A stretch of 64,000 bases of DNA from a virus: IMG/VR virus record IMGVR_UViG_3300044681_000369, positions 1-64,000 of that record; one strand, 5' to 3'. Below the pieces are notes generated by a model. That model saw nothing but the letters and a program-made list of their open reading frames with translations. It searched no databases and was not told where the DNA came from. Numbering within the stretch: the stretch's first letter is position 1; every line of letters starts with the position of its first letter. A program made the position numbers and the translations under genes. Positions 1 through 64,000 of this stretch are shown piece after piece.

Positions 1-98
1 GCCTCTTCATCAACCCATTGCATCAGCCTACCACCAAACAATGTATTATTGGCATTTAGGTCTTCAGGCTTGACAAGTTTTCGTGTTAAAAAGCGCAT
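1..98 (-). CDS. Acyl-CoA thioesterase (hotdog fold), 3' end outside window
   Basis: The first 32 codons run off the left edge. The visible N-terminus contains NANNTLFGGRLMQWVDEEA, which matches the start of YciA-type acyl-CoA thioester hydrolases: N-x-x-G/N-T-LFGG-x-L at the start of the hotdog helix, followed by the D-E-x-A that carries the catalytic acid. The family hydrolyses acyl-CoA to free fatty acid and CoA in the cytoplasm. The ATG at 98 is the only start in frame. It lies downstream of tRNA-Lys and is probably read with it from the promoter at 221-249. An acyl-CoA thioesterase is uncommon in phages. The family call rests on a short stretch but the motif is distinctive. Confidence 0.7.
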   Translation of the reverse strand, partial: MRFLTRKLVKPEDLNANNTLFGGRLMQWVDEE

Positions 99-129
99 AA
101 AATTAAAATTGATACATTACCCAAAAGAT

Positions 130-205
130 TGGTGGACACTCTGGGGCTCGAACCCAGGACCTACAGGTTAAAAGCCCGTTGCTCTGCCTACTGAGCTAAG
201 TGTCC
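130..205 (-). tRNA. tRNA-Lys (UUU)
   Basis: A cloverleaf of 76 nt with encoded CCA. The acceptor stem is GGACACT/AGTGTCC, the anticodon loop CTTTTAA gives UUU, and the T loop is TTCGAGC. It lies 9 nt downstream of an early promoter start region. Confidence 0.95.
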
Positions 206-220
206 GAAATCATTATGAGC

Positions 221-249
221 ATAATACTACATCTGGTACTTGATGTCAA
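221..249 (-). promoter_or_regulatory. Early sigma70-type promoter for tRNA-Lys/thioesterase
   Basis: On the minus strand TTGACA (249-244), a 17-nt spacer and TATTAT (226-221). The start point would fall about 10 nt before the 5' end of tRNA-Lys. It overlaps the 3' end of the SGNH hydrolase gene. Confidence 0.75.
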
Positions 250-676
250 TAGGTTTTACCCTAAGCCCTGCCTTTGCCACTAGATCCTTGTAACCACGCC
301 AGCTCGGATGAATACCGTCTCCTGACAGATAGTTCGTGGAAATGACTGTATCTCCATACTTTAGGGCAACATATCTCACAGTCTCATTAACCTTCAACTT
401 ACAAAACTTCTTATTGCAGGGAGGCATAATCCAAATGACGTTTCCCATCTTGATCCGGGTGCGAATGCGCATCAACTCTTTTTCTGTGTTAACACCTGGA
501 TGATCATTGGTGCCTAGACTGATAACAATCGTCTTTGCTTCAAGCGGAGTGTTGCCCCACTTCTTGTTCCATTGCCATGTATTCCAGCCACCCACAGAAT
601 ATGAAACGCATTCTGTTGGCGCAAACATCTTAGTACCGACGGCAATACTATCGCCCATAATTAAACATTCTAACAT
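227..676 (-). CDS. Small SGNH/GDSL-type hydrolase
   Basis: A 149-aa single-domain protein. The GDS motif with Ser10 is block I (nucleophile), G-T-N-D at about 55-58 is block III (oxyanion hole Asn57), and D-G-I-H near 120-123 supplies the catalytic Asp120 and His123 of block V. This is the complete SGNH catalytic set in a compact protein. Members hydrolyse esters of lipids, or acetyl groups on sugars. Substrate cannot be read from sequence. With sugar-modifying genes further along the same accessory region, deacetylation or esterase action on a surface glycan is possible but inferred. No signal peptide is seen, so the product is probably cytoplasmic or virion-associated. Confidence 0.7.
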   Translation of the reverse strand: MLECLIMGDSIAVGTKMFAPTECVSYSVGGWNTWQWNKKWGNTPLEAKTIVISLGTNDHPGVNTEKELMRIRTRIKMGNVIWIMPPCNKKFCKLKVNETVRYVALKYGDTVISTNYLSGDGIHPSWRGYKDLVAKAGLRVKPIDIKYQM

Positions 677-691
677 CTTGCTTCCTTTCCT

Positions 692-1210
692 TTAGCAACA
701 CAGTTCCTCAAATGAGAATACCTCGTATGACCAAATCTGTTCTCCAATAGAGCCAGATTTCACATCTGGCTTACCGCCATCATTATTAAACTGAATTCGG
801 ATCTTGGTCTTCCAAGACTTTGAGCCATTGTTATAGAATTCAGGTGGGACTTTAAAGAAGTGAATAGTTTCGGTAATTGGATCTACCACAAGACATCGAA
901 GAATGCCAGTCTTATTTTTAGTGATAATATCGGCCGCCAAGTCCCTTTTAGCTATGGTACCCTGATTTGAAACCTTTGCCTTCTTCGCATCACTACCATC
1001 AGTGAAGTCCATACCGTCATGATCACATCGAATAAGATTGCCACATTTCGCAATCGCATTCTCTAAGATAGATTCAACAGCCAAATCTCCCTGTCGAACA
1101 GCCTTCAATAGTGTAGGTAAGTCTTTCTTGGTATATCCCGCATACGGGTAAATGGTATTAAGAATAATCTCATCTGATTTATATACGTCTGGATTAAATT
1201 TCGTTGCCAT
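692..1210 (-). CDS. Hypothetical protein, possible PD-(D/E)XK-like nuclease
   Basis: A 172-aa protein not recognised with certainty. I start it at the ATG at 1210 (MATKFNPDVY), because the extension further upstream uses TTG and abuts tRNA-Tyr. A central stretch reads DHDGMDFTDGSDAKKAKV. D-F-x-D-G-S-D-A-K resembles the acidic-x-K active site of restriction-type nucleases, and it is followed by a strand-rich region (GILRCLVVDP...IHFFKVP) as in such folds. That is pattern resemblance only. The C-terminus ends in Cys-Cys. It sits between the SGNH hydrolase and tRNA-Tyr and may be cotranscribed with the tRNA cluster. Confidence 0.5.
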   Translation of the reverse strand: MATKFNPDVYKSDEIILNTIYPYAGYTKKDLPTLLKAVRQGDLAVESILENAIAKCGNLIRCDHDGMDFTDGSDAKKAKVSNQGTIAKRDLAADIITKNKTGILRCLVVDPITETIHFFKVPPEFYNNGSKSWKTKIRIQFNNDGGKPDVKSGSIGEQIWSYEVFSFEELCC

Positions 1211-1227
1211 CACAAAGTCTTTCAAAT

Positions 1228-1313
1228 TGGTGCATGGGGCTAGATTCGAACTAGCGTAGCCGTAAAGCGGCAGATTTACAGTCTGCTGGTATTAACCACT
1301 CACCCACCCATGC
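1228..1313 (-). tRNA. tRNA-Tyr (GUA)
   Basis: 86 nt with the long variable arm expected for Tyr. The anticodon loop CTGTAAA gives GUA, the acceptor stem is GCATGGG, and CCA is encoded. Confidence 0.95.
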
Positions 1314-1328
1314 ATTACATCATAAAAC

Positions 1329-1403
1329 TGGTACACCATAGGGGAATCGAACCCCTGTTTCCGCCGTGAAAGGGCAGCGTCCTAACCGCTAGACGAACGG
1401 TGC
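1329..1403 (-). tRNA. tRNA-Glu (UUC)
   Basis: 75 nt with encoded CCA. The anticodon loop CTTTCAC gives UUC, and the T arm AGGGG-TTCGATT-CCCCT is perfect. The acceptor opens with a G-U pair. Confidence 0.92.
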
Positions 1404-1414
1404 ACCGACTTATT

Positions 1415-1508
1415 TGGTAGTCCCTACAGGATTCGAACCTGTGACGCTCTCTAATCTGGAGACGATGCCGCGTATAAGGCGGGTGTTTTACCACTAAACT
1501 AAGGGACC
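1415..1508 (-). tRNA. Atypical tRNA, probable Ile (UAU), with structured variable arm
   Basis: 94 nt with encoded CCA. The acceptor is GGTCCCT/AGGGACT, the D arm GTTT-AGTGGTA-AAAC is typical of class I tRNAs, and the T arm is ACAGG-TTCGAAT-CCTGT. The anticodon stem CCGC/GCGG closes the loop CTTATAC, giving UAU (AUA codons). Between the anticodon and T arms lie about 24 nt instead of 5, and these can fold as a 6-bp stem with one bulged G and the loop CAGATTA. A class II-like arm on an Ile-type tRNA is odd. The identity is therefore provisional. The gene lies 1 nt from tRNA-Val. Confidence 0.6.
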
Positions 1509-1509
1509 A

Positions 1510-1584
1510 TGGTGCGGGATGAGAGGGTCGAACTCCCGACATCCTCGGTGTAAACGAGGCGCTCTACCACTGAGCTAATCCCGC
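1510..1584 (-). tRNA. tRNA-Val (UAC)
   Basis: 75 nt with encoded CCA. The anticodon loop TTTACAC gives UAC and the acceptor is GCGGGAT/ATCCCGC. Its 5' ten bases overlap the last codons and stop of the methyltransferase gene at 1575. Confidence 0.95.
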
Positions 1585-2258
1585 GAAATAATCGTTATGT
1601 CTTGCTTCCAATCTTCTGCTATTATACACGTTTTTTCGTATTGGTCAAGCAGTTTTTGAAAATAATTTATGTTATAGTATACCCAAAAGGAACGAACATT
1701 TTCAGTAAGATACTCTTGGGATATCAAAGACTTGGTTTTACCGTTATCATCAAGCTGGTAAATGTAGCAATAGTCCATGTCTCGGTGTTCCGGAAAAAAT
1801 CTCAGAAATGCATTTGGTCCAACAAAGACATCGTTCTTTTTTCCGTATCCGCTCCAGGTAATGAGCATCTTTCCGTTTTCAGAAAGGTGACTATACAGCC
1901 AGTCTACTATTTCCAACATCTCTTCTTTGGATGTATGCGTAAAGACGCTATGCGCTACAATTAGATCATACTTTTTGTCCAAAACTGGAAGAGATTCCTT
2001 TCCACCTGGATTGTACTCCGGATTAAACCCATCATAGTGAATGAAGTTGGCATTCGGGAACATCTTTCTTCCCATGAGAATGGCATCTTCACAAATATCA
2101 ATACCCGTATAATTCTCTTGAGGAAAAGATCCTCGGGAACTCTCTAAGAATATTCCATGATTGCAGCCAAAGTCCAGAAGACTTCTCTGATCAATATCAG
2201 GTATTTCATTCTTTATAATGTGATAAACCGGAAGATTATAATGTAACAACATATGCAT
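1575..2258 (-). CDS. Class I SAM-dependent methyltransferase
   Basis: A 227-aa protein. The glycine-rich SAM-binding motif I (LLDFGCNHGIFLES) sits near residues 28-41. The following acidic strand (YTGIDICED, about 54-62) would bind the ribose. A D-L-I-V-A-H-S-V-F-T-H segment near 103-113 corresponds to motif IV/V of small-molecule and glycan methyltransferases. The fold is recognisable but the acceptor is not. Its location between tRNA genes and near sugar-modifying genes fits O-methylation of a sugar or small metabolite. The C-terminal end overlaps tRNA-Val by 10 nt, and the early promoter for the downstream tRNA cluster is embedded in its 3' end. Confidence 0.7.
   Translation of the reverse strand: MHMLLHYNLPVYHIIKNEIPDIDQRSLLDFGCNHGIFLESSRGSFPQENYTGIDICEDAILMGRKMFPNANFIHYDGFNPEYNPGGKESLPVLDKKYDLIVAHSVFTHTSKEEMLEIVDWLYSHLSENGKMLITWSGYGKKNDVFVGPNAFLRFFPEHRDMDYCYIYQLDDNGKTKSLISQEYLTENVRSFWVYYNINYFQKLLDQYEKTCIIAEDWKQDITIISRD
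1621..1648 (-). promoter_or_regulatory. Early promoter for the Val/Ile?/Glu/Tyr tRNA cluster
   Basis: Minus-strand TTGACC (1648-1643), a 16-nt spacer and TATAAT (1626-1621), located in the 3' end of the methyltransferase gene about 30 nt ahead of tRNA-Val. Confidence 0.65.
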
Positions 2259-2267
2259 TACTCAATT

Positions 2268-2352
2268 TGGTGCGAGTGGTGGGACTCGAACCCACATGGA
2301 CAATGTCCGACAGGTTTTAAGCCCGTTGCGTATACCATTCCGCCACACTCGC
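2268..2352 (-). tRNA. tRNA-Leu (UAA)
   Basis: 85 nt, class II with a long variable arm. The anticodon loop CTTAAAA gives UAA and CCA is encoded. Confidence 0.95.
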
Positions 2353-2358
2353 ATGATT

Positions 2359-2432
2359 TGGCAGGCCAGCAAGGAATCGAACCTCAATCTACGGTTTTGG
2401 AGACCGTTATAATACCATTATACCACTGACCC
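2359..2432 (-). tRNA. tRNA-Trp (CCA)
   Basis: 74 nt. The anticodon loop CTCCAAA gives CCA, the discriminator is G, and the 3' CCA is encoded. The acceptor has a terminal G-U pair. Confidence 0.93.
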
Positions 2433-2442
2433 AACAAAAATT

Positions 2443-2518
2443 TGGTGGAGCCACGGGGGATCGAACCCCGGACCTACGGCTTGCAAAGCCGTCGCTCTCC
2501 CATCTGAGCTATAGCCCC
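2443..2518 (-). tRNA. tRNA-Ala (UGC)
   Basis: 76 nt with encoded CCA. The anticodon loop TTTGCAA gives UGC. The acceptor GGGGCTA/TGGCTCC contains G-U pairs. Its 5' end directly abuts the stop codon of the oxygenase gene (2519). Confidence 0.95.
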
Positions 2519-3070
2519 TTAAAGATAATGTACGCTCGACATCATGATATACTTATCATTGTCTGTTGGATTCTTGCCTCCATGTGGAAACATCCAAAGA
2601 GGAGGAAAAACCAGAAGATCGCCAGCTTTTGGTGTAAACTGTAAATCTAGCGTAGGAAATTCAGTTACTCCGTTGTTGTCGTTTAGATATGCCATAAAAA
2701 CTAATGCTCTATGACATGTGTTTCTATCTACAACATCAACATGAGGATCAAATCTATAATCACTATTTTTATAATACTTCTTCACTCTGGTATGTTCAAA
2801 GCCTCCGGTAATAGGCAGAAAGTTCTGTAGACCAAGATCACTAACATACTGATGAAGTTTCGGATAAGATGCGTGAACAAATGCTGTGGCAAGTTCAGCA
2901 AATCCGGTTTGATTTAAATCCCACTGATCAAACTTGTAATTTTCAGTTTCGTGCTTTTGAATAGCGTCGGCATCTTTAGGTGCCGAGTTGAATGCTGTAA
3001 TTACATTCTCGCATATCTTTTTAGGCACAACATCTTCAAACAACCTAACATAATCTTTTAGTTCTTTCAT
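2519..3070 (-). CDS. 2-oxoglutarate/Fe(II)-dependent oxygenase (prolyl hydroxylase-like)
   Basis: A 183-aa protein with the double-stranded beta-helix signature of 2OG oxygenases. The H-x-D iron ligands are at His110/Asp112 (DPHVD), the distal His163 lies in FPHGG, and a basic residue about ten positions later (Lys173) would bind 2-oxoglutarate. A long N-terminal helical part precedes the core. T4-like marine phages carry several such enzymes, which hydroxylate proteins, sugars or nucleobases. The substrate here is unknown. Its ATG overlaps the stop of the upstream RNase H-like gene by one base (TAATG), so the two are translationally coupled. Confidence 0.8.
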   Translation of the reverse strand: MKELKDYVRLFEDVVPKKICENVITAFNSAPKDADAIQKHETENYKFDQWDLNQTGFAELATAFVHASYPKLHQYVSDLGLQNFLPITGGFEHTRVKKYYKNSDYRFDPHVDVVDRNTCHRALVFMAYLNDNNGVTEFPTLDLQFTPKAGDLLVFPPLWMFPHGGKNPTDNDKYIMMSSVHYL

Positions 3071-3525
3071 TACATGTAATCCCCGGGATTTCTAACGATG
3101 TGATCTGCCGCATTCGTTGCGGCAAAAGCAAATGGTTTAATTTTAGCTTCGACTCCAGTCATACCTCTAACGTATCCTAGGGCTTCTTTCACTGCGCTAT
3201 TACTTTTATACACCGGATTAGGATTGATGTCAAGATGTATTTCAAACTTTCTTTCACCTATGGCATCAATGACTTCTAGTGCCGCCTGAATTGCATATCC
3301 AGCCTCAGATATTAGTCGCTGTCTAAGATTTCCAAAGTCACGCTCTTCATACTTTTGTTGGAAAATTTTGCAACCATGTTTGCTGGCTTTATGCAGAATG
3401 ATAACAACAGAATATCTTGCAACCCATTCGCCCTTCTTGTTTTTGAGACGAATTGAGTCTGCGCCAATATAGACGGTAGAATCTAAGGATGAGTTACTGA
3501 TTGCACTTCTGGCTTCATCAAACAT
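3070..3525 (-). CDS. YkuK-like (DUF458) RNase H-fold protein
   Basis: 151 aa from the ATG at 3525; an upstream in-frame TTG is less likely. The N-terminal strand VYIGADSIRLKN with Asp, the middle IHLDINPNP with Asp, and the overall order recall the YkuK/DUF458 family of predicted RNase H-like nucleases, which have I-G-x-D-S and H-x-D-x-N motifs. The cellular role of that family is unsettled. The gene sits between the 2OG oxygenase and a restriction-like protein with 1-3 nt spacing and is probably one transcription unit with them. Assignment rests on motif memory only. Confidence 0.5.
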   Translation of the reverse strand: MFDEARSAISNSSLDSTVYIGADSIRLKNKKGEWVARYSVVIILHKASKHGCKIFQQKYEERDFGNLRQRLISEAGYAIQAALEVIDAIGERKFEIHLDINPNPVYKSNSAVKEALGYVRGMTGVEAKIKPFAFAATNAADHIVRNPGDYM

Positions 3526-3527
3526 AA

Positions 3528-4226
3528 TCAAAAATTTAATTGTTCATTGGGGTTAATATAGCTGTGTGAATATACAATATACTCTTTTAGTCCTACGGTG
3601 TCAAGTCTAATTTCCATTCTTCTTTTGGGAAGATACAAACATGTCTTTCCATATCTACTATCTATTAGAGGTAGATATGCGGCTCTATTATCGTAAACTA
3701 TCTCGGAATAAAATTGCTCTTCGGTAAGATCAGACGGAATGACCTTAAGTAGACAATAGTGTACATTGTCTCGGTTCTTTTCTCTGATTGCCGCAAATAG
3801 ATGTAGATTGTTTGTCTTTGAAATCTTTTCTTTCCAAACATCGACAAACATATCTTTTATGTTTTCATTATTTTTGTTGTGAAAATGTGTTGCCACAAAA
3901 TCACTCTCACGTTTATTGTTTTGTAGAAAGCTGGCTTCTGTTGTTAAGCCTTTGAGGAAGATATCTCCAACACTCAATCCCTTAACATCAATATCACAAG
4001 TTGGAGTTCGAACGTCAACAATACCATGTCCTGCGCCAACCCACATGCCACCGGGAATACTGTCTGAGACTGCATATTCCCAAGTCTCTTTCGCTAACTG
4101 AATTTTACGATTTTTGGAAAGAAACGGCTGATAGTAAGCCGACATTTCCGCAGAGAATTTCTCGTTGAAGTTGGAGCCCAGAATGCTTTCGTGGTATTCT
4201 TTGGGAACAGGCTCAAACTTCAACAT
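3528..4226 (-). CDS. Hypothetical protein with restriction-endonuclease-like motif
   Basis: A 232-aa protein not matched to a named family. A PD-(D/E)XK-type core can be read: GIVDVRTPTCDIDVKGLS at about 68-85 gives Asp followed by D-I-D-V-K on the next strand, and then T-T-E-A-S-F-L-Q. This is the arrangement seen in many type II restriction-like nucleases. The second half has alternating strands (HYCLLKVIPSD, KTCLYLPKRRMEIRLD). If the motif is real, the protein would cut DNA, for instance host DNA. No partner methyltransferase is adjacent, although a methyltransferase-fold protein lies 1.3 kb away. The start ATG at 4226 lies 24 nt from tRNA-Pro. Confidence 0.5.
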   Translation of the reverse strand: MLKFEPVPKEYHESILGSNFNEKFSAEMSAYYQPFLSKNRKIQLAKETWEYAVSDSIPGGMWVGAGHGIVDVRTPTCDIDVKGLSVGDIFLKGLTTEASFLQNNKRESDFVATHFHNKNNENIKDMFVDVWKEKISKTNNLHLFAAIREKNRDNVHYCLLKVIPSDLTEEQFYSEIVYDNRAAYLPLIDSRYGKTCLYLPKRRMEIRLDTVGLKEYIVYSHSYINPNEQLNF

Positions 4227-4250
4227 GTAATATCATCCTAAATCATAATA

Positions 4251-4327
4251 TGGTCGGGGAGAGAGGATTCGAACCTCCGACCCCCTGCTCCCAAAGCAGG
4301 TGCACTACCAGGCTGTGCTACTCCCCG
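4251..4327 (-). tRNA. tRNA-Pro (UGG)
   Basis: 77 nt with encoded CCA. The anticodon loop TTTGGGA gives UGG and the acceptor is CGGGGAG/CTCCCCG. Its 5' end abuts the stop codon of the upstream gene at 4328. Confidence 0.95.
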
Positions 4328-4684
4328 TTACTCGGTAGGTGGAACTGGAGGAACGGCAGGAGGAAACATCTGCATCCATCTAGTCATCATCCAAGGTGGA
4401 CAATCATTACCCTGTAGGGTATAAAAGTCGTTGACAGTAACTTCTGTCTGAGACATCAAATCAAAGTGTGTAACTTCTAGAATATTCGTGGCATTATCCG
4501 AGGCAATCCAAGCAACACATTGCGCTTCGGTTTCCCAAAGAATATATGTGGTTGTGGGATCTGCCGGACACCAGCCTAGAAAACCAGATTGACTGCGTAG
4601 AGTCTCAATCTTAACTTTCAAATCTTCTACGCTAAGGTTCAATTGCGCATCGGGATTAATTGTGTATTTGCAAACATGCGACAT
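4328..4684 (-). CDS. Hypothetical protein
   Basis: A 118-aa acidic protein of unknown function. It has no signal peptide or membrane segment. It contains several Trp residues ([25 protein letters not shown]) and a proline-rich tail (PPAVPPVPP). A TATAAATA late promoter lies about 40 nt upstream, so late expression and a virion role are plausible. Its stop codon touches the 5' end of tRNA-Pro. Confidence 0.6.
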
Positions 4685-4723
4685 TTTTATTCTCCATAGA
4701 GGTTTTGCTTAATCTCTTACCAC

Positions 4724-4731
4724 TATTTATA
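4724..4731 (-). promoter_or_regulatory. T4-type late promoter
   Basis: TATAAATA on the minus strand, about 40 nt before the ATG at 4684, matching the gp55-dependent late consensus. Confidence 0.6.
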
Positions 4732-4736
4732 TACTT

Positions 4737-4819
4737 TGGTGCCCCAGGAGGGACTCGAACCCCCACTCTCTCGAACTTGCTCCTAAGGCAAGCGTGTCTA
4801 CCAATTCCACCACTAGGGC
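4737..4819 (-). tRNA. tRNA-Leu (UAG)
   Basis: 83 nt class II tRNA. The anticodon loop CTTAGGA gives UAG, the acceptor is GCCCTAG/CTGGGGC, and CCA is encoded. Confidence 0.95.
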
Positions 4820-4823
4820 AATC

Positions 4824-5345
4824 TTAACTCTGTGTCAACTCTTTCCATTCTTTTGGACTAATAACACTGCAATTTTCTCTGAAATACCGATACTGTGTTA
4901 GTTCTGTCCGTATTTTAGGATCCATAGGAACCTGGTCTTCTGTGACGTTGCTACTGTTTGTGACTTGAGTTGCTTTTGCTACCTGCAAATATTCATTCAA
5001 GTTCTCAAACGGAATAATTTCAAAATCTAAATCCTTAGGTATATTAAATAGAAAGGCTTCCCTGTGCTTATGAATAAAAAGTTCTTTATCCATAAATTTT
5101 CTATCGGCAAATATATCTGCCCAACCTTTAGCTTCCCAGTCTACGTTTCGAAACACTTCAGCAGACATCCACCTGTCTAAAGGATTTCTTAAAACTAAAA
5201 CTCGTCTTGTCTTAGACTGAATCCAATCTATCCAATCATCACTTTTAGGTTTATGATCTGTAATACCAAAATGACTTTTCATAGACGTATGTCCACACCG
5301 TAAAGCACAGACAACATGAACTTTGCCATTATTGTGTATAAACAT
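4824..5345 (-). CDS. Sulfotransferase family protein
   Basis: 173 aa from the ATG at 5345. The N-terminal VVCALRCGHTSM segment corresponds to the 5'-phosphosulfate loop, and VLVLRNPLDRWMSA at about 69-82 corresponds to the 3'-phosphate-binding motif (R-N-P-x-D-R) of PAPS-dependent sulfotransferases. The family transfers sulfate from PAPS to carbohydrates or other hydroxyl groups. At about 170 aa it is short, like other phage and bacterial capsule sulfotransferases. The start overlaps the end of the UDP-galactopyranose mutase gene by 17 nt, suggesting that the two act on the same glycan. A second sulfotransferase lies at 11175-11978. Confidence 0.72.
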   Translation of the reverse strand: MFIHNNGKVHVVCALRCGHTSMKSHFGITDHKPKSDDWIDWIQSKTRRVLVLRNPLDRWMSAEVFRNVDWEAKGWADIFADRKFMDKELFIHKHREAFLFNIPKDLDFEIIPFENLNEYLQVAKATQVTNSSNVTEDQVPMDPKIRTELTQYRYFRENCSVISPKEWKELTQS

Positions 5346-6444
5346 GATCCTCAATTTCTTTGTTAGCTTTGCTCAAAGCACTACCTATAACCTGATGCAT
5401 ATCATAATACTGATACTCACCTAGTCTCCCACCAAAAATTATATTTGGATGCTGTTTGGCAAGTTCTGCATACTTTCTATACAACTCTTTGTTTCTATCA
5501 TTATTTATAGGGTAATAAGGATCTACTCCGCGTTTCCAATCTTGAGGATACTCTTTAGTTATTAAAGTTCCTTTTGTCTTGGCGCCTGTGAACCACTTAT
5601 GTTCCATAACTCTAGTATACGGATGATCGTCTGAGCAATAATTTACTATCGCTCGGTCTTGATACTCATCCACATCATGATCTTCGTGTTCAAATCTAAG
5701 GCTGCGGTATTCTAGTTCACCATAACAATAATTAAAGAATTGATCTATACCACCAGAAAACACAATTTTCTTTGCTTTTGGCTCAATAGAACTAACATTG
5801 TATTCTATTCCAAGTTGAATGTCAATACCTTCTAGCATCTTTTCGAAAAGTTTTGTATATCCAAATTTGGGTATACCCATAAACTTATGATCATCACCAA
5901 AATAGTTATCATTCCAATCGAACCGCAGAGGAAGTCTGCGAATTATAGATGCTGGTAAATCTTTAGGATCAGCATTCCACTGCTTTCTAGTATATTCCTT
6001 GATTAGCAGTTCATATATTTCTGTGCCTACCATCTGAATGGCTTGTTCTTCCAAATTTTTAGGCTTTCTGCCAAGATTTGGTCTTTGTGACTCAATCTTT
6101 GCTCTTGCCTCATCTGGGTCTGTTATTCCCCAAACCTCTTCAAAGGTGTGCATAGTAAATGGCATTGAATATAGAATGCCATCTGTTCCGTATGCCTTTA
6201 ACTTGTGTTCATACGGCAAAAAATCTGAAAATTTATTTACAAAATTCCAAATCTTTTCGCTGTTTGTGTGAAACATATGCGGTCCATAAACATGAACGTC
6301 TACACCATTTTTGTTTTCGGTGTATGCGTTTCCTCCTATATGGGTTCGCCTATCAATGACCAAGCAAGATTTTCCTGCGTCTGTCATCACTCTTGCGAAT
6401 GTGGCGCCGAAAAAGCCGGCGCCAACAATTAAATAGTCGTGCAT
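5329..6444 (-). CDS. glf: UDP-galactopyranose mutase
   Basis: A 371-aa flavoprotein. The N-terminal FAD-binding fingerprint is YLIVGAGFFGATFA at 4-17 with the acidic VIDRR about 20 residues on. Conserved Glf features follow: IGGNAYTE, YGPHMFHTN, and late RxGxYxYYDMHQVIGSA carrying the C-terminal FAD/substrate segment. The enzyme interconverts UDP-galactopyranose and UDP-galactofuranose in the cytoplasm, supplying Galf for surface polysaccharide. Length equals that of bacterial Glf. The gene is coupled to the sulfotransferase downstream and belongs to the accessory glycan cluster. No frameshift is visible and all key motifs are present. Confidence 0.93.
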   Translation of the reverse strand: MHDYLIVGAGFFGATFARVMTDAGKSCLVIDRRTHIGGNAYTENKNGVDVHVYGPHMFHTNSEKIWNFVNKFSDFLPYEHKLKAYGTDGILYSMPFTMHTFEEVWGITDPDEARAKIESQRPNLGRKPKNLEEQAIQMVGTEIYELLIKEYTRKQWNADPKDLPASIIRRLPLRFDWNDNYFGDDHKFMGIPKFGYTKLFEKMLEGIDIQLGIEYNVSSIEPKAKKIVFSGGIDQFFNYCYGELEYRSLRFEHEDHDVDEYQDRAIVNYCSDDHPYTRVMEHKWFTGAKTKGTLITKEYPQDWKRGVDPYYPINNDRNKELYRKYAELAKQHPNIIFGGRLGEYQYYDMHQVIGSALSKANKEIEDHVYTQ

Positions 6445-6461
6445 ATGATCTCACTATGTAA

Positions 6462-6641
6462 TATGGCCCGCCCTATGCCCTCCGGCTTCCAGAAGACATT
6501 CATCTCGCTCTGATCGACGGGCAACCAGAGTCATATCCGCTTGTGCTAGCCGACATGCGCCCAAACGGAAAAAGGCATGTCGGACTCTGGCTAAGCAAGG
6601 GAGGTGCGATATTGAAAAGACCCCCACAATTTGTGCCTTGA
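6462..6641 (+). pseudogene. GC-rich plus-strand reading frame, likely remnant of a foreign protein
   Basis: An open frame of 59 codons follows a TAA at 6459-6461 and ends at TGA 6639-6641. It is on the opposite strand from all other genes. The translation looks like real protein (for example LIDGQPESYPLVLADMRPNG, then a K-R-H-V-G-L-W-L-S-K-G-G stretch), but no good ATG opens it, and the only in-frame ATG (6555) would leave 28 codons. The R-H-V-G-L-W-L segment resembles the central His strand of NlpC/P60-type peptidases, weakly. Its composition (roughly 54% GC by eye) exceeds its neighbours. I read it as the 3' end of an acquired gene, but it could be chance. Confidence 0.35.
6525..6590. repeat. 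Compound inverted repeat in the tRNA region
   Basis: Perfect 9-bp arms CCGACATGC (6550-6558) and GCATGTCGG (6575-6583), immediately followed on the right by ACTCTGG (6584-6590), which pairs with CCAGAGT (6525-6531). This is a long imperfect stem with an 18-nt left bulge. It may be a structured RNA or simply part of the GC-rich fragment it lies in. Confidence 0.5.
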
Positions 6642-6680
6642 ATCCTTACCGGTACCGGCGGATTCTTCCAGAGATTTATC

Positions 6681-6756
<76 letters not shown>

Positions 6757-6760
6757 AAAA

Positions 6761-6834
6761 TGGTGCCGGTTGAGAGAATCGAACTCCCATCAGAGGATTA
6801 CAAATCCACTGTATTACCATTATACTAAACCGGC
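6761..6834 (-). tRNA. tRNA-Thr (UGU)
   Basis: 74 nt with encoded CCA. The anticodon loop TTTGTAA gives UGU and the acceptor GCCGGTT/AACCGGC is perfect. One mismatch occurs in the anticodon stem. Confidence 0.92.
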
Positions 6835-6844
6835 TTAGTCTTAT

Positions 6845-6873
6845 ACTTTATCAAGATTTATAACGGTTGTCAA
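6845..6873 (-). promoter_or_regulatory. Early promoter for tRNA-Thr/tRNA-Asn
   Basis: Minus-strand TTGACA (6873-6868), a 17-nt spacer and TAAAGT (6850-6845), just before tRNA-Thr and overlapping the end of the GDPD-like gene. Confidence 0.6.
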
Positions 6874-7300
6874 GAACTTTTCTACCATAATCACAACAAA
6901 TTGCATAACAGTTATATGTCTTGCCATTAGGATAGTCTGGAATGACAATCACAGTGTTATCGGTATAATTTTCCTGATCTACTGTCCAAATATAATTTCG
7001 ACTTGTTATAACATATTCGTCAACGTTATGCCAGAAAAAATTATATGGACGATTTCGTTTTGACAGCCACTCAAGTGCGGCTAAATTTTTGGTATGAATC
7101 CAGAGTTTATCGTTATTCAGAAATGTTGAGTCGATAGGATAATCTGGACCATCGTGACCCAAATAAAACCGATCTGCAACTTTCCACAAATCAACTTCAA
7201 CATCAAAGCCTAAACTCAATGCCTCATTAATTTGATTTGGCGAATTTTCCCTGTCAATATCGGGTCCGTCAAGAAGACCACGGTGCGCTATGATTTTCAT
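6851..7300 (-). CDS. Glycerophosphodiester phosphodiesterase-like protein (short)
   Basis: A 149-aa protein beginning IIAHRGLLDGPDIDREN, the H-R-G plus E-N of the GDPD active site. GFDVEVDLW at about 31-39 gives the metal-binding E-x-D, and YLGHDGP at 47-53 supplies the second catalytic His. These are the GDPD-fold signatures, but the protein is about 100 residues shorter than glpQ-type enzymes. Similar short forms occur in capsule gene clusters next to nucleotidyltransferases and HAD phosphatases, the exact neighbours here. It overlaps the nucleotidyltransferase gene by 32 nt. A role in phosphodiester-linked sugar or glycerol-phosphate processing is inferred. Confidence 0.7.
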   Translation of the reverse strand: MKIIAHRGLLDGPDIDRENSPNQINEALSLGFDVEVDLWKVADRFYLGHDGPDYPIDSTFLNNDKLWIHTKNLAALEWLSKRNRPYNFFWHNVDEYVITSRNYIWTVDQENYTDNTVIVIPDYPNGKTYNCYAICCDYGRKVLDNRYKS

Positions 7301-7991
7301 CGTTAAAATGCCTCAAATCTTCTGGTGTACCCAATCCCCACATTCTCGCAATCTCATATGTGCCAATCCTAAAATTATCAGCAATGGCTTCGTTGAATAC
7401 AGGGCAAACATAAAACTCATTGTTAACTCGTACATCTTTGGCAATCATCTGCCTAGCATACTTAACGTAGTCACTGCCTCTTTGCCAGTAATAGATGCCA
7501 ACTGTAGCATTATCACTGATAGGATTCTTTTCGGCAACTTGAACTACTAATCCATCCTCATTAGTCTTCGCATAACTCCATTTAGTTTCAGTTGCCTTAA
7601 ACGTCATGATGTTTCCATCATACCAATGACTACTATCGATAAAGTCTTTGACGCTACCCTCAACATATTGATCTGAGTTTGCTATCAACAAAGGCTGATC
7701 GTTGTCAATGTAGTCGGCTGCCAGAAGTGTGGTACATGCCGCACCTTCTGTCATGTAATCAATATCTATAATAGTACACCCTGGAGCGGCAGAAGTCAAG
7801 ATATTTTTTAAATCATATTTTTCCAGGTGACTCTTTTGGACGATAAAAATATAGTTCCCAGCTATTCCCAAGTTGTCAATGACAACCTCAATCATACGCT
7901 TACCGAATATCGGTATAAGCGGTTTAGGATCAGAGTATCCAGCTTGAGCAAACCTGCTTCCTAAGCCAGACATGGGAATTAATATATTCAT
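7269..7991 (-). CDS. Sugar-phosphate nucleotidyltransferase
   Basis: A 240-aa protein. The N-terminus (ILIPMSGLGSRFAQAGY at 3-19, then PKPLIPIFGKRMI) is the nucleotide-binding signature G-x-G-x-R-F...PK of NTP_transferase-fold enzymes that make NDP-sugars from sugar-1-phosphates. N-S-D-Q near 104-107 replaces the usual metal-binding acidic motif. It lacks the C-terminal beta-helix of larger pyrophosphorylases. The gene overlaps its upstream neighbour (GT-like/HAD protein) by 4 nt and its downstream GDPD-like partner by 32 nt, so the three are one operon unit, probably making an activated sugar or polyol. Confidence 0.78.
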   Translation of the reverse strand: MNILIPMSGLGSRFAQAGYSDPKPLIPIFGKRMIEVVIDNLGIAGNYIFIVQKSHLEKYDLKNILTSAAPGCTIIDIDYMTEGAACTTLLAADYIDNDQPLLIANSDQYVEGSVKDFIDSSHWYDGNIMTFKATETKWSYAKTNEDGLVVQVAEKNPISDNATVGIYYWQRGSDYVKYARQMIAKDVRVNNEFYVCPVFNEAIADNFRIGTYEIARMWGLGTPEDLRHFNDENHSAPWSS

Positions 7992-9574
7992 ACTCTAGTC
8001 AAATCTTCTGCTCGGGTTATTAATAGTTCTTGATTTATAGGTAAAAAGCCAGCAATATATTTAAATATTAATGTTTCGGTAATATCTTTCGGGCTTTTAA
8101 CTCGTATTGCATTTGCATCAGTATTTATTGCTGAATGCCATCCAGTATCACTATCTTCAAAAATAATAGTTTTTCTAGGCTCATACTTTAGTTTATCGAT
8201 AATGTACTTATACATGTCTGGAGAAGGTTTGGGTTTAAGTCCGTCTTCGTTGCAAACGTATTCATCGATAAGTTCCAATAGCCCAAGTTTTTCCAATAGT
8301 AATAACGTTGTGCTTCTAATGCAATTTGTGACAACAACTATTTTGTTGCCTTCACCAGATTTTATGGATTTAAATACAGCTTGTAAGTTTTCATCTATGC
8401 TAACAGCAGTCTCAATCCTATCTCTTGTGAACTGTTGTTTTCTAGCATTAATCATTTCGAAATGTTCTCTCGACAGACCCTTTTCTACGCTTAACCTTTC
8501 TAATTTTTGTTTTGTAGAAGTACCTTCGTATTGCAGTCTTTCTTCAGGAGTAATAACATATTCTTTTCCTACCGTACAACTAATTGCATCATTAAGAGCA
8601 TCATAATGAAGGTCCATTGTATCAACTAAAGTTCCATCAAGATCAAATGCAAACAAATGATTTTTTATGTCTATACGAGTTCTCAATTTGTCCAAAGGTA
8701 ATCCTCTATTTCTGCATTTTACCCAAATGCCCCATTTTCTATTAACATCTGCAAATGTTTCGTTATGATTTGCTGGAAACCGGTTTATTTGTGGATGTGC
8801 TATTCTTTTTGTTCGTTGATCTTTCCAAGTAACATTTACATACTCATTGAAGTGGTCTAACTCAACTAAACCGGGAAACTCTACACACTTAAAATTTCCT
8901 TTTTGAGTTGCTTCTCCTAACCAACCATGCCAATTATATCGTTTTGATGTATCGGTGTTTATCCAATAAGTATGTAGATGATCGAAGTATTTCTTTATCG
9001 TGTCCGATGAAGCAAAAAAGAAAACGTCAGTTAAGAAACCACTTTCTCTAAATGGTCTTCTCTCATATACACCTATAAGATTTTTGTTTATAAAATTTTT
9101 GACAGCTTGCGGGCAAAACGTAAAACCGGAATCAGGAAAAAACAAATCTGGTCTTAGCATGAAAACATAGTCAAACTTGCCATGTTCCTTTTCAAGTTCT
9201 CGTAGATATTCGATTGCGAGTTTCCAAGATACCATAATTGGAGGTAATTGCTTTTTGCCGCCATCAACTGCATATTTTTTTGCGTATTTTGATAAATCGG
9301 ATCTTGACTGCATTCGAATGTGAAGTGGCAGATTGATATTGTGGTCAAGAAAAACTTTTTGTATATCAGACTTGGCAATCGGAAATGTTTCCCAATTAGG
9401 TTGCAATGCCAGACCAGAAATAGGATTAGCAGTTGTTGTCTCATTCCAGGTACTGAAAGCAATAGAGACATCAAAGTGTGTTGTTGCTAGAAAAGGAAAA
9501 TGCGACTTTAGGCAATACTCAAAGGTTCGGTATTCTCCGTTATATAATATCAGAACTTTTTGCTTATTGATCAT
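7988..9574 (-). CDS. Fusion: glycosyltransferase-like domain plus HAD-family phosphatase
   Basis: A 528-aa two-domain protein. Residues 1 to about 290 match the neighbouring 9571-10275 product: an L-x-L-Y-x-G-E-Y-R-T-F-E start, an F-S-T-W-N motif near 41-45 and Y-V-F-M-L-R-P-D-L-F near 136-145. They appear to be a glycosyltransferase-type domain. From about 305 on, FAFDLDGTLVDT carries the HAD nucleophile D-x-D-G-T. It is followed by the VVTNC motif II and FEDSDTGWHSA motif IV of a sugar-phosphate phosphatase of the beta-phosphoglucomutase type. Fusion of transferase and phosphatase suggests linked steps of one glycan pathway. Start and stop overlap neighbours by 4 nt. Confidence 0.7.
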   Translation of the reverse strand: MINKQKVLILYNGEYRTFEYCLKSHFPFLATTHFDVSIAFSTWNETTTANPISGLALQPNWETFPIAKSDIQKVFLDHNINLPLHIRMQSRSDLSKYAKKYAVDGGKKQLPPIMVSWKLAIEYLRELEKEHGKFDYVFMLRPDLFFPDSGFTFCPQAVKNFINKNLIGVYERRPFRESGFLTDVFFFASSDTIKKYFDHLHTYWINTDTSKRYNWHGWLGEATQKGNFKCVEFPGLVELDHFNEYVNVTWKDQRTKRIAHPQINRFPANHNETFADVNRKWGIWVKCRNRGLPLDKLRTRIDIKNHLFAFDLDGTLVDTMDLHYDALNDAISCTVGKEYVITPEERLQYEGTSTKQKLERLSVEKGLSREHFEMINARKQQFTRDRIETAVSIDENLQAVFKSIKSGEGNKIVVVTNCIRSTTLLLLEKLGLLELIDEYVCNEDGLKPKPSPDMYKYIIDKLKYEPRKTIIFEDSDTGWHSAINTDANAIRVKSPKDITETLIFKYIAGFLPINQELLITRAEDLTRV

Positions 9575-10275
9575 TTTGGTCTTCTTATTTCAATGCTGTT
9601 GCTTGAGACAATCTTGTCGAAATGCACCTGTTTATATTTAAACTCGTTCTTTATCCACCAGTGCCATTCCGCACCAAGTCTTTCATTAATAGTGTTTTTA
9701 TCATATTCTGTATAATAATGTTCAATTTGATTATATATTTCTTTTGACTTTCCAAAAAAATAATAATCTTGTAGAGTGTTCTCATAGTCTGGCGCAGTGG
9801 GCAGTATATTAAACAAATGTGTTAACATTTCATCATCGGACAAATATTTTAAATTGGCTTCAACATTAAACTGCAAATCAGGACGAGTTAAGAATATATA
9901 GTCGTACTGTTTGGGTAAACTTTTCGCAAAATCAATAGCAAGTTTCCATGAAATCATTAGAGGAAACAGATTATATTTTTTTGGCGTATCGTAGTCATGA
10001 ATTGCCACTCTTAGCGGTAAATCAAAAAAATTTGCCTTAAATGCATCTCTTATTCTTTGCTCACTTACTGGCGATAATGGCAGTTCTCTCGTAACCGCAG
10101 GTCGCCTAATCCTATGATTATGCGTCTTAGTTTTATTCCAAGTAGAAAATGCAACCTCAACATCAAACAAAGGTGTGTTTAAAAAGTTATGTGTACATAG
10201 ACACTCTTCAAACGTTCTATACTCTCCATAGTAAAGAACAAGAAGACTTGGCTTATTGTGGTCTGTATGGATCAT
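9571..10275 (-). CDS. Glycosyltransferase-like protein (paralogue of the fusion protein N-terminus)
   Basis: A 234-aa protein sharing with the N-terminal half of the next gene the Y-G-E-Y-R-T-F-E-E-C start, V-A-F-S-T-W-N, M-I-S-W-K-L-A-I-D-F and the Y-I-F-L-T-R-P-D-L block. The T/M-L-R-P-D-L element preceded by a hydrophobic strand looks like the donor-binding position of GT-A glycosyltransferases, where DxD normally sits. I do not recognise a named family. The tandem copies most likely arose by duplication. It overlaps the upstream NUMOD3 gene by 23 nt and the downstream fusion gene by 4 nt. Confidence 0.6.
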   Translation of the reverse strand: MIHTDHNKPSLLVLYYGEYRTFEECLCTHNFLNTPLFDVEVAFSTWNKTKTHNHRIRRPAVTRELPLSPVSEQRIRDAFKANFFDLPLRVAIHDYDTPKKYNLFPLMISWKLAIDFAKSLPKQYDYIFLTRPDLQFNVEANLKYLSDDEMLTHLFNILPTAPDYENTLQDYYFFGKSKEIYNQIEHYYTEYDKNTINERLGAEWHWWIKNEFKYKQVHFDKIVSSNSIEIRRPK

Positions 10276-10753
10276 AAAATCTTCCCCAAAGCCAGCCAGC
10301 CGGCAATATAAAAGTTAACGGATCTACCAAGTGTGTTTTGCCGTTTGGTTCAACACACCAAGCCCTTCTCCTCTGTCTAGCTTTTATTGACATTAAGTTT
10401 CTTGTTTCCCAAGTATGTCTTCTTGCATACATTGGATTTGCATCAAATCGTCTTGTGCCTCGCATTGTACGTTTAATCTTAATTTTGGTTTCTTCTGCTA
10501 GTCCACCCCAGTTCGGATTATTACTCCCCGATAGCGAGTTCGAAATCTTACGTCTCGTCTCTTCTGAGTGTTGTCTTCTTTTTCTCTGAGTTACTTTATC
10601 GATTATCAAAAGACCAAAGCCCAGAAGTTCTGCCTTCTCCCTAATGATCTCTATATTTGAGTTCTGGAGAAGGAGTTCTCTGGGCTTTGGAACTTTAAGT
10701 GGACTATTTACAATCCACAACTCTTTCTTATGTTGAAATAGAAAGAATCTCAT
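10253..10753 (-). CDS. NUMOD3-motif protein, homing-endonuclease-associated
   Basis: A 166-aa basic protein. SEETRRKISNSLSGSNNPNW at about 71-90 followed by E-E-T-K-I-K-I-K-R-T-M-R-G is a tandem NUMOD3-type DNA-binding repeat, found C-terminal to GIY-YIG or HNH homing endonucleases. The residues before it (1-65) do not show a GIY-YIG or HNH catalytic core, so this may be a free-standing or decayed DNA-binding piece of a homing element. The C-terminal part (AWCVEPNGKTHLVDPLTF) resembles the NUMOD-linked target-recognition tails of T4-like phages. It sits between SpeD and the glycan cluster and overlaps both. Confidence 0.6.
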   Translation of the reverse strand: MRFFLFQHKKELWIVNSPLKVPKPRELLLQNSNIEIIREKAELLGFGLLIIDKVTQRKRRQHSEETRRKISNSLSGSNNPNWGGLAEETKIKIKRTMRGTRRFDANPMYARRHTWETRNLMSIKARQRRRAWCVEPNGKTHLVDPLTFILPAGWLWGRFYDPYRPQ

Positions 10754-11135
10754 TTATTCTACCTCTATCCAGTAATGTCAATTCATGTTCTCTATCTATA
10801 AATTTATATTCGAAATTTACAGGCAAAAAACACTGAAATGCATCAAATACATCTTTTGGATTTAGTGTAGAACAAGTATAAACATCTAGTTGCATCAACG
10901 CTGGATCAACTTCATCCCATACATGCAATGCAATGTGTGAAGTTTCTATGATAGTTACTGCCGTTAGCCCTCGGTTGCCTGGCATATCAGAATATGCGGC
11001 ATAGGGTCCCATCATTATTTTCATGCCAATTTTTCGCACAAGATTTTCCATCCAAGGAATAATTTCCGTGGTCGAAACCGGAGGCTTGCGAAGATTTGCA
11101 CGAACTATTAGGTGCTTGTGTTCGAGGATTGGCAT
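10728..11135 (-). CDS. speD: S-adenosylmethionine decarboxylase family proenzyme (SpeD-like)
   Basis: A 135-aa protein. T-S-H-I-A-L-H-V-W at 65-73 aligns with the self-cleavage and active-site block of SpeD (S-H-I-S-I-H-T-W). Ser66 would become the pyruvoyl cofactor, with His71 and then a D-V-Y-T-C-S block with Cys88 as the remaining catalytic residues. The residue before the cleavage Ser is Thr, not the usual Glu. The family decarboxylates AdoMet for spermidine synthesis, but several SpeD relatives decarboxylate ornithine or arginine instead, so the substrate is not certain. Polyamines neutralise packaged DNA. A late-type promoter lies just upstream. Confidence 0.82.
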   Translation of the reverse strand: MPILEHKHLIVRANLRKPPVSTTEIIPWMENLVRKIGMKIMMGPYAAYSDMPGNRGLTAVTIIETSHIALHVWDEVDPALMQLDVYTCSTLNPKDVFDAFQCFLPVNFEYKFIDREHELTLLDRGRINEILSIST

Positions 11136-11171
11136 TTACCATGTGAACCTTTCTAAAATAGGCAGAGCTTG

Positions 11172-11179
11172 TATTTATA
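11172..11179 (-). promoter_or_regulatory. T4-type late promoter for speD-like gene
   Basis: TATAAATA on the minus strand, 37 nt before the speD ATG, partly inside the 3' end of the sulfotransferase gene. Confidence 0.55.
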
Positions 11180-11978
11180 ATGGATTTTGCCATATCGAAT
11201 CGATGTGATCTTGACCCCAAACCTCAACAGCAAAATTGTAGTTATCTTGCATTCTAGGATATTCCAAGAAAATCTTTTTCTGGTCCTTCTTAGTCAGTTT
11301 ATTAGGAGCAGGAAAACTAAACTCTTTCTTCTTGAAGTTCATTGGTCTGTATTCTATACCCAGATATGTTTCCTGAAGTTTTCGCATTTCTTCTTCACAG
11401 AACATTTGCTCATGGAATTGAATGTAAACTTCTCCGAAGGCAGTAAGACTGTTTGTGACAATCTCTCTCCAAGTGGGAATACCTAGAGGTTCGAATGCTG
11501 ACAAACCTTCCTTCAGAACAACATCGGCAGTAATCTTGTCTTCACTAAATGTTGCCGTTCCAGAATAGTATCTGGAAATATATGCACCAATCTCTTCCAT
11601 GTTTGATGCGTTTTTGGCTAAAGACTTTTGAAACTGTGTCTGAGATAGTATCTGCGCAATCGGATCTCTCAACGTCAACACCGGCTTGCCAACAAAGCCT
11701 CTCTTATCCAATTCTCTATTAAATTCCACCAAAGATTCTAATTTGGCATATCCATTAGCCGGAGTCATGTCCGCAAGAAAAGCATTTTCTGCCTTCATGC
11801 TGGCAATCTCGTATGGCTTCCAATACTCTTCCCGTGTTTTTCCGGTATTCAAAAAGTTTTGAAAATAGAATTGTTCTTTGGAAGGACCAAACTCACCGTC
11901 GCCACGGGCTTTTAATTCCCCAAACATCCAAGTGCTTCCTGCCCTTGGCATGCCCAAATAGATCAAGAACGGCTTCAT
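11175..11978 (-). CDS. Sulfotransferase
   Basis: A 267-aa protein. LGMPRAGSTWMFGEL at 8-22 is the PAPS 5'-phosphosulfate-binding loop (P-x-x-G-S-T-W). VLTLRDPIAQILSQ at about 97-110 is the 3'-phosphate-binding segment (R-D-P...S). The length is normal for bacterial PAPS-dependent sulfotransferases that modify carbohydrates. It lacks a signal or membrane segment and would be cytoplasmic. Together with the second sulfotransferase at 4824-5345 and the APS-kinase-like domain at 36714-37505 it suggests that the phage sulfates a host or virion molecule. The acceptor is unknown. Confidence 0.82.
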   Translation of the reverse strand: MKPFLIYLGMPRAGSTWMFGELKARGDGEFGPSKEQFYFQNFLNTGKTREEYWKPYEIASMKAENAFLADMTPANGYAKLESLVEFNRELDKRGFVGKPVLTLRDPIAQILSQTQFQKSLAKNASNMEEIGAYISRYYSGTATFSEDKITADVVLKEGLSAFEPLGIPTWREIVTNSLTAFGEVYIQFHEQMFCEEEMRKLQETYLGIEYRPMNFKKKEFSFPAPNKLTKKDQKKIFLEYPRMQDNYNFAVEVWGQDHIDSIWQNPL

Positions 11979-12500
11979 TTAATTTACCGATTGCGCTGAA
12001 GATTTTTTTCTTGTGGTCTTCTTCTTAACCTCTGGTGCTTTCCATCCGGTAAGAAACTTTTCCAAAACTGTGAGACGAGGATATGTCTCAAGTAGGGCTT
12101 GATCTTTAACTAGATCAAGTAGCTCTCTTTCGCCAGTCTGCAAACCAGAACAAATCTCAATCCAGATTTCCTCTCTACGCCACTGTTGCACATTCTTTGC
12201 CGTGCCATCTGGTAGCAGAGTCAGAATGCGTCTAAACTCTTGCTTGATTGTTGTGTCGCCCATGTCTTGAGGAAGTTGGTCGTCCTTTACCGGAGTTGTT
12301 CCATCAGGCAAATTATATGGACCTTGCTCATAGCCAACACCCCATGCTAGAAGTCGCATGAAGATTCCTGGTCCAATTGAAACGGAACAATGCTTTAATC
12401 TTACGATTAATTCATCATCTTTCTTTGCATCAAGACACCACTTTAGTGCGGCATCAAGTTGTTTAAATGTAGGTAATTTTTCTGCCATATTAGAATTCAT
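11979..12500 (-). CDS. Hypothetical protein
   Basis: A 173-aa protein of unknown function, charged and mostly helical, ending in a Lys-rich tail (VKKKTTRKKSSA). The middle stretch SIGPGIFMRLLAWGVGYEQG is notable but not recognised. Two starts are possible: ATG at 12500 or the ATG at 12488, which is coupled to the stop of the RNase H gene (TAATATG). The second gives MAEKLPTFKQ and seems at least as likely. It lies between RNase H and the sulfotransferase with no gap. Confidence 0.55.
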   Translation of the reverse strand: MNSNMAEKLPTFKQLDAALKWCLDAKKDDELIVRLKHCSVSIGPGIFMRLLAWGVGYEQGPYNLPDGTTPVKDDQLPQDMGDTTIKQEFRRILTLLPDGTAKNVQQWRREEIWIEICSGLQTGERELLDLVKDQALLETYPRLTVLEKFLTGWKAPEVKKKTTRKKSSAQSVN

Positions 12501-13371
12501 CCACTAGTTCAATCATTTGTTTCATACGATTAGCAATAAAGTAATTCAACAGTCCACTTCTACTGCCGGTCTTTTGAGACTCATAACTATGTATAATGTT
12601 TTGCTTGATCTCTTCTGGAATCCTAGAGAGATCAACAAGTTCACGATTGCGCTGAAAGTTGCGCCACAACTCATCGCTAGTAATAAACTGTTCTGGCAAC
12701 TGATACTTCCACTCAGCCACCTTATCATTCTTTATAGGACGCTGGCGTCCGCCAGTTACGAACACATCATCAGCAGAAAACATATTAGGAACGCCATCGC
12801 CCTTATCGCCACGAATAATGTGTTCCATTAGAACAGCCTCAGGCGGTTCAGTCAGCTTTACCCACTTCTTCTGGACAGGGGCAAATTGTTTGACATTTTT
12901 CCACTTCTGCAACTGTTCGAAGTCGTGGTCACCAGACAGGACAAGAAACGGCTCTGCATCAGGAAGAAGACCTTCAGTGTTCGAAGTCTGACTGTATTCA
13001 GCAAGGGTTGCAATAACATCATCCGCTTCTGCACCGTCAACATCAATCACTGGATAAGGGAAATGTTCATCTAACTCTGCACGAACCTGATGTAGTGCTT
13101 CAAAGATGGAATTCCAGTCAAAGCCACTATCGGCACGGCTTTTCTTACGATTTGCCTTGTAGTGCGGAAAGTATTGGCGGCGCCAGTAGTGGCGATTGTC
13201 ACACGCAATAACAATCTCACCAAATTCTTCACCAAACTTCTTCTTATAAGACCGAATGGAATTAATGATCATATGGCGAATCAACGGAAGATTTACTTCT
13301 ACGTCGGTTCTGCCGCCAAGTTCTGCCATCATGTTGCTGATGGCAACCTGATTAAAGTCAATCACTATCAT
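12490..13371 (-). CDS. rnh: RNase H / 5'-3' exonuclease (T4 Rnh type)
   Basis: A 293-aa member of the FEN/T4 RNase H family. IDFNQVAI at 4-11 holds the first metal-binding Asp. R-x-x-Y-F-P-H-Y-K-x-N-R near 68-79 is the arch/basic region of T4 Rnh and T5 exonuclease. DVDGAEADDVIATLA near 109-123 supplies the acidic cluster, with LSGDHDFEQL near 150 completing it. The enzyme removes RNA primers and adjacent DNA from lagging-strand fragments. Length is close to that of T4 Rnh (305 aa). It overlaps a small upstream gene by 14 nt and starts at a clear ATG. Confidence 0.9.
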   Translation of the reverse strand: MIVIDFNQVAISNMMAELGGRTDVEVNLPLIRHMIINSIRSYKKKFGEEFGEIVIACDNRHYWRRQYFPHYKANRKKSRADSGFDWNSIFEALHQVRAELDEHFPYPVIDVDGAEADDVIATLAEYSQTSNTEGLLPDAEPFLVLSGDHDFEQLQKWKNVKQFAPVQKKWVKLTEPPEAVLMEHIIRGDKGDGVPNMFSADDVFVTGGRQRPIKNDKVAEWKYQLPEQFITSDELWRNFQRNRELVDLSRIPEEIKQNIIHSYESQKTGSRSGLLNYFIANRMKQMIELVDEF

Positions 13372-13696
13372 TATCTTGTTCCTGTTGTTTCAAGCCATCA
13401 CGAATGTCATTCAATAGTTTAATTTCTGGTGTAAGAACGCCTGCTTGACGCATATATGCACCAACAAGAAGAACGGCAATCACAGCAATGTCGCCGTGAA
13501 AGCCGTCATCTTTAATAGATCCAAGTCTCTTTTCTAATGCTTTAGAAATGCCAACCATACATGCGGCAGAAAAACTTTCTGCATCTTGATACGCGGCATA
13601 CTCTGTGGCACCCTCAAAAAAATATTGCAATGATTCCTTGTCAATATTTTTAGGCTTGAATCTCAAGTAATGAATATTGTTCTTGTCATCGCTCAT
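13358..13696 (-). CDS. Hypothetical protein
   Basis: 112 aa from the ATG at 13696. That start overlaps the TGA of the upstream gene (TGATG), so it is translationally coupled. It is mixed helical, with an AVIAVLLVGAYMRQAG hydrophobic stretch near 84-99 that is too interrupted to call a membrane span, and an acidic tail. No family is recognised. Such short proteins just before rnh are common in T4-like phages and their roles are unknown. Confidence 0.55.
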   Translation of the reverse strand: MSDDKNNIHYLRFKPKNIDKESLQYFFEGATEYAAYQDAESFSAACMVGISKALEKRLGSIKDDGFHGDIAVIAVLLVGAYMRQAGVLTPEIKLLNDIRDGLKQQEQDNDSD

Positions 13697-14823
13697 CAAT
13701 TTACCTTAATAATAACTGTAGTTGCAGTGAGTCGAGGACGAACACCACTTGATTTAGTTTTAACATCTTTGTACCAGGATGTCAAGTCACTTTTGCGCTT
13801 TTTCTTGGCAAACTCCGGAATTTGTTCTTCTGGCTTACGCATAGTCTTTGATGTGGACATCTTTTCATCATACCCGATGAGAGATGCGCCCTTAACAGAG
13901 ATGCCACCGGCATACTGAGAAGCATAGTGCGACAATTTTCGGGTTTTGGTGTCATATGCCCAAACTTCACTACAATTTATAAGAGTAGTTGGATCTTCAC
14001 TGGTAATACCGAGTGTATCATCCTTAGGCAAAAACTTCAAGCCGCGTACCATTTTCTTTTTGTCAGTAGGACGCTTTTTGCGAACCTTGCCGACCTGTGA
14101 TTTGATTTGCGCCTTTGTCAGATCGTCAACATAACTGTCTAGAAGTTTGACAACCTTGTTTAGGGTGCGAGTGGGTATATGGGCGTAACCTTCGATCAAC
14201 TGAAGTTCCCAGTCGGTCAGTTCCGATTCTTTACGCTTTCGATTTTCCTGTAGTTCAACAAACTCTGCTCGAATTTCTTGGACTTTCTTTGCACATGCGC
14301 TATGGTGATTATTCAGAACCCGAAAATCGACAAGCAAGGAAGCAATTGTCTTGGGTTCCTCGTCATTAAGTAGGGCAAATATTTCATCATCTACTAGAGA
14401 CTTGACCACATCAATGGCAAGAGGAACAGAAGGCGTTTTTGGCGCCGATGGCACAGACGCATCATCTGTATCATCGGAAGTGTCAGCACGGCGCAGGGCT
14501 TCCTCTTGAACCTTTAGCCAAATCTTGGCTTTATGTTCTTCAGTAAGAGGAAACCCACGCATGGACATTCTTGCCATGTTTGCGTATGTGGAAGGTAGAA
14601 ATTTATCGGGAATGGAAGCCAGAACCTGTAGCTGGTCTTTTGTACCATTTTCCTTAAAGTAATCTTGAAGGAACCCGCGAGAAGACTTTCGGTCTCCCAT
14701 ATAACTGTACCAGTTTAGGGCTTTACCCAATTCACTTTGGTACTTGTCTTCGGGAACATCTGTCCAGGTAGGCTCATTACCTACAAACTTGACTTCTTCT
14801 AGCGGGACCTTCAATTTATACAT
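13696..14823 (-). CDS. Conserved hypothetical phage protein
   Basis: A 375-aa soluble protein, Lys-rich in the second half. N-terminal GKALNWYSYMGDRKSSRGF and central HIPTRTLNKVVKLLDSYVDD segments look conserved, and resemble a hypothetical protein I associate with marine T4-like phages, though I cannot name a domain. The C-terminal half (basic RKKRPTDKKKMVRGLK, then YDTKTRKLSHYASQYAGG) could bind nucleic acid. It has its own strong early promoter, suggesting an early role in replication or takeover. It is not gp32: no zinc-binding or acidic C-terminal hallmark is present. Confidence 0.6.
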   Translation of the reverse strand: MYKLKVPLEEVKFVGNEPTWTDVPEDKYQSELGKALNWYSYMGDRKSSRGFLQDYFKENGTKDQLQVLASIPDKFLPSTYANMARMSMRGFPLTEEHKAKIWLKVQEEALRRADTSDDTDDASVPSAPKTPSVPLAIDVVKSLVDDEIFALLNDEEPKTIASLLVDFRVLNNHHSACAKKVQEIRAEFVELQENRKRKESELTDWELQLIEGYAHIPTRTLNKVVKLLDSYVDDLTKAQIKSQVGKVRKKRPTDKKKMVRGLKFLPKDDTLGITSEDPTTLINCSEVWAYDTKTRKLSHYASQYAGGISVKGASLIGYDEKMSTSKTMRKPEEQIPEFAKKKRKSDLTSWYKDVKTKSSGVRPRLTATTVIIKVN

Positions 14824-14847
14824 GATAAACCTCTAAATCAAAAACAC

Positions 14848-14876
14848 ATAATAACACGCATCAAAGAGAATGTCAA
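14848..14876 (-). promoter_or_regulatory. Strong early sigma70-type promoter
   Basis: Minus-strand TTGACA (14876-14871), a 17-nt spacer and TATTAT (14853-14848), 25 nt before the ATG at 14823. Confidence 0.8.
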
Positions 14877-15112
14877 CAGAATTTTACATCCTTAACCGAA
14901 TCAAATCGGAATGAACGCCATGCGCTCTTGTCCAAGTCCCAAACCGACAAGACATCCGGTGAACGGGAAGTGGTAGTTGTGGATTCAGAAACCGGAAGAG
15001 CATCATCGCGGAGAGTGCACCGCATCACTCGTTCTGTTCCGTCAACCTTGGTAAAAGTAACTTTGGCATCCTGATTCCGCAGATTAGCCTTAAGTTCGTC
15101 ACGATCAATCAT
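14873..15112 (-). CDS. Small SH3-like beta-barrel protein (DUF2693-like)
   Basis: A 79-aa protein. VTFTKVDGTERVMRCTLRDD at about 18-37 followed by a loop and LSVWDLDKSAWRSFRFDSVK resembles the small SH3-like barrel proteins (DUF2693/WYL-like) found in T4-like phages, where a K-x-D-G-T-x-R-x-M-x-C-T-L pattern is typical. Function is unknown; regulation or nucleic acid binding is often guessed. It overlaps the upstream membrane-protein gene by 8 nt. Confidence 0.6.
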   Translation of the reverse strand: MIDRDELKANLRNQDAKVTFTKVDGTERVMRCTLRDDALPVSESTTTTSRSPDVLSVWDLDKSAWRSFRFDSVKDVKFC

Positions 15113-16118
15113 CTTTCATACTCCTAACATTGGATTTATCAATAATAAGTTTATCTTTTAGCTTTGGCGGTCTAGGCGGATCTGGTGCTGGAACACCATG
15201 TGTACTACCTGTTGGGTCATGTTTTTCCATACTAAGAACATCAGCTTCACTTTCGACCACGACCTCTCGCTTCTTAGGCACCTCTTCCCTTAATTCGGGC
15301 ATAGGTACTGTAGTTGCTTTCTGAGGTACTGTTTCCATAGTAACAGGTTCTTCCTCAGGTGTCAAGTCTTTTTTCAACTGCAACAGGGACATATTTGCCG
15401 CTATAACCAGAAGGATAGCCAGCGGGTCCAGAACGGAAATGAGAACAATTATCATCATCCTCACTGCCTGGTCGATGGTGGACTTGTCTCCAGAGCCGTA
15501 GAATAGCTCTGCTACATACTTGATCGGACCAACTTCCGCTTCTATGGACAATTGGGCGGTCTCCAGAGACTGCTTTTCGTCAAGGAGTTGATCCATCTGT
15601 GTGGTTGCCCTAGTTATGATCTCCGTAAGATTGGACCGCTCTTGCTCTTGGGACTGTCTTACCGCTATGGCACCGTCGGCACCACGAATCCTTTCGTACC
15701 TGATGAGTGTATCTACGCTCTCATCCAACTGAGACACCACACGATTGGCGTCATCGATACGTCTTTGCTGTTCGGCAATTCTAGCATCAATACGTTCAAT
15801 CTGGATACTATTGTCACCAGTTGTTACCGAATGCTCAAGGTGAGCCTTCGACAGATATCCAAAAACACCCATGGATGTGATGAATGATAACACAATCACA
15901 GCCACAGTAAAATAGATTTTTAGAAGTTTATTTGCTACTTTCCAGTTTCGATATATCCAGGACGCTGTGGTCAACTTTGCAAATTCTAGAACCGCACCCA
16001 TTGCACCAACAGCATAGACTGAGCCTGGGAAAATTGCCATAAGACCAAGTATGGCAAAATAGCCAGCAATACTAGTAATCGACAGTGCGGCAAGAAGAAC
16101 AATTGCTACGAAAAACAT
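15105..16118 (-). CDS. Integral membrane protein with coiled-coil domain
   Basis: 337 aa from the ATG at 16118 (a TTG 12 nt upstream is possible). The N-terminus has three hydrophobic spans (about 1-30, 35-50 and 65-85). A charged coiled-coil of about 100 residues follows (IERIDARIAEQQRRIDDA onward), then another span near 220-245 (MMIIVLISVLDPLAILLVIA) and a proline-rich cytoplasmic tail (PAPDPPRPPK). Topology suggests an inner-membrane protein with a large loop. Similar proteins occur in T4-like marine phages without known function. A role in superinfection exclusion or membrane takeover is only a guess. Confidence 0.6.
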   Translation of the reverse strand: MFFVAIVLLAALSITSIAGYFAILGLMAIFPGSVYAVGAMGAVLEFAKLTTASWIYRNWKVANKLLKIYFTVAVIVLSFITSMGVFGYLSKAHLEHSVTTGDNSIQIERIDARIAEQQRRIDDANRVVSQLDESVDTLIRYERIRGADGAIAVRQSQEQERSNLTEIITRATTQMDQLLDEKQSLETAQLSIEAEVGPIKYVAELFYGSGDKSTIDQAVRMMIIVLISVLDPLAILLVIAANMSLLQLKKDLTPEEEPVTMETVPQKATTVPMPELREEVPKKREVVVESEADVLSMEKHDPTGSTHGVPAPDPPRPPKLKDKLIIDKSNVRSMKDD

Positions 16119-16450
16119 CCTGGAGTCCAATCTGGTATTTTTAATTCTTTGAGATGGGACAATCTAAGTCGGACATTCCACATATCATTAATACAGCGGG
16201 GATCGTTTCGATATTCCCACTGTAAAATGTGTTCCAATGCTTTTGCATGAGACTTACTATCATACACAGCGACAGTTTCCTTACGCATATTGCCAGTATA
16301 GTTTGTCACATAAGAAGAACTACCGAAATATTGCTCATACAATTTTTCAGACTTACATGAGTATCCGATATAGTATTTACCATCATCAAAGTATGTACAA
16401 TAAACTCTATGTACTTTCTTTTCTTTTGGTTTCTTTTTTCTTGTGGCCAT
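16106..16450 (-). CDS. GIY-YIG-like nuclease domain protein
   Basis: 114 aa from the ATG at 16450, preceded by an AAAGG ribosome-binding site. Residues 14-30 (VYCTYFDDGKYYIGYSC) match the GIY-YIG core, where a V-Y strand is followed by D-G-K-x-Y-I-G. E-H-I-L-Q-W-E-Y near 81-88 could carry the catalytic Glu. GIY-YIG enzymes in T4-like phages include homing endonucleases and host-DNA-cutting Endo II. This one has a Lys-rich N-terminus and no NUMOD repeats, so a stand-alone small nuclease is likely. Catalytic Arg placement is uncertain. Confidence 0.6.
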   Translation of the reverse strand: MATRKKKPKEKKVHRVYCTYFDDGKYYIGYSCKSEKLYEQYFGSSSYVTNYTGNMRKETVAVYDSKSHAKALEHILQWEYRNDPRCINDMWNVRLRLSHLKELKIPDWTPGCFS

Positions 16451-16499
16451 AATACACCTTTTCAATCAGTGTATTATTTATTACGCTCCAATATGGGTG

Positions 16500-16667
16500 T
16501 TATTCTTCAAACCAATCATCTGGGTCGTACTGTGCGACCTTTTCTGAACAAAAGGGGCAATATATTACTTCATATTCCTCTTCGTCCATCTCATGGTCTA
16601 CGGCAAATACTGCCTCACAAGAAAAACATTCTAAAAGTTCTTTTTCTTTCTTTTCGTCTAGAAACAC
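16500..16667 (-). CDS. Small zinc-ribbon protein
   Basis: 55 aa. No ATG is in frame. I choose the GTG at 16667, which overlaps the stop of nrdB (TTAGTG) and has GGGGAG 10 nt upstream; a TTG at 16685 is the alternative. C-F-S-C and Y-C-P-F-C form a two-CxxC zinc ribbon about 23 residues apart with an acidic linker and tail. Function is unknown. Translational coupling to NrdB suggests that it is coexpressed with ribonucleotide reductase. Confidence 0.5.
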   Translation of the reverse strand: MFLDEKKEKELLECFSCEAVFAVDHEMDEEEYEVIYCPFCSEKVAQYDPDDWFEE

Positions 16668-17644
16668 TAAGATGCTACTCCCCAAACGTCATCCCATTTG
16701 CCTGTTAGTGCACCTTTAGCATAATCTGTTGCTCTATTTTCAAAAAAGTTGGTGTGTGTAGGAGCGTTAATCATCTCTTCTACCCAGGGTAAAGGATTAC
16801 GTTTTACCTTAAAAATGCCCTTCATACCCAAAGAAATCAATCTTCGGTCCGCAATATAGCGTATGTATTTCTTAACATCTTCAGATGTCAAATTTTCCAT
16901 AACGCCCATATTAAATGACAGATCGATGAACTTGTCTTCCAACTCTACCATCTTCTCTGCTATGGTATATATCGCAGACTTGGTTTCATCATTCCAAATT
17001 TCTAAATTCTGATTTACATATTCTCTAAACAGCTTGATCATCGACTCGGCGTGTTGAGTTTCATCAACAATCGACCAAGTAACGATCTGGCCCATACCCT
17101 TCATCTTTCCGTGACGAGGAAAGTTGAGGAGCATGATGAAGGATGAGAACAGTTGCATACCTTCAGTGAAGGCTGAGAACGCCGCAATATTAGTAGCAAC
17201 CGACTGTTTCGTGCCATTCGCATTCGACAAATCTGTAAAGTAGTTGTGCTTGTCTCGCATGGCTTCGTATTCAAGAAATTCTTGATACGTTGTCTCTGGC
17301 ATTCCAAGCGTTTCAATAAGGTGTGAATATGCCGCAACATGTAATGCCTCCCTTGCCGCAAAGCCCATCAACATCATTCTAATTTCTGGCTGAGGAAAAT
17401 ATGGCAGATAGTTCTTTACATAACCGCCTGCTACGTCAATGTCGCCTTGAGTGAAGAACCGAAAAATATTTGTAAGAAAGTGCTTTTCACTTTCTGTTAG
17501 TCTCTTTTTCCAATCGTTAACGTCCTCAATCATCGGAACTTCTGTGTGAAGCCAATGTGACTGTTCGTGTTTTAACCAGGCATCATATGCCCAAGGATAG
17601 TTAAACGGCTTAAAATACGACCGCTCTTGTAAAATATCTGACAT
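16667..17644 (-). CDS. nrdB: Ribonucleotide reductase class I beta subunit
   Basis: 325 aa from the ATG at 17644, which overlaps the stop of the glutaredoxin gene (TAATG). It provides the diiron-tyrosyl radical for NrdA. Ligands can be read: the Asp in F-T-Q-G-D-I-D, E-A-L-H-V-A-A-Y at about 106-113 (Glu and His ligands with the radical Tyr four residues after His, the same spacing as E. coli Glu115/His118/Tyr122), the Glu of F-T-E-G-M-Q, and D-E-T-Q-H-A-E for the last Glu/His pair. It is shorter than T4 NrdB (388 aa). It forms an operon with grx, a glycosyltransferase gene and nrdA. Confidence 0.93.
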   Translation of the reverse strand: MSDILQERSYFKPFNYPWAYDAWLKHEQSHWLHTEVPMIEDVNDWKKRLTESEKHFLTNIFRFFTQGDIDVAGGYVKNYLPYFPQPEIRMMLMGFAAREALHVAAYSHLIETLGMPETTYQEFLEYEAMRDKHNYFTDLSNANGTKQSVATNIAAFSAFTEGMQLFSSFIMLLNFPRHGKMKGMGQIVTWSIVDETQHAESMIKLFREYVNQNLEIWNDETKSAIYTIAEKMVELEDKFIDLSFNMGVMENLTSEDVKKYIRYIADRRLISLGMKGIFKVKRNPLPWVEEMINAPTHTNFFENRATDYAKGALTGKWDDVWGVAS

Positions 17645-17880
17645 TATGCCTCCGTTGCCCAATTCACTAGTTGCTCATACCCACCAACATACTCACCATT
17701 AATCCAAATCTGCGGAACAGTCGTAACAGTTGGTAATTCTGCTTTAATATCTTCCCATGTACAATCTTTACCTAATACTAATTCGGTATATTGAATTTCC
17801 ATACCTTTCATAAACTCTTTTGCTTGCACACAATATGGGCAATCTGGTTTAGATACTATTTGGGCAAAGTATTGTGGCAT
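17644..17880 (-). CDS. grx: Glutaredoxin
   Basis: A 78-aa thioredoxin-fold protein with active-site C-P-Y-C (Cys14, Cys17), a T-V-P-Q-I-W-I cis-Pro segment near 54-60 and G-G-Y near 66-68 that binds glutathione. It reduces the C-terminal cysteines of ribonucleotide reductase, which fits its position directly before nrdB and near nrdA. It is equivalent in role to T4 NrdC. Confidence 0.92.
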   Translation of the reverse strand: MPQYFAQIVSKPDCPYCVQAKEFMKGMEIQYTELVLGKDCTWEDIKAELPTVTTVPQIWINGEYVGGYEQLVNWATEA

Positions 17881-17881
17881 G

Positions 17882-18904
17882 TTATTTTCCTCGTTGTCTT
17901 TTTAGTATTTGTTCAATACTGGTTTTGTAATCTATACGCCAAAGATCCGATGGCGTATACTTTCTATTCTTATAATCTATTCCGCTTAGTGTCTTATAGT
18001 CTTCTAAGCTAAATTCACTTCCTAAGCCATAAATACCCGGCAATTCATCAATAACTATTTTCTGCAATCTTTCATTCGATCTATGAGTTATAGTCTGATG
18101 TGTAAATCCAGTTCTGTTTTCATTTTCTGTTTCGTCCCAAAATAATGCCCTAGTTCGTTTTTCGTGATCAGTATATAGATGAAATAGTGGCATCTTCTGT
18201 ATATGCAGAATATTATATCCGTTAGTAATTAGTCTCAAAGCTAAAGACGGCTCTTCTCCAGAAAACATTAATTGTGGATCATACGGAACATCTTCAACTA
18301 TACTACCCAAACTAAACAAACCGCCGGCACTAAGAAGAAAGCCATGGACATATGGTTTAACTGTGTCTACCCAAAGACTTCTTCCTACGATAAAACCACT
18401 AGAAAGATCATGAAACGTTGGCTCTGATGGTGGTGGAGCCAAAATCACTGGCATATTATTTCGTTGATAATCAAAATGCTTCTTTATCGCTTTACCATCA
18501 GCATCAAATTCCAGAATACTAGGATAATTAGTTATAACTGGATTTTTATGATATTGCAAGAGTTTTAATATGTGATTTACAAGAAGTTCATCCCATCCGT
18601 AATCAAATGCAGTATGCGAATCTATCTGAAGATAGAAATCTTCTCCTGCATATAAAGACTGGACAACACTTCTAGCCCAACAACATCCTCTACTCTGCTC
18701 TGGATCAACTCTCACATAACGAATTTGCTCCTTAAACTTGAGTCTATCCAAGTCTAAGGAGCGTTCTTGTTTTTCTTGTTCGACTACGCCGAAAACCAAA
18801 CGATTTGGTTTTGCAGCCATCGTGTGCGCTTGCTTTAATGTGAACTCCAGCAACTCATCACGATAACTAGCAATACTTATAAAAATCTTTCCGCTAGCCT
18901 TCAC
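17882..18904 (-). CDS. GlcNAc-type glycosyltransferase (Skp1/GT60-like)
   Basis: About 340 aa from a GTG at 18904; an upstream TTG at 18928 is also open and the start is uncertain. The GT-A core opens with KIFISIASYRDELLEFTL and contains YLQIDSHTAFDYGWDELL, a D-x-H metal-binding motif followed by W-D. This is the pattern of the GlcNAc glycosyltransferase family (PF11397) that modifies hydroxyproline in Skp1 and occurs in bacteria and giant viruses. L-F-H-L-Y near 240 supplies a late His. It is inserted between nrdA and grx, overlapping nrdA by a few bases. With a prolyl hydroxylase-like enzyme elsewhere in the window, hydroxyproline glycosylation is conceivable but speculative. Confidence 0.75.
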   Translation of the reverse strand: MKASGKIFISIASYRDELLEFTLKQAHTMAAKPNRLVFGVVEQEKQERSLDLDRLKFKEQIRYVRVDPEQSRGCCWARSVVQSLYAGEDFYLQIDSHTAFDYGWDELLVNHILKLLQYHKNPVITNYPSILEFDADGKAIKKHFDYQRNNMPVILAPPPSEPTFHDLSSGFIVGRSLWVDTVKPYVHGFLLSAGGLFSLGSIVEDVPYDPQLMFSGEEPSLALRLITNGYNILHIQKMPLFHLYTDHEKRTRALFWDETENENRTGFTHQTITHRSNERLQKIVIDELPGIYGLGSEFSLEDYKTLSGIDYKNRKYTPSDLWRIDYKTSIEQILKRQRGK

Positions 18905-20690
18905 ACGCAACACAAGTATCACCTTCAATCATAGCTTTAAAGTCTATTTCTTTAATAGCTTCACGTTCAATCTTTTTCGATACTTTATCTGCTTTACCAA
19001 TCTTTTCTGAACGGCAATAATAAAGTGTCTTTAGTCCTTGTTTCCATGCAAGATAGTGAATAGCATGTAGATACTTGATGTTAGCATCTGGACGGAAGAA
19101 CACATTCAACGATTGTGCCTGATCAATAAACTTTTGCCGATCAGCCGCAAGATCAATTACCCATCGTTGATCGATTTCCATTGACGTTTTGAATACATCT
19201 CTAGTCCACTGATCCATCCAAGTCAGATGTTGAACAGAACCATCGTTTGCAATGATTGACGACCAAACATCGTCTGCCCAACCCTCTTTCTTATCCTTGG
19301 CTTCTTTTTGAATAATCTCATCAAGATACTTGTTCTTATTGAGGTGTGCTCCAGAAAGAGTATCTTGGCGATACGCATTAGCACGATACGGCTCAATAGA
19401 AGGAGAAGTATTTCCCATAATAATAGAGGAAGATGCATTGGGCGCAATTGCCTGCATATGTGAGAACCTGCGTCCGGTGCCTTTGGCATCGGGAGCTTCA
19501 CCGCGCTCTTTACCAAGTTCCATATTAGCATCATGCAGTTTCTTCTGAATCAACTTAAACATACGCATGTTTGTTCCCTTGGCCATTGCTGATTCCCAGG
19601 GAATATTTTTTCTCTGCAAGTATGCATGAAATCCTAGTGCGCCGATTCCAATGCTTCGCTCACGTTTTGCGGAATAAACAGCCCGTGAAACTTGCTTTGG
19701 TGCATTATCAATAAAATACTGGAGAACATTGTCTAGCATTTCTGCCATGTCCTTCAGGAACAATGGATCTTTCGACCATGCATCATAGTATTCCAAGTTG
19801 ACAGAGGACAGACAGCAAACAGCAGTTCTTTCTTTGTTTGTAGGAAGAATGATTTCAGAACAAAGATTTGACTGATGGATTTTCAAACCCAAGTCCTTCT
19901 GAAACTGCGGCATTTCACGATTTGACGTATCAATGAAGTGAATATAAGGTTCACCCGTCATCATACGCAATTCTAAAATCTTTTGCCACAGCTTTTTAGC
20001 AGATACTACTTCACGCAATTCACCACTATGCGGATCACGCAATTCCCAGTTGTCATCAGCATTCGGATCTTTCATGCATCGCTCAATAATCTGCATGAAG
20101 TCATCTGTAATATTAATGCCATGATGCAGGTTCAATGCCCGCATATTCGGATCGCCAGTTGGCTTGCGCATCTCTAGAAAAAGATTAACGTCAGGATGAC
20201 TGATATCTAGATATGCGGCATAAGAACCGCGCCTTGTACGACCCTGACGATAAGCCATACTAGAAGCATCGTAAGTGCGCAGGTGAGGCATAACGCCAGT
20301 AGACTTATCATCTGCCGCTCGAATGCCAAAGCCAATGCCAACACCGCCACCAAGCATAGACAGCCAGTTCGTTTCGGAAAGATTATCAACTAGACCTTCA
20401 GCGGTATCATCAATAAAATTCAAGAAACATGAAATAGGCATTCCTCGCTTGGAACGACCAAATGAGAGAATAGGCGTAGAATATGACAGCCAGTGCTTGC
20501 TAGAATAATCGTATAGCCGTTGAGCATGTTCCGCATTAGAAGCAAACATTCGACTAACGTATGCAAATCGATGTTGAGGTGAAGTTTCATCTTCCCTCAT
20601 GTAGCTTTCTTTTAATCTCTGAATGCCGAGTTTGTCGAACAATTGATCTCGACTAAGATCAATCTCAATACCTAGATGTGTCTCTTTCAT
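18894..20690 (-). CDS. nrdA: Ribonucleotide reductase class I alpha subunit (short form)
   Basis: A 598-aa catalytic subunit. P-I-S-C-F carries the first active-site Cys, N-L-C-S-E-I the thiyl-radical Cys loop, and C-C-L-S-S-V-N-L-E-Y the paired Cys strand. The extreme C-terminus ends C-V-A-C-E-G, a CxxC shuttle pair rather than the CxxxxC of E. coli. The protein starts directly with the ten-stranded barrel region, so the N-terminal ATP-cone that senses dATP is absent. It is therefore about 150 residues shorter than T4 NrdA (754 aa) and presumably escapes overall dATP feedback. Its start overlaps the upstream MazG-like gene by 4 nt. Confidence 0.92.
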   Translation of the reverse strand: MKETHLGIEIDLSRDQLFDKLGIQRLKESYMREDETSPQHRFAYVSRMFASNAEHAQRLYDYSSKHWLSYSTPILSFGRSKRGMPISCFLNFIDDTAEGLVDNLSETNWLSMLGGGVGIGFGIRAADDKSTGVMPHLRTYDASSMAYRQGRTRRGSYAAYLDISHPDVNLFLEMRKPTGDPNMRALNLHHGINITDDFMQIIERCMKDPNADDNWELRDPHSGELREVVSAKKLWQKILELRMMTGEPYIHFIDTSNREMPQFQKDLGLKIHQSNLCSEIILPTNKERTAVCCLSSVNLEYYDAWSKDPLFLKDMAEMLDNVLQYFIDNAPKQVSRAVYSAKRERSIGIGALGFHAYLQRKNIPWESAMAKGTNMRMFKLIQKKLHDANMELGKERGEAPDAKGTGRRFSHMQAIAPNASSSIIMGNTSPSIEPYRANAYRQDTLSGAHLNKNKYLDEIIQKEAKDKKEGWADDVWSSIIANDGSVQHLTWMDQWTRDVFKTSMEIDQRWVIDLAADRQKFIDQAQSLNVFFRPDANIKYLHAIHYLAWKQGLKTLYYCRSEKIGKADKVSKKIEREAIKEIDFKAMIEGDTCVACEG

Positions 20691-21232
20691 CCTTCGTAAC
20701 CTTGGTCTTTAAGTACCTTATTAATATCTGGCTTAAAATATGTATCTGGCTTTAAAATCTTGCCATCTTCTCGTTTTAGAATTTTACCATTGTTGGAAAC
20801 TTTGCTCATGTTTGAAGATTTTACTTCTTTCCATACTTGATCAAAGTCAATTCCAAGTGTTGTAAACAGTCCCTGAACTACCCAGACTAGATCAGCACCG
20901 CCGTCTGCAATATCACCAATATGTCTGCGAATGAAGCCATCACAAAGTTCTTTAAACTCTTCATCGATCAGGTCAATATATAGCTTGGCCTGTGTTTCAT
21001 TGTTTTCATCCAGATGCGGAGTAGCGCCGATATATTGATCGGCAGCAGACATGAAAACTTCTACATCATCTTGATAGTTCATATTCTTTTTCCTTATTGT
21101 CCAAGTTCCATCATTGTTGTCGATCCACTCAACAACATCGCCAGGGTACATTCCAGCTTTTTCAAAAAGATCCGAGACGAGATAATATTCATCAGTTTCT
21201 TCATTATATTGTATTTTGGCAGTCTCAATCAT
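20687..21232 (-). CDS. AbrB-like domain fused to MazG/phosphoribosyl-ATP pyrophosphohydrolase-like domain
   Basis: A 181-aa protein. Residues 1-50 (YYLVSDLFEKAGMYPGDVVEWIDNNDGTWTI) resemble an AbrB/SpoVT-type DNA-binding swap barrel. Residues 51-160 match phage MazG-superfamily proteins annotated as phosphoribosyl-ATP pyrophosphohydrolase-like: helix DEEFKELCDGF (E-x-x-x-E), then DIADGGADLVWVVQGL for the metal-binding helix, then the conserved S-S-N-M-S-K-V tail. Such enzymes hydrolyse (d)NTPs or alarmones. The position directly before nrdA fits dNTP-pool control. The start overlaps the epimerase stop by 4 nt. The fusion is unusual in my experience. Confidence 0.72.
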   Translation of the reverse strand: MIETAKIQYNEETDEYYLVSDLFEKAGMYPGDVVEWIDNNDGTWTIRKKNMNYQDDVEVFMSAADQYIGATPHLDENNETQAKLYIDLIDEEFKELCDGFIRRHIGDIADGGADLVWVVQGLFTTLGIDFDQVWKEVKSSNMSKVSNNGKILKREDGKILKPDTYFKPDINKVLKDQGYEG

Positions 21233-22080
21233 TTTTCATACTCCAATGCGCTGGTGCACAAATCTTCTAGGGTTGTGGTTTCAGCAAAAAACTTACTTCT
21301 TGTGGGAACAACAGAAATCGCAACTTCTCCAGGTCTTCGATCAGCATCAACACATTTAAAATCCCAGGAAACGGCTTTCATTGCAGTAACTACTTCTCTG
21401 ACCGTGTGTCCGTTTGGTGAACCAAAACATTCGATACTATTTGTGGAACCGTATTCCGCTAAAGCCACAGTAGCGTTGACGATATCTTTAACGTGTGTAT
21501 AATTTCGTATTGTTGTTCCGTCTCTAGTTTCCCAATCTGTTCCAAATATTTCTAATTGCTCAAATTTGCGATTTGCAACGGCAGCCGCTTTTCTGATTAG
21601 ATGCATATAACCGTCTTCAAACTTTCGCATTCCGTCATTTCCCGAAACATTGTAAAATCTTACAATCGAATATTTCGGCAAAATCGATACCAAGTCTTCT
21701 CCGGCTCTTTTGCTAGTTGCATACGGACTAGATCCTGGATTAAATGCACTACCAGTGCTACAGTAAATGAAATGCTCACAGGGTGCCGCATTTATGACGT
21801 TTTGTGTACCAATAACATTTGTGTGGTAGTATAGGTAAGGGTTAGTCATGGATAATGACACCATCGTCTTGGCAGCCAAGTGTACTACAGTGTCAAACTC
21901 TCCGATAAAATTGGTATTGTTTATGTCCCAGGGCAAAACATCTCCACCCATGACATATTTGCTTATATCATTTTGGTTTAGATTATAGTCTGTAGCATAC
22001 ACCAAATGTCCCCATTCTGCAAGAGATTTTACAAGATGAGAACCAATATATCCGGTGGCTCCAGTAACCAATATCTTCAT
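21229..22080 (-). CDS. NAD-dependent epimerase/dehydratase (GalE-like)
   Basis: A 283-aa short-chain dehydrogenase-fold enzyme. The Rossmann motif GATGYIGSHL at 7-16 binds NAD, and Y-A-T-S-K-R-A near 118-124 is the catalytic Y-x-x-x-K. V-V-H-L-A-A-K near 67 is the NAD-binding middle strand. The family interconverts NDP-sugars, for example UDP-glucose/UDP-galactose. It would supply UDP-galactose for the UDP-galactopyranose mutase at 5329-6444. It precedes the MazG-like and nrdA genes, with a GGGAAG ribosome-binding site. Confidence 0.85.
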   Translation of the reverse strand: MKILVTGATGYIGSHLVKSLAEWGHLVYATDYNLNQNDISKYVMGGDVLPWDINNTNFIGEFDTVVHLAAKTMVSLSMTNPYLYYHTNVIGTQNVINAAPCEHFIYCSTGSAFNPGSSPYATSKRAGEDLVSILPKYSIVRFYNVSGNDGMRKFEDGYMHLIRKAAAVANRKFEQLEIFGTDWETRDGTTIRNYTHVKDIVNATVALAEYGSTNSIECFGSPNGHTVREVVTAMKAVSWDFKCVDADRRPGEVAISVVPTRSKFFAETTTLEDLCTSALEYEK

Positions 22081-22162
22081 TTAACTTCCCGACTTTTCCA
22101 GTCAATTTTTTGGCGAGAAAAAAATCGCACTATCCTGTTTTCCGAGGTACCAGGTATTTTGG

Positions 22163-22867
22163 TCAAGGTAGTTTTCTTTCGAACTCTGCCCACTCTGCCA
22201 TTTCATCAAGTGCCTTGATTACATCTGGGAAATGCTGACCAATGATCGACCAACATTGCTCCGCTACAATACGATGTTCCTTCTGTGTTGCCTTGTCCAT
22301 ACGAAGCTGGCAGTAGTGAACCCACGAACGAAGCGAACCGCTCATGATCATGACAGACTCGGTGTTACCCTCGGGTAAAACAGCACGGGCTTGTTCCTTG
22401 GCAATACCACGTTCGATTGCCCAGTTGTATGCCATCTTTGATGCATTGATGGCTTGCGTCTGCATTACATTCCATTCTTCTGCGAGACGATTTTCATCAG
22501 GCGTTAGTTCTATTGAATTCTGTCGATTCTTCTTGTCTTGCAGACGAGCTTCTCTGGTTACGAACCCGAGGTCCTTAGTTGGATCGGCGTAACGCTGAGA
22601 GTATTCCTGAAACGAAAAGGAGCGATGGCGCAGAATTTGCCGAGCGATATCGCGGGTGGTTTTAATTTCCATAGAAACATGGACAATTTCCAAAGGTGAC
22701 CAATGCTGGTTCTGAATAAGATAACGAACCAACTTGGGTGCTGTTGCTGTGTTGTTTTGATTTGAAGGATTAGAAACTCTTGCTGCCCATGCCACCAGTT
22801 CATTTGCAGTGGTACATTCTGTGTATGCAGATGGTTTTGTAATGCCAATTAGATTTACTTCACTCAT
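22163..22867 (-). CDS. thyX: Flavin-dependent thymidylate synthase
   Basis: 234 aa from the ATG at 22867; the extension upstream needs a TTG. The ThyX motif R-H-R-S-F-S-F-Q-E-Y-S-Q-R-Y at about 77-90 binds FAD and dUMP. V-H-Y-C-Q-L-R near 180 and A-R-A-V-L-P near 157 are further family blocks. It makes dTMP using FAD and methylenetetrahydrofolate, independent of ThyA and DHFR. It lies in the nucleotide-synthesis stretch with nrdA/nrdB. Its start overlaps the small upstream gene (TGATG). Confidence 0.95.
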   Translation of the reverse strand: MSEVNLIGITKPSAYTECTTANELVAWAARVSNPSNQNNTATAPKLVRYLIQNQHWSPLEIVHVSMEIKTTRDIARQILRHRSFSFQEYSQRYADPTKDLGFVTREARLQDKKNRQNSIELTPDENRLAEEWNVMQTQAINASKMAYNWAIERGIAKEQARAVLPEGNTESVMIMSGSLRSWVHYCQLRMDKATQKEHRIVAEQCWSIIGQHFPDVIKALDEMAEWAEFERKLP

Positions 22868-23058
22868 TCTGCGATAACTCCCAGTGTCCAATTTTCAGCT
22901 ACATCTTCCGCATAATGGAGAGAATGAGGATATACCTCAACATCTCTTACCCATTTTCCATGCTCATATAATGCAACGAAATAACCCTCGTTGTTTTTAA
23001 GTACCTGAGCCTGACGGTAGGAAAAATCATCTACGCCATACATTTCAGTAATTACCAT
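22864..23058 (-). CDS. Small hypothetical protein
   Basis: 64 aa from the ATG at 23058, which overlaps the stop of the primase gene (TAATG); longer forms would need a TTG. It looks like a small beta-rich protein (VITEMYGVDDFSYRQAQVLK...YFVALYEHGKWVRDVEVYP). No family is recognised. It is coupled both to the primase upstream and thyX downstream and is probably expressed early. Confidence 0.55.
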   Translation of the reverse strand: MVITEMYGVDDFSYRQAQVLKNNEGYFVALYEHGKWVRDVEVYPHSLHYAEDVAENWTLGVIAE

Positions 23059-24104
23059 TACACTTTTCTCCACATAGTAAATCGGGCAGTTGCCGACAGT
23101 CCACAAAACGTATTATGATTTATAATACTTTTGATCTCATCCGTAGACATTCCAGATAAAATTAATTCGTTTATATCTTTACCCGGAAGAGAGTCTGGCC
23201 AAATAACAACTCTATAATTCTGTTTAATATAATCACCAATTAACTTAACAACTTCTTTGTTTTTTGGCTGATTATCGAATATGATCGTCACTTTGTCTTT
23301 TGGAATTGGAAGACTTGATATTTTATTAAAAGATGTTCCAGCGCAAGCAATACAATTATCTAGAAATAAGGAATCAAGAGGTCCTTCCACAACAAATATG
23401 TCTTTTTCAATATCAATTTTGTCTAGACCAAATACAGTTGGCGCATCCTCATCTACTTTAACTAGAATGTACCTAAGAGACTCGCCACGCATAGCACGAA
23501 GAGAGACAGCAGTAAGTTTGCCGCTCCGATCAAAAAAAGGAATAGCGAGGCGCGGCTCACTAGTAAGTATGGAGTTCCTATACTTCTCATTAAGACCGAC
23601 AATGTGCTTGATATTATCAATGAAATAGAGGCGATCAAATGAAGTGATTGGTAGTCGTCTACTAGTTGCATATTGTACGGCTTCGTTCTCTGTTGGTAAA
23701 CTGTCAAGACGATCCATTATCGAATCGATCAATCTGGCAGGCTTATTAACTTTGGGCGTAAAGTCAAACTGGTCTTTGACGTTATCCATGGACTTAGTTT
23801 CTGGTTTATAGAATGCTCCGGCTTTATTTCCATGAGCATACTTCTCAACAACAAACTGACCATATTGATTGGTATCAAATTGTTTAAGAAAATTGCCAAA
23901 ACTCATTGACACGCCGCAATTATGGCATTTATACTGTAGATCGGCTTTACCCAAAAAGAAGTAACCCCTCGCTTTATTCTTTTTGCGAGAGGAATCGCCG
24001 CAGATGGGACACCTGCAGTTCCAAAGGTCGTTTGATTTTTTCTTGAAATTCTCTAGGCGATAGGATATCGCATGAAGGAATTTAATATCAATATACATGC
24101 TCAT
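23058..24104 (-). CDS. 61: DNA primase (T4 gp61 type)
   Basis: A 348-aa DnaG-like primase. The N-terminal zinc-binding domain has C-R-C-P-I-C-G near 30-36 and C-H-N-C-G near 59-63. A TOPRIM core follows, with F-V-V-E-G-P-L-D-S near 231-239 and I-I-F-D-N-Q near 275. It synthesises RNA primers with helicase gp41 (encoded at 33599-34981). Length equals T4 gp61 (342 aa). The first ATG (24104) falls within a few bases of the predicted transcription start; the ATG at 24098 is an alternative, and either way the message would be nearly leaderless. Confidence 0.9.
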   Translation of the reverse strand: MSMYIDIKFLHAISYRLENFKKKSNDLWNCRCPICGDSSRKKNKARGYFFLGKADLQYKCHNCGVSMSFGNFLKQFDTNQYGQFVVEKYAHGNKAGAFYKPETKSMDNVKDQFDFTPKVNKPARLIDSIMDRLDSLPTENEAVQYATSRRLPITSFDRLYFIDNIKHIVGLNEKYRNSILTSEPRLAIPFFDRSGKLTAVSLRAMRGESLRYILVKVDEDAPTVFGLDKIDIEKDIFVVEGPLDSLFLDNCIACAGTSFNKISSLPIPKDKVTIIFDNQPKNKEVVKLIGDYIKQNYRVVIWPDSLPGKDINELILSGMSTDEIKSIINHNTFCGLSATARFTMWRKV

Positions 24105-24110
24105 GGGACT

Positions 24111-24139
24111 ATATTACATCCAATGAGCCATGAAGTCAA
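24111..24139 (-). promoter_or_regulatory. Early promoter for primase gene
   Basis: Minus-strand TTGACT (24139-24134), a 17-nt spacer and TAATAT (24116-24111). The -10 box is only 6 nt from the ATG at 24104. Confidence 0.7.
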
Positions 24140-24146
24140 TAGATTT

Positions 24147-24614
24147 TTAGAACATATTCATGACTAAAGGAAGAATTTTGGAAATGATAAAACCTACGGC
24201 CGTACCAATACCAATCATAATATACTTGGACTTTTCAAGTTGAGCAATCCTTTCCGCGGTACGCTCTTCTTCTTTTTCCACAGCCTTCTTTAGATCAGCA
24301 ACAGCGGCAAGAACCTTCATTTCAGATTGTACAATTTTGTTCTCAAGTTCTCTGGTTGTGGTCGTAATGCGAGAGTGTAGTTCGGCATTACTTTCTTTAG
24401 TTTCTTGTCTATGCACTTCCAAAGCCCTGTAGATGTCTTCGTTTACTCTATCTTGATGGTCCAACTTCTCGTTATGCACAGCCAAAACTTTATTGATCCC
24501 ATCACAAAGATCGCCAATTTTTGTTATGGCTAAATCAAGACGGTCAAAAACTTTTTCAATCTGCTTGATATTGTTTTCAAGAACCGCGATCTTTGTCATG
24601 GGAGTATCAGACAT
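24147..24614 (-). CDS. Coiled-coil protein with C-terminal membrane anchor, holin/XhlA-like candidate
   Basis: A 155-aa protein. It has a long heptad-rich helix (residues 8-125) and one C-terminal transmembrane segment (YIMIGIGTAVGFIISKILPLV at about 131-151) ending in a short tail. This topology, with no signal peptide, resembles XhlA-type lysis accessory proteins and some holins. It lies two genes downstream of the endolysin with another membrane protein between, so a lysis role is plausible but not shown. Alternatively it could be a tail-chaperone-like membrane protein. Confidence 0.55.
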   Translation of the reverse strand: MSDTPMTKIAVLENNIKQIEKVFDRLDLAITKIGDLCDGINKVLAVHNEKLDHQDRVNEDIYRALEVHRQETKESNAELHSRITTTTRELENKIVQSEMKVLAAVADLKKAVEKEEERTAERIAQLEKSKYIMIGIGTAVGFIISKILPLVMNMF

Positions 24615-24628
24615 GGTATAAACTCAGC

Positions 24629-24943
24629 TTACTTTTTTGTTTTTTTAGGACCGGTGCGCTTTTTACCTTTAGCGGCTGCAACAACATCTTTAGACTGAGT
24701 TACAACTTCTTTTGCCGCATCAACAACGTCTTTTACTTCAACGGCAACAGCTTTTGCCCTAACTTTGGTTTCTGCTACTACTTCTTTTGTTCCTGAAACA
24801 GCTTTGTCAAGAGCAAGTTTTGCGTCTTGCAAATCAACATCACCATCTTGATCAACGTCAGCTCCAGTCTTACGATTGAAGAAAACAATCAAGCCAGCAA
24901 CAGCAACAACAGCCAAAAGAATGAGCCAAGATAATGTAGACAT
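24629..24943 (-). CDS. Membrane-anchored protein with dockerin-like calcium loop
   Basis: A 104-aa protein. An N-terminal transmembrane helix (LSWLILLAVVAVAGLIVFF at 4-22) is followed by DVDQDGDVDLQDA at about 30-42, a D-x-D-x-D-x-D calcium-binding loop of the dockerin/EF-hand type. An Ala/Val/Lys-rich helix follows (KEVVAETKVRAKAVAVEVKD), and then a basic tail rich in Lys. The C-terminal part resembles histone H1- or phasin-like repeats. It sits between the endolysin and the XhlA-like gene, so a part in lysis is possible, but function is unknown. Confidence 0.5.
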   Translation of the reverse strand: MSTLSWLILLAVVAVAGLIVFFNRKTGADVDQDGDVDLQDAKLALDKAVSGTKEVVAETKVRAKAVAVEVKDVVDAAKEVVTQSKDVVAAAKGKKRTGPKKTKK

Positions 24944-24980
24944 AGTAATCTCCTATAAATTAATATTGCGTCTCTATTTA

Positions 24981-25598
24981 TTATTTCAAATAACTGTAGT
25001 ATTTTTTGGTCTTTTCAGTTCTGTCTTCCAGACCATGATAACCACCATTAATGCGCTTAGTCAACTCTTTAATTGCTTCATCGTTGACTCCTTTATCACA
25101 AATTTTCCAAAGACCGTTTTTCTCAAAGAAAAACATTGCAGATTCAAATGAATAGTCTTCTGCAACTAAATCTGGATCAGTCATGATTTCAGGCTTTTTC
25201 AGATAATCAGAAAATGCTTTATAATTATCTTTTCCGGTAAGTTGTAAAGCTCCGCGACCGCGATACTTCCAACCATCACCACTAGAAATGTCACCGTTGC
25301 CCATGCGAGAAGCATATACAACGTTTGCAATCATTTCTGGTTTTCTTGCGTATTTATTGGCGTCTCTACCAGCATTTTTAAAATATTTTGGAAAAATTTT
25401 ATTCAAACCGTCCGCTGAATAATTAAGATTTTCCGAGAATGCTTTAAAACCACCCGATTCGTGGGCAGTCTGAGCGAAAAAATGTGCCGCTCTAGCATCA
25501 GACAATTTATAGTAGGCTTGTGCCGCCTTTAGTGTGCCGGGACCAAAAATACCGTCCGCAACCGCACCAATCTTTTTCTGCAAACTCTTTAAGGACAC
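24981..25598 (-). CDS. Endolysin, glycoside hydrolase family 19 with peptidoglycan-binding N-terminus
   Basis: A 205-aa lysin starting at GTG 25598, preceded by AAGGAA. The N-terminal LQKKIGAVADGIFGPGTLKAA (5-25) is a short peptidoglycan-binding repeat. The GH19 core follows: A-H-F-F-A-Q-T-A-H-E-S-G-G-F with catalytic Glu48, E-N-L-N-Y-S, and W-K-Y-R-G-R-G-A-L-Q-L-T-G-K-D-N-Y near 108-124. GH19 lysins cleave the glycan strands of peptidoglycan. It has no signal peptide, so it needs a holin. The spanin pair at 30318-31047 would complete lysis of a Gram-negative envelope. Confidence 0.9.
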   Translation of the reverse strand: MSLKSLQKKIGAVADGIFGPGTLKAAQAYYKLSDARAAHFFAQTAHESGGFKAFSENLNYSADGLNKIFPKYFKNAGRDANKYARKPEMIANVVYASRMGNGDISSGDGWKYRGRGALQLTGKDNYKAFSDYLKKPEIMTDPDLVAEDYSFESAMFFFEKNGLWKICDKGVNDEAIKELTKRINGGYHGLEDRTEKTKKYYSYLK

Positions 25599-25609
25599 AA
25601 CTAAATTCC

Positions 25610-26095
25610 TTACTTTGTGTTTCTTCTAACTACACCATTTGAGTTGCGCCATTTTTTCTGCATCTTCTTAGATACACCTGGCTCGGCTTGACCTTCTTTA
25701 TTTGGATTTTCAATACCGATGCCAGCAATGGCACCACCCGCTACACCCATTTCTTCCTTCTGCATCTCTCTGCTTGTGCTAGAATAGGTGTTTAGCTCAT
25801 AAGGGTGTGAGCCACCCTTGTTATAAACCTGCATGTGGATCATGTGCTTCTTGCCAGTCTTTTCGTGTGTGGCTGGAAGATTTACCGATGTGGTCTTACC
25901 TTCACTTGGCTTTTTAGACATGACTCCGATATGATGCATACGATCATCATCAGAAGCCTTTAGACCACCCTTTGAGTGATGGTCAAGGGCATGATTTACT
26001 GCATCTGTGTAAGACTTGTGATAGAGTTTATAGTCGGAACCTCGTGTTTCCACTACATTAAAGTCTTCTTCCAAGTATTCTTTAAAGTCTTTCAT
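25610..26095 (-). CDS. Hypothetical protein with T4-like capsid-targeting N-terminus
   Basis: A 161-aa basic protein. The N-terminus MKDFKEYLEED closely resembles the capsid-targeting sequence of T4 internal proteins (M-K-x-[FY]-x-E-[FY]-[IL]-x-E), which is cleaved by prohead protease after an L-x-E or I-x-E. Here L-E-E fits. The body (YKLYHKSYTDAVNHALDHHSKGG, MHHIGVMSKKPSEGKTTSVN) has no known fold to my eye. The gly-rich VAGGAIAGIGIENPNKEGQAEPG stretch recurs in phage structural proteins. It could be packaged in the head and injected. Confidence 0.55.
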   Translation of the reverse strand: MKDFKEYLEEDFNVVETRGSDYKLYHKSYTDAVNHALDHHSKGGLKASDDDRMHHIGVMSKKPSEGKTTSVNLPATHEKTGKKHMIHMQVYNKGGSHPYELNTYSSTSREMQKEEMGVAGGAIAGIGIENPNKEGQAEPGVSKKMQKKWRNSNGVVRRNTK

Positions 26096-26454
26096 TAGAT
26101 TCCTCTTAATAACTTTGCTATCTTTAAATCTACTGTAACATCGGGCAGATCATCTGGTGTCATTCTATTTAAAAATATTAGAAAAGTTTTTAAATAGCTC
26201 CAGTAATTTTGCTCATTTAACTTAAATAGCAACATTAAGGTTGCCGCATCACCAAAAACGTTATATAAAACGATTATGTGATTTAATATAAGTCTTTCGC
26301 TCATATTACCTGTTGCGGCATAACGGCGAAATAGTCTTTTTATATATTTAAATCTTTTTAAATCTTCTTCTAAATCTGACATCCCGATACAACCGGGATT
26401 GTCATAATTTTTTATAGCGAAGATCAAAAAGTTATCATAATTTAATTCGAACAT
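26095..26454 (-). CDS. Conserved hypothetical protein
   Basis: A 119-aa, largely helical protein with many aromatic and basic residues. Two adjacent helices are predicted from RYAATGNMSERLILNHIIVLYNVFG and AATLMLLFKLNEQNYWSYLKTF. The alternating hydrophobic face suggests a small helical-bundle protein rather than a membrane span. The first ATG overlaps the stop of the upstream gene. The family looks like one of the short proteins of unknown function found with virion genes of T4-like marine phages; no function can be given. Confidence 0.55.
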   Translation of the reverse strand: MFELNYDNFLIFAIKNYDNPGCIGMSDLEEDLKRFKYIKRLFRRYAATGNMSERLILNHIIVLYNVFGDAATLMLLFKLNEQNYWSYLKTFLIFLNRMTPDDLPDVTVDLKIAKLLRGI

Positions 26455-26909
26455 TATTCAACTACTGTTGCTGTACCACCGACAAAATACCATTTGTTAC
26501 CAACAAACAATAGTTGAGCAGTTGCTCCAGTCATATCAAATTGAATTGCAGTGTGTCCAATATCGCCGGTCAAAACTATAGCATGACCGGCAGTATTCGA
26601 AGACATCACAATAAACTTTGTTTGTCCTTCCGTTCCTGCGCCAATAGTCAATGAATATGATCCATCTGGCTCGGAAATAACCGTAATAGTTTTTGTGGTA
26701 TCAACGCTTCCGCCATTAGAGACAGTCTGTTTTGATCCGCCAAACATTACCAAATTTTCAAAAGTTACTGGCGCAGGAATACCACCAAACAAATTGGCGA
26801 TAGTTACTTTATGATCATATGGGCTTGTAGCTGGCTTGACAACGTACATGACATCCGTAGATGCCAAGGACGATGCCGAAATCATGCTTGTCACTTTACT
26901 ATCTGCCAT
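26454..26909 (-). CDS. Beta-rich virion structural protein candidate
   Basis: A 151-aa protein rich in Ser, Thr, Gly and Val with regular short strands. The opening (ADSKVTSMISASSLASTDVMYVVKPA) resembles the start of phage tail-fibre or appendage proteins that begin with K-V/I-S-x-L-x-x-A-x-x-L-x-x-x-D. The remainder (GQTKFIVMSSNTAGHAIVLTG, LLFVGNKWYFVGGTATVVE) ends as a beta-sandwich would. No enzymatic motif is seen. Its location among virion-type genes supports a structural role, possibly a decoration or fibre protein. Confidence 0.5.
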   Translation of the reverse strand: MADSKVTSMISASSLASTDVMYVVKPATSPYDHKVTIANLFGGIPAPVTFENLVMFGGSKQTVSNGGSVDTTKTITVISEPDGSYSLTIGAGTEGQTKFIVMSSNTAGHAIVLTGDIGHTAIQFDMTGATAQLLFVGNKWYFVGGTATVVE

Positions 26910-26928
26910 GAGATATTATCCTCGGTTA

Positions 26929-27174
26929 TTAGGCGTCAGGAACATCGTCGTCATCATCATTGCCGCCTTCAGCTTCATACTCTGCGTCTGTAAATGGATC
27001 TGCCATTGCAACAAGAGTTTCCCACTTAACTCTAGAGCCAACTGTTTGCTTGCGCACCCAGCCTGGCTGAGCAATGCCTGGGTTAGCGGCAACTTCTGCT
27101 TCATCAACCATGAAGATTTCTTCAGCAGGGATACCAGTGATTACTGGCTTAACTGTTTTTGACCATGCGGACAT
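26929..27174 (-). CDS. Small hypothetical protein with acidic tail
   Basis: An 81-aa protein. IAQPGWVRKQTVGSRVKWETLVAM at about 34-57 is the most structured part. It ends in an acidic run (GGNDDDDDVPDA). Such short proteins occur between structural genes in T4-like marine phages. No function is known. It is separated by one base from the gene upstream and followed by a 19-nt gap. Confidence 0.5.
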   Translation of the reverse strand: MSAWSKTVKPVITGIPAEEIFMVDEAEVAANPGIAQPGWVRKQTVGSRVKWETLVAMADPFTDAEYEAEGGNDDDDDVPDA

Positions 27175-28148
27175 TACTTGTCTCCTTTTTTATAGTTTTT
27201 ATCTACGAAATTGAAAAATTCTTTTCGCTTCTCTTCGTCAAGTTCAGATGGCGACTTAACACCAAACTGGGTTAATGCTAAATCAAAAGTTTGCTTGTAG
27301 GATTCATTGAGTTTTTTAACAGCCTCAATAGAAGCCATAGCCTCTTCTTTTCTTGTACTCATAACTTTACCATAACTTGATTTCATTGAAGCGCCGCCGT
27401 CACCCCAGCCTTTGGTCAATTTGATTCTATTAGAAACGGCTGGAGAAGGGTTAACTTCTTTTTTCTTACGATTTACTAAGTCTCTAACATTAGTATGATA
27501 TTTATCTATGCTAGAAGTAGTTGGCGTTTTTGTTGGCAGAACTGGACTATATCTTGCCTCATTAGCCATTGCTTTCTTGATCGCTTTATCTCTTGAACCC
27601 ATGTACTCATCTTTACCAGATTCGATCTTGCCGTCGCCGTCATGGTCCTTCTTAGCAAGTTTCTCTTCTGTGGCAACATGTTTAATATCGTTTCTATAAA
27701 CATCAATGCCAGATGTGCCCTTCTTTGATTTCCACTTTTCGGCAGCCTTTTTGGCGGCATCGTAGGAAGAAGTTCCCTTAACTACGGTTTTACCATGCTT
27801 GGCATGAACAGCAGTATATTCATATTCTTCCTCATCCAGTGCCTCAACGCCCTCTAGAATGGTTTCTAGTGCGCTAAGATCAAGTTCTTCTGCCGCAAGC
27901 AACTTGGCTCTCTGGAAAATAGTTTCATTTCCTAGAACAATGTAAAGCATAGAATTAATAAACGTGGTTAGTACATCACGCTCTGCACCCTGGAGAACAA
28001 TGCCTGTGCGCAAACGCAACAAGGCTCTCTTTAGAATAGGCAATGTGTTATACGGCATCAGCCCTTGACGAACAAGGATTTCAAGACGCTGGCTCAAATC
28101 GCCAACATCTTCTGCGCATAACTCTCTAACTGTTTTTTCTAGGCTCAT
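27174..28148 (-). CDS. Hypothetical virion-associated protein with EF-hand-like loop
   Basis: A 324-aa protein. The first 110 residues are helical and Leu-rich (SQRLEILVRQGLMPYNTLPILKRALL...). The middle contains a Lys/Ala domain (KHGKTVVKGTSSYDAAKKAAEKWKS) and DHDGDGKIESGKDEYMGSRDKA near 166-187, a D-x-D-G-D-G-x-I-E calcium-type loop followed by D-E-Y-x-G-S-R-D. This block recurs in several T4-like marine phage proteins. The C-terminal 100 residues are basic. Function is unknown; a head or neck-associated role is inferred from the neighbourhood. Confidence 0.55.
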   Translation of the reverse strand: MSLEKTVRELCAEDVGDLSQRLEILVRQGLMPYNTLPILKRALLRLRTGIVLQGAERDVLTTFINSMLYIVLGNETIFQRAKLLAAEELDLSALETILEGVEALDEEEYEYTAVHAKHGKTVVKGTSSYDAAKKAAEKWKSKKGTSGIDVYRNDIKHVATEEKLAKKDHDGDGKIESGKDEYMGSRDKAIKKAMANEARYSPVLPTKTPTTSSIDKYHTNVRDLVNRKKKEVNPSPAVSNRIKLTKGWGDGGASMKSSYGKVMSTRKEEAMASIEAVKKLNESYKQTFDLALTQFGVKSPSELDEEKRKEFFNFVDKNYKKGDK

Positions 28149-28161
28149 GGGTTACTCCACT

Positions 28162-28599
28162 TTATTTTAATGAAGCACGAATCATCCAGCCGTGCTTTGC
28201 ATGTTTATCTAATCGATCTTCTAGAAGATTTACTAATCCTCTTATATTCTTTTCTTCTGCCAACTTATGTGCTTCAATTAGTGACTCAACAACAGCGTCA
28301 TTTGCCGCTTCTAAATCGGCAAGCATACTTGTTACGTTTGTTCCTACAATATCTTTTTCTGAAATTGTAGTCATATCACTAAGAGCCTTCATATTAGCTG
28401 GAGCATATCCATCAATTGCTCTCAATTCTTCGGCAATAACATCGATTGCCGAGTAAACTTCCTGGTAAATATTACCAAAAAAGTCGTGAAACTGTGAGAA
28501 GTCTTTACCCTCTACATTCCAATGAAAGCCATGCGCCTTAAAATACATCGCATAGCTATTTGCTATCAATACTCTAAGAGAGGTTTGCAACTTTTCCAT
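28162..28599 (-). CDS. dps: Dps/ferritin-like protein
   Basis: A 145-aa four-helix protein. F-H-W-N-V-E-G-K-D-F near 24-33 followed by F-H-D-F-F and D-V-I-A-E-E-L-R-A-I-D near 53-63 reproduces the Dps ferroxidase signature, where the His pair and the Asp/Glu pair come from two subunits. Dps forms 12-mers that oxidise and store iron and bind DNA. There is no basic DNA-binding tail. In this phage it lies among structural genes, so it might protect DNA during infection, scavenge host iron, or be a structural exaptation. The last two are inference. Confidence 0.82.
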   Translation of the reverse strand: MEKLQTSLRVLIANSYAMYFKAHGFHWNVEGKDFSQFHDFFGNIYQEVYSAIDVIAEELRAIDGYAPANMKALSDMTTISEKDIVGTNVTSMLADLEAANDAVVESLIEAHKLAEEKNIRGLVNLLEDRLDKHAKHGWMIRASLK

Positions 28600-30284
28600 T
28601 ATTTTTTCTTCGCTTTATTTGCAACTCGTTGTCTGTCTCTGACACGCTCCTTCTGAAGCATACGGACAGACAATCTTGCAACCATAGGTGCCATGCGCTT
28701 TGCCATGGCTTCATATCTAGTCTTCTCTGCGGGAGACAATGATGCTCTGTCTCTACCTCTTAGAAGTCTCTTGTATACCATATTTCTGGCAGTTCTAGTT
28801 GCTCTCTTTTTAATTCTATCTGGAGTAGCAATTCTCTTCAACTGCAAATTTTTGGCAAGATTTCTCTTATTTTTTGTGCGAATTGCCGCAAACTTTTTCT
28901 TTAGACGACCTTGTGGAGTTAGCCCTTCCTCAAGCTCTTCACTCTCGTCTTCGTCTTCCTCATCACAATTTAGGTCCCACTCATCGTTATCATAAGTGGA
29001 CAGCAACTCTTCCCATGTTGCTTCCTCAATCTCGTTCGCAACTTCTAGTTCAATTTCATTTTGTTCAAATTGAGAAAGTTCAGGAACTGGATAGTTTGGT
29101 CCATCAGTCATAGGTGCAATCTTTTGCACAGCGGTATCACAATCGCCACAGCAGTCTGGAGTTCCACAGTTTACATGTTCCTCTGAGATTGCTCTCATAA
29201 AATCTGCATGTGATTTGTGCGCACGTTTTACTAAACCCTCTTTCTCAATAGAAGACTTGAGAGAATGGTATCGATCATTAAATTTCTCGACATGATTTGG
29301 TGCTACATGATGTTCACCACCATCACGAAACTTAACTTTAGAACCGATAGAGGTTGCTTTCCTCAATTGCATAACCAAATGCTCATGCGGTGCGCCTGGA
29401 TTGGCAGCCTGTTTGGTGTTAGCCACGTCTTGCTTCGCTTTAGCCCTAACTTTTGGGTCAGCAAGTCTACTTCTTAGTTTAGCCGCGAATTCAGCCCGCT
29501 TTTTTGCCCCTAGTGCAGATATCTCATTTAACGCTTCTTCTTTATATACTTCGGGAGCAAAACCTTTGTGAATATCCATTTCAGGAATCTTATCATTTGC
29601 CATGCACTCTTGACCTGGGGTCATTGTGGCAAACTTCTTGCGGAGTTCAGGACGACCCCACTCATTTTCTTTGCCTAGAACTTCGTCTAGTTGGGTTTCT
29701 TCATTACAGTTCCAACGGCGCAGTGACATAGCCTTGCGAGTTGGACGACCCTTCTCATCCTTCATTGGACCTTTCATGCCGCCCATACGGGCGCAGAATG
29801 ACTTGCGGCGCTTTGCAGCCTTGCCGTTTGGATCTAGCTTGCTTGGAGGTGTAGTAACAGCAGTCTTTACACCCATTGCCTTGGCACCCTTACGAGTTAA
29901 ACCGGCACCATCTTCTGTCTTGCGATAATAACCTTTTTTGTCGGCGCCTCGCTCCATTATAACTTCTTCATTGGTCGACTTGGCTGCCTTACTTCCCTTT
30001 ATCGCGGCATTCATGGCTTTCTTTGCAAGATGTTTGGCAATGTTCTTTACTTCATTACCATATTCATCCTTATAAGTTCCTTTCTTGCGTGAAGGATTCT
30101 TTGGATCTTCATGCCAAGGTAAATCTTTAGACTCTTTAACTTTTGTGACTTGAGCATTTAGTGGATAATATGTCTCTTCTGGCACACAATTAGGGACCTC
30201 TTTGGCACCCTTCTTTTTCATGCCCACCATTTTATACCCCTTCCAACAGGGATCATTTTTCATTTTTTTAAATGTTTTAGCCAT
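28599..30284 (-). CDS. Large Lys-rich virion-associated protein
   Basis: 561 aa from the ATG at 30284 (GGAG site upstream). The longer frame would start inside the late promoter. MAKTFKKMKNDPCWKGYKMVGMKKK opens with the N-D-P-C-W-K-G-Y motif seen in several T4-like marine phage proteins. It recurs in form with S-F-C-A-R-M-G-G-M-K-G-P-M. Repeated small Cys motifs (C-W-K, C-V-P-E, C-A-R, C-G-T-P-D-C-C-G-D-C) suggest metal binding. The C-terminal 130 residues are strongly basic (RLKKKFAAIRTKNKRN...). It may be an internal head or structural protein; late expression fits. The function is unknown. Confidence 0.6.
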   Translation of the reverse strand: MAKTFKKMKNDPCWKGYKMVGMKKKGAKEVPNCVPEETYYPLNAQVTKVKESKDLPWHEDPKNPSRKKGTYKDEYGNEVKNIAKHLAKKAMNAAIKGSKAAKSTNEEVIMERGADKKGYYRKTEDGAGLTRKGAKAMGVKTAVTTPPSKLDPNGKAAKRRKSFCARMGGMKGPMKDEKGRPTRKAMSLRRWNCNEETQLDEVLGKENEWGRPELRKKFATMTPGQECMANDKIPEMDIHKGFAPEVYKEEALNEISALGAKKRAEFAAKLRSRLADPKVRAKAKQDVANTKQAANPGAPHEHLVMQLRKATSIGSKVKFRDGGEHHVAPNHVEKFNDRYHSLKSSIEKEGLVKRAHKSHADFMRAISEEHVNCGTPDCCGDCDTAVQKIAPMTDGPNYPVPELSQFEQNEIELEVANEIEEATWEELLSTYDNDEWDLNCDEEDEDESEELEEGLTPQGRLKKKFAAIRTKNKRNLAKNLQLKRIATPDRIKKRATRTARNMVYKRLLRGRDRASLSPAEKTRYEAMAKRMAPMVARLSVRMLQKERVRDRQRVANKAKKK

Positions 30285-30306
30285 ATTAACTCCAAGGTTC
30301 TTCATC

Positions 30307-30314
30307 TATTTATA
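30307..30314 (-). promoter_or_regulatory. T4-type late promoter
   Basis: TATAAATA on the minus strand, 22 nt before the ATG at 30284. It sets the start of the Lys-rich protein. Confidence 0.7.
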
Positions 30315-30317
30315 AGA

Positions 30318-30707
30318 TCAAGACCCTGGATCCTCTGTTGTTGGTTCTTTAGGCTTTGCTTGCTCTTCATAATATACAATTAATGCTTGTTGTTGACCAA
30401 GATATCGTTTAATCTCGGCAAGATTTAGTGCCATATTTTCATATGTAGGAACACTAATTGCATAGAATACAAAGTTGCCATTATCTCTAATGAATTTGGC
30501 TTTAAACTCTTCAAAGTTTTCTGGAGTAACCACATACCAACGGACTTCATGAAGATCCAATGGCTTTGGTCTTCCTTGAATAGGAATAGTTCTCTCTACA
30601 GTCTGTATTTGAGTTACAATTCTTTCTTTAGGCTTGAAAAAAGCACAGCCAGAAAGAAGCAAGCTACTCGCTAGGAGTGGGAATAGCAGTTTGCTGTTCG
30701 AGATCAT
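30318..30707 (-). CDS. Outer-membrane lipoprotein spanin (Rz1-like o-spanin)
   Basis: 129 aa from the ATG at 30707 (an ATG at 30728 is also open). The N-terminus MISNSKLLFPLLASSLLLSG ends at a lipobox L-L-S-G-C with the lipidated Cys at about 21. A proline-containing periplasmic domain follows. The gene overlaps the 3' end of the inner-membrane spanin gene by 44 nt in another frame, the classical overlapping Rz/Rz1 arrangement. It is long for an Rz1 but has the correct topology. The two spanins link inner and outer membranes in the last step of lysis. Confidence 0.78.
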   Translation of the reverse strand: MISNSKLLFPLLASSLLLSGCAFFKPKERIVTQIQTVERTIPIQGRPKPLDLHEVRWYVVTPENFEEFKAKFIRDNGNFVFYAISVPTYENMALNLAEIKRYLGQQQALIVYYEEQAKPKEPTTEDPGS

Positions 30708-31047
30708 TGAAAATTGCCTGTGTTGCATCGTTAATTCTCTTTTCTATCATACCGGGTCTTTGCTCAGACAATCTTGTTAAATCGTGTCTGCGCAATTTTG
30801 CAATTAATTCGTCTTGATATGCTTCAGCTTCACGCAAATTTACATTGAGTGTTTCGACCTTTGCTTGCGTTGAAACCATATCGAGTTGCAGTTGATCAAA
30901 AGCCTGCTTATTTGCAACTGCGGCAGTTTCTGCTTTAGCCAGATTTGCGGCTGCTAATTCTAAACGCTCTTGTGTATCCTTATAATATAGATATGCGCCA
31001 CCTAAAGTGGCAATTATAAAGATATATGGTAACAATCTAAAAAACAT
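30664..31047 (-). CDS. Inner-membrane spanin (Rz-like i-spanin)
   Basis: A 127-aa protein. The N-terminal signal anchor (FRLLPYIFIIATLGGAYLYY at 3-22) is followed by a long periplasmic coiled-coil (Ala/Gln/Leu-rich heptads about 24-90) and a Gln-rich end. This is the Rz topology. The last 44 nt also encode the signal peptide of the lipoprotein spanin. Confidence 0.78.
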   Translation of the reverse strand: MFFRLLPYIFIIATLGGAYLYYKDTQERLELAAANLAKAETAAVANKQAFDQLQLDMVSTQAKVETLNVNLREAEAYQDELIAKLRRHDLTRLSEQRPGMIEKRINDATQAIFNDLEQQTAIPTPSE

Positions 31048-31049
31048 GA

Positions 31050-31229
31050 TTATGCTCTCTCATCTATCTTGTGTGGTCTCACTTCAGCAATTTCTAATTT
31101 ACCTTTATGGTTATAGGTATAAACAATAAAGTTTATGGCATTTTGAGTGGGCTTGATAACAGTTTTAATAATCTTTGGACGAAAATAATCCAAAAACGTA
31201 TCAATAGCAGATATCTTGCTTATTTCCAT
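31050..31229 (-). CDS. Small hypothetical protein
   Basis: A 59-aa basic protein (MEISKISAIDTFLDYFRPKI..., ending KIDERA), ATG at 31229 to TAA at 31050. It overlaps the nucleotidyltransferase gene by 10 nt and stops 3 nt before the spanin start, so it fills the operon neatly and is very likely expressed. The sequence is a mix of one helix and two strands. It belongs to no family I recognise; such fillers commonly occur before lysis genes. Confidence 0.6.
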   Translation of the reverse strand: MEISKISAIDTFLDYFRPKIIKTVIKPTQNAINFIVYTYNHKGKLEIAEVRPHKIDERA

Positions 31230-31825
31230 AAAGTTAAAAATTGCTTAAATGATACGGCTTCTCTCACACCCATGCCACCTCTAACTGCATGGTACATTTC
31301 TTCTTTATCTTTTTCCGACATAGCACTTGGTGCCATGGCATGAAACGCTCTTTGATCGCCAGATGCGGCAGCCGATCTCATCTTGGATGCCGAGGCGCCT
31401 GCTACTCCAACTTCATCATCACCTCGCTCTTCGCCTACGGTGTGAATTTTAATCTTGTTGAATTTATAGTATCCGTGTCTACCCTCTACGCCATTATACT
31501 TATTCATCAATGCATGAAACTCTGCGGCTCTGTCCGAACCAACATGCATATGCAATTCCGTTACACCCTGACTATGAAGTCTTGAAAGATGGTGTAGGAG
31601 TGTTGGGTAATTCTTATCTGCGGTAATAACGTTTGCACCAGGAAATGCTTTCTTAGCAAAATTCAATTTCTGATCTGGTGTTAGAGGATTCTTCTTAGCA
31701 TCCTGTGAACCAGTTAGAATGATAGTATGTCCATTTTCTCCTGCGGTATTTCTAACTTGATTGACTACAAGTTCATGACCAGCATGTATAGGATTCATTC
31801 TTCCTTGCGTAATATGATGGATCAT
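31220..31825 (-). CDS. HxGH-type nucleotidyltransferase
   Basis: A 201-aa protein. Residues 5-18 (ITQGRMNPIHAGHE) contain the H-I/x-G-H signature of the nucleotidylyltransferase superfamily (NMNAT, PPAT, FMN adenylyltransferase type). V-G-S-D-R-A near 95-100 and G-A-S-A-S-K-M-R near 143-150 (the I-S/G-A-T/S-x-x-R block) complete the ATP site. The C-terminal GVREAVSFKQFLTLWK resembles a packaging-type segment seen at ends of phage virion proteins. The substrate is not known; NMN or a cofactor precursor is possible. It overlaps the next gene by 4 nt. Confidence 0.68.
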   Translation of the reverse strand: MIHHITQGRMNPIHAGHELVVNQVRNTAGENGHTIILTGSQDAKKNPLTPDQKLNFAKKAFPGANVITADKNYPTLLHHLSRLHSQGVTELHMHVGSDRAAEFHALMNKYNGVEGRHGYYKFNKIKIHTVGEERGDDEVGVAGASASKMRSAAASGDQRAFHAMAPSAMSEKDKEEMYHAVRGGMGVREAVSFKQFLTLWK

Positions 31826-32964
31826 TTTTTCATCCTCGAGGCTTTTAATTGCTTACTTCTTTCTCGATTAGCTTTAGAAAAGCCTTCTCTGTCAACGATC
31901 TTTAGTCCATTTGCAACATAACCTTCACCACCGGCTGCTTTGCCACCGACATGTGTGGTAAATCCACCCGAGCCATGGCGATCAAGACCTCTTGCCATAA
32001 TATTTGTAGCACGTTGAATATTGTCGTGAATATCAAAGGACTTATAGAAATCGTTTTGATTATTATCAACATGATCTAAGTCATCTTGCATAGTCTTTGC
32101 TTTGGCGTCTTTTGTTTTCTGCATCTTAACGGCATCAATAAGTTTCTGGTGCTTATTTCTCAGAAAATCTTTATATCCTTTGACGCTAGGTTGATCGCCA
32201 GTTTCTACGGTCTGATTGATGTAAGACCGCATATGCCCTTCATGACCTCTTAGATGATCCCAAGAATGCCCATGCATCAATTCGGATGCACGGTCAAGAT
32301 GTTGTCTTGCTTGTTCTTTATCTTTAGCATTCAAGAGCATGTGTTCCGGTTCAACGATGTGTGGAACCATGTGAACGTCTGGATGAGAACCAAAGTCGGA
32401 CATATCTGTAATTGGTTCAGCCTTACGTTCTGGACCAACAAGACGAGTGTGTACTGTGAGGCTTACTTTTGATCGGGCAAGTCTTTGTCCTTCTGGACTA
32501 TTTTTATGTGCCCGATATTCGACTGTGTTTGGTGTATGAGAAATTTCACCAGCAGGAGTAACTGTTCTAGTCTGTGGGGTAGACATAAATCCACCCTGAT
32601 ATTCTCCTGGCTCTTTAGGAAGAACTTTACTGGCGTGTGCTAAAAGTGCATGAAGAGGACCAGCAACATAAGGCTTATCGGCATACTGTGCATCGATGTC
32701 ATCTGGAGTATGATTGTATCTTGCGCCCTTGCCTTTATATTTTACTGAGACTGAACCGTCTGGATTTCGCATAAGATGGACTGACATTCTATCATCAATC
32801 TTGCGAGTCATGTTGGCTTTACCAGCTAAAGCGCCACGCAATGTCTTCATTGCGTGGTCAGCGGCTTCAGCTCCATCAAAGTATCTGTCAGATGGATGCT
32901 CAATGTGAGCAATTCCATCTTTATGTTCTACTTCTTCAGACAAGTATTCTCTAAACAAAAACAT
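31822..32964 (-). CDS. DUF6267-like phage protein with capsid-targeting-type N-terminus
   Basis: A 380-aa protein. MFLFREYLSEEVEHKD starts like T4 capsid-targeting sequences (F-x-E-Y-L-S-E, with a candidate prohead protease site after LSE). The region about 60-105 (RMSVHLMRNPDGSVSVKYKGKGARYNHTPDDID) and the following helix-rich part resemble a marine phage family sometimes described as DUF6267. K-Y-K-G-K-G-A is reminiscent of a nucleotidyltransferase/ligase lysine loop but not conclusive. The C-terminal end is basic. A late promoter lies just upstream. With the overlapping nucleotidyltransferase gene it may form an injected or virion-borne module. Confidence 0.6.
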   Translation of the reverse strand: MFLFREYLSEEVEHKDGIAHIEHPSDRYFDGAEAADHAMKTLRGALAGKANMTRKIDDRMSVHLMRNPDGSVSVKYKGKGARYNHTPDDIDAQYADKPYVAGPLHALLAHASKVLPKEPGEYQGGFMSTPQTRTVTPAGEISHTPNTVEYRAHKNSPEGQRLARSKVSLTVHTRLVGPERKAEPITDMSDFGSHPDVHMVPHIVEPEHMLLNAKDKEQARQHLDRASELMHGHSWDHLRGHEGHMRSYINQTVETGDQPSVKGYKDFLRNKHQKLIDAVKMQKTKDAKAKTMQDDLDHVDNNQNDFYKSFDIHDNIQRATNIMARGLDRHGSGGFTTHVGGKAAGGEGYVANGLKIVDREGFSKANRERSKQLKASRMKK

Positions 32965-32995
32965 AGGAAGTCCATAACTTTTATACAGTACCCCC

Positions 32996-33003
32996 TATTT
33001 ATA
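32996..33003 (-). promoter_or_regulatory. T4-type late promoter
   Basis: TATAAATA on the minus strand 31 nt before the ATG at 32964, heading the nucleotidyltransferase/spanin group. Confidence 0.7.
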
Positions 33004-33007
33004 AGAG

Positions 33008-33466
33008 TTAGGCTTCAGTTTTTACGTTTAATCCGGTTGGAAGGTTTGCAAAAATTCGCTCAAGCTCTTCTTCAACATCAATTTCAAGTAGATTAATAGG
33101 AGGAAAATCTACTGCACCATTTAGATTCAACTGAAAATGTTCTGAGTTTGTGGGCATGTCAGCGAGATATATTTGCCAACCAGCAACAGTTTCCCTCTGA
33201 TCAAAACTACCACCCTCAAACATGTGGGCAACTTTTTGCACCTGTTGTACAATCTCTTCCATGGTTGGAGGACCCTTAAAAAATCCACCTAGATATTCTT
33301 TACCACCAACAATCTTCCATAGGGGCATATCTGTATTACCCACATTTGCCCAGGTATGACTTGCGATAATCAACTTTAGAGGCAAATCTTCTTCGGGAAT
33401 TGTAGGAACATCTAGTTCCACATTTACCGGTTCTTTTAAATTAATCTGTACTACATTATCACTCAT
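33008..33466 (-). CDS. Hypothetical acidic protein
   Basis: A 152-aa protein of unknown family, strongly acidic at both ends. The centre contains aromatic-rich loops (SHTWANVGNTDMPLWKIVGG, GGFFKGPPTMEEIVQQVQKVAHM, TVAGWQIYLADMP). No signal, membrane or catalytic motif is obvious. It is placed between tRNA-Arg and the late gene group and follows the same strand. Confidence 0.5.
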   Translation of the reverse strand: MSDNVVQINLKEPVNVELDVPTIPEEDLPLKLIIASHTWANVGNTDMPLWKIVGGKEYLGGFFKGPPTMEEIVQQVQKVAHMFEGGSFDQRETVAGWQIYLADMPTNSEHFQLNLNGAVDFPPINLLEIDVEEELERIFANLPTGLNVKTEA

Positions 33467-33483
33467 TATTTACCTCATTAAAC

Positions 33484-33560
33484 TGGCGTCCCGTAAGAGA
33501 TTCGAACTCCTGACCTAGTGCTTAGAAGGCACTTGCTCTATCCGGCTGAGCTAACGGGAC
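33484..33560 (-). tRNA. tRNA-Arg (UCU)
   Basis: 77 nt with encoded CCA and discriminator G. The anticodon loop CTTCTAA gives UCU and the acceptor is GTCCCGT/ACGGGAC. Confidence 0.95.
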
Positions 33561-33568
33561 ATATTATT

Positions 33569-33597
33569 ATAATAGCAAACTTCTATTGGGATGTCAA
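33569..33597 (-). promoter_or_regulatory. Early promoter for tRNA-Arg
   Basis: Minus-strand TTGACA (33597-33592), a 17-nt spacer and TATTAT (33574-33569), 9 nt ahead of tRNA-Arg. Confidence 0.78.
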
Positions 33598-33598
33598 G

Positions 33599-34981
33599 TT
33601 AAAAATTAAATTTACTTACATCTCTTTTACCAAAGGATGAGTTTTCGAACACCGGAACATCATCACCAGAGTCGGTAATATCTGCCTGTTCGGATTCCTC
33701 AAGATCATACAGCCGCATCTTGCCCCGGTCAATACCAACCATAAAGCGTTTGTTTATACCAGGATCATTGTATCGATTCTTCAACTGCTTAATCATTAGC
33801 TGTCCCATCTTCTCTAGGTCTTCGGTGGAAATTAGGGCAAACATCAAGTCGGCGGTTGCTGGCAAACCAAAAGATTCGGATGTGTCTGTAAGTTCAACAT
33901 CTGAGTTTGCATAACCACTGCGAGTTGTTTGTGTAGCAGATACAATAGGAACATTAAACTCGACAGCAAGACCGCGCAACTCTTCTGCAATACTCTTAAC
34001 ATATGTATAAGAATTTACGGAACCGCCCTGCTTGATTCGACTTGATGCCGCAATATTCAAGTAGTCAACAAAAATAATGTCCGGAGAAAAGTTTCTCTTT
34101 AGTGCAAGTTCATTCAACAGGGCTTTGAAGTGACCCACGTGGGCACCAGCAGTTGGATATTCCTTGATGATCAATCTACCCTCGGTCTTCGATTTGATCT
34201 TACTAATTCTCTGCTCAAACATTTTCCGAGGCAGGTCTTTAAGTTCTTGAATATTGACATTCATCAAGTTGGCGTCAATACGTTCGGCAATGCGCTCTTC
34301 TGCCATCTCTAGGGTAATATAGAGTACATTCTTTCCTTGTGATAATGCACCGGCTGCCACATGACACATAAACAAAGATTTACCAACGCCAGTACCAGCA
34401 AGGGCAATATTCAAAGTCTTGTTTGGCAAACCACCATTAGTGATTTTATTTAACATTTCAAGATCAAAAGGAATCTTTTCTTCCTTCTGATGGTAGAAGT
34501 CATAACGATTGTCGGCATTATCGATATAATCGTGTCCGACATTATTGTCAAACCCTACGGCAAGGGCATCGGATAAGATTGAAGGAATGCCATCTTGAGA
34601 AAAGTCTTTGTTACTACCATCTATAATCTGAATAGACTTCATGATGGCATTATATACGGCTTGATCTTTACAAAACTTTTCTGTGGATTCCAAAAGCCAA
34701 GAAGTATTTACTTCAACATCATCATCAATTCCAGTAAGTGTTTCAACAATTTTGGTAAACTCACGCTCGTTTATGCGTTTATCATTTTGTACTGTAATTG
34801 TGATTGCATCAACTGTAGGCAAGGCATTATACTTACCAACAAACTCTCGCACATAAGAAAAAATGGTGCGCTCGGCACCGTCCTGGAAATATTCGTCTTT
34901 TAAAAACGGAATAACCTTTCGCAAATAGTCTTCGTCTGAAAACAATTTACTGAGAATGATTGTCTCTATCTTCTTCTGCAT
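33599..34981 (-). CDS. 41: Replicative DNA helicase (T4 gp41, DnaB-like)
   Basis: A 460-aa RecA-fold hexameric helicase. The N-terminal helical domain spans about 1-150. Walker A is G-T-G-V-G-K-S near 200, and I-I-F-V-D-Y-L-N near 306 is Walker B. S-A-T-Q-T-T-R-S near 353 is motif H3. The arginine finger region follows near 395. It unwinds the leading strand in concert with primase gp61. Length is close to T4 gp41 (475 aa). The C-terminus ends in a charged SFGKRDVSKFNF. The stop lies just before the tRNA-Arg promoter. Confidence 0.93.
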   Translation of the reverse strand: MQKKIETIILSKLFSDEDYLRKVIPFLKDEYFQDGAERTIFSYVREFVGKYNALPTVDAITITVQNDKRINEREFTKIVETLTGIDDDVEVNTSWLLESTEKFCKDQAVYNAIMKSIQIIDGSNKDFSQDGIPSILSDALAVGFDNNVGHDYIDNADNRYDFYHQKEEKIPFDLEMLNKITNGGLPNKTLNIALAGTGVGKSLFMCHVAAGALSQGKNVLYITLEMAEERIAERIDANLMNVNIQELKDLPRKMFEQRISKIKSKTEGRLIIKEYPTAGAHVGHFKALLNELALKRNFSPDIIFVDYLNIAASSRIKQGGSVNSYTYVKSIAEELRGLAVEFNVPIVSATQTTRSGYANSDVELTDTSESFGLPATADLMFALISTEDLEKMGQLMIKQLKNRYNDPGINKRFMVGIDRGKMRLYDLEESEQADITDSGDDVPVFENSSFGKRDVSKFNF

Positions 34982-35183
34982 TTATTTCCTCAAACAGTTC
35001 ATCATTAAGAGTATCTAGCCACGCTTGTTCGGCACAATTTTCACAAACGTATACTTCAAATTCTACACCAAGTTGTTCTCCATGTAAACAGATTGCGGCA
35101 TCTTTTTTGGGGTCGATGCCGCAACCACATTGATCACAAATTTTCGTATTCTTCTGAAATATCTTCGTCAGAAATTTCAACAT
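34947..35183 (-). CDS. Small zinc-ribbon protein
   Basis: 78 aa from the ATG at 35183, preceded by GGAG at about 9 nt; a longer frame opens at 35252 but has no good site. C-D-Q-C-G-C-G near 16-22 and C-E-N-C near 47-50 form a two-CxxC zinc ribbon. The tail is acidic. The gene overlaps the end of uvsX by 50 nt and the start of gp41 by 35 nt in other frames. Function is unknown; a replisome accessory is conceivable from position. Confidence 0.5.
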   Translation of the reverse strand: MLKFLTKIFQKNTKICDQCGCGIDPKKDAAICLHGEQLGVEFEVYVCENCAEQAWLDTLNDELFEEINAEEDRDNHSQ

Positions 35184-36216
35184 TATCTGTCTCCAGCATT
35201 TGACCACCAGCCATGCGATAGCGTTTCTCAATCCATTGAGCAAATGTTTCATCAGTTAAAATGGGCATCCAAAATTCCTTGGAATAGGTATCTTTGATGC
35301 GAAACTTCTTATCTTCAACTTCACCGGTGGTAATATTAACCCTAGAATACCAACCGTTGCTCGGCTTGACAACGTGACCAGATGCTATAGCCATATCTAG
35401 CAATCCTGACCACTTGGCAATACCACCCTCAAATGTAACCTCAATAGGAATCTTAGACTTCTCTCGGACGTAGCGTGACTTCTCTACGTTAATGATGAAG
35501 TTATAACCTACAATGTCTGTGCCCTCTTTCTCTTGCTGGCGACCAATGATAAAGATGTTGTCAGCAGAGTAGTAAATGCCTGTTCCGCCAGATACGATAT
35601 CCTTAGGAAACATGCCGATTTCTTTGTAGGTGTGATTGACAACAATAGCAGGAATATCTTTAAGCGTCAAGTGTGGAGTGATCATACGAAACAGAGACTT
35701 CATCTGCTTGGCACGGGTCATGTCAGCAACCGACTTACCATCAATTGCATCTTCAACTTCCTTCTTTGAAGCAAGATTGCCAACGGAATCGACAACAATC
35801 ATCACTCGGTCAGACCTTTCAAGATCATTCAACTGCGACATAATATCATGCTTCAACTGTTCGATATCAGTGATGGGCGTATGTACAACCTTGTCAGTAT
35901 CGATACCAAAGTTCTCAAAGTATGCTTGAGGCGCACCAAACTCGGAATCATAAAACAGAATAATACCATCTTCATACTTCTGTTGAAAGCTCTTGGCAAG
36001 CAACATAGCAAATGCTGTTTTGAAGTGCTTAGATGGACCAGCAAATACAGTCAGACCTGGAGTCAGACCGCCATCAAGTTTACCAGAAAGTGCCACGTTT
36101 AAAACTGGCACAGAGGTCTGGATCAAATCTTTTGTACTAAACAGCTTGCTACTTGAAAGAACACTAGTTTCTTTAATGGTGCTGTTCTTCTTCAGTTTCT
36201 CTAATAGATTACTCAT
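35134..36216 (-). CDS. uvsX: RecA-like recombinase UvsX
   Basis: 360 aa from the ATG at 36216 (ATGs at 36222 and 36243 are alternatives; GGAAGG precedes). Walker A is G-P-S-K-H-F-K-T near 60-67, the variant seen in UvsX. Walker B is M-I-V-V-D-S-V near 138, and I-P-A-I-V-V-N-H-T near 185 is motif corresponding to L1/L2. It forms filaments on single-stranded DNA for strand exchange and recombination-dependent replication with UvsY and UvsW, all encoded here. Length is similar to T4 UvsX (391 aa). Its C-terminus is acidic (SDEDISEEYENL). Confidence 0.92.
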   Translation of the reverse strand: MSNLLEKLKKNSTIKETSVLSSSKLFSTKDLIQTSVPVLNVALSGKLDGGLTPGLTVFAGPSKHFKTAFAMLLAKSFQQKYEDGIILFYDSEFGAPQAYFENFGIDTDKVVHTPITDIEQLKHDIMSQLNDLERSDRVMIVVDSVGNLASKKEVEDAIDGKSVADMTRAKQMKSLFRMITPHLTLKDIPAIVVNHTYKEIGMFPKDIVSGGTGIYYSADNIFIIGRQQEKEGTDIVGYNFIINVEKSRYVREKSKIPIEVTFEGGIAKWSGLLDMAIASGHVVKPSNGWYSRVNITTGEVEDKKFRIKDTYSKEFWMPILTDETFAQWIEKRYRMAGGQMLETDNVEISDEDISEEYENL

Positions 36217-36646
36217 TGCCATAGCCCTTCCACTCTTCAACATTTATACCGTTATTAATATAGACTTCACAACCACTAGATTGCCAGCCAGCATCATCTA
36301 AAAATTCAAAACCAAGTTCACCGTGTTTCTCTATGAATTCCTCTTCTTCATCGGAATCCATTTCTGTGCCGTGAAAATAGATGTCTTCCGAACAGCCGTC
36401 ATAGGTAGAGAGTAGTTCCCACTCAGAAAAGGCAGAAACCTCAAACTCCTCTTCAGACAAAATGCCTTCATGTAACATGACAACCTCATCCTCATCGGCT
36501 GGCACGATAACATATTCGCCATATCTCCAGCAGGTAACAACTTCAACGCTACCTGGAAGATCCGAATGATTAAAGTATTCACACTCAACGACAGACTTTT
36601 TAAACTTCGGTTCTACCCGATAAGACTTTCCGATTTCAATCATCAT
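36209..36646 (-). CDS. Acidic hypothetical protein
   Basis: A 145-aa protein with a very acidic second half (EMDSDEEEEFIEKHG). A beta-rich first half (IEIGKSYRVEPKFKKSVVECEYF, VEVVTCWRYGEYVIVPAD) suggests a small barrel. The pattern is that of a DNA-mimic or regulatory phage protein, but no family is recognised. Its stop overlaps the start of uvsX (ATGAGTAA). It is driven from its own early promoter. Confidence 0.55.
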   Translation of the reverse strand: MMIEIGKSYRVEPKFKKSVVECEYFNHSDLPGSVEVVTCWRYGEYVIVPADEDEVVMLHEGILSEEEFEVSAFSEWELLSTYDGCSEDIYFHGTEMDSDEEEEFIEKHGELGFEFLDDAGWQSSGCEVYINNGINVEEWKGYGNE

Positions 36647-36677
36647 TTATTGCACTCCTACAAGTTTTATTAGGAAG

Positions 36678-36707
36678 AATATAACACAAAGATGTCATGT
36701 CTGTCAA
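36678..36707 (-). promoter_or_regulatory. Early promoter for the uvsX group
   Basis: Minus-strand TTGACA (36707-36702), an 18-nt spacer and TATATT (36683-36678), about 32 nt before the ATG at 36646. Confidence 0.6.
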
Positions 36708-36713
36708 GACATT

Positions 36714-37505
36714 TTATAAAATACCGTCTCGTCTCATCGACTCTCGTATCTTTGTGGCACTAACAGAATGGATAGCATCATCGAATACTTCTTGTTCAAT
36801 CTTATATCCGACATCACGACCATAAGTAATGTTTACGATGTTTGGTGCAAGATAAATTCTAAACTTACCTGCATACTCATATAATTCTTGTTCGATGTTG
36901 GCGGCAATATCCGCTTGATTCCAAGGATTACTTTCCGAAATAGGCATATCACGAATTAGAATAGCTACCTGTCCGTGCTTTGCCAATGCTCTCTCAAACA
37001 ACGCACGGTGCCCGGCGTGAAATGGCTGAAAGCGACCCAACATCTGAGTGGTTGGTTGATTAGTTTGAAACTCGCTATCCTTAATATCGACAGCCAAGAG
37101 TTTAGCCCAACGTTCAACCCATTCATCACTCCACCACTCGTCGGCTGTAATTTCCATATCAACGATATCTGGTGCTTCAAACATCTTGTTGGTATCTTCA
37201 AAGCGACCTTCTTTGATGGTGTTCATCCAGATCACATAGTCAGCTTTAAATTCTTCACGCAACGCTTGTGTCGGACATACAAAGTCAGCCATGCCATAGC
37301 GACCGTCCAATACACTCTTCCAGGTAAGATCGTACATGCGCTTCATTTGACGGGTACGACCTTCTGGGCTAAAATCCCAATCATCAAACTGCTTACGAAC
37401 ACTGTCGGCATTATACCAGTCAGCGTTACCAAGTGTTTCCTTTAAACGTTTAGCCAGCGTAGTCTTGCCAGCCCCAGGTAAACCACATATCAAAATCCGT
37501 TTCAT
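36714..37505 (-). CDS. Fusion of APS-kinase-like domain and HxGH nucleotidyltransferase
   Basis: A 263-aa bifunctional protein. Residues 1 to about 150 are a P-loop kinase: G-L-P-G-A-G-K-T-T at 8-16, then Y-N-A-D-S-V-R-K and D-F-S-P-E-G-R, the substrate motifs of adenylylsulfate kinase (PF01583). Residues about 155-263 carry G-R-F-Q-P-F-H-A-G-H near 157-166 and S-V-S-A-T-K-I-R-E-S-M-R at the end, an NMNAT/ATP-adenylyltransferase-type domain. APS kinase makes PAPS, the sulfate donor for the two sulfotransferases in this window. The second domain is not an ATP sulfurylase by motif. Activity of either half is not proven. Confidence 0.7.
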   Translation of the reverse strand: MKRILICGLPGAGKTTLAKRLKETLGNADWYNADSVRKQFDDWDFSPEGRTRQMKRMYDLTWKSVLDGRYGMADFVCPTQALREEFKADYVIWMNTIKEGRFEDTNKMFEAPDIVDMEITADEWWSDEWVERWAKLLAVDIKDSEFQTNQPTTQMLGRFQPFHAGHRALFERALAKHGQVAILIRDMPISESNPWNQADIAANIEQELYEYAGKFRIYLAPNIVNITYGRDVGYKIEQEVFDDAIHSVSATKIRESMRRDGIL

Positions 37506-37538
37506 ATATTACCCTTTAAAAATATTAAATTACTCCCA

Positions 37539-38267
37539 TTACAGGTCCGTTCTCCGCCTTTTGTTTGCTACAAGTGCATCTAAAAATACATTAGGATTGT
37601 TATTGCACAAAGATGCCATGTGCGTCAAGTCTTTTGGTAAACATTTGCCACCAAAACCAAAATTACCATCTGGTCCAGGAACATTCCAATGTGTTCCTCC
37701 TACAACAGGATCAGCCTCTAAGAGACTGTGAAGCATGTCATAGTTCATATGATAATCATTACAAATTTGATAAAATTCGTTTGCTATAGCAACTCTCATT
37801 GCAAGTGCAGTATTTCTAGCCAACTTATACATCATCGCTGGCACATTGCTTACATAGTAGCAACGCTTATGTGGAAAATATTCTTGTAGAGTTTGGCATA
37901 AATTTCCATCACCTACAATGATGGGCAACAAAGGATCATCCACATCTTCTTTCCAATGTTTTTCCCTTAGAAATTCGGGCATCATAATTGCTCCCGGAAA
38001 TTCAGGAACTTGATCTGGTCCTATGGTGCTTCTAATGACTACTGTGCCTTTATCTTTCCAATACTCATAGCATTCAGAAAGAACGGAAATGTCTAGAGAA
38101 TTGCCAACCAATGGAGTTGGAACACATAGAAAAATATAATCATAGCTATCTTTATCGGCAAACATCATCTTTGCCGGATCATCAATATCGATATCTACAT
38201 CAGTATTTCTAAAAAGATACTCTGTGGCAATTCCAACAAAGCCATAACCAACAATTAAAATATTCAT
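37539..38267 (-). CDS. UDP-glucose/GDP-mannose dehydrogenase family (truncated)
   Basis: A 242-aa protein. The NAD-binding Rossmann start (ILIVGYGFVGIATE at 3-16) and the central dimerisation segment with the catalytic Cys (GFGGKCLPKDL near 210) match UDP-glucose 6-dehydrogenase. The C-terminal UDP-binding domain of about 150 residues is missing; the protein ends shortly after the Cys. Such short forms occur in T4-like phages and may be inactive, use another sugar, or work with a partner. The gene overlaps the DNA polymerase gene by 4 nt. Confidence 0.75.
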   Translation of the reverse strand: MNILIVGYGFVGIATEYLFRNTDVDIDIDDPAKMMFADKDSYDYIFLCVPTPLVGNSLDISVLSECYEYWKDKGTVVIRSTIGPDQVPEFPGAIMMPEFLREKHWKEDVDDPLLPIIVGDGNLCQTLQEYFPHKRCYYVSNVPAMMYKLARNTALAMRVAIANEFYQICNDYHMNYDMLHSLLEADPVVGGTHWNVPGPDGNFGFGGKCLPKDLTHMASLCNNNPNVFLDALVANKRRRTDL

Positions 38268-40762
38268 GCAAACAAGTCCTCAAGTGATGCTTTCGGTTCA
38301 GTATGCCAGCCAAGACCCTTGATAATGCCATCTAGCGGATCGAGGAAAGACTTCTGAAACATAGTATTGTAATCAACGTACTTATGTATATCAAATTCTG
38401 GCGGCAATTTGCCTAGGAATGAGATACAATTTTCACGCATGGTATTAGGTTCAGTAAGGTAAAGATATTTGATCTTCTCGCCCTCTTGAATTGACTCATA
38501 CTTTTTGGTAAGTTTGTTTTGTTCAAGGTAAAAATTGTATAGCAGTGCGCCACGAACATGAAGCGGCGTACCCTTGCTGTAGATGTCTGCCCTAGAGGCA
38601 TACTTCGACATACCATTTACGCTCCGTGGGAAGGCAATATCTTCTGGCGGCAAGGCTTTGAAGTCTTTTCTAACCGTCTCAATGAAAGCCTGAAGTGTAC
38701 GCTCATCCTTGGTTAAAATCAGACGCACGGCTTCTCTAAGAGTTTCACGAACTGGTGCGGGAGTGGAAGATTTGACAATTTCCAAACCCATGACTTTCAG
38801 TTTTGGGGTTTGATACCTAACACCTTCATTATCCAGGACATTAAGGGCATACCGCTTCTTCGCAACCCAAATGCCACGTTCCGCGATTGCTTCACGCTTG
38901 AAGATAATCTTCTTCTGAAATGCATTCGTGTATTCCGCCAGCTGATCGCAGGATTTGTTGATTGCCTGCGATATCTTCTCCTCACAGACCTTATCCAAAA
39001 TGCCAACGAGTTTATCATTACTGACACCATGATAATACTTATTAACAAGAGGCTCCAGGGAAATATAGCAAGAGTCAGTATCACTGTAGAAAGAGTAGTC
39101 GTAGTCATCCGTTCCAACAACCTTGTTCAAGAAGACATTGATCGAATTGCCGACTTGTTGAATGACATACTGACCAGTCATGGTAATACCCTCTGCAATT
39201 CTGGCATCATAGTAACGAAAGTATTCATTACCCATGGCACCAAAGAGAGAGTTCAACTGGATCTTTCTAGCCATCTGGAAGTTATTGTACTTCGAAATGT
39301 CATTTTTTAGTTTGGGATCTTTGGTCTTTTCGTATTCCTGTTGTGCCTTGATCATCAACTTCTTGTACCGTTGGCGATCATCAAAAAACTTTTCGACAAT
39401 CTCAGGAAATAAACCTTGCTTTTCTCTGGTATAACAATAGCCATTTGCGGCCATACAAAGATTTTCTTGCTTGAGATTTTCAAAGTCTTGCTTACCGTCA
39501 AGCAATGCGGCAACAGTGGTATCATAGACATTCGTTGGCTTGAATGTCTCCGGTGACATGTTGTATTGCATAATGATGGAAGGATACAGTGAGGTGGCGT
39601 CAAACGAAACTACCCAGTCATACTTGCCAGGCTTAGGCTCTTTGACATATGCACCTTCGATACCACGACCTTGCTGGTCACGTTTTTGTGGTATCTGAAT
39701 ATTCTTCTCATGAAGGTGATTGTAGATCAAGCAATCCCAGGTGCGTACTTGCGAGAATACATCCTGATAGTTACACTTGGCGTCATACGCCATAGTCAAA
39801 ATCAGTTCAACCAGCTTCAGTTTATGTTCCAGTTCATCCACAAGTTCAACGTCATGGATGTTGTACTCAACAAATCTTTGCCAGTCTTTGGTATAAAACT
39901 CGCGGAAACTATCGTAAGAATGTTCTAGTTTCTTTTTACCGAGTTCCTCGGCTGCAATATGATCCAGCTTGTAGGACTCTTGGCGGGTGTATGTAAACTT
40001 CTTATATAGATCAAGGTAGTCAAGCACCGCAACGCCGGTGATGTCATATTTAATGAAGTCACGCCCCATGATGTTCTGCACATTTCTGCGAACAAGACCC
40101 CAAGGCGAGAATTTCTTTTTCCACGTGGTATCTTCTTCATCACACATTGTCCGTTCGACTCGGGCAAGGAGATATGGAATATCAAAGAGTTCACAGTTCC
40201 AGCCAGTTACAACGTCTGGTTGATCAGCCGACCACTCTTGAATGAATGCCTTGAGAAGAGATTCCTCGTTGGCATATTGCCGATAGTCCACATCATCACG
40301 ATGGTTATTGAAGGGTCGAGTACCCCAGGTAATTATCTGTCCAGAGTTCAGGTCTCGGATAGAGATCAGCAAAACTTCTTCAACGGGGTTTGCAATCTCT
40401 GGGAAACCAAACTCGGTTGAAGTCTCAATATCAATTGTCCAGATTTTAATCTTGGAAATATCCCAGTTAATCTCGCCGGGATAATTTGCCGTGATGTACT
40501 GATAGCCAAAGTTAGTCTGGCCATAGATAGGAAAGTTCTCAACGTCTTTGTATTGCTGAGTAAATTCCTTGGCTTCTTTGCCATCGGTAAAGTTTAGCGG
40601 CTGAAGATATTCGCCATAAAGCGACTTATATTTGGTCGGTTCTTTGGCCTTAACGAACAAAACGGGAGAGAAGTCTGCCCGCTTTGTGACTCGTTTGCCG
40701 TTCTCTATGCCACGGGTGAGAACCTTGGCACCATATTGATACGCACAGGTATAGAAGTTCAT
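38264..40762 (-). CDS. 43: DNA polymerase, family B (T4 gp43)
   Basis: An 832-aa replicative polymerase. The 3'-5' exonuclease has T-I-D-I-E near 110 (Exo I), G-W-N-C-E-L-F-D-I-P near 193 (Exo II) and Y-N-I-H-D-V-E-L near 298 (Exo III). Polymerase motifs are D-A-T-S-L-Y-P-S-I near 389 (motif A), K-I-Q-L-N-S-L-F-G near 501 (motif B) and Y-S-D-T-D-S near 556 (motif C). It ends in SLEDLFA, a typical clamp-binding tail for gp45. Length is about 65 residues less than T4 gp43. It belongs to the replisome genes spread through 38.3-46.7 kb. Confidence 0.96.
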   Translation of the reverse strand: MNFYTCAYQYGAKVLTRGIENGKRVTKRADFSPVLFVKAKEPTKYKSLYGEYLQPLNFTDGKEAKEFTQQYKDVENFPIYGQTNFGYQYITANYPGEINWDISKIKIWTIDIETSTEFGFPEIANPVEEVLLISIRDLNSGQIITWGTRPFNNHRDDVDYRQYANEESLLKAFIQEWSADQPDVVTGWNCELFDIPYLLARVERTMCDEEDTTWKKKFSPWGLVRRNVQNIMGRDFIKYDITGVAVLDYLDLYKKFTYTRQESYKLDHIAAEELGKKKLEHSYDSFREFYTKDWQRFVEYNIHDVELVDELEHKLKLVELILTMAYDAKCNYQDVFSQVRTWDCLIYNHLHEKNIQIPQKRDQQGRGIEGAYVKEPKPGKYDWVVSFDATSLYPSIIMQYNMSPETFKPTNVYDTTVAALLDGKQDFENLKQENLCMAANGYCYTREKQGLFPEIVEKFFDDRQRYKKLMIKAQQEYEKTKDPKLKNDISKYNNFQMARKIQLNSLFGAMGNEYFRYYDARIAEGITMTGQYVIQQVGNSINVFLNKVVGTDDYDYSFYSDTDSCYISLEPLVNKYYHGVSNDKLVGILDKVCEEKISQAINKSCDQLAEYTNAFQKKIIFKREAIAERGIWVAKKRYALNVLDNEGVRYQTPKLKVMGLEIVKSSTPAPVRETLREAVRLILTKDERTLQAFIETVRKDFKALPPEDIAFPRSVNGMSKYASRADIYSKGTPLHVRGALLYNFYLEQNKLTKKYESIQEGEKIKYLYLTEPNTMRENCISFLGKLPPEFDIHKYVDYNTMFQKSFLDPLDGIIKGLGWHTEPKASLEDLFA

Positions 40763-40786
40763 AATATATCCTTACTTTATTCAATC

Positions 40787-40815
40787 ATTATATAACATCC
40801 ACATACGAAAGTAAA
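40787..40815 (-). promoter_or_regulatory. Early promoter for gene 43
   Basis: Minus-strand TTTACT (40815-40810), a 17-nt spacer and TATAAT (40792-40787), 25 nt before the polymerase ATG. Confidence 0.65.
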
Positions 40816-40820
40816 GAGGT

Positions 40821-41258
40821 TTATTTGCACCAGGGAGACTTTGTTCCTCCGTCATATGGTACAGCCAGGCCTTCACGGATCTGCATATCAGCAAAGGATA
40901 CCCCATTGATGTAGACATGAGCATCTATACGGCCACCGTACTTGTCCCAGCTTACCAGAACGACCTGGACGATCTGGCCAGGCTTGATAGTAGCCTTTGC
41001 GTATTCAGTTGCCTTGTCTCCTAGCTTCGCCTCCGCTGTGCATTTAGCTCTGCCACCCTTCTCTGGAGTGTCAATCCCAACGATGCGTAGGGCAATATCG
41101 TCACCTAGCTCCTTTGGTAGCCAGGGCGCCTTGACCCGAATGGTGTCACCGTCGGTTACCTTTGTGACCTCGTAGTCATACTTTGTCTGGGCCTGGGCAG
41201 GGACGGTGGCTACAATTCCAACCAAAAGGAATGTAACAATCCCTAACAAGTTTTTCAT
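40821..41258 (-). CDS. Secreted thermonuclease-like (SNase) protein
   Basis: 145 aa from the ATG at 41258, preceded by AAGGG; ATG at 41264 is possible. An N-terminal signal peptide (MKNLLGIVTFLLVGIVATV) ends at A-Q-A. The SNase fold follows, with V-T-D-G-D-T-I-R near 37-44, L-R-I-V-G-I-D-T-P-E-K near 59-69 holding the catalytic Arg/Glu, and G-G-R-I-D-A-H-V-Y near 112-120 with the second Arg. The enzyme cuts DNA and RNA with calcium. Secretion to the periplasm or medium by an infected cell could destroy competing phage DNA or recycle nucleotides; that role is inferred. Confidence 0.82.
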   Translation of the reverse strand: MKNLLGIVTFLLVGIVATVPAQAQTKYDYEVTKVTDGDTIRVKAPWLPKELGDDIALRIVGIDTPEKGGRAKCTAEAKLGDKATEYAKATIKPGQIVQVVLVSWDKYGGRIDAHVYINGVSFADMQIREGLAVPYDGGTKSPWCK

Positions 41259-41268
41259 ACGCATACCC

Positions 41269-41574
41269 TTAGTTTGTGAAAATTTGTTTCTTTGGGAGTA
41301 CAATACCTTTACCAAACTTGGTGTTGTACTCGTTTTTCATTCCTGTTTCGGGTTCGTAAACTGCAATAACAGCCCCAGCCATGACAGGCACAATTCTATC
41401 TTTAGCATGAGGACAGAAAGGTGCTAGTCCGATGCCAAACTCTTTTCCGGTACCATTTGGTACCATCATTACCAGTAGTGGGTCTTTGAGGACAATTAGC
41501 CCCTGGACGCTCTCATCAATTTCAGCAATGATATCTTCACCACTGATTAACTTAATACATTTGACATCGGACAT
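41269..41574 (-). CDS. Sm-like (Hfq-fold) candidate protein
   Basis: A 101-aa protein. The sequence pattern is K-L-I-S-G-E-D-I-I-A-E-I at 8-19, then L-K-D-P-L at 30-34, a central L-A-P-F near 51-54 and E-Y-N near 82. It matches a family of short marine-phage proteins with an Sm-like barrel arrangement. The gene at 57151-57543 encodes a distantly similar protein with the same spaced pattern. Sm-fold proteins bind RNA, so a post-transcriptional regulator is possible. Assignment is by pattern only. Confidence 0.5.
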   Translation of the reverse strand: MSDVKCIKLISGEDIIAEIDESVQGLIVLKDPLLVMMVPNGTGKEFGIGLAPFCPHAKDRIVPVMAGAVIAVYEPETGMKNEYNTKFGKGIVLPKKQIFTN

Positions 41575-41591
41575 AGCGACTCCATTAAATA

Positions 41592-42065
41592 TTATTCAGA
41601 CAAGAATTCTTTGGTAGATTTCTTACCAATAGTAATTGTCTTGGGTTTCTTTTCTTCTGGAACAATTCTCTTCAGATTGATATGAAGAATACCATCTGTG
41701 AATTCTGCTCCCAGAACTTCAACATCATGGGCTAGTGCAAATGAATGCGTAAAGTTTCTAGCACCGATGCCACGGTGAATGTATTCACGATCTGATTCAC
41801 CACGATCTTGGATACCCTGCACCACCAGTTTGTTTCCTTCTGGAACAAGATTGATGTTGAATTCTTCTTCACGGAAACCAGCACATGCGATCTCAATGAG
41901 ATATTCTTCTTCACCAGTCTTTACGATGTTGTAGGGCGGATAGCTTGGGCTTTTGAGTTCTGACACATTATAAAAATTGTCAAAGACACGATCAAACCCA
42001 ACTGCGAATGGTTTTACCTGATCGAAAATTCCGGACAATTGTCCTGTTGTATACTTACGTACCAT
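41592..42065 (-). CDS. hsp20: Small heat shock protein (Hsp20/IbpA family)
   Basis: A 157-aa alpha-crystallin-domain protein. YPPYNIVKTGEEEYLIEIACAGF near 44-66 is the start of the domain, N-K-L-V-V-Q-G-I-Q-D near 83-92 the middle, and F-A-L-A-H-D-V-E-V-L-G-A-E-F-T-D-G-I-L near 115-133 the conserved A-x-x-x-N-G-x-L-like end. It then has the C-terminal I-x-I anchor (ITIGK). Hsp20 holds unfolding proteins; T4-like marine phages carry it widely. Promoters of both classes converge on one upstream site, followed by a hairpin. Confidence 0.93.
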   Translation of the reverse strand: MVRKYTTGQLSGIFDQVKPFAVGFDRVFDNFYNVSELKSPSYPPYNIVKTGEEEYLIEIACAGFREEEFNINLVPEGNKLVVQGIQDRGESDREYIHRGIGARNFTHSFALAHDVEVLGAEFTDGILHINLKRIVPEEKKPKTITIGKKSTKEFLSE

Positions 42066-42092
42066 AATAGTCTCCTTAATAAAGCGAGTGTT

Positions 42093-42127
42093 AATAAAAA
42101 AGGTGCCACCCGAAGCATGGCACCCTT
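42093..42127 (-). terminator. Intrinsic terminator / leader hairpin
   Basis: Minus-strand stem GGTGCCA (42124-42118) and TGGCACC (42108-42102) with loop TGCTTCGGG, followed by TTTTTTATT. It would end the LpxH-like transcript. The promoter just upstream makes it also the 5' leader hairpin of the hsp20 message. Confidence 0.75.
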
Positions 42128-42158
42128 TATTTATACTAGATTTTTAGGAAAAAGTCAA
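42128..42158 (-). promoter_or_regulatory. Combined early and late promoter for hsp20
   Basis: Minus-strand TTGACT (42158-42153), a 17-nt spacer and TATAAA (42135-42130). The same -10 is extended to the T4-type late element TATAAATA (42135-42128). One site could serve both sigma70 and gp55-directed polymerase. The start point would lie at the base of the hairpin. Confidence 0.65.
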
Positions 42159-42160
42159 TA

Positions 42161-42904
42161 TTATTTTCTAATAATTTCCCATGTTCCATCATAATTTTCT
42201 ACCAATGCAGTGCAACTTTCGCACCAGTCACCATCATTCATGTAAACAATATCATCATAATGAGTTATTTCTGCATGATGAATATGCCCACAGATAACGC
42301 CATCATAACCCTTGCGCTTACAGTAGTATGCCATCTCTTGTTCGAATGCACCAATATAATTGGCAGCAAGTTTTGCCTTTCGTTTCAAGTATTTTGACAA
42401 ACTCCATGGTTGCATTCCAACGGTTTTTCTAAAATCATTAACAAGTTTGTTAAGATAGATTAATGTGTCATATGCAAAGTCGCCCATATGCATAATGAAT
42501 CTACCTGTTTTGGTTCGCATCAAATTGTCAAACAGGTCGCCATGTATGACTAAGTATCGTTTACCGTCTATGCCAGTGTGAACATACCTATGTTCTACTT
42601 GGATTTTACCAATTGTTATATCCGGAAACGATCTAAAAATTTCATCATGATTGCCAGTAACATATACCACTTCTGTTTTTTCAGAAAGTTTTAGTATTTT
42701 TCTGACAATTTGATTGTGTTTCTTTGGCCAATACCATTTCTTTTTTAGGCGCCAACCATCAATAATATCCCCGACGAGATATAGTTTTTGTGTCTGTATA
42801 TTTGAGAGAAAATCTAAGAGAGCATCAGAATTACAATGCTTAGAACCAAGATGCAAATCTGATATGAAAACAGATTTATATTTGTTACCAGTATTTTTTG
42901 GCAT
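42161..42904 (-). CDS. LpxH-like metallophosphoesterase
   Basis: A 247-aa calcineurin-type phosphoesterase. F-I-S-D-L-H-L-G at 13-20, V-G-D-I-I-D-G-W near 45, G-N-H-D near 81, H-G-D-L-F-D near 120 and G-H-I-H-H-A near 203 are the five metal-binding motifs. The arrangement and length match UDP-2,3-diacylglucosamine diphosphatase (LpxH/YbbF) and related enzymes of lipid A and sugar phosphate chemistry. The gene overlaps the upstream glycosyltransferase gene by 20 nt, and the pair is inserted between regA and gene 43. This suggests envelope-lipid or glycan modification. The substrate is inferred only. Confidence 0.8.
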   Translation of the reverse strand: MPKNTGNKYKSVFISDLHLGSKHCNSDALLDFLSNIQTQKLYLVGDIIDGWRLKKKWYWPKKHNQIVRKILKLSEKTEVVYVTGNHDEIFRSFPDITIGKIQVEHRYVHTGIDGKRYLVIHGDLFDNLMRTKTGRFIMHMGDFAYDTLIYLNKLVNDFRKTVGMQPWSLSKYLKRKAKLAANYIGAFEQEMAYYCKRKGYDGVICGHIHHAEITHYDDIVYMNDGDWCESCTALVENYDGTWEIIRK

Positions 42905-43589
42905 CTATTTTCTTCCAGTGTTCTTCGTTGTCTCTATTCAGGAAGTTCTTAATCAAATACCAAGTCATACCGAGATAACCCATCTTCTTAAATCTACGAC
43001 TGTCTTGGCCAAAGTAGTGATCAGCGATCATAAACTTACTAGGCTTATACTTCTTAGACAGAAAGAAGTCTTCGGATGTGGCATACTTCTCAGGAAACCC
43101 GCCAAGCGAATTAAACCTATCTGTTCTAGTAAGCATATATGCACCGACCGCAAAAGGACACCAACGAGATAGGATCTTATTAATAAAGTTAAAGATCATG
43201 AATGCTATAGAGGTTCTCAATGAACCATCATAACATTTAATTTTTAAGCCAATGAGATCCAGATTTTTGTTTTCAAGTAAATTTACTGTATCTTTGATAA
43301 CAGTCGAACTGAAGAATCTAACATCAGCATCTATAAAAAGAATATATGGAGTTGTTACTAACTTAGCACCATTATTTTTAGCAGTTGAAACTGGACCACC
43401 ATCAATAACAGTAATATTTAATCCCTGAGAGTTATTCTTGATTACTTCTCTGGTCGAATCAGTTGAGGCATCAGCAATGTATATTGTAACACCGCCGATG
43501 CCTTCTTGAGTTTTTAAATTATTTAATAAATGTGCAATATACTTTTCTTCGTTCTTACATGGAACGACAATGGAAAGTTTTTCAAACAT
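42885..43589 (-). CDS. Family 2 glycosyltransferase
   Basis: A 234-aa GT-A protein. The opening LSIVVPCKNEEKYIAHLLN at 5-23, A-D-A-S-T-D-S-T near 39-46 and F-I-D-A-D-V-R near 84-90 (the D-x-D metal motif) are GT2 hallmarks. L-G-G-F-P-E-K-Y-A-T-S-E-D-F near 162-175 gives the catalytic E-D. It has no membrane spans except a weak hydrophobic stretch. It is translationally coupled to the LpxH-like gene and together they could add a sugar to a lipid-linked precursor. Acceptor unknown. Confidence 0.82.
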   Translation of the reverse strand: MFEKLSIVVPCKNEEKYIAHLLNNLKTQEGIGGVTIYIADASTDSTREVIKNNSQGLNITVIDGGPVSTAKNNGAKLVTTPYILFIDADVRFFSSTVIKDTVNLLENKNLDLIGLKIKCYDGSLRTSIAFMIFNFINKILSRWCPFAVGAYMLTRTDRFNSLGGFPEKYATSEDFFLSKKYKPSKFMIADHYFGQDSRRFKKMGYLGMTWYLIKNFLNRDNEEHWKKIDAKKYW

Positions 43590-43598
43590 ATAAATTAA

Positions 43599-44015
43599 TT
43601 ACTTTTTGCGACCAATGTTATATTTCTGAACCAGCTCCCATTGATCTTTTTCTTTATAGGCAATGATCTTAATTTGATTCATAGGTGCCTTATCTTGATG
43701 GAGTTCTGGCTTTAGTATCTTGACTAGTCCCCAATCCGCAAGTAATCCGGCTACCGCATTCCTGCGCTGTAAGTCATTCTCACTAAAGTCAGCCGCTTTG
43801 CCATCTAGTGCAAAGAGTTCCTTAAAGTGAGTAATGAAGTATCTGCCTTGTTTATGCAGGATGTGACAAGATTGATATAAAATCTTATCTTTTCTGGAGG
43901 CAACACCGATTCGAGATAGTGTCTCACGAACTTTTAAAAAATCGTCAGGATTAGTTAATGTGACTTCCAGTGGTGCATATCCAGGGTATCCAATGTCAAA
44001 AAAATCTTCACTCAT
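43599..44015 (-). CDS. regA: RegA translational repressor
   Basis: A 138-aa protein. It aligns strikingly with T4 RegA: P-D-D-F-L-K-V-R-E-T-L-S-R-I-G-[IV]-A near 22-38, K-D-K-I-L-Y-Q-S-C-H-I-L near 43-54, E-N-D-L-Q-R-R-N-A-V-A-G-L-L-A-D-W-G-L near 79-97, and W-x-L-V-x-K-Y-x-I-G near the end. RegA binds early mRNAs around start codons and represses their translation. Its position after gene 62 is the same as in T4. Its ATG overlaps the gene 62 stop by 4 nt. Confidence 0.94.
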   Translation of the reverse strand: MSEDFFDIGYPGYAPLEVTLTNPDDFLKVRETLSRIGVASRKDKILYQSCHILHKQGRYFITHFKELFALDGKAADFSENDLQRRNAVAGLLADWGLVKILKPELHQDKAPMNQIKIIAYKEKDQWELVQKYNIGRKK

Positions 44016-44467
44016 TTTTTACCACCTTTATACAATTTCTCTTTTATATAATGTTTTTGTTGTTCTGTGAGAATTGTTAGAGCTTGGCGTGCCTTTTCAT
44101 TGCTATAGCCATAATACTCCTTAACCATCTCAAGTTCGGCATCGTCTACGATTTTGATCCATTTATCAAATCGCTTTCTAGACCTAATTGTATTTATAAG
44201 GAACGCATTTTGCATGGCGTTTGGCAAGTGTGAGCGACAATTCATGGCATTGGCTTGATGAATTGTTTCTTGGTTGAAACTTAAACCTCTATTGATGATC
44301 CAGGGATTATATTGCTTTTCCGACCACTCATCGACAATAAGGTTCTTCTTACCAGAATTGATATCATTGATGAAGTCAAACGGGGAGATTCCCTTCTTCT
44401 TTTCCTTGAAGTCTTCTTCCGAGTACTGGACTTTTGGTGCACCCAAGCCTTCTAGAATGCCGTCCAT
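44012..44467 (-). CDS. 62: Clamp loader small subunit (T4 gp62)
   Basis: 151 aa from the ATG at 44467, coupled to the gene 44 stop (TAATG). Segments S-P-F-D-F-I-N-D-I-N near 28-37, Y-N-P-W-I-I-N-R-G-L-S near 53-63 and N-A-F-L-I-N-T-I-R near 85-93 are typical of gp62 of T4-like phages. It is slightly shorter than T4 gp62 (187 aa). With four gp44 subunits it opens the gp45 clamp. It lies between gene 44 and regA in canonical order. Confidence 0.92.
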   Translation of the reverse strand: MDGILEGLGAPKVQYSEEDFKEKKKGISPFDFINDINSGKKNLIVDEWSEKQYNPWIINRGLSFNQETIHQANAMNCRSHLPNAMQNAFLINTIRSRKRFDKWIKIVDDAELEMVKEYYGYSNEKARQALTILTEQQKHYIKEKLYKGGKK

Positions 44468-45399
44468 TATTTCCACTCCGATGAAGCCATAATCTCTGCG
44501 AGACAGGCTACAAGGTTGATCTCCTGGTTTGCGGCAAAGGCAGACTTATACTGATAGTCAGCAAGTAGTACAATCAGTGCGGCAGGGAACTTAACTTCAT
44601 CGACAACAACATCATAAATCTTACGGAAGATCATGCCAGCGTCATTGTCCATATTGTCTACAACCCATTGACGGACTTTCTTGAAGTCTTTGGCTTTAAG
44701 GGCTGTGGTCAGTTCTTTCATGTTGACCTCTTGGACATTTACCAAGATGCCCTGGTCAATAGTGCCGCTTACGCTGTATCGCTGTAGTTCATTGAGAACC
44801 CGGCGATAATCTGGGAAGTGCTTCTTGAGGACTTCGGCTACAACCTTTTCATCGTACTTAACATTTTCGGCAGTAAGAATATCGGCAAGCCGCTTCATAA
44901 AGCGACCAGCCATCTTTGGGCGATCGGCTTTAGAAATCTTAAATTCGATTACTGAGGTCCGACTGTGAAGCGGAGTGATGATTCGGTTCTTGAAGTTACA
45001 AGTAAAAATGAATCGGCAGTTGTTGGAAAACTCCTCGATAAAAGCCCTGAGTGCGGGCTGTGTCGAGTTGGGATTGAGATAATCCGCTTCGTCTAGAATG
45101 ACAACCTTGGTCTTTCCGGAAAAGGAAACACTTGAGGCAAAGTCACGAATTTTGGTTCGCAACACATCAATACCAGACTCTTCGGATCCGTTGATGATGA
45201 TATAGTCACAACCGAGTTCCTCACAAATGGCTCTAGCGATGGTAGTCTTACCAACACCTGCCGATCCACAAAGTAGCATGTTTGGAATTTCACCAGATGC
45301 TACAAACTGGTTAAAGGTTTCTAGTTGATCCTCGGGAAGGATACAGTCAGAAAGTTTGTGTGGGCGATACTTTTCTACCCACAGGAATTGTTCACGCAT
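44467..45399 (-). CDS. 44: Clamp loader ATPase (T4 gp44)
   Basis: A 310-aa AAA+ ATPase. W-V-E-K-Y-R-P near 7-13 is the typical start, L-C-G-S-A-G-V-G-K-T-T near 43-53 Walker A, V-V-I-L-D-E-A-D-Y near 98-106 Walker B, and F-T-C-N-F-K near 132-137 the sensor 1 region. H-S-R-T near 145 is near the arginine finger. It forms the ATPase part of the clamp loader with gp62. Length is near T4 gp44 (319 aa). The preceding gap of 85 nt contains no obvious gene. Confidence 0.95.
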   Translation of the reverse strand: MREQFLWVEKYRPHKLSDCILPEDQLETFNQFVASGEIPNMLLCGSAGVGKTTIARAICEELGCDYIIINGSEESGIDVLRTKIRDFASSVSFSGKTKVVILDEADYLNPNSTQPALRAFIEEFSNNCRFIFTCNFKNRIITPLHSRTSVIEFKISKADRPKMAGRFMKRLADILTAENVKYDEKVVAEVLKKHFPDYRRVLNELQRYSVSGTIDQGILVNVQEVNMKELTTALKAKDFKKVRQWVVDNMDNDAGMIFRKIYDVVVDEVKFPAALIVLLADYQYKSAFAANQEINLVACLAEIMASSEWK

Positions 45400-45484
45400 G
45401 AAATATCTCCATAATAAAGTAAAGTGCCCGTCACGATGTTAGTGCATCCACGGACTCTGGCTTAGAGGACCAGCATTCAATATA

Positions 45485-46027
45485 TCAGTTGTTACGCAAC
45501 CAGTCAAGAATATTTTCCGGTGAAGTTTCTCCATACGGATCAAGTTCACAGTTATCTTCAATACCCGGCTCAATGAACCACTTCTCAATAAGACCGTTGT
45601 TCACAACACAGGCATATCGCCAAGAACGCATACCAAAACCAAGATTGTCCTTAGCTACAAGCATGTTCATCTGATCGGTAAATTCACCAGACCCGTCTGG
45701 AATAACCTTTACCTTCTTGATCTTCTGAGACTTAGCCCAAGCATTCATAACAAAGGCATCATTTACTGAAGTGCAATAGATGTCTTTAATACCAAGAGCC
45801 TTAAATTCTGGGAACAGCTTTTCGAACCCAGGAAGCTGGTATGTCGAACAAGTTGGCGTGAATGCGCCAGGAAGAGAGAAGAGAACTACCCGCTTGCCAG
45901 CAAAGTAGTCATACGTTGACTTATTTTCCCAGCGGAAAGGATTAGGTCCTTCAATGGAAGTATCACGAACCCGAGTCTTGAATACCACAGCGGGGACAAT
46001 TGATGGAAGTTCCGTCTTGTATGTCAT
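45485..46027 (-). CDS. Peroxiredoxin (Prx5-like)
   Basis: A 180-aa thioredoxin-fold peroxidase. P-G-A-F-T-P-T-C-S near 54-62 is the P-x-x-x-T/S-x-x-C active site with peroxidatic Cys61. V-N-D-A-F-V-M-N-A-W near 88-97 and the D-x-x-G-x-F/G-M-R-S-W-R-Y segment near 130-140 match the Prx5/AhpE-like subfamily, which reduces H2O2 and alkyl peroxides. It is inserted between genes 45 and 44, an unusual site, and may protect the replisome or the cell from oxidative stress. The reductant could be the phage glutaredoxin. Confidence 0.88.
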   Translation of the reverse strand: MTYKTELPSIVPAVVFKTRVRDTSIEGPNPFRWENKSTYDYFAGKRVVLFSLPGAFTPTCSTYQLPGFEKLFPEFKALGIKDIYCTSVNDAFVMNAWAKSQKIKKVKVIPDGSGEFTDQMNMLVAKDNLGFGMRSWRYACVVNNGLIEKWFIEPGIEDNCELDPYGETSPENILDWLRNN

Positions 46028-46037
46028 ATGTCTTTCC

Positions 46038-46697
46038 TTAGATTGACGATGAGGGATCCATTGCCAGATAATAGGTCAGTGATCGACCCTTACTGACAAA
46101 AGACATGGCACGTTTACTACCAAGAGTAACAGTGTAGTTATCAGGAATAACCTTTAGGTTTTCCGTCTTCAGTCGGCAATCAAAGACTGGCGCGGCAGTA
46201 TTTGAGATAGTCTTGGTAAATGAGTTAGACGATAGATTGGTAGGATCACCAACACGCAACTCTACAGTATTGCCGTCAGATACAATACTGATCATCGGCG
46301 CACCAGTAATAGATGCGGCACGGAAAATCATATTGACAGTATCGGTAGTCATTTCGAATGACCAAACTGGGTCAATCTCAAGATCCTTATCCGGAGCGGC
46401 AGTTACAGTACCAGGGTCTGAATAGAAGTATTCAAACTTTGATCCATCTTTGGTAACTCGGATCGACTTTTCGCCGAACGTTACATCTTGGTCTTCCATC
46501 AGGGTCAGTAGACCCAAGAAGGAATTGAGATCATAGATCGCAAACTCTTTTGGGAAAGATTCCGAAACTGTGGCTCGGGCAAAGATGTTCTTACCAGGGC
46601 TTACCGTAGCAAGAGTCGAACCTTCACGGAACAAAATGTTTGTGTTAATGCCAGCATAATTTTTTAGCAGGCTCAAAGTTTCATTTGAAATTTTCAT
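46038..46697 (-). CDS. 45: Sliding clamp (T4 gp45)
   Basis: A 219-aa protein with the two-domain clamp architecture of gp45: M-K-I-S-N-E-T-L-S-L-L-K-N-Y-A-G-I-N at the start, F-P-K-E-F-A-I-Y-D-L-N-S-F-L near 49-62, and a C-terminal S-F-V-S-K-G-R-S-L-T-Y-Y-L-A-M-D. It encircles DNA as a trimer, tethers the polymerase and also activates late transcription with gp33 and gp55. Length is close to T4 gp45 (228 aa). Its start overlaps the stop of the DUF3310 gene by one base. Confidence 0.94.
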   Translation of the reverse strand: MKISNETLSLLKNYAGINTNILFREGSTLATVSPGKNIFARATVSESFPKEFAIYDLNSFLGLLTLMEDQDVTFGEKSIRVTKDGSKFEYFYSDPGTVTAAPDKDLEIDPVWSFEMTTDTVNMIFRAASITGAPMISIVSDGNTVELRVGDPTNLSSNSFTKTISNTAAPVFDCRLKTENLKVIPDNYTVTLGSKRAMSFVSKGRSLTYYLAMDPSSSI

Positions 46698-47182
46698 TAC
46701 GAATTTTTCTCCTTGGTTGTATCTGAAATTGAAAGATTCATATTATCATACAAACCGGAATCTGTCAAGTCAAATGTGGAAAAATAATTATTACCAGACA
46801 GGGTAATGGATTCAGACACGGGAATATCTACAGTCTGGCTTGCTGCCGGGAAGGTCAGAGTAGTACCAGCCATAAGGTCATCATATTCATCCAGAATATC
46901 TCGGATCACAGGATGTTCTTTATCGTGAACATACAGGGCAATCAAGGCATAGTGTAGAACCTTCATTAGATCCTTGCGGTTATAACCATCTTTATTGCCG
47001 TATCGTTGGGCATACTTCATGATGTTGCCAATACAGAAGCCCTCACCATGACCACCATCAATAATAAATTCGGTGGCTTGAAACTTATTCCTAGAATAAT
47101 GTGCGGAATAAGTAGAGTCTACATACTCCCGCAGTTCCGAAATCAAAGCATCTTCATTAAACTTATAATCGATCAACTTCAT
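46697..47182 (-). CDS. DUF3310/T7 gp1.7-like nucleotide kinase family
   Basis: A 161-aa protein. The region about 30-90 contains T-E-F-I-I-D, F-C-I-G-N-I-M-K-Y-A-Q-R-Y-G-N-K-D-G near 50-67 and L-M-K-V-L-H-Y-A-L near 72-80. This is the DUF3310 signature (G-N-x-x-K-Y-x-x-R-x-x-x-K), related to T7 gp1.7, a nucleotide kinase acting on dGMP/dTMP. The C-terminal 50 residues are Ser/Thr-rich and not part of the domain. Position immediately before gene 45 and near other nucleotide genes fits a role in nucleotide metabolism. Confidence 0.78.
   Translation of the reverse strand: MKLIDYKFNEDALISELREYVDSTYSAHYSRNKFQATEFIIDGGHGEGFCIGNIMKYAQRYGNKDGYNRKDLMKVLHYALIALYVHDKEHPVIRDILDEYDDLMAGTTLTFPAASQTVDIPVSESITLSGNNYFSTFDLTDSGLYDNMNLSISDTTKEKNS
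46740..46768 (-). promoter_or_regulatory. Internal early promoter for gene 45
   Basis: Minus-strand TTGACA (46768-46763), a 17-nt spacer and TAATAT (46745-46740), inside the 3' end of the preceding gene. Confidence 0.6.
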
Positions 47183-47194
47183 TTTAGTATCTCC

Positions 47195-48400
47195 TTAAAA
47201 AGGCACCTCGTCAGTGGATGCAGGTTCGTTTTCACCCACCGGTTCAGCGGTGTCACTATTAATTGCCTTCGCATCAACCTTGGTGTAAAGATCAAGGAAG
47301 GCAGCCTTGGTATCCGAATCAAAACGGTTCACACACAACTCAACTGCACGGGCACGATTGCCAAACATGGCGAAAGCATTGACAATGTGTTCCAGACGGC
47401 GGGTAGAAATCAGGTCGTCAATACCACCATCGTAGAAAGTCTTACGGATGATTTCAGCCCAGGTGACCAGGTTGTCGGCAAACTCCTCGTCAACCGCACC
47501 AGCCTTTTCCATCTTATTCAGAACAATCTTCTTTTCGACGGCAGCGGAAGGATATTCCTGCTCGACAGTGATAGCGAAACGTTCGAGGAAGGCGTCATCC
47601 AGGATCTGGGCCGAGATGAACTTACCATCATCAGAACCACGACCCTTAGTGTTGGCCGTAGCAATCACATTGAAGCCCGGCGCAGGGTAGACAGTCTCGC
47701 CAGTCTTCTTATTGAAGTAGGGCTTGCCTTCGAGGATTGCCTGGAGGCACATCATCTTATTCGAGCCGCGGTCAATTTCATCCAGAATGAGGATCGCACC
47801 GCGCTTCATGGCAGTGAGAACGGGACCTTCGCGGTACACCACGTTACCATCGATCAGGGTGTTGCCACCGATCAGGTCGTCTTCATCCGTCTCAACTGAG
47901 ATATTGACACGCAAGGCTTCACGCTTTAGGGCCGCGCAAACCTGCTCGACCATGGTGGTCTTGCCGTTACCAGACAGACCAGAGATAAAGGTGGGGTAGA
48001 AGACCTTAGCCTTGATTACCTTGGTCAGGTCCTTGTAGAACCCAAACGGCACAAAGGTCGGATCCTTGAAGGGCACCAGATTGTCTACTGTCACTTCCAT
48101 CTTGGCTTGAGTAAGTACCTTAGCTGGTTCTGCCGCTACTGGACGCGGCTTGGAAACAATCTCGGTAACTGGCGCGGGCTTACTGATAGAAACCACATTG
48201 GCGGCAACCGAAGAACTGTTACCAAGAAAACCATTGAGGTCGTAAACGCCGCGAGAAACGTTATTGTCCTTATTCAACAGCCACTCCAGCTTTTCAATAC
48301 CCATCGGGTGAGCGATGGCAAAAACGTCCTTCTTGCGGAAGAGACCGTTGTTGGTATTGGCCGAACGGAGGGCTTCAATCAAACTATCATTAATATTCAT
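47195..48400 (-). CDS. CobS-like MoxR-family AAA+ ATPase
   Basis: A 401-aa protein with an N-terminal region of about 100 residues including a winged-helix-like start and Pro/Ala linker. The AAA+ core has G-L-S-G-N-G-K-T-T near 139-147 (Walker A), I-L-I-L-D-E-I-D-R-G-S near 203-213 (Walker B) and sensor segments (ATANTKGRG). This is the MoxR/CobS group commonly labelled cobaltochelatase subunit CobS in T4-like marine phages. No vitamin B12 pathway genes are present, so partnership with the VWA protein encoded upstream (48523-50814) is more plausible. It has its own early promoter. Confidence 0.88.
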   Translation of the reverse strand: MNINDSLIEALRSANTNNGLFRKKDVFAIAHPMGIEKLEWLLNKDNNVSRGVYDLNGFLGNSSSVAANVVSISKPAPVTEIVSKPRPVAAEPAKVLTQAKMEVTVDNLVPFKDPTFVPFGFYKDLTKVIKAKVFYPTFISGLSGNGKTTMVEQVCAALKREALRVNISVETDEDDLIGGNTLIDGNVVYREGPVLTAMKRGAILILDEIDRGSNKMMCLQAILEGKPYFNKKTGETVYPAPGFNVIATANTKGRGSDDGKFISAQILDDAFLERFAITVEQEYPSAAVEKKIVLNKMEKAGAVDEEFADNLVTWAEIIRKTFYDGGIDDLISTRRLEHIVNAFAMFGNRARAVELCVNRFDSDTKAAFLDLYTKVDAKAINSDTAEPVGENEPASTDEVPF

Positions 48401-48444
48401 ATCTCAATCACCTTTTGCATAATAAATCATCAATCAACATGTAT

Positions 48445-48473
48445 ATAATACGAAATCCTGGGGTAAAAGTCAA
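48445..48473 (-). promoter_or_regulatory. Early promoter for the CobS-like gene
   Basis: Minus-strand TTGACT (48473-48468), a 17-nt spacer and TATTAT (48450-48445). The -10 and the following bases are identical to those of the CobT-like gene promoter over 18 nt (48433-48450). Confidence 0.82.
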
Positions 48474-48506
48474 CACATTTTTTAAAGAAAGTGATAACTT
48501 TTACCC
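48461..48506. repeat. Perfect 10-bp inverted repeat at the cobS promoter
   Basis: GGGTAAAAGT (48461-48470) and ACTTTTACCC (48497-48506) flank a 26-nt loop. The left arm overlaps the promoter -35. It may be an operator, or a weak terminator for the CobT-like gene whose stop is at 48523. Confidence 0.55.
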
Positions 48507-48522
48507 TATGGATATCAATAAC

Positions 48523-50814
48523 TTACGCAACCGCCTCAATCATCTTGGTAAGCACCGAGCGGCTGGTACCCTTCTTGACCTGCATCTTCTTGAAGGCCTT
48601 CAGGATCTGTCCCTTAGCGGCACCGTCTTCAACCTCAAGAATGTCATCTTCAGTATTGAGACTGCCACCCTTCAGGATAAATTGCTGGTCAAATCCAGAC
48701 ACACCAGAAAGGACTGCGGTACCTTCCTTGAATTCCTTACGAACTTTGTTCCGGGTTTCCCAGTCGATTTCCTTAGTTCCGTAGCAGAGGTCATCAATGT
48801 AATATGCAGCCTGACGCCGGTCAGCCACAAAGAAATTGATTACCCTAGAACCAGTAGTTTGCTTATACAACTTCAAAAGTGCGGTAGCAAACATACGGCG
48901 ATTGCCAGAACCATAACGATCAAACTGACCAGTGCTAGGCTGAATTACAGTAAGATTGGTCTTTGCATCCGTGATTGCCATGTTATTCCTGCCGACACGG
49001 ATATTATTGTCCATAGGCGAGAAGTGACCGTCGCCATCGCCGTCAGTAAGGAACACGGTAGAGAGAACCTCAACACGATACTTAGTCCGGAATTCTTCAG
49101 CCAGATACCGAGCAACCATAATCGACTCTTCCAGAGGAGTGCTAGAAGACAAGCCGATCTTTGCCGAAGTTTCATTGGTAAGACAAACACTGCCACCCAT
49201 TCCAGCCGCTTGACCATATACCAGAAGGTTGCGCATCTGGATCTTGAACTTGGTGGAAGAAACATTGGTGCTAACCAACTGAAGGATACGGAAGTAACTA
49301 TTATCGATTTGAAGGTTTTTAGTGTCAGTGCGGTCATTACGCCCGTAGAGTGCATCCAATTCGGTATACTCTTGCGGGCAATAGTGATTGCTAGTAAAGC
49401 CATAGACTTCAAAAGGAATTCGAACTTTCTGGCAAAACGAAGCCAGAAGAACCAGCTGTTCCATCGTACCTTGAATGTTGGAACGCATTGAGCCAGACAT
49501 ATCCAAGAACATCAGAATGCCGTGGTTCTGCCCGTTGGGCACAACTGTCTGCTGGAGAAAAACATCTTCCGTCAGCTTATATGCCCAAATTTTATCCATG
49601 TTGATGCGACCAGTCTTGGAAGACCGCGCACGGGCAAATTGCTTGGCCTGCTTCTTGCGGTCAAAGTCCTGAACCATTGCATTCAGGTACTTATTATTCT
49701 TTGCAAGAAATTCCGCGTAAACTTTGGCTGGGAAAGCATTGATATCCTCGACAGGATCATTATTGTAAAACGGATAATACCGGCTGGTCTGGGACTCAAT
49801 CTTGACATTATTGTGGAAATAATCAACACCGAGAATAAAGTCAGCGGGGTTCAACTTGCCGAGGCGTACATAGGTATTTTCGCGGGCGTTGTCATCCAGA
49901 AGACTGTCCTCGCTTTCACGGAACTTTTGATCCGTGTAGCTAGACGGCTCAGACGGCTCTTGGTCTTCCTGAAATTCACCACCACTACCAGGAGTGGAAT
50001 CAGTATCGGCACTGTCCTTGTCTTGATTTTCGGTATTGTCTGATTCGGCATCAGAAGACTCGGCAGTTTCATCGGCAGCCGCCTCTTCAGCAAGATCACT
50101 CTTTTCATTAGACGAGCCGGGTTCGGCCTGAGCGTCCTCTTGCGGTTCGGTCTGCTCACCAACAGGAGCATCAGACGGCATATCAAGGCCATCCATTTCC
50201 ATTTCTTCAGCCAGAGACTGCATGGCATCCATGAAGTCTTCCCACTGAGACTCCTCTTGAGTGGTGTCAGCCCGCTCATAGAGTTCGGTAGCCAGGGCTA
50301 CCACATCGTCCCAGGTATTCAGAGTGTCAAGACGGTTAACAAAGGCTTGTTCATCAGCCGAGAACTTGATGTTAAGGAAAGAGCCAATCTTGGCGTAAAG
50401 ATTGATACGGTCGATAAACTTTAGCTTGTTAACGTCCATACCCTTGACGCCAAAGAAGTCCTTGTCGAACAATTCTTTGTAGCCGTTGAAAAACGAACGG
50501 CGAAGACCTGGATACTTTTCCTTCTGCATCCGTTCGATACGGGCGTCTTCAATGATGTTGAGAAAGCCCTTGAAGCCGCTGCCACGCTCACTCACGGAGT
50601 CGTGCCAACCTTCTTTGGGGGTGTTGAGGGCGTGACCAACCTCGTGACCAATAAGCAGGTCATAAAGATCGGGCGACATGTTTTTCCAGATGGGGAGAAC
50701 TACCGTGCGGGTAGCCAGGTCGAAGTAGGCAGTCTGTACCTTCTTATGTTCGACCGAGATGTTTTCAGTAGCCAGCAGTTTGGCTAGAATGGACTTTTCA
50801 GCAACATTGGTCAT
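48523..50814 (-). CDS. CobT-like protein: HEVGH metallopeptidase-like domain, acidic linker and VWA domain
   Basis: A 763-aa protein. Residues 50-110 hold L-I-G-H-E-V-G-H-A-L-N (His57, Glu58, His61), a classical HExxH zinc motif, followed by I-I-E-D-A-R-I-E about 26 residues later with possible third ligand. About 200-300 is a very acidic low-complexity linker (Asp/Glu/Ser). The C-terminal part has a VWA domain with the MIDAS F-L-D-M-S-G-S-M near 438 and T-D-G-D-G-D-G near 573. It is labelled CobT in marine T4-like phages; with the AAA partner it is more like a MoxR-VWA pair, here plus a potential peptidase. Activity untested. Confidence 0.82.
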   Translation of the reverse strand: MTNVAEKSILAKLLATENISVEHKKVQTAYFDLATRTVVLPIWKNMSPDLYDLLIGHEVGHALNTPKEGWHDSVSERGSGFKGFLNIIEDARIERMQKEKYPGLRRSFFNGYKELFDKDFFGVKGMDVNKLKFIDRINLYAKIGSFLNIKFSADEQAFVNRLDTLNTWDDVVALATELYERADTTQEESQWEDFMDAMQSLAEEMEMDGLDMPSDAPVGEQTEPQEDAQAEPGSSNEKSDLAEEAAADETAESSDAESDNTENQDKDSADTDSTPGSGGEFQEDQEPSEPSSYTDQKFRESEDSLLDDNARENTYVRLGKLNPADFILGVDYFHNNVKIESQTSRYYPFYNNDPVEDINAFPAKVYAEFLAKNNKYLNAMVQDFDRKKQAKQFARARSSKTGRINMDKIWAYKLTEDVFLQQTVVPNGQNHGILMFLDMSGSMRSNIQGTMEQLVLLASFCQKVRIPFEVYGFTSNHYCPQEYTELDALYGRNDRTDTKNLQIDNSYFRILQLVSTNVSSTKFKIQMRNLLVYGQAAGMGGSVCLTNETSAKIGLSSSTPLEESIMVARYLAEEFRTKYRVEVLSTVFLTDGDGDGHFSPMDNNIRVGRNNMAITDAKTNLTVIQPSTGQFDRYGSGNRRMFATALLKLYKQTTGSRVINFFVADRRQAAYYIDDLCYGTKEIDWETRNKVRKEFKEGTAVLSGVSGFDQQFILKGGSLNTEDDILEVEDGAAKGQILKAFKKMQVKKGTSRSVLTKMIEAVA

Positions 50815-50847
50815 AAATCAACTCACATAATCATCATCAACATGTAT

Positions 50848-50876
50848 ATAATAGCAAAAGGGCTGACCGTAGTCAA
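50848..50876 (-). promoter_or_regulatory. Early promoter for the CobT-like gene
   Basis: Minus-strand TTGACT (50876-50871), a 17-nt spacer and TATTAT (50853-50848), sharing 18 nt (50836-50853) with the CobS promoter. Confidence 0.82.
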
Positions 50877-50881
50877 CCCTT
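50854..50881 (-). terminator. Terminator hairpin overlapping the cobT promoter
   Basis: Minus-strand stem AAGGGTTGAC (50881-50872), loop TACG, GTCAGCCCTT (50867-50858), with one G-U pair, then TTGC. It lies 45 nt after the stop of the secreted protein gene. Its left arm is also the -35 of the cobT promoter. Confidence 0.65.
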
Positions 50882-50925
50882 TTTATCGTTTTTTTCAAAT
50901 TTTCTTTTCGTTTGGAATCAACCAC

Positions 50926-51282
50926 TTAGCGACATACATGTTCCGCCAAGCGATATGGACGACCATACCTGTCAAATTCCGTGGTGTATACTGTATAACA
51001 CTTGACTCGGTAAGGCATATCACGGTAAACACCACGATAGCGGCGATCCTCATAGCGAGTGTCAGGGTAGTCATACCCACCACAACCACGACGGCAAGCG
51101 TCTCTACCACCGCGATGTCCGCGGTCATCATCCAAGGCTTCGTTGATTGCCGCACCAATAATGATGCCACCGATCAGTACGGCTGCATCGTTGTTACGTC
51201 TCCCATGATCGGCATATGCAGGTGAAGACACCATAAAAGCCAGAGCAAGGGCAGAAGCAACAGTAGCAATTTTCTTAATCAT
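50926..51282 (-). CDS. Secreted basic protein with glycine-zipper
   Basis: A 118-aa protein. The N-terminal signal peptide (MIKKIATVASALALAFMVSS, cleavage at A-Y-A-D) is followed by an Ala/Gly-rich stretch (AAVLIGGIIIGAAINEALDD) of glycine-zipper type. Then comes an Arg/Asp/Tyr-rich C-terminal half (RHRGG, DYPDTRYEDRRYRGVYRD), with 4 Cys residues that could form disulfides. It would act in the periplasm or outer membrane. Perhaps an envelope-modifying or exclusion protein; unknown. It has its own early promoter. Confidence 0.62.
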   Translation of the reverse strand: MIKKIATVASALALAFMVSSPAYADHGRRNNDAAVLIGGIIIGAAINEALDDDRGHRGGRDACRRGCGGYDYPDTRYEDRRYRGVYRDMPYRVKCYTVYTTEFDRYGRPYRLAEHVCR

Positions 51283-51313
51283 TTCTGTATCTCCAGATTT
51301 ATCTCACAGTTAT

Positions 51314-51341
51314 ATATTAACATATACCTATGGCAAGTCAA
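51314..51341 (-). promoter_or_regulatory. Early promoter for the secreted protein gene
   Basis: Minus-strand TTGACT (51341-51336), a 16-nt spacer and TAATAT (51319-51314), 32 nt before the ATG at 51282. Confidence 0.65.
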
Positions 51342-51379
51342 TACTTTTTTAAAACTTTAACCGTAGCAAAATCAAGCAC

Positions 51380-51631
51380 TTAGAAAGTTTTCTGCAAAAT
51401 ATACGATACGGGCTGAACCACCTTGATTTCGTGGCGTACTCCGTTGACATCGTTGAATATAAAATGCTTATCGCTAACCTTTATTACCTTAGATAGAGTG
51501 TATACCTTTAGTGTAGTGGACTCAAGTCTTGTTCCGTCTGGCAAAACTTTTACATCATCTGGAAAATAGATAGTCAACTCCCATCTATCCACAAACAGCC
51601 ACTTTAAAAAGTTTTTAATAGAGGTTAACAT
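51380..51631 (-). CDS. Hypothetical small beta-rich protein
   Basis: An 83-aa protein. After an amphipathic start (TSIKNFLKWLFVDRWELTIYF) the remainder alternates short strands (VKVLPDG, TTLKVYTLSKVIKV, HFIFNDVNGVRHEIKV), like a small barrel. No family is recognised. It starts just within a possible late promoter and follows clpP with 8 nt spacing. Confidence 0.55.
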   Translation of the reverse strand: MLTSIKNFLKWLFVDRWELTIYFPDDVKVLPDGTRLESTTLKVYTLSKVIKVSDKHFIFNDVNGVRHEIKVVQPVSYILQKTF

Positions 51632-51636
51632 GAAAC

Positions 51637-51644
51637 TATTTATA
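51637..51644 (-). promoter_or_regulatory. Possible T4-type late promoter
   Basis: TATAAATA on the minus strand, overlapping the end of the ClpP-like gene and only 5 nt from the ATG at 51631. The start point would fall at or after the ATG, so it may be chance or drive a shorter product. Confidence 0.35.
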
Positions 51645-52293
51645 CTTCGTCGGATGTTTCCTGAGTCTTCTCAATCTTCTTTGTTCTTTTTGATCTAGTT
51701 TTATTTTTCACTTCATCTGGTTTCTGAAGTTTCTGAAGTCTCTTTATAACTTCTTGGGCATCCATCCAAATGTCTTTATTGTCCAACATAGATTTAATTT
51801 CATCGTTGGTCAGGAAGTCCTTATAAAAAGAAGTAAACAGTTTTTCAGACCACGTTCTGAAGTGTGTGATTTGATCATACATTTCTCCACCTTTGCCCAT
51901 GGCACCACTAGAGTAATTGTGGAACATAAACATGGTGTGATCGGACACCTCGTATGAATGACCAGCTAAGAAAATTAAGGTTGCGGCAGACATGCATATG
52001 CCTTCAACAGACACAATCACATGACCTTTACATTCTTCAATTGCTCTAACTAACTGAAGTGTTGCAAATAGATCGCCACCCTCGCTGTTAATACGAATGT
52101 AGACAACATCGTTTTCGCTTACGCCTCGAAGAATTTGAAACCATTCAACATACTCTTCTGCGCCTTGTATTGGTCCACAAAGATATAGATTTATTACCCT
52201 TGCGATGGGTTGCTCAAAGAACTTCGGTCTAAACAACGCTTCAATATCGTTCGTAGTATCTGGTAATTGCTGTGATTTTTTCGATTTGCGCAT
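51640..52293 (-). CDS. clpP: ClpP-like serine protease
   Basis: 217 aa from the ATG at 52293. The crotonase-like ClpP fold has I-N-S-E-G-G-D near 68-74, G-I-C-M-S-A-A-T-L near 98-106 with the nucleophile Ser102, M-F-H-N-Y near 123-127 with His125, and Asp near 174. The N-terminal stretch is longer than usual and the C-terminus is very basic (KNKTRSKRTKK). No ClpX or ClpA is in this window, so it may act with a host ATPase or without one. Phage ClpP homologues otherwise act as head maturation proteases, but here gp21 does that. A modified host degradation role is inferred. Confidence 0.85.
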   Translation of the reverse strand: MRKSKKSQQLPDTTNDIEALFRPKFFEQPIARVINLYLCGPIQGAEEYVEWFQILRGVSENDVVYIRINSEGGDLFATLQLVRAIEECKGHVIVSVEGICMSAATLIFLAGHSYEVSDHTMFMFHNYSSGAMGKGGEMYDQITHFRTWSEKLFTSFYKDFLTNDEIKSMLDNKDIWMDAQEVIKRLQKLQKPDEVKNKTRSKRTKKIEKTQETSDEV

Positions 52294-52621
52294 CAATGAT
52301 TGCTACCCTGTTTGGCCAATGAATGTATTCCTTTTCTGGATTCTTCATTAGGTTATATAATAGTGGAAGAATTAAATTTTCTACGTCCTTGAGTTTAGAT
52401 GCCACATCGGATTCAACTAGAGCCTTGTATTGCTCTACTTGTGCACCGTTATCCATTCCGATTAGTTTCGACTCAAGATCAAAAAGTTTTTTCATGATCT
52501 CGTCTTTCAGGTCTCCGGTATCAACGGTTACCTGAGTTGTAGTAGGTTGTGCTTGAACCTCTACAGGATCTTCAAACGAAAATCCAAAATCATAAGTTGT
52601 GTTGGAGATATTTCCTGACAT
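52241..52621 (-). CDS. Coiled-coil hypothetical protein
   Basis: A 126-aa acidic protein with a long predicted helix (DLKDEIMKKLFDLESKLIGM, then VASKLKDVENLILPLLYNLM). The C-terminus (NRVAIIDAQIEKITAITRYY) is also helical. It overlaps both clpP (53 nt) and the deformylase gene (32 nt) in different frames, an unusually dense arrangement. The family is unknown. It may be a partner of the ClpP-like protein but nothing in the sequence shows it. Confidence 0.55.
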   Translation of the reverse strand: MSGNISNTTYDFGFSFEDPVEVQAQPTTTQVTVDTGDLKDEIMKKLFDLESKLIGMDNGAQVEQYKALVESDVASKLKDVENLILPLLYNLMKNPEKEYIHWPNRVAIIDAQIEKITAITRYYERY

Positions 52622-53108
52622 ATTTCTTTGCTCTCTTTTCTAGTGATTTTAATGCCATCTTCATCTTTAACTCAGACGCATGATCAGAAAAATTCAAGCC
52701 TTCCATATGATCATATTCATGCTGAAAAATTCTAGCAGGCAAACCATCCAGTTCTTCAACAATAGTTTCGCCCGTCTCATTTTGATAGCTTACAACTACA
52801 GACTTAGGTCGCTTAATATTTAGCCATAGTCCAGGATAACTCAAGCATCCTTCCTTGGCAATATTGGTTTCTTCAGATGTGGAAATAATCTTAGGATTAA
52901 ATACATTCTTTCTGTTGTTTTGATCCACGCCCATAACAAAAACTCTAGCATCGATTCCAACTTGATTTGCGGAAAGACCTAGACCCTTTAATTGTCTACA
53001 TTTATTCCAAAGATCGTTAGCCAAATCTCTGGCAGATGTGGTTTCATCAAACACAAAGACTGATGGTTTGACTCTAAGTTTTGGATCGGTAAATTTAAGA
53101 AGTTGCAT
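52590..53108 (-). CDS. def: Peptide deformylase
   Basis: A 172-aa zinc/iron hydrolase. The three motifs are all present: G-L-S-A-N-Q-V-G near 44-51 (motif 1), E-G-C-L-S near 86-90 with metal-binding Cys88 (motif 2), and Q-H-E-Y-D-H near 129-134 with His130, Glu131, His134 (motif 3). It removes the formyl group from new proteins. Marine T4-like phages often carry it, perhaps to increase turnover of host or phage proteins. It has no C-terminal extension. The next gene begins just after the stop. Confidence 0.95.
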   Translation of the reverse strand: MQLLKFTDPKLRVKPSVFVFDETTSARDLANDLWNKCRQLKGLGLSANQVGIDARVFVMGVDQNNRKNVFNPKIISTSEETNIAKEGCLSYPGLWLNIKRPKSVVVSYQNETGETIVEELDGLPARIFQHEYDHMEGLNFSDHASELKMKMALKSLEKRAKKYVRKYLQHNL

Positions 53109-53109
53109 A

Positions 53110-54825
53110 TTATACTACCATCTCACTATAGTTATTTTTCTTTTCGAACCGAATCAAACTACGGAACTTATCGAATAGTTGATCACCCTTATGACTGATA
53201 ACAAAGATGTTTGTCTCTTCGCCCATTGTATTTAGCAAGTTCATAACAAAGTCTGTACCATTATTATCTAGCGAGGAATCAAAAACCTCATCCAGAATTA
53301 ATAGATTGGTTGCCACAGAATTCTTCATCTTTGCAATAGTTCGCCAAGTAAATAACAATGCTAGGTCAATACGTTGCTTTTCTCCTTCAGAGAAAGATGC
53401 ATAGCTAAATGTATCACGATGGCGAGACTTTATAGTCTCATTGAACTTTTCGTCCAAATTAAATTGGACAAAGAAGTCCATAGACTGCAAATATTTATTT
53501 ACCAACTTGTTGATTACCGGCAAATATTGCCGAATAATTTTCGTCTTAATACCGGTATCTTTAAGAAGTGCGGCAGCGGCATCAAGATAATGCTTTTCTT
53601 CATTCAAACTGGACTTCTCATGATTTTGAGTAACCACATCTTTAGCCAAAGTCTTTAGCTTCGATTTCTCCACATCGATATCACCAGTCTTGCTGATAAT
53701 ATCATTGAGTTCCAAGTTTAGTGTTTGAATTAACCTCTGTTGTACGATAATTTCATTGTTCAACCCTTGAATTGCAGTGTTGATATTGTTTATCGATTGG
53801 GTTAATTTTTCATCCTCTGCAACCAAGGCTTCAACCTTAGCAAACTCCGCATCAAGTTTTTCAATACCCGCATTGATCTCTTCAATCTTAGCTTCTCTAA
53901 TTACCAAAATTGTTTGCTTGTGGTGGTGCGGTATGCCTTGCTGACAGGTAGGACATTCATCTGTTTCATTATAGAATGTAACTTCCTTGTTAAGGTCTCG
54001 CAGTTGCGAGGAAAACTTGCTCTTGAATAGTTCAAGTTTCTTCTGCTTATCCTTATAATTACCAAGGGCATTTCTAGCATCTTCACAGACCGTTTTGCCG
54101 GTTTCTTTGAGTGCTACATTTTTGGAAAGAGTATCGATTTCGGTCTGACAACTTACAATCTTGGCATTGATTTCATCAACTCGTTTATCTTTATTTGCTT
54201 GTAGGGTGTCAACATATTCTTTCTGAATAGCGGTCTTCTGCTTTAGAAGTTCCAGCTTGTTTTCGGCATCCTGAAGTTTAGCCTTAAGCTCGTTTGTTTT
54301 ATCCTTCAGTACGGTATTCATTGTAGTGAAAATCTGAATGTCCAGGATGTCTTCAATAATTTCTCGTCTTGTGGCGGCAGGCAATTGCATAAAGGGTGTA
54401 AATGACGCAGACCCTAGAATTACAATCTGTGTAAAAGACTTGAAGTTCAACTTTAGAATTGATTCCTCTAGATACTTTTGGTAATCTCTAGCGGCTGCAT
54501 CTTGGTTTATAAGTTGATCATTAATATAAATTTCAAATATACCTGGCTTAATACCCCTAACAATACGATAAGTTTTGCCAGACAGAACAAACTCTACATG
54601 CACCTCCGTCTGCTTATCATTGATTGTATTTACCAACTGTGGCTTATTGATGTTTCGAAAGGGTTTGCCAAATAGAGCAAAGCACAATGCATCTAGCATC
54701 GTGGACTTACCACTGCCATTCTCACCAACTATAAGGGTGTTTGGAGATCGATCTAATTTAATCTCGGTAAACTGATTACCAGTGGAAAGAAAATTGCGAT
54801 ACTTTATGCTCTTAAAATAAATCAT
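53110..54825 (-). CDS. 46: Recombination nuclease ATPase subunit (T4 gp46, SbcC/Rad50-like)
   Basis: A 571-aa SMC-type ATPase. Walker A G-E-N-G-S-G-K-S-T near 35-43, a long coiled-coil (about 170-440) with zinc hook C-P-T-C near 291-294, the signature S-F-S-E-G-E-K-Q-R near 484-492 and Walker B L-L-I-L-D-E-V-F near 520-527 are visible. With gp47 it processes DNA ends for recombination-dependent replication and host DNA degradation. Length equals T4 gp46 (560 aa). Start overlaps the gp47 stop by 4 nt. Confidence 0.94.
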   Translation of the reverse strand: MIYFKSIKYRNFLSTGNQFTEIKLDRSPNTLIVGENGSGKSTMLDALCFALFGKPFRNINKPQLVNTINDKQTEVHVEFVLSGKTYRIVRGIKPGIFEIYINDQLINQDAAARDYQKYLEESILKLNFKSFTQIVILGSASFTPFMQLPAATRREIIEDILDIQIFTTMNTVLKDKTNELKAKLQDAENKLELLKQKTAIQKEYVDTLQANKDKRVDEINAKIVSCQTEIDTLSKNVALKETGKTVCEDARNALGNYKDKQKKLELFKSKFSSQLRDLNKEVTFYNETDECPTCQQGIPHHHKQTILVIREAKIEEINAGIEKLDAEFAKVEALVAEDEKLTQSINNINTAIQGLNNEIIVQQRLIQTLNLELNDIISKTGDIDVEKSKLKTLAKDVVTQNHEKSSLNEEKHYLDAAAALLKDTGIKTKIIRQYLPVINKLVNKYLQSMDFFVQFNLDEKFNETIKSRHRDTFSYASFSEGEKQRIDLALLFTWRTIAKMKNSVATNLLILDEVFDSSLDNNGTDFVMNLLNTMGEETNIFVISHKGDQLFDKFRSLIRFEKKNNYSEMVV

Positions 54826-55877
54826 GTTGTAATATTCTGAGCCTCAACATATAGTGTTCTTAGCAAAGTTTTGATCTTAGACTTATCTAGATCCGTGCTA
54901 ATGGTATCGATGTAGTCATCTAGCACGGACATAGTATCTTCGACATTCAAGTCCTCGTCATCTGTTGCATCTGCTTCAAATTCCGAAAAGTCTTCTATAA
55001 TTTTTAACTCTACCAGATCACAATCATATAGCTTATCAACAAACCGATCAAACTTATAGAAGTCAGTCTTCTTTACCACAACCAAACGAACACATTTGCC
55101 ATTATACTTTTCACACACTGGTTCGGCAAGAGTTTCTTTGGTGTCATCATAATATATCTTCTCAAAAATCCTGTTTGGATTTTCATGAAACTCTATCTGA
55201 TTTGTTTCCGTATCGTAGATATGATATCCTCTAGGATCATCATAGTCAGACCAAGTAAGCTCGTAACTATTCCCAAGATAAGAAATATTACCCCGGGTAC
55301 TACGATGATGAAAGTGACCGCTACAAACGAGAGGAAAATTTCTAAAGTTAGTAGTGTCCATTCCGTGGTCGTTTTTATGACCTCTATACATTTCAAACCC
55401 AGAGAATTCAAAATGTCCAAAAACTGCTTGAGCATTGCTCTTCTCCACAATCTTCATGGTAGCTTCATAGTTACTAGAATTTATCCAGGGAACAAGCAAC
55501 AACTTCTTCCCAGAAATAATAATCTCTTCTGCTTCGGAATAAGTAACGATGTTTCCGTATTCTCCCAGTAAGAGATCCAATGAGTTGACTTCATTGGTGT
55601 TCTTAAAAAACGTGTCATGATTACCGGCAAGCATATGAACATCTATGCCCAGTTTCATGGTATTATCAAAGAAGTATTCTTTGCAGTTTTTTAATGTGTT
55701 GTAGTTGATATACTTTCTTCGATCAAATACATCACCAAGATGGATAATCGTTTTGATTTCTTCCTTCTCTAAATGCGGAAAGAAGGTCTCTTCGTAAAAT
55801 TTACGAAAGAACTTATCAAAAGGAATAGAATCGGATCTTGCGCCGAAATGCGTGTCCGTGATTAGGGCAATCTTCAT
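54822..55877 (-). CDS. 47: Recombination nuclease subunit (T4 gp47, SbcD/Mre11-like)
   Basis: A 351-aa phosphoesterase. I-T-D-T-H-F-G near 6-12, H-L-G-D-V-F-D-R near 46-53, A-G-N-H-D near 84-88 and G-H-F-H-H-R near 190-195 are the Mre11 nuclease motifs. The C-terminal 120 residues are acidic (DEDLNVEDTMSVLDDY) and would hold the gp46 interaction. Together with gp46 it is the phage Mre11-Rad50 complex. Its start overlaps the exonuclease gene by 4 nt. Confidence 0.94.
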   Translation of the reverse strand: MKIALITDTHFGARSDSIPFDKFFRKFYEETFFPHLEKEEIKTIIHLGDVFDRRKYINYNTLKNCKEYFFDNTMKLGIDVHMLAGNHDTFFKNTNEVNSLDLLLGEYGNIVTYSEAEEIIISGKKLLLVPWINSSNYEATMKIVEKSNAQAVFGHFEFSGFEMYRGHKNDHGMDTTNFRNFPLVCSGHFHHRSTRGNISYLGNSYELTWSDYDDPRGYHIYDTETNQIEFHENPNRIFEKIYYDDTKETLAEPVCEKYNGKCVRLVVVKKTDFYKFDRFVDKLYDCDLVELKIIEDFSEFEADATDDEDLNVEDTMSVLDDYIDTISTDLDKSKIKTLLRTLYVEAQNITT

Positions 55878-56419
55878 GAAGTAAGAACCTTAATTAGTGT
55901 CTTGGTTTGACTCAGCGCATCATCTAGTGCATGATGGTGTGTATCATTTTCCGACTTGCGAATATCGGAATTTCTGATGCCCATAAGGTTCATCACAGTT
56001 CTAAAACACATGATATTCCAGTGCTTCCAAGGATATCTAGATACACCGACAGCCTCAAATGCTTCCTCAAGAATAGTAACGTCAAAAGAGGCGCCGTTGC
56101 CCCAAATCATAATCTCATCATTGCCGCACCATTCATAAAACTTATTCATTGCAACCGTTAGTGGTTGCGGATCAACAAGCAATGCTTTGAGTGCTTCCTT
56201 ATTCTGTTCGCTCCACCATTTTACGGTGTCTTTAGACACATGTAATCCTGCTTCTTTGCAGGACTTACCGTCAACATTAATATAAAACGTATCAATAATA
56301 CCCTTACCAAGGGTAAACCTTACCGCTCCTATCGACAGGATGGTAGCGTTTGCTCTAGTGCTAAGGGTCTCAAGGTCCACCATAATATGAACCTGATTTG
56401 GATCTGTAGGATTTGCCAT
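55874..56419 (-). CDS. DEDD-type 3'-5' exonuclease (DexA-like)
   Basis: A 181-aa RNase-T/DnaQ-fold exonuclease. M-V-D-L-E-T-L near 13-19 is ExoI (D-x-E), S-F-D-V-T-I-L near 107-113 holds ExoII Asp, and H-H-A-L-D-D-A near 161-167 is ExoIII (H...D). V-K-W-W-S-E-Q near 66-72 is common in phage DexA-like proteins. It is comparable to T4 DexA, a 3'-5' exonuclease, but only the fold is sure. It lies between gp55 and gp47, coupled to the latter. Confidence 0.85.
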   Translation of the reverse strand: MANPTDPNQVHIMVDLETLSTRANATILSIGAVRFTLGKGIIDTFYINVDGKSCKEAGLHVSKDTVKWWSEQNKEALKALLVDPQPLTVAMNKFYEWCGNDEIMIWGNGASFDVTILEEAFEAVGVSRYPWKHWNIMCFRTVMNLMGIRNSDIRKSENDTHHHALDDALSQTKTLIKVLTS

Positions 56420-56454
56420 TGTTAATTGGTTCTCAAATTGCCATTCCGACCAGT

Positions 56455-57024
56455 TTAATCTAAATCTAGCTCATTGTCAATAGATTTTTTGTCAAGATAT
56501 TTTGGTCTTCGTTTTGGAATATTTCTAGGCGGTTCACCAGATGGCCGATCATGATCTTCTACCATATCAATCTGCTTTTTCAGATAATCGATAAATTCGT
56601 TGTGATACTCATCACCGTCATGCTCTTGCGTGACTAAATCATGTATGTCTAGGCTCTTGATGTACCGATATTTTGCCGCCTGCATTTTCTTTTCCTTCTG
56701 AATGCGGCGCAAAAATGCATAGTATGTGATCTGGGTAAAGTATGCAAAAGGATTCTTGGACTTGTCAGGATCAAAGTTGTCGATATAGGTAATGCAGTTT
56801 TCTATACCGTCAAGGATCATTTCCTCACGATAGGTATAGTTGATAAAGTTGGACTTATACGCAAGATGATTTGCAATCTTTAGAAAGCATTCGCCAATGT
56901 AGTTTGGCACCCTAGGCTTTTCTTTACCCGCATCTTTTGCTTCAATAACACTCTTTCTATATGCAACCATTGCTTCTAAAAAGTCGGCGTTATTGACGTA
57001 ATGTGCGTTCTTCTGTTTGTTCAT
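56455..57024 (-). CDS. 55: Late transcription sigma factor (T4 gp55)
   Basis: 189 aa from the ATG at 57024, which has GGAG upstream. A longer frame to 57057 would start within the -10 box of its own promoter. The helical core (V-P-N-Y-I-G-E-C-F-L-K-I-A-N-H-L-A near 39-55, then N-P-F-A-Y-F-T-Q-I-T-Y-Y-A-F-L-R-R-I near 91-108) is the sigma2-like domain that melts the TATAAATA late promoter. A Lys-rich end follows (IPKRRPKYLDKKS). Length equals T4 gp55 (185 aa). It directs host polymerase to the late promoters visible throughout this window. Confidence 0.94.
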   Translation of the reverse strand: MNKQKNAHYVNNADFLEAMVAYRKSVIEAKDAGKEKPRVPNYIGECFLKIANHLAYKSNFINYTYREEMILDGIENCITYIDNFDPDKSKNPFAYFTQITYYAFLRRIQKEKKMQAAKYRYIKSLDIHDLVTQEHDGDEYHNEFIDYLKKQIDMVEDHDRPSGEPPRNIPKRRPKYLDKKSIDNELDLD

Positions 57025-57048
57025 AATTACTCCATTACCATTTTGTTC

Positions 57049-57077
57049 ATCATACACTCATAATGTTACGTTGTCAA
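57049..57077 (-). promoter_or_regulatory. Strong early promoter for gp55
   Basis: Minus-strand TTGACA (57077-57072), a 17-nt spacer and TATGAT (57054-57049), 24 nt before the gp55 ATG. Confidence 0.82.
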
Positions 57078-57099
57078 GAGAAAAAAATTTAAAAATCTA

Positions 57100-57128
57100 T
57101 TGACGACCCCGCCATCCGTCTATATAAT
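57100..57128 (+). promoter_or_regulatory. Sigma70-type promoter on the plus strand (divergent from gp55)
   Basis: TTGACG (57100-57105), a 17-nt spacer and TATAAT (57123-57128), near consensus. It points rightward, antisense to the Sm-like gene and uvsW. An AGGCT/AGCCT hairpin (57129-57143) lies at the predicted start. Confidence 0.5.
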
Positions 57129-57150
57129 AGGCTGTGTAAGCCTTTAAGAA

Positions 57151-57543
57151 TCAATGTAATATCTTCTTGCTTTCAGACAGTTGCTCTTGAAGAAATTTCA
57201 TAAACTCATCTTCTTCGTCATTCTCTAGCTCTTCAATCTCATCGGAGAGATTGTCTTGTGCGTAATAGTATTCGTTCACAAAGTTGTCATACTGATCGGC
57301 AATCTTACTTGTGACGTTGGCAAATGTCAATATATCTTTTTTGGCTATAAGGAATTTTCTATCACCAGAAAGAGATAGCCACGGACGAAACATAAAAGTT
57401 TCTCCTATCATCCCCTCTTTTTGCGTAGATATCGACTGAATTTGCACAGGGCAAACAACCCAAACAAGGGCATCGCTTTCTTCCTGAAAAGATGCTACCA
57501 GCATTTCTCTGTTCTGTAGATATATTAACTTAGGATCAGGCAT
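57151..57543 (-). CDS. Second Sm-like candidate protein with acidic tail
   Basis: A 130-aa protein with a spaced pattern similar to the 41269-41574 product: Y-L-Q-N-R-E-M-L-V-A-S-F near 8-19, V-C-P-V near 30-33, F-R-P-W-L near 52-56 and Q-Y-D-N-F near 83-87. The C-terminal 45 residues are very acidic (IEELENDEEDEFMKFLQEQL). It sits between UvsW and gp55. RNA binding is the guess for an Sm-like fold but not proven. It overlaps uvsW by 8 nt. Confidence 0.5.
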   Translation of the reverse strand: MPDPKLIYLQNREMLVASFQEESDALVWVVCPVQIQSISTQKEGMIGETFMFRPWLSLSGDRKFLIAKKDILTFANVTSKIADQYDNFVNEYYYAQDNLSDEIEELENDEEDEFMKFLQEQLSESKKILH

Positions 57544-59026
57544 CTAGTTTTATCCGAACAAGTTTGTATTTGAAACCTTCTTCATTATATATTTTTATTC
57601 TCTCTATCAAGTGCTGAAGAGTATAGTTCTTTTTGCTCTTCCAGACTAACTCATCACCGATGTCAAATAAATTGCAGGTTGTCTTCTCAGACCCCTTTCG
57701 TAATCCTCTACCTATCGACTGCAAATTTCTAATTCTGCTTTTGCTGGGTGAGGCAAATATAACGTTGTGTAAGTTTCTAATATTTATGCCTGTGGAAAAC
57801 GTACCGTAGGACGCTATGATTATGGCGTCTTTCTCTTTTTCTGTGATATCTCTGATAGCTTCTCGCTGTTGCGTATCTGTGCTACCGTGGACAAAGAATA
57901 CTTTTCTGTCTTTTCCTACCTTATCGTTTACCAGATCAAATAAGACTTGACCGTGTTTTTCTACATACTGAAACAACACCAGTGTGTTGCCCTTTTGTGT
58001 TGTGGCTAGATTTTTAATGACGTTGTTTCTTTTCTTGTGACTTACTAGCCAGTCCATTTCTTCCTGGTAATTCATCTTGCTTACCAGCTTCTTTTCTTCA
58101 TCTGTATATTCCAACATAAGACAGGTTATGGCAAGATCAGCAACATCACCTTTATCCATAAGTTCTTTTGTTGAAATTACTTTCTTTACTTTACCAAATA
58201 AGCCCTCAAGAATGAGTTTGTGTGTCTTAGTGCCGTCCAAAGTTCCTGTTGTGCCTATTCTGTATTTTGTTTTAGTGCATTTACCGAATATGGTAGTCAG
58301 GGATTTCGATTTGAAAAGATGCGCTTCATCGCCGTAAATAACGTCAAAGCCATCAAAAAAACTTTTTGGCAACTTGTAGATACTTTGCCAGGTTGATATA
58401 GTAATGGGATACTCATTCGACTTCTCGAACCCTGAATAAATTCTTGCGCAATTATATGATGCTTTCCATTCCGTTTCTGAGGCATAATCTTGAAAGTCCT
58501 TATACATTTGTTCTACTAGGGATGTAGTAGGCACAATAATTAATTGTTTCTTACCAAACATTTGGTAGTAACGCATTAAGATATAGATGATTAGAGATTT
58601 ACCAGATGCGGTTGGAGAAAGAAGCAATGCTCTTCCTGTTCTGATTGAATATCTAACAGCGTCTAACTGATAGTCTCTAGGCTCAATAGGTTTACCCAAA
58701 CTGTGCAAATTCAACTTTTTTGCGAAATCCCGCACATCTTCTATAGTTACTGGATCCCCTATTGGATCAATATCAACTTCTAAGGTGTATTCTAATCTGT
58801 CGCAAAACTCTCTTAGATATGGCAACAGACCAACATAAAGCTCTTGGGTAAACATATTGTAAAGTCTGGCTTTGCCGTCCCACATACGAGACTTGTATGC
58901 AGGCATAAAGCGGGCGCCGGGTACATCAAAAGTAAAGTATTCGTTTAGCTCTTGCGCAATTCCAGGTTCGCAAGAAACTTTTAGATATACTTCATCTTTT
59001 TTTGAGACTTTCAATATGTCAGTCAT
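57536..59026 (-). CDS. uvsW: Recombination helicase UvsW
   Basis: A 496-aa superfamily 2 helicase. Walker A L-S-P-T-A-S-G-K-S near 135-143, V-I-Y-G-D-E-A-H near 228-235 (DEAH box), G-T-T-G-T-L-D-G near 255-262 (motif III region), Y-G-T-F-S-T-G-I near 409-416 and Q-S-I-G-R-G-L-R near 440-447 (motif VI) are visible. It unwinds branched DNA, regresses forks and dissolves R-loops, switching replication from origins to recombination. Slightly shorter than T4 UvsW. Its start touches the stop of uvsY. Confidence 0.94.
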   Translation of the reverse strand: MTDILKVSKKDEVYLKVSCEPGIAQELNEYFTFDVPGARFMPAYKSRMWDGKARLYNMFTQELYVGLLPYLREFCDRLEYTLEVDIDPIGDPVTIEDVRDFAKKLNLHSLGKPIEPRDYQLDAVRYSIRTGRALLLSPTASGKSLIIYILMRYYQMFGKKQLIIVPTTSLVEQMYKDFQDYASETEWKASYNCARIYSGFEKSNEYPITISTWQSIYKLPKSFFDGFDVIYGDEAHLFKSKSLTTIFGKCTKTKYRIGTTGTLDGTKTHKLILEGLFGKVKKVISTKELMDKGDVADLAITCLMLEYTDEEKKLVSKMNYQEEMDWLVSHKKRNNVIKNLATTQKGNTLVLFQYVEKHGQVLFDLVNDKVGKDRKVFFVHGSTDTQQREAIRDITEKEKDAIIIASYGTFSTGINIRNLHNVIFASPSKSRIRNLQSIGRGLRKGSEKTTCNLFDIGDELVWKSKKNYTLQHLIERIKIYNEEGFKYKLVRIKLDA

Positions 59027-59466
59027 TACATCAAGCCGTTAGTAAACTTGGTCCACTCAATGGCATTCTTGATGTCCCAAGTTCTGCTATTCAGCGACTT
59101 CATTATATATTCTAAGTGGTTTATCATTGTTTTTAGATATTCTGTTTTATCCACAAGTCGAATAATGTCTTCATCACAATTGATGCGATCTTCCAAATCA
59201 TTCTTTAACGGCTTAAGGCCCTGATACTGATCCCAGCCAAGTTCCTCTAATTCCTGTTTAGTCATCTCACCCCGGAAATATTTGGTCTTGTTCCCACGGA
59301 GCCGATAGTAATCTGCCTCTGCTTTGCGCAACAGCAGTTTTGTGTTCGATAGCGTGTTTAGATATTTGGCATGGAGTTCGGCAGTCTTTAGTGCGGACTT
59401 TCCTAAATCAAGTTCATTGATTTTAGAGTCCTTCTGCCACTCTTCTTGGACTTCGGTAAGTTTCAT
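59026..59466 (-). CDS. uvsY: Recombination mediator UvsY
   Basis: A 146-aa helical basic protein. L-L-R-K-A-E-A-D-Y-Y-R-L-R-G-N-K-T-K-Y-F-R-G near 45-66 and I-N-H-L-E-Y-I-M-K-S-L-N-S-R near 114-127 are typical of UvsY, which forms hexamers on ssDNA and loads UvsX through gp32. T4 UvsY is 137 aa. Gene order uvsY-uvsW-gp55 fits the marine T4-like branch. Strong early promoter upstream. Confidence 0.94.
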   Translation of the reverse strand: MKLTEVQEEWQKDSKINELDLGKSALKTAELHAKYLNTLSNTKLLLRKAEADYYRLRGNKTKYFRGEMTKQELEELGWDQYQGLKPLKNDLEDRINCDEDIIRLVDKTEYLKTMINHLEYIMKSLNSRTWDIKNAIEWTKFTNGLM

Positions 59467-59494
59467 TTGTCACCTCAAAAACGAAAATAATGTA

Positions 59495-59523
59495 ACTATA
59501 GCAAATTTTTATGGAGTTGTCAA
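59495..59523 (-). promoter_or_regulatory. Early promoter for uvsY
   Basis: Minus-strand TTGACA (59523-59518), a 17-nt spacer and TATAGT (59500-59495), 28 nt before the uvsY ATG. It overlaps the end of the tail-protein gene. Confidence 0.75.
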
Positions 59524-60102
59524 TAGCTCCATGGTATAATGTCTATACCTAAATGATGTCATTCCTACCAGATATTCCGATGATCCAGACTGAAGATCGA
59601 AATCCAAAGACTGTAGGCTTGTGGGAAAACAATCAAAGAATGTAAACTTAACGCATGGATTATTGTTGGCATCCAAAATAAACAAGTCTGCATCTGAGAA
59701 GTTTGACACACCCATACGTCTTTTCTTTATTGAGTATGGATATCTATATTGTTGTCCATCGTTATATCTTATATATTCTGATCTGTCATTGGGAAATCCA
59801 AGACCTACCAGCCATTGATATAACTCAATGTAGTTTGACATATTTTCTTGAATTAAGAATTTAAGGATCAACTCACCATATTGGAGTTTATCTCCAGGCA
59901 TATGCAGATCCGAAAGCGGCGTAGGTGCAATTGCATCACCTAAACCAATTGACGGAATGTTTGCAGACTGACAGAAATAGGAAACATTAGGAAGATTGTG
60001 AATTTGAAATTTGAATCCGTTTGGTTTCAGATAATTCAAATCAGACGGCTGCCTATTTTCCCATGTGCCCTCTGTAACGCCTAGTTCTGTTTTTAAGACC
60101 AT
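59509..60102 (-). CDS. Tail-tube-fold virion protein (gp19/gp54-type)
   Basis: A 197-aa protein. The section F-K-F-Q-I-H-N-L-P-N-V near 31-41 followed by C-Q-S-A-N-I-P-S-I-G-L near 44-54, G-D-K-L-Q-Y-G-E-L-I-L-K-F-L near 70-83 and a final R-Y-R-H-Y-T-M-E-L has the layout of the tail-tube fold (as in gp19 and the baseplate initiator gp54), with the D-x-x-x-x-x-x-G-D-x-x loop. Position after gp23 and before uvsY corresponds to the slot often occupied by a tail completion protein in marine T4-like phages. Exact equivalence (gp3, gp54 or a paralogue of gp19) cannot be decided by reading. Confidence 0.68.
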   Translation of the reverse strand: MVLKTELGVTEGTWENRQPSDLNYLKPNGFKFQIHNLPNVSYFCQSANIPSIGLGDAIAPTPLSDLHMPGDKLQYGELILKFLIQENMSNYIELYQWLVGLGFPNDRSEYIRYNDGQQYRYPYSIKKRRMGVSNFSDADLFILDANNNPCVKFTFFDCFPTSLQSLDFDLQSGSSEYLVGMTSFRYRHYTMELLTTP

Positions 60103-60485
60103 TACAATCTATTCCGTGTTATATTCTGCTTCTCATGGAATCTGCCCCAAATACAATGGGCAAGTTCATGACCTAAAAATTCTGGCTCATATTGTACTGA
60201 TGCATCCATTGTGTAGATTGTACAGTTATTGCCTACCGTACTTAGGCTACCAAATGCCGCAACAGTCTCAACTGGGAAATTTTTTCCTAGTTTTTGTCTT
60301 GCTGTTTCTTCAAACTCTCTTCTTGTTTGAAATAAAACAACTGTAACTCCAAGAGAAGTTCTTTCAAATTCCTTCTCTTCAAAATAATAATTGTCTGCGC
60401 CTTTTTTAGGCGCCTGATCGCAACTTGATAACAGGAATGTACCAAGCCCCAGAATTAATAAAGCAGTTATTTTTAGTTTCATCAT
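60102..60485 (-). CDS. Lipoprotein with HExxH-like motif
   Basis: 127 aa from the ATG at 60485 (second ATG at 60482). MMKLKITALLILGLGTFLLS ends at the lipobox L-L-S-S-C. The mature part holds L-G-H-E-L-A-H-C-I-W-G near 108-118, an HExxH-type motif in the last 20 residues, and a preceding Y-T-M-D-A-S-V-Q-Y-E-P-E. It may be a small zinc-peptidase-like lipoprotein of the envelope. The late promoter TATAAATA sits only 6 nt before the ATG, so the message would be leaderless or start internally. Confidence 0.6.
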   Translation of the reverse strand: MMKLKITALLILGLGTFLLSSCDQAPKKGADNYYFEEKEFERTSLGVTVVLFQTRREFEETARQKLGKNFPVETVAAFGSLSTVGNNCTIYTMDASVQYEPEFLGHELAHCIWGRFHEKQNITRNRL

Positions 60486-60490
60486 ATTAG

Positions 60491-60498
60491 TATTTATA
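60491..60498 (-). promoter_or_regulatory. T4-type late promoter before the lipoprotein gene
   Basis: TATAAATA on the minus strand, 5 nt before the ATG at 60485, immediately following the gp23 terminator. Confidence 0.55.
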
Positions 60499-60503
60499 AC
60501 GGA

Positions 60504-60530
60504 TAAAAAAAGGGGTGCCGAAGCACCCCT
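60504..60530 (-). terminator. Intrinsic terminator of gene 23
   Basis: Minus-strand stem AGGGGTGC (60530-60523), TTCG tetraloop, GCACCCCT (60518-60511), then TTTTTTTA, 30 nt after the gp23 stop. Textbook strong terminator. Confidence 0.92.
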
Positions 60531-60559
60531 CAAAATCGTCCCTTAAGGGATTCTTTTTA

Positions 60560-61846
60560 TCACATTAGATTTGTGACTTTTACTCGGCGGTAGTACTGGT
60601 TGCGGTTTGCAGTGAAGTTGTCTGCATCGGTGTTGCCCGAACCGTCTACAACGAATGGGTTAGCGATCATGCCATAACGGGTCTTGAAGCCAATCTTTGG
60701 CTGGAAGCTGTCTGGGTCAATCGCACGAACCATCTGGAGAGGAACGTATGGGCAGTAGAAGAGACCAGCATCATAAGCTGATGCGCCCTTATAACCAACA
60801 ACATAGAACTGGCTGGCAGCACCGGTGTTAGCTGAGTAAGGATCGATGTAAACCTTCTTGCCGCTGATTGTACCAACAAAGGTGTTGCCTGTGTCGTCTG
60901 AATCAAGAGCAGGTGAACCCTGTAGGGCACGACCGGTGTCAAGAACACCAGCCATTGCAAGAGCAGCCGCAACATCTGAAGAACAGATGATGAAGTTACC
61001 CTTACCGCGACGGGTATCTTGTGCGATTACGTTAGCATCACGCTCAATGTTGAAGAGAAGACCCTTGAAACGCTCAACTGACCAGCGACCGTTTGAGTCA
61101 ACGTCTAGGTCGAAAGTACCAGGAGTAGCTGTTGAAGCGGCGCCTGTCTTAGCAACCTTGTAGATTGTGCGGATAACTTCACGGTTGATTTCGCCAAGAA
61201 TTTCCTGTGAAAGGATATTCGAAAGCTCTGACTCTGCATCAAGACCGTGAATTGCTTTTAGGTCCTGAGCAAGCTCAACTGTGTACTCTGCTTTGAGCGC
61301 ACGGCTCTTAGCTGTAACAGTTGTCTTCTCGATTGAGAAAGCCATCTCGCCGAATGAACCACCGCCTGAGGTGCCTAGGGCTTCAGCGTCGGCAGTTGCA
61401 AGACCAGTACCGGTTGTGTAGGTACCATCAACTGGGTTTGAACCAGCGTGTGTGCCTGTACCGGCGAAGTCTGTGTCGGCTTCGTTGAAGAGGGCTTCTG
61501 CGCCAGCCTGTGTGCCATAGCGTGACTTCATAGCGAAGATCAAGCCAGTTGGGCCAGTCATTGGCTGAACGCCAGCAACGTCATAAGCCATTAGGTTAGG
61601 TAGAGCGCGGCGAACCAAGCTGATTAGAATTGGATCGTAGCGGTCAATTGCCGAAGCGCCTGAACCAGCGATATTGTTAGCAGGTACGGCCTCAAATAGT
61701 GCAGCCTTTTCTTCACGAAGGGCTTTTTCTTGGTTCTCAAGAACTACTGATGTGACCGCTCTCTTGTATGGGTCCGAAATCTTGCCTAAACCTTCATGGT
61801 TTAGAACGGGTTCCCACTTTTTCTGTAATTGCTCTGAAAGAAACAT
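60560..61846 (-). CDS. 23: Major capsid protein (T4 gp23)
   Basis: A 428-aa HK97-fold capsid protein. M-F-L-S-E-Q-L-Q-K-K-W near 1-11 is the usual N-terminus, followed by P-I-L-I-S-L-V-R-R-A-L-P-N-L near 71-84 and M-T-G-P-T-G-L-I-F-A-M near 98-108, all conserved in gp23. The prohead protease would remove roughly the first 50 residues (a site after an A-L/F-E such as A-A-L-F-E near 45-49 is visible). It is shorter than T4 gp23 (521 aa) and lacks the large insertion domain, as in other marine T4-like phages. Late promoter at 61882. Confidence 0.97.
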   Translation of the reverse strand: MFLSEQLQKKWEPVLNHEGLGKISDPYKRAVTSVVLENQEKALREEKAALFEAVPANNIAGSGASAIDRYDPILISLVRRALPNLMAYDVAGVQPMTGPTGLIFAMKSRYGTQAGAEALFNEADTDFAGTGTHAGSNPVDGTYTTGTGLATADAEALGTSGGGSFGEMAFSIEKTTVTAKSRALKAEYTVELAQDLKAIHGLDAESELSNILSQEILGEINREVIRTIYKVAKTGAASTATPGTFDLDVDSNGRWSVERFKGLLFNIERDANVIAQDTRRGKGNFIICSSDVAAALAMAGVLDTGRALQGSPALDSDDTGNTFVGTISGKKVYIDPYSANTGAASQFYVVGYKGASAYDAGLFYCPYVPLQMVRAIDPDSFQPKIGFKTRYGMIANPFVVDGSGNTDADNFTANRNQYYRRVKVTNLM

Positions 61847-61881
61847 GTAGTTATCTCCTTTTGGGGTGTTCTCAATACAAT

Positions 61882-61889
61882 TATTTATA
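61882..61889 (-). promoter_or_regulatory. T4-type late promoter for gene 23
   Basis: TATAAATA on the minus strand 35 nt before the gp23 ATG, the expected position. Confidence 0.85.
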
Positions 61890-61894
61890 AAAAA

Positions 61895-63085
61895 TTAGTT
61901 TTTAGCCATCTTGTTGAGTGCTTCAACATACTTACTGACTGTAGAATCGTCCATATATGCAACATCATCGTCAACTAGTTTGTCCTCAGAAACAATCTTG
62001 CTCTTTGGGAAATAGTTTTCTTTGATTACATTAAGTTTGTCTTCAAAAATTTCTGCATTCTCGAATTCTACATCAGCAACTAATGACTTGAACTTTTCTA
62101 CTTCAGTCTTTGCAAGACCTTCAGAAACAGAGGCAAAAACACCATCTTTCTGTAGTTCAATATTATTGTTGTGCAGTTCTACATTTGCAGATAGTTGCTC
62201 GTCCAATTTTGCCTTAAGTGTGGCAATTTCGGTCTGCATTTCACCAAGCACATCATATTTCTCTTCGGGAACATCGATGTAGTGTTCGGCGAATAGATTC
62301 TTCATACCATTGATGAAGGATTCAGTAATGTCGTTGCGAAGACCATTTTCTACGGCCAGCTTATTTTCTTCTAGCCACTTCTCAACAACATAGTTCATAT
62401 AAGAGTCAAGTTTATCAATCATTTCGGCTTTAAAATCTTCAACAAGTTTAGCAGACTCTTCAACAAGTTGTTCTTCAATCTGCATTACTTTGTCGTTAAC
62501 TCTAGCGGTTACAACGGCTTCAAATAGAGAAGATGCTCTGGTACGAAACTCTTCTGAAAGTTCTTCGTTACCATCAAACAATGAAGAGATGTCAACAACT
62601 TCTTCTGTGGATTCAGCATCTACGATTTCATCTTCTAGAATAATTTCCTCGTCTTCTGTTGTCTCAACTTCTTCTTTAGCAACATTGCCCTTAGAAGATG
62701 CTTGATTTACAACATTGCGTGGATCTTCTTCATCTGTGAAGTTAGGAGCCTTGCCTGCACCTTTTTGGCTAACGGTGCCTTGGTTGCTGCCTGAAACTGG
62801 AGCGGCTTCTTTAGCTCCTGGATTTTCCGTCTCATCGTCACGGGTGCTGGATACAGGAGCATCCTTCGAATCGCCTTGACGTGGCTGTGTCTGATCGCCA
62901 GCAACTTTTGCGGGAATAGAGGTATCTTTACCTTTGTCTGCTCCCATTTTACCGGCTGATGGAGAGGCTTCAGAAGAACCCTGCTTAGGATTAGCAGAAT
63001 CGCCTGCCACCTTTTCTTCTAGAACTTCCTCTGATAGTTGCTTTTTGCCTTCAAGCAACTCTCTGATTTTGTTTTCTACGCTCAT
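61895..63085 (-). CDS. 22: Prohead scaffold core protein (T4 gp22)
   Basis: A 396-aa acidic protein. M-S-V-E-N-K-I-R-E-L-L-E-G near 1-13 starts the helix. A long low-complexity region (Lys/Ala/Gly/Asn/Pro, about 30-135) is followed by a very acidic segment (EVETTEDEEIILEDEIVD) and a C-terminal coiled-coil half. This is the architecture of gp22 scaffold of marine T4-like phages, which have a longer N-terminus than T4 gp22 (269 aa). gp22 assembles inside the prohead and is degraded by gp21. Late promoter upstream at 63116. Confidence 0.88.
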   Translation of the reverse strand: MSVENKIRELLEGKKQLSEEVLEEKVAGDSANPKQGSSEASPSAGKMGADKGKDTSIPAKVAGDQTQPRQGDSKDAPVSSTRDDETENPGAKEAAPVSGSNQGTVSQKGAGKAPNFTDEEDPRNVVNQASSKGNVAKEEVETTEDEEIILEDEIVDAESTEEVVDISSLFDGNEELSEEFRTRASSLFEAVVTARVNDKVMQIEEQLVEESAKLVEDFKAEMIDKLDSYMNYVVEKWLEENKLAVENGLRNDITESFINGMKNLFAEHYIDVPEEKYDVLGEMQTEIATLKAKLDEQLSANVELHNNNIELQKDGVFASVSEGLAKTEVEKFKSLVADVEFENAEIFEDKLNVIKENYFPKSKIVSEDKLVDDDVAYMDDSTVSKYVEALNKMAKN

Positions 63086-63115
63086 TTTAATCTCCTAAGT
63101 GCGGATTTTATACTT

Positions 63116-63123
63116 TATTTATA
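63116..63123 (-). promoter_or_regulatory. T4-type late promoter for gene 22
   Basis: TATAAATA on the minus strand, 30 nt before the gp22 ATG. Confidence 0.8.
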
Positions 63124-63129
63124 AAACTT

Positions 63130-63789
63130 TTATTTTACAGATAAGTTTTCTAGGAATTTATTGAAGACAGCAAGTTTTGCCTCTTCAAGTTGCTTTTTAT
63201 TGGCTTTGCGGATGTTACGCTTTGCCATATCACAGTGTTGCTCTGTCCATACGCCGTTTACTATTACCCACTCTTTGTTTTCCATAATGCCTCTAACAAA
63301 AGCATCTGGTGCAGATGGGTCTGCCACAATATCGGCAGCAGTTGCTAAATGAAAATCATCTTGTACAACTTGAACGCCTTCTTTATTTTCTCTAAGAGTA
63401 CCTAAACCGCGAGAAGATACTGCTAATTGCCCGCCAGATTCGATAAGGCCTCGGGCAATATTGCCCATAGGTGTTTCTGTGATTTTTGCTTTACCCATCC
63501 AGTTGTCACCGTCTTTCCATAACTCAGTAATGATATGTGAAACACGATCTAGATTGATAGAAGGGCCATCAGGATGACCTAACTCACCAAACGCTCTTTT
63601 GTTTGCAACCGATTCTTTCATGTAACGGTCGACTTCTTTTTCCATGACTTCGCCTGGATACATACGACCGTTACGATTTTTTAAATTTGATTGTAAAAAG
63701 ATGCCTTCAATGTAAAGGTTCTTTTTGCCTGAAGATGACTCTTCGGCAATGTAACGAACTTGCTCGTTAACTTCTGTGATAAGTTTCAT
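63130..63789 (-). CDS. 21: Prohead protease (T4 gp21)
   Basis: A 219-aa serine protease of the herpesvirus-assemblin-like fold (S77). L-Y-I-E-G-I-F-L-Q-S near 24-33, G-R-M-Y-P near 39-43, G-E-L-G-H-P near 65-70 with catalytic His69, and A-V-S-S-R-G-L-G near 136-143 with Ser139 or 140 are the conserved motifs. It cleaves scaffold and capsid proteins after [LIA]-x-E. T4 gp21 is 212 aa. It overlaps the stop of the upstream gene (TAATG). Confidence 0.94.
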   Translation of the reverse strand: MKLITEVNEQVRYIAEESSSGKKNLYIEGIFLQSNLKNRNGRMYPGEVMEKEVDRYMKESVANKRAFGELGHPDGPSINLDRVSHIITELWKDGDNWMGKAKITETPMGNIARGLIESGGQLAVSSRGLGTLRENKEGVQVVQDDFHLATAADIVADPSAPDAFVRGIMENKEWVIVNGVWTEQHCDMAKRNIRKANKKQLEEAKLAVFNKFLENLSVK

Positions 63790-64000
63790 TAGCCTAGACT
63801 CCCATCAGCGTCTTGATGCTGTTGTGGTCCATAACCACTTACCTTAACGCAATCGATAATAACTATACTGTCGCCGTTATGAAATTCAACAACAATATCA
63901 GAGGCATTTTCTTGATTGTCCGAAAATCCATTGAAGTCTAAATCTCCGTTTCCGAACAAATGCCAACAGTGAACGCCATTTCTTAAAATGATTATTTCAG
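63789..64000 (-). CDS. Unknown protein, 5' end outside window
   Basis: The last 69 codons of a gene enter from the right edge and stop at TAA 63789-63791. The visible part contains G-V-H-C-W-H-L-F-G-N-G-D-L-D-F-N-G-F and N-G-D-S-I-V-I-I-D-C-V-K-V, beta-rich with Asp/Asn repeats reminiscent of calcium-binding secreted proteins, and ends in a Gln/Asp-rich tail. In T4 this slot holds small prohead core genes (67, 68), but the sequence does not resemble them. No function is assigned. Coupled to gp21. Confidence 0.6.
   Translation of the reverse strand, partial: EIIILRNGVHCWHLFGNGDLDFNGFSDNQENASDIVVEFHNGDSIVIIDCVKVSGYGPQQHQDADGSLG

Follow-up and report, generated by a model that had tools for sequence, protein, structure and literature searches.

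The phage from which the analysed window (64,000 nucleotides) derives is a T4-like marine phage that carries, on the minus strand, a MoxR-type AAA+ gene paired with a gene for an HExxH-VWA protein. The 763-amino-acid "CobT-like" product of the latter (48523..50814) consists of an HExxH-containing N-domain, an acidic linker and a VWA domain; its partner is a 401-amino-acid MoxR/CobS-type AAA+ ATPase (47195..48400). This agrees in anatomy and coordinates with an earlier note on this DNA, which saw here a MoxR AAA+ plus a VWA protein with an HExxH domain under a misleading cobaltochelatase label. We give an even chance to the explanation favoured here, that both genes together encode one machine, an AAA-driven protease or remodeller of replication-recombination proteins. 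The AAA+ ring would be engaged by the VWA domain of the partner, which would bear an N-terminal gluzincin-type zinc protease on a flexible acidic linker, with His57, His61 and Glu89 as putative zinc ligands and Glu58 as the catalytic base. Powered by ATP, the ring would move as it does in NorQ-NorD and so offer a bound client to the protease domain or draw it there, the most likely clients being the element's own replication-recombination proteins or host proteins that sit on this DNA.

The 763-amino-acid protein belongs to PHROG 459 "peptidase" (E 8.9e-185, residues 5–762). It has no match in NCBIfam, PADLOC or, up to E 1, Pfam, and PDB sequences yielded nothing convincing for the whole protein or for its N-domain, whether searched with a single sequence or with a profile. 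The predicted gluzincin-like domain comprises approximately residues 1–200 (50215..50814, minus strand, as are all gene features given here). Within it, HEVGH (residues 57–61; 50632..50646) lies in a predicted helix 48–64, and the segment N86-x-x-E89-D90-A-R92-I93 (50536..50559) in a predicted helix 79–100; the E-D-A-R-I-E stretch, previously placed about 28 residues beyond the motif, begins at Glu89, 28 residues past His61. The Asp/Glu/Ser-rich linker (approximately residues 205–292; 49939..50202) is predicted to be disordered, with pLDDT below 50 across residues 205–286 of the full-length model, and Asp or Glu accounts for 31 of the 92 residues between 201 and 292. The VWA domain (approximately residues 431–720; 48655..49524) contains the MIDAS motif D438-x-S440-G441-S442 (49489..49503), completed by T559 (49138–49140) and D591 (49042–49044), and these residues are invariant or nearly so among 40 homologues. 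The reported HEVGH (His57-Glu58-His61) and intact MIDAS are thus confirmed by residue number, as are Asn86, Glu89, Asp438, Ser440, Ser442, Thr559 and Asp591.

The AAA+ partner matches AAA_5 (E 7.9e-19), PHROG 249 (E 7.5e-113) and the CobS structure 9ujv (E 8e-22). Its Walker A motif GLSGNGKT (residues 141–148; 47957..47980) has G141, G144, G146 and K147 invariant in the AAA+ alignment, and its Walker B motif (residues 204–208, ending in D207-E208; 47777..47791) has L204, L206, D207 and E208 invariant. An AAA gene lies beside the VWA gene in 79 of 84 loci, counting those with at least 2.5 kb of downstream sequence. The five loci with no downstream AAA gene comprise two with a divergent AAA upstream (L118, L124), two with truncated reading frames (L113, L127) and one 46-kb fragment (L091). 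The numbers of cyanophage records retrieved for the VWA and AAA genes are equal (365, 61 and 24). In Listeria phage A511, gp158 is an AAA protein of this type, and its neighbours gp157 and gp159 have neither HExxH nor MIDAS.

All 114 relatives whose retrieved sequence includes the N-terminal region (L013–L126; the truncated L127 is outside this count) possess the HExxH motif, a result far above chance; HExxH did not form part of the search pattern. In an alignment of 61 N-terminal sequences, with identities as low as about 20%, no columns are invariant other than P41, H57, E58, H61, N86, E89, D90, R92, I93 and G103. N86, E89, D90, R92 and I93 belonged to one of the search patterns behind this set, so their invariance there is partly selected, but in ten phage sequences chosen without that pattern H57, E58, H61, N86, E89, D90 and R92 are all invariant. 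The N-x-x-E-D segment is also kept in plasmid relatives and in the archaeal virus HHTV-2, where the domain spanning HExxH to N-x-x-E-D is encoded as a protein separate from the VWA and AAA proteins, and is thus a module of its own. The sequence and predicted helices together give the gluzincin signature, H57, E58 and H61 followed by E89 in the next helix. The third ligand that the earlier note proposed to look for therefore has a candidate in Glu89, which is conserved alongside His57, Glu58 and His61 in homologues.

Conservation is not universal. Nickievirus phages and Stenotrophomonas phage BUCTxx99 have lost both histidines and retained the gene pair, and in ICP2 the E-D motif is missing at its expected place, which indicates that catalysis is not needed in every lineage. 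Given two phage lineages that keep the pair without the catalytic histidines, the "self-contained proteolytic machine" proposed earlier is a putative one. The persistence of the architecture without HExxH in three lineages (CobT, Nickievirus and BUCTxx99) would suit NorQ-NorD-like metal insertion or pure remodelling, in which the HExxH residues hold or deliver a metal or are structural and no peptide is cut, and so would the VWA domain, whose best fold match is NorD, the partner of a ring that drives iron insertion (PMC13036017). Such a role appears quite improbable, since Glu58, a presumed catalytic base and no ligand, is invariant together with the histidines, and since CobT, which does serve metal insertion, has lost all three HExxH residues.

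The predicted fold is consistent with the favoured protease reading. The AlphaFold2 model of the N-domain has a pLDDT of 86.5 and a pTM of 0.82, and its nine best Foldseek matches in the PDB are all zincins, although these matches are weak (best E 0.096, probability at most 0.96, low TM-scores); in the list of viral folds, SprT-like, IrrE-like and M48 proteins appear at lower ranks. The suggested comparison with zinc peptidases therefore puts zincins first, with weak E-values. The earlier note would have yielded to an unconserved HExxH, a missing third ligand or an absent AAA partner; what was found is a conserved Glu89, zincins at the head of the fold search and an AAA gene that adjoins the CobT-like gene in nearly every locus.

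The second PDB match of the N-domain is the plasmid antirestriction protein ArdC, which brings in another reading, that the machine is a host-takeover or anti-defence protease cleaving a defence protein or regulator with which the host acts on incoming DNA. It would suit carriers that are mobile elements, the early-type promoter-like sites of the phage genes and the ssb-bet-exo content of the plasmid module. The ArdC match is weak, however, the architecture of ArdC differs and PADLOC matches neither window protein. Anti-defence genes usually occupy variable positions, unlike the present pair, which is syntenic inside the core replication block of phages. Overall, an anti-defence function seems rather unlikely.

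That synteny is part of the gene context which points, short of proof, to clients among replication-recombination proteins, as the favoured explanation has it. Several T4-like phages share the order uvsW-gp55-gp47-gp46-[VWA]-[AAA]-gp45-gp44; across T4-like loci gp46 lies upstream in 60 of 73 and gp45 downstream in 41 of 54. DLP6 has uvsX and a primase-helicase near the pair, SSU5, nickie and Rhizobium phages have DNA polymerase III, primase or ligase nearby, and ICP2 has a helicase and polymerase A. IncC plasmids show the order ssb-bet-exo-DUF3150-VWA, and other plasmids RecT-exo-AAA-DUF3150-VWA or exo-AAA-DUF3150-VWA; VWA and exo searches of plasmids give nearly equal genus counts. Every one of the nine loci in integrated elements (L118–L126) has one or more of these genes close by: ssb, bet/RecT, exo, RadC, a RecB-like nuclease. 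This context of related pairs is new: their neighbours in T4-like phages are gp46/gp47 and gp45/gp44, and those in conjugative plasmids or integrated elements are ssb/bet/RecT/exo. DUF3150 was not found mentioned in the literature searched, nor were neighbouring AAA/VWA genes in that on SXT bet/exo. T4-type replication can do without the pair: in a 2010 comparison, cobS was missing from the T4-like genomes of non-cyanophages (PMC3037559).

Each gene is directly preceded by a sigma-70-type promoter-like site TTGACT-N17-TATTAT, at 50848..50876 ahead of the VWA gene and at 48445..48473 ahead of the AAA+ gene (both minus strand). The window contains eight such sites against 0.49 expected, and the TATAAATA late motif was found directly upstream of neither gene. 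These early-type sites fit the earlier suggestion that both genes may be expressed early. They also bear on the role published for such a pair in jumbo phages, proposed by analogy with the MoxR-vWA system of an archaeal virus (PMC7824862), namely virion assembly, with the MoxR-VWA proteins as chaperones and the protease trimming structural proteins. That role is improbable for the window pair: the promoter-like sites are of the early and not the TATAAATA type, a prohead protease of the T4 gp21 type is already encoded by the phage (63280–63729), and related pairs are also carried by conjugative plasmids, elements that form no virions.

The cobaltochelatase label of the pair has its own history. 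In marine cyanophages, cobS is regarded as one of the core "host-derived" genes, and it has been discussed as raising vitamin B12 during infection. It has been proposed that viral CobS/CobT raise cobalamin output together with host CobN, "peptidase" being a misannotation (PMC8651126). Some kinship with CobT is real: the mobile-element relative P0003 matches PF06213 (E 3.6e-12), the N-domains of phage proteins and CobT align by profile, if weakly (probability 29%), and among solved CobS, NorQ and CbbQ AAA proteins CobS scores highest with the window AAA. Nevertheless, the equivalents of H57, E58 and H61 are lost in 30 of 30 sampled bona fide CobT sequences, where S/A, M/L/I/F and R/K replace H, E and H of the window protein, versus retention in 28 of 28 phage and mobile forms in the same alignment. 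In the AAA tree CobS forms one clade and the T4-like phage AAA another, both supported. Together, these two results argue against the view that the peptidase is a misannotated CobT. The window AAA reaches 83.4 bits with the CobS equivalog TIGR01650, against a cut-off of 558.55, and neither CobT model, PF06213 or PF11775, matches the 763-amino-acid protein up to E 1. CobN, on whose host copy the published proposal relies, was not found in the 140,970-base record, which may be incomplete. A cobalamin role is thus barely credible, and the sequence comparisons argue that the label is misleading. The absence of the catalytic residues from all sampled CobT suggests that this subunit for cobalt insertion and the protease have a common ancestor.

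In a wider form, which we regard as possible but doubtful, a single AAA-VWA-gluzincin machine would be common to T4-like phages, phage-plasmids, IncC-type conjugative plasmids, integrated elements and archaeal viruses, would be dedicated to DNA recombination and replication, clearing or processing proteins on recombining DNA, and would have CobST as its protease-dead branch. The two published readings, a virion-assembly peptidase and a CobT mistaken for a peptidase, now face a third. If the link to recombination is true, an uncharacterised protein-remodelling step would be common to many phages and to the conjugative plasmids that spread drug resistance.

CobS/CobT (PF06213, PF11775, TIGR01650) resemble the window pair in combining an AAA+ protein with a VWA partner that has an acidic linker, and CobT retains the equivalents of Glu89 and Arg92; CobT differs by having no HExxH, and CobS by its clade apart from the phage AAA. 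NorQ/NorD likewise pair a MoxR AAA+ with a two-domain VWA partner joined by a flexible linker, and the VWA of NorD in NorQ complexes (9qh6, 9qhe) is, together with the MIDAS domain of human midasin, the best PDB match to the window VWA in the full-length model, but the role of NorD is in loading iron into nitric oxide reductase. The closest solved folds to the N-domain, the minigluzincins jannalysin and abylysin, selecase and ArdC, are zincins of the HExxH type whose solved chains are not VWA fusions, and their likeness is weak (E about 0.1 or worse). The nearest counterpart is the MoxR AAA+ with a metallopeptidase-vWA cochaperone of group 2.2 jumbo phages, for which one example pair is described (Iyer et al. 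2021, PMC7824862). Agrobacterium phage Atu_ph07 was considered as the source of that example and rejected, as the protein accessions do not match. Compared by description, both pairs consist of a MoxR AAA+, a neighbouring vWA protein and, at the N-terminus of the latter, a metallopeptidase-type domain, all arranged alike, so the architecture is not new; virion assembly is the function proposed in that description, whereas the recombination-module context comes from the present analysis.

The CobT-like large protein (763 amino acids; 48523-50814, minus strand) and its AAA+ partner (401 amino acids; 47195-48400, minus strand) are encoded by two open reading frames, which the ORF calls for the window place where the earlier note had put them. 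The source virus record spans 140,970 bases, the window being a part of it, and the virus is T4-like since gp43-, gp44-, gp45-, gp46- and gp47-like genes surround the pair, as judged from ORF translations and synteny with annotated phages rather than from a family search. Pelagibacter phage HTVC008M encodes the AAA protein's nearest named relative (52.8% identity). In PHROGs the large protein falls under “peptidase” (459) and the AAA protein under “porphyrin biosynthesis” (249); Pfam, NCBIfam and PADLOC searches do not recognize the large protein. The anatomy proposed from sequence, a MoxR-type AAA+ protein with a VWA protein bearing an HExxH motif, is upheld by motif conservation, gene pairing and predicted folds.

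The HExxH motif is present in all 114 relatives that cover the region (80 IMG/VR contigs and 34 genome-assembly loci), which were collected with a search pattern that did not include HExxH and only partly included the second motif, E-D-x-R-I. The latter lies 22-46 residues past the first histidine of HExxH in these relatives and 32 residues past it in the window protein. His57, Glu58, His61, Asn86, Glu89, Asp90 and Arg92 are all invariant when 10 phage sequences picked without the pattern are aligned, and are nearly the sole invariant residues left among 61 sequences that include bacterial mobile elements; the two histidines, Glu58 and the candidate third metal ligand Glu89 are thus kept. The AlphaFold2 model of the N-terminal domain places HExxH on a helix (residues 48-64), followed by a short three-stranded stretch and a second helix (79-100) carrying Glu89. 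The suggested kinship with zinc peptidases is borne out in rank, the nine best PDB matches all being zincins (jannalysin, abylysin, selecase and ArdC), but not in significance, as E-values begin at 0.096 and no single match is significant. In a viral structure library the strong matches are phage proteins annotated as VWA or CobT, with SprT-like, IrrE-like and M48 proteins lower in the list. The motif is conserved and not a chance occurrence, and the ranking points to a candidate zincin-type domain.

Cobaltochelatase CobT differs precisely at this site. A PF06213 search of 200 genomes from one phylum provided the CobT sample; its 30 top-scoring members were put into one alignment with 28 forms from phages and mobile elements, where a few rows repeat the same locus. 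In all 30 CobT proteins, position 57 is Ser, Ala or Gln, position 58 is Met, Leu, Ile, Phe or Ala, and position 61 is Arg, Lys, Gln or Asn, with Glu89 and Arg92 retained, whereas His57, Glu58, His61, Asn86, Glu89 and Asp90 are present in 28/28 phage and mobile-element forms. A CobS-like AAA gene lies within 1.5 kb in 24 of the 30 CobT loci. In a maximum-likelihood tree of the AAA proteins, CobS (23 rows) and the T4-like phage forms (9 rows) are each split off from all other rows by a supported branch, and the forms from plasmids and integrated elements mostly stand apart (several branches are long and the root is arbitrary). With the CobS equivalog model, which has a cut-off of 558 bits, the window AAA protein reaches 83 bits. 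The earlier note saw no cobalamin pathway gene, and CobN was likewise not found in the 140,970-base record. Judged by sequence, the window pair is not a cobaltochelatase, and the rejection of that label stands. Common kinship of the large protein with CobT is nevertheless likely because its mobile-element relative P0003 matches PF06213 (E 3.6e-12), though a direct profile comparison of phage and CobT N-domains gives a probability of only 29%. The catalytic-site contrast bears on the published conflict over the cyanophage “peptidase” label, which Liu et al. (PMC8651126) treat as misannotated CobT. Escherichia phage Cyrano has a VWA/CobT-like gene (OV696614.1:43173-45242) that its annotation calls dimethylbenzimidazole phosphoribosyltransferase, a label that probably arose from a mix-up with the unrelated enzyme of the name CobT.

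In Nickievirus (nickie, hairong) and Stenotrophomonas phage BUCTxx99, Ser or Arg and Lys or Thr replace the HExxH histidines (loci L170:6983-9067, L173:283-2361 and L174:280-2265), while the AAA partner and the MIDAS are kept; with CobT, this makes three lineages in which the domain is present and the catalytic site is gone. ICP2 keeps HExxH, and its E-D motif is missing at the expected place. The HExxH domain, VWA domain and AAA protein each have a gene of their own in archaeal virus HHTV-2 (locus L180:416-1483, 1703-2989 and 5983-7365), which is described as carrying a split cobT (Liu et al., PMC8651126). One separate 355-residue protein of this virus looks like the protease domain standing alone, because it contains HEVQH and N-V-L-E-D and because the window N-domain model hits it in the viral structure library (R4T663, E 1.4e-3).

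In P-SSM2, HTVC008M, S-SSM5, P-TIM68, ACG-2014f, S-SSM7 and Ochrobactrum phage OC, the pair is flanked by gp46/gp47 on one side and by gp45 on the other. Among T4-like collection loci with sufficient flanking sequence, gp46 is found upstream in 60/73 and gp45 downstream in 41/54. The pair adjoins uvsX and a primase-helicase in Stenotrophomonas phage DLP6, adjoins DNA polymerase III with ligase or primase genes near in SSU5, nickie and Rhizobium phages, and in ICP2 has polymerase A and a DnaB-like helicase in its vicinity. Several loci assigned to bacterial or archaeal assemblies (L094, L095, L097, L104, L106, L112 and others), such as “Euryarchaeota archaeon TMED129”, carry T4-like uvsW, gp55, gp47, gp46, gp45 and gp44 and are probably contigs of phages that binning assigned to cellular genomes. 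A peptide-deformylase-like ORF (52590-53108, minus strand) lies directly downstream of the window gp46-like gene, and in phage OC a gene annotated as peptide deformylase occupies the equivalent position, flanked by endonuclease subunit 2 and cobT. A Clp protease family protein (51640-52296, minus strand; PF00574, E 1.8e-13), encoded three genes upstream of the VWA gene, adds a second gene of protease type in the vicinity of an AAA+ gene. A 118-residue protein (50926-51282, minus strand), which begins like a signal peptide and includes a glycine-rich stretch, is encoded immediately upstream of the VWA gene and has no match in a PHROG search.

Plasmid relatives, found by protein query with neighbors disregarded, show a similar setting. 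The gene order is AAA-x-ssb-bet-exo-DUF3150-VWA in IncC and RecT-exo-AAA-x-DUF3150-VWA-radC in an Allochromatium plasmid, and plasmids of Citrobacter, Pseudomonas and Proteus are arranged similarly; a Xanthomonas plasmid has AAA-DUF3150-VWA, RecT and exo not being seen within the stretch read. HExxH is kept in all six plasmid VWA proteins read. Each of the nine integrated-element loci (L118-L126; 14-18 kb each) contains at least one of ssb, bet/RecT, exo, RadC and a RecB-like nuclease. Separate PLSDB queries match VWA in 1,129 and exo in 1,126 of 72,556 records with nearly equal genus counts, many of these being clonal IncC copies and so not 1,100 independent cases. On plasmids and in integrated elements, DUF3150 (PF11348) regularly comes immediately before the VWA gene (for example L132:7615-8892, L133:7911-8885 and L121:6835-7806); it is not seen in annotated T4-like phages, and no mention of it was found in the literature searched. 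Gene neighborhood is the basis for a proposed role of the pair in recombination, in which the AAA and VWA proteins would form a complex, bind zinc and cleave a client protein.

Iyer et al. 2021 (PMC7824862) recognized the AAA/vWA-metallopeptidase pair in jumbo phages and proposed a role in virion assembly. A virion-only role is disfavored here by three observations: both genes are directly preceded by a promoter-like TTGACT-N17-TATTAT and, in the window scan, neither by TATAAATA; the source phage already carries its own gp21-type prohead protease; and plasmids are among the carriers of related pairs. The window contains 8 sites of the general form TTGAC-N17..20-TATWAT, where 0.49 would be expected. 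Late promoters of the phage are probably of T4 type, because the T4-type late motif TATAAATA occurs 11 times (4724 to 63123), always on the minus strand, against 3.97 expected. A terminator-like hairpin of 12 pairs with a T-rich tail (50856-50883, minus strand) overlaps the -35 region of the promoter-like site that precedes the VWA gene, and could end an upstream transcript or regulate that of the VWA gene.

Of 84 loci, 79 have the AAA gene together with the large gene, so that the pairing, which the earlier note held open to refutation by loci lacking the partner, is sustained; the other five have truncated ORFs, one fragment or a divergent AAA gene upstream. In annotated cyanophages the VWA and AAA genes have equal record counts (365, 61 and 24). 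Alignments show that the Walker A and Walker B residues of the AAA protein and the MIDAS residues of the VWA domain are conserved. Residues 205-292 of the large protein form an acidic linker, disordered by composition and model. Neither the CobT catalytic-site contrast nor the recurrent recombination context was found in the literature covered, most subscription journals being outside its scope, while the AAA/vWA-metallopeptidase pair as a kind of system is already on record and the window pair is a further case. The full-length model finds its best PDB matches in the VWA domain of NorQ-bound NorD and in the MIDAS domain of human midasin, so the nearest folds to the predicted VWA domain are those of VWA domains working with MoxR-type or midasin AAA rings.
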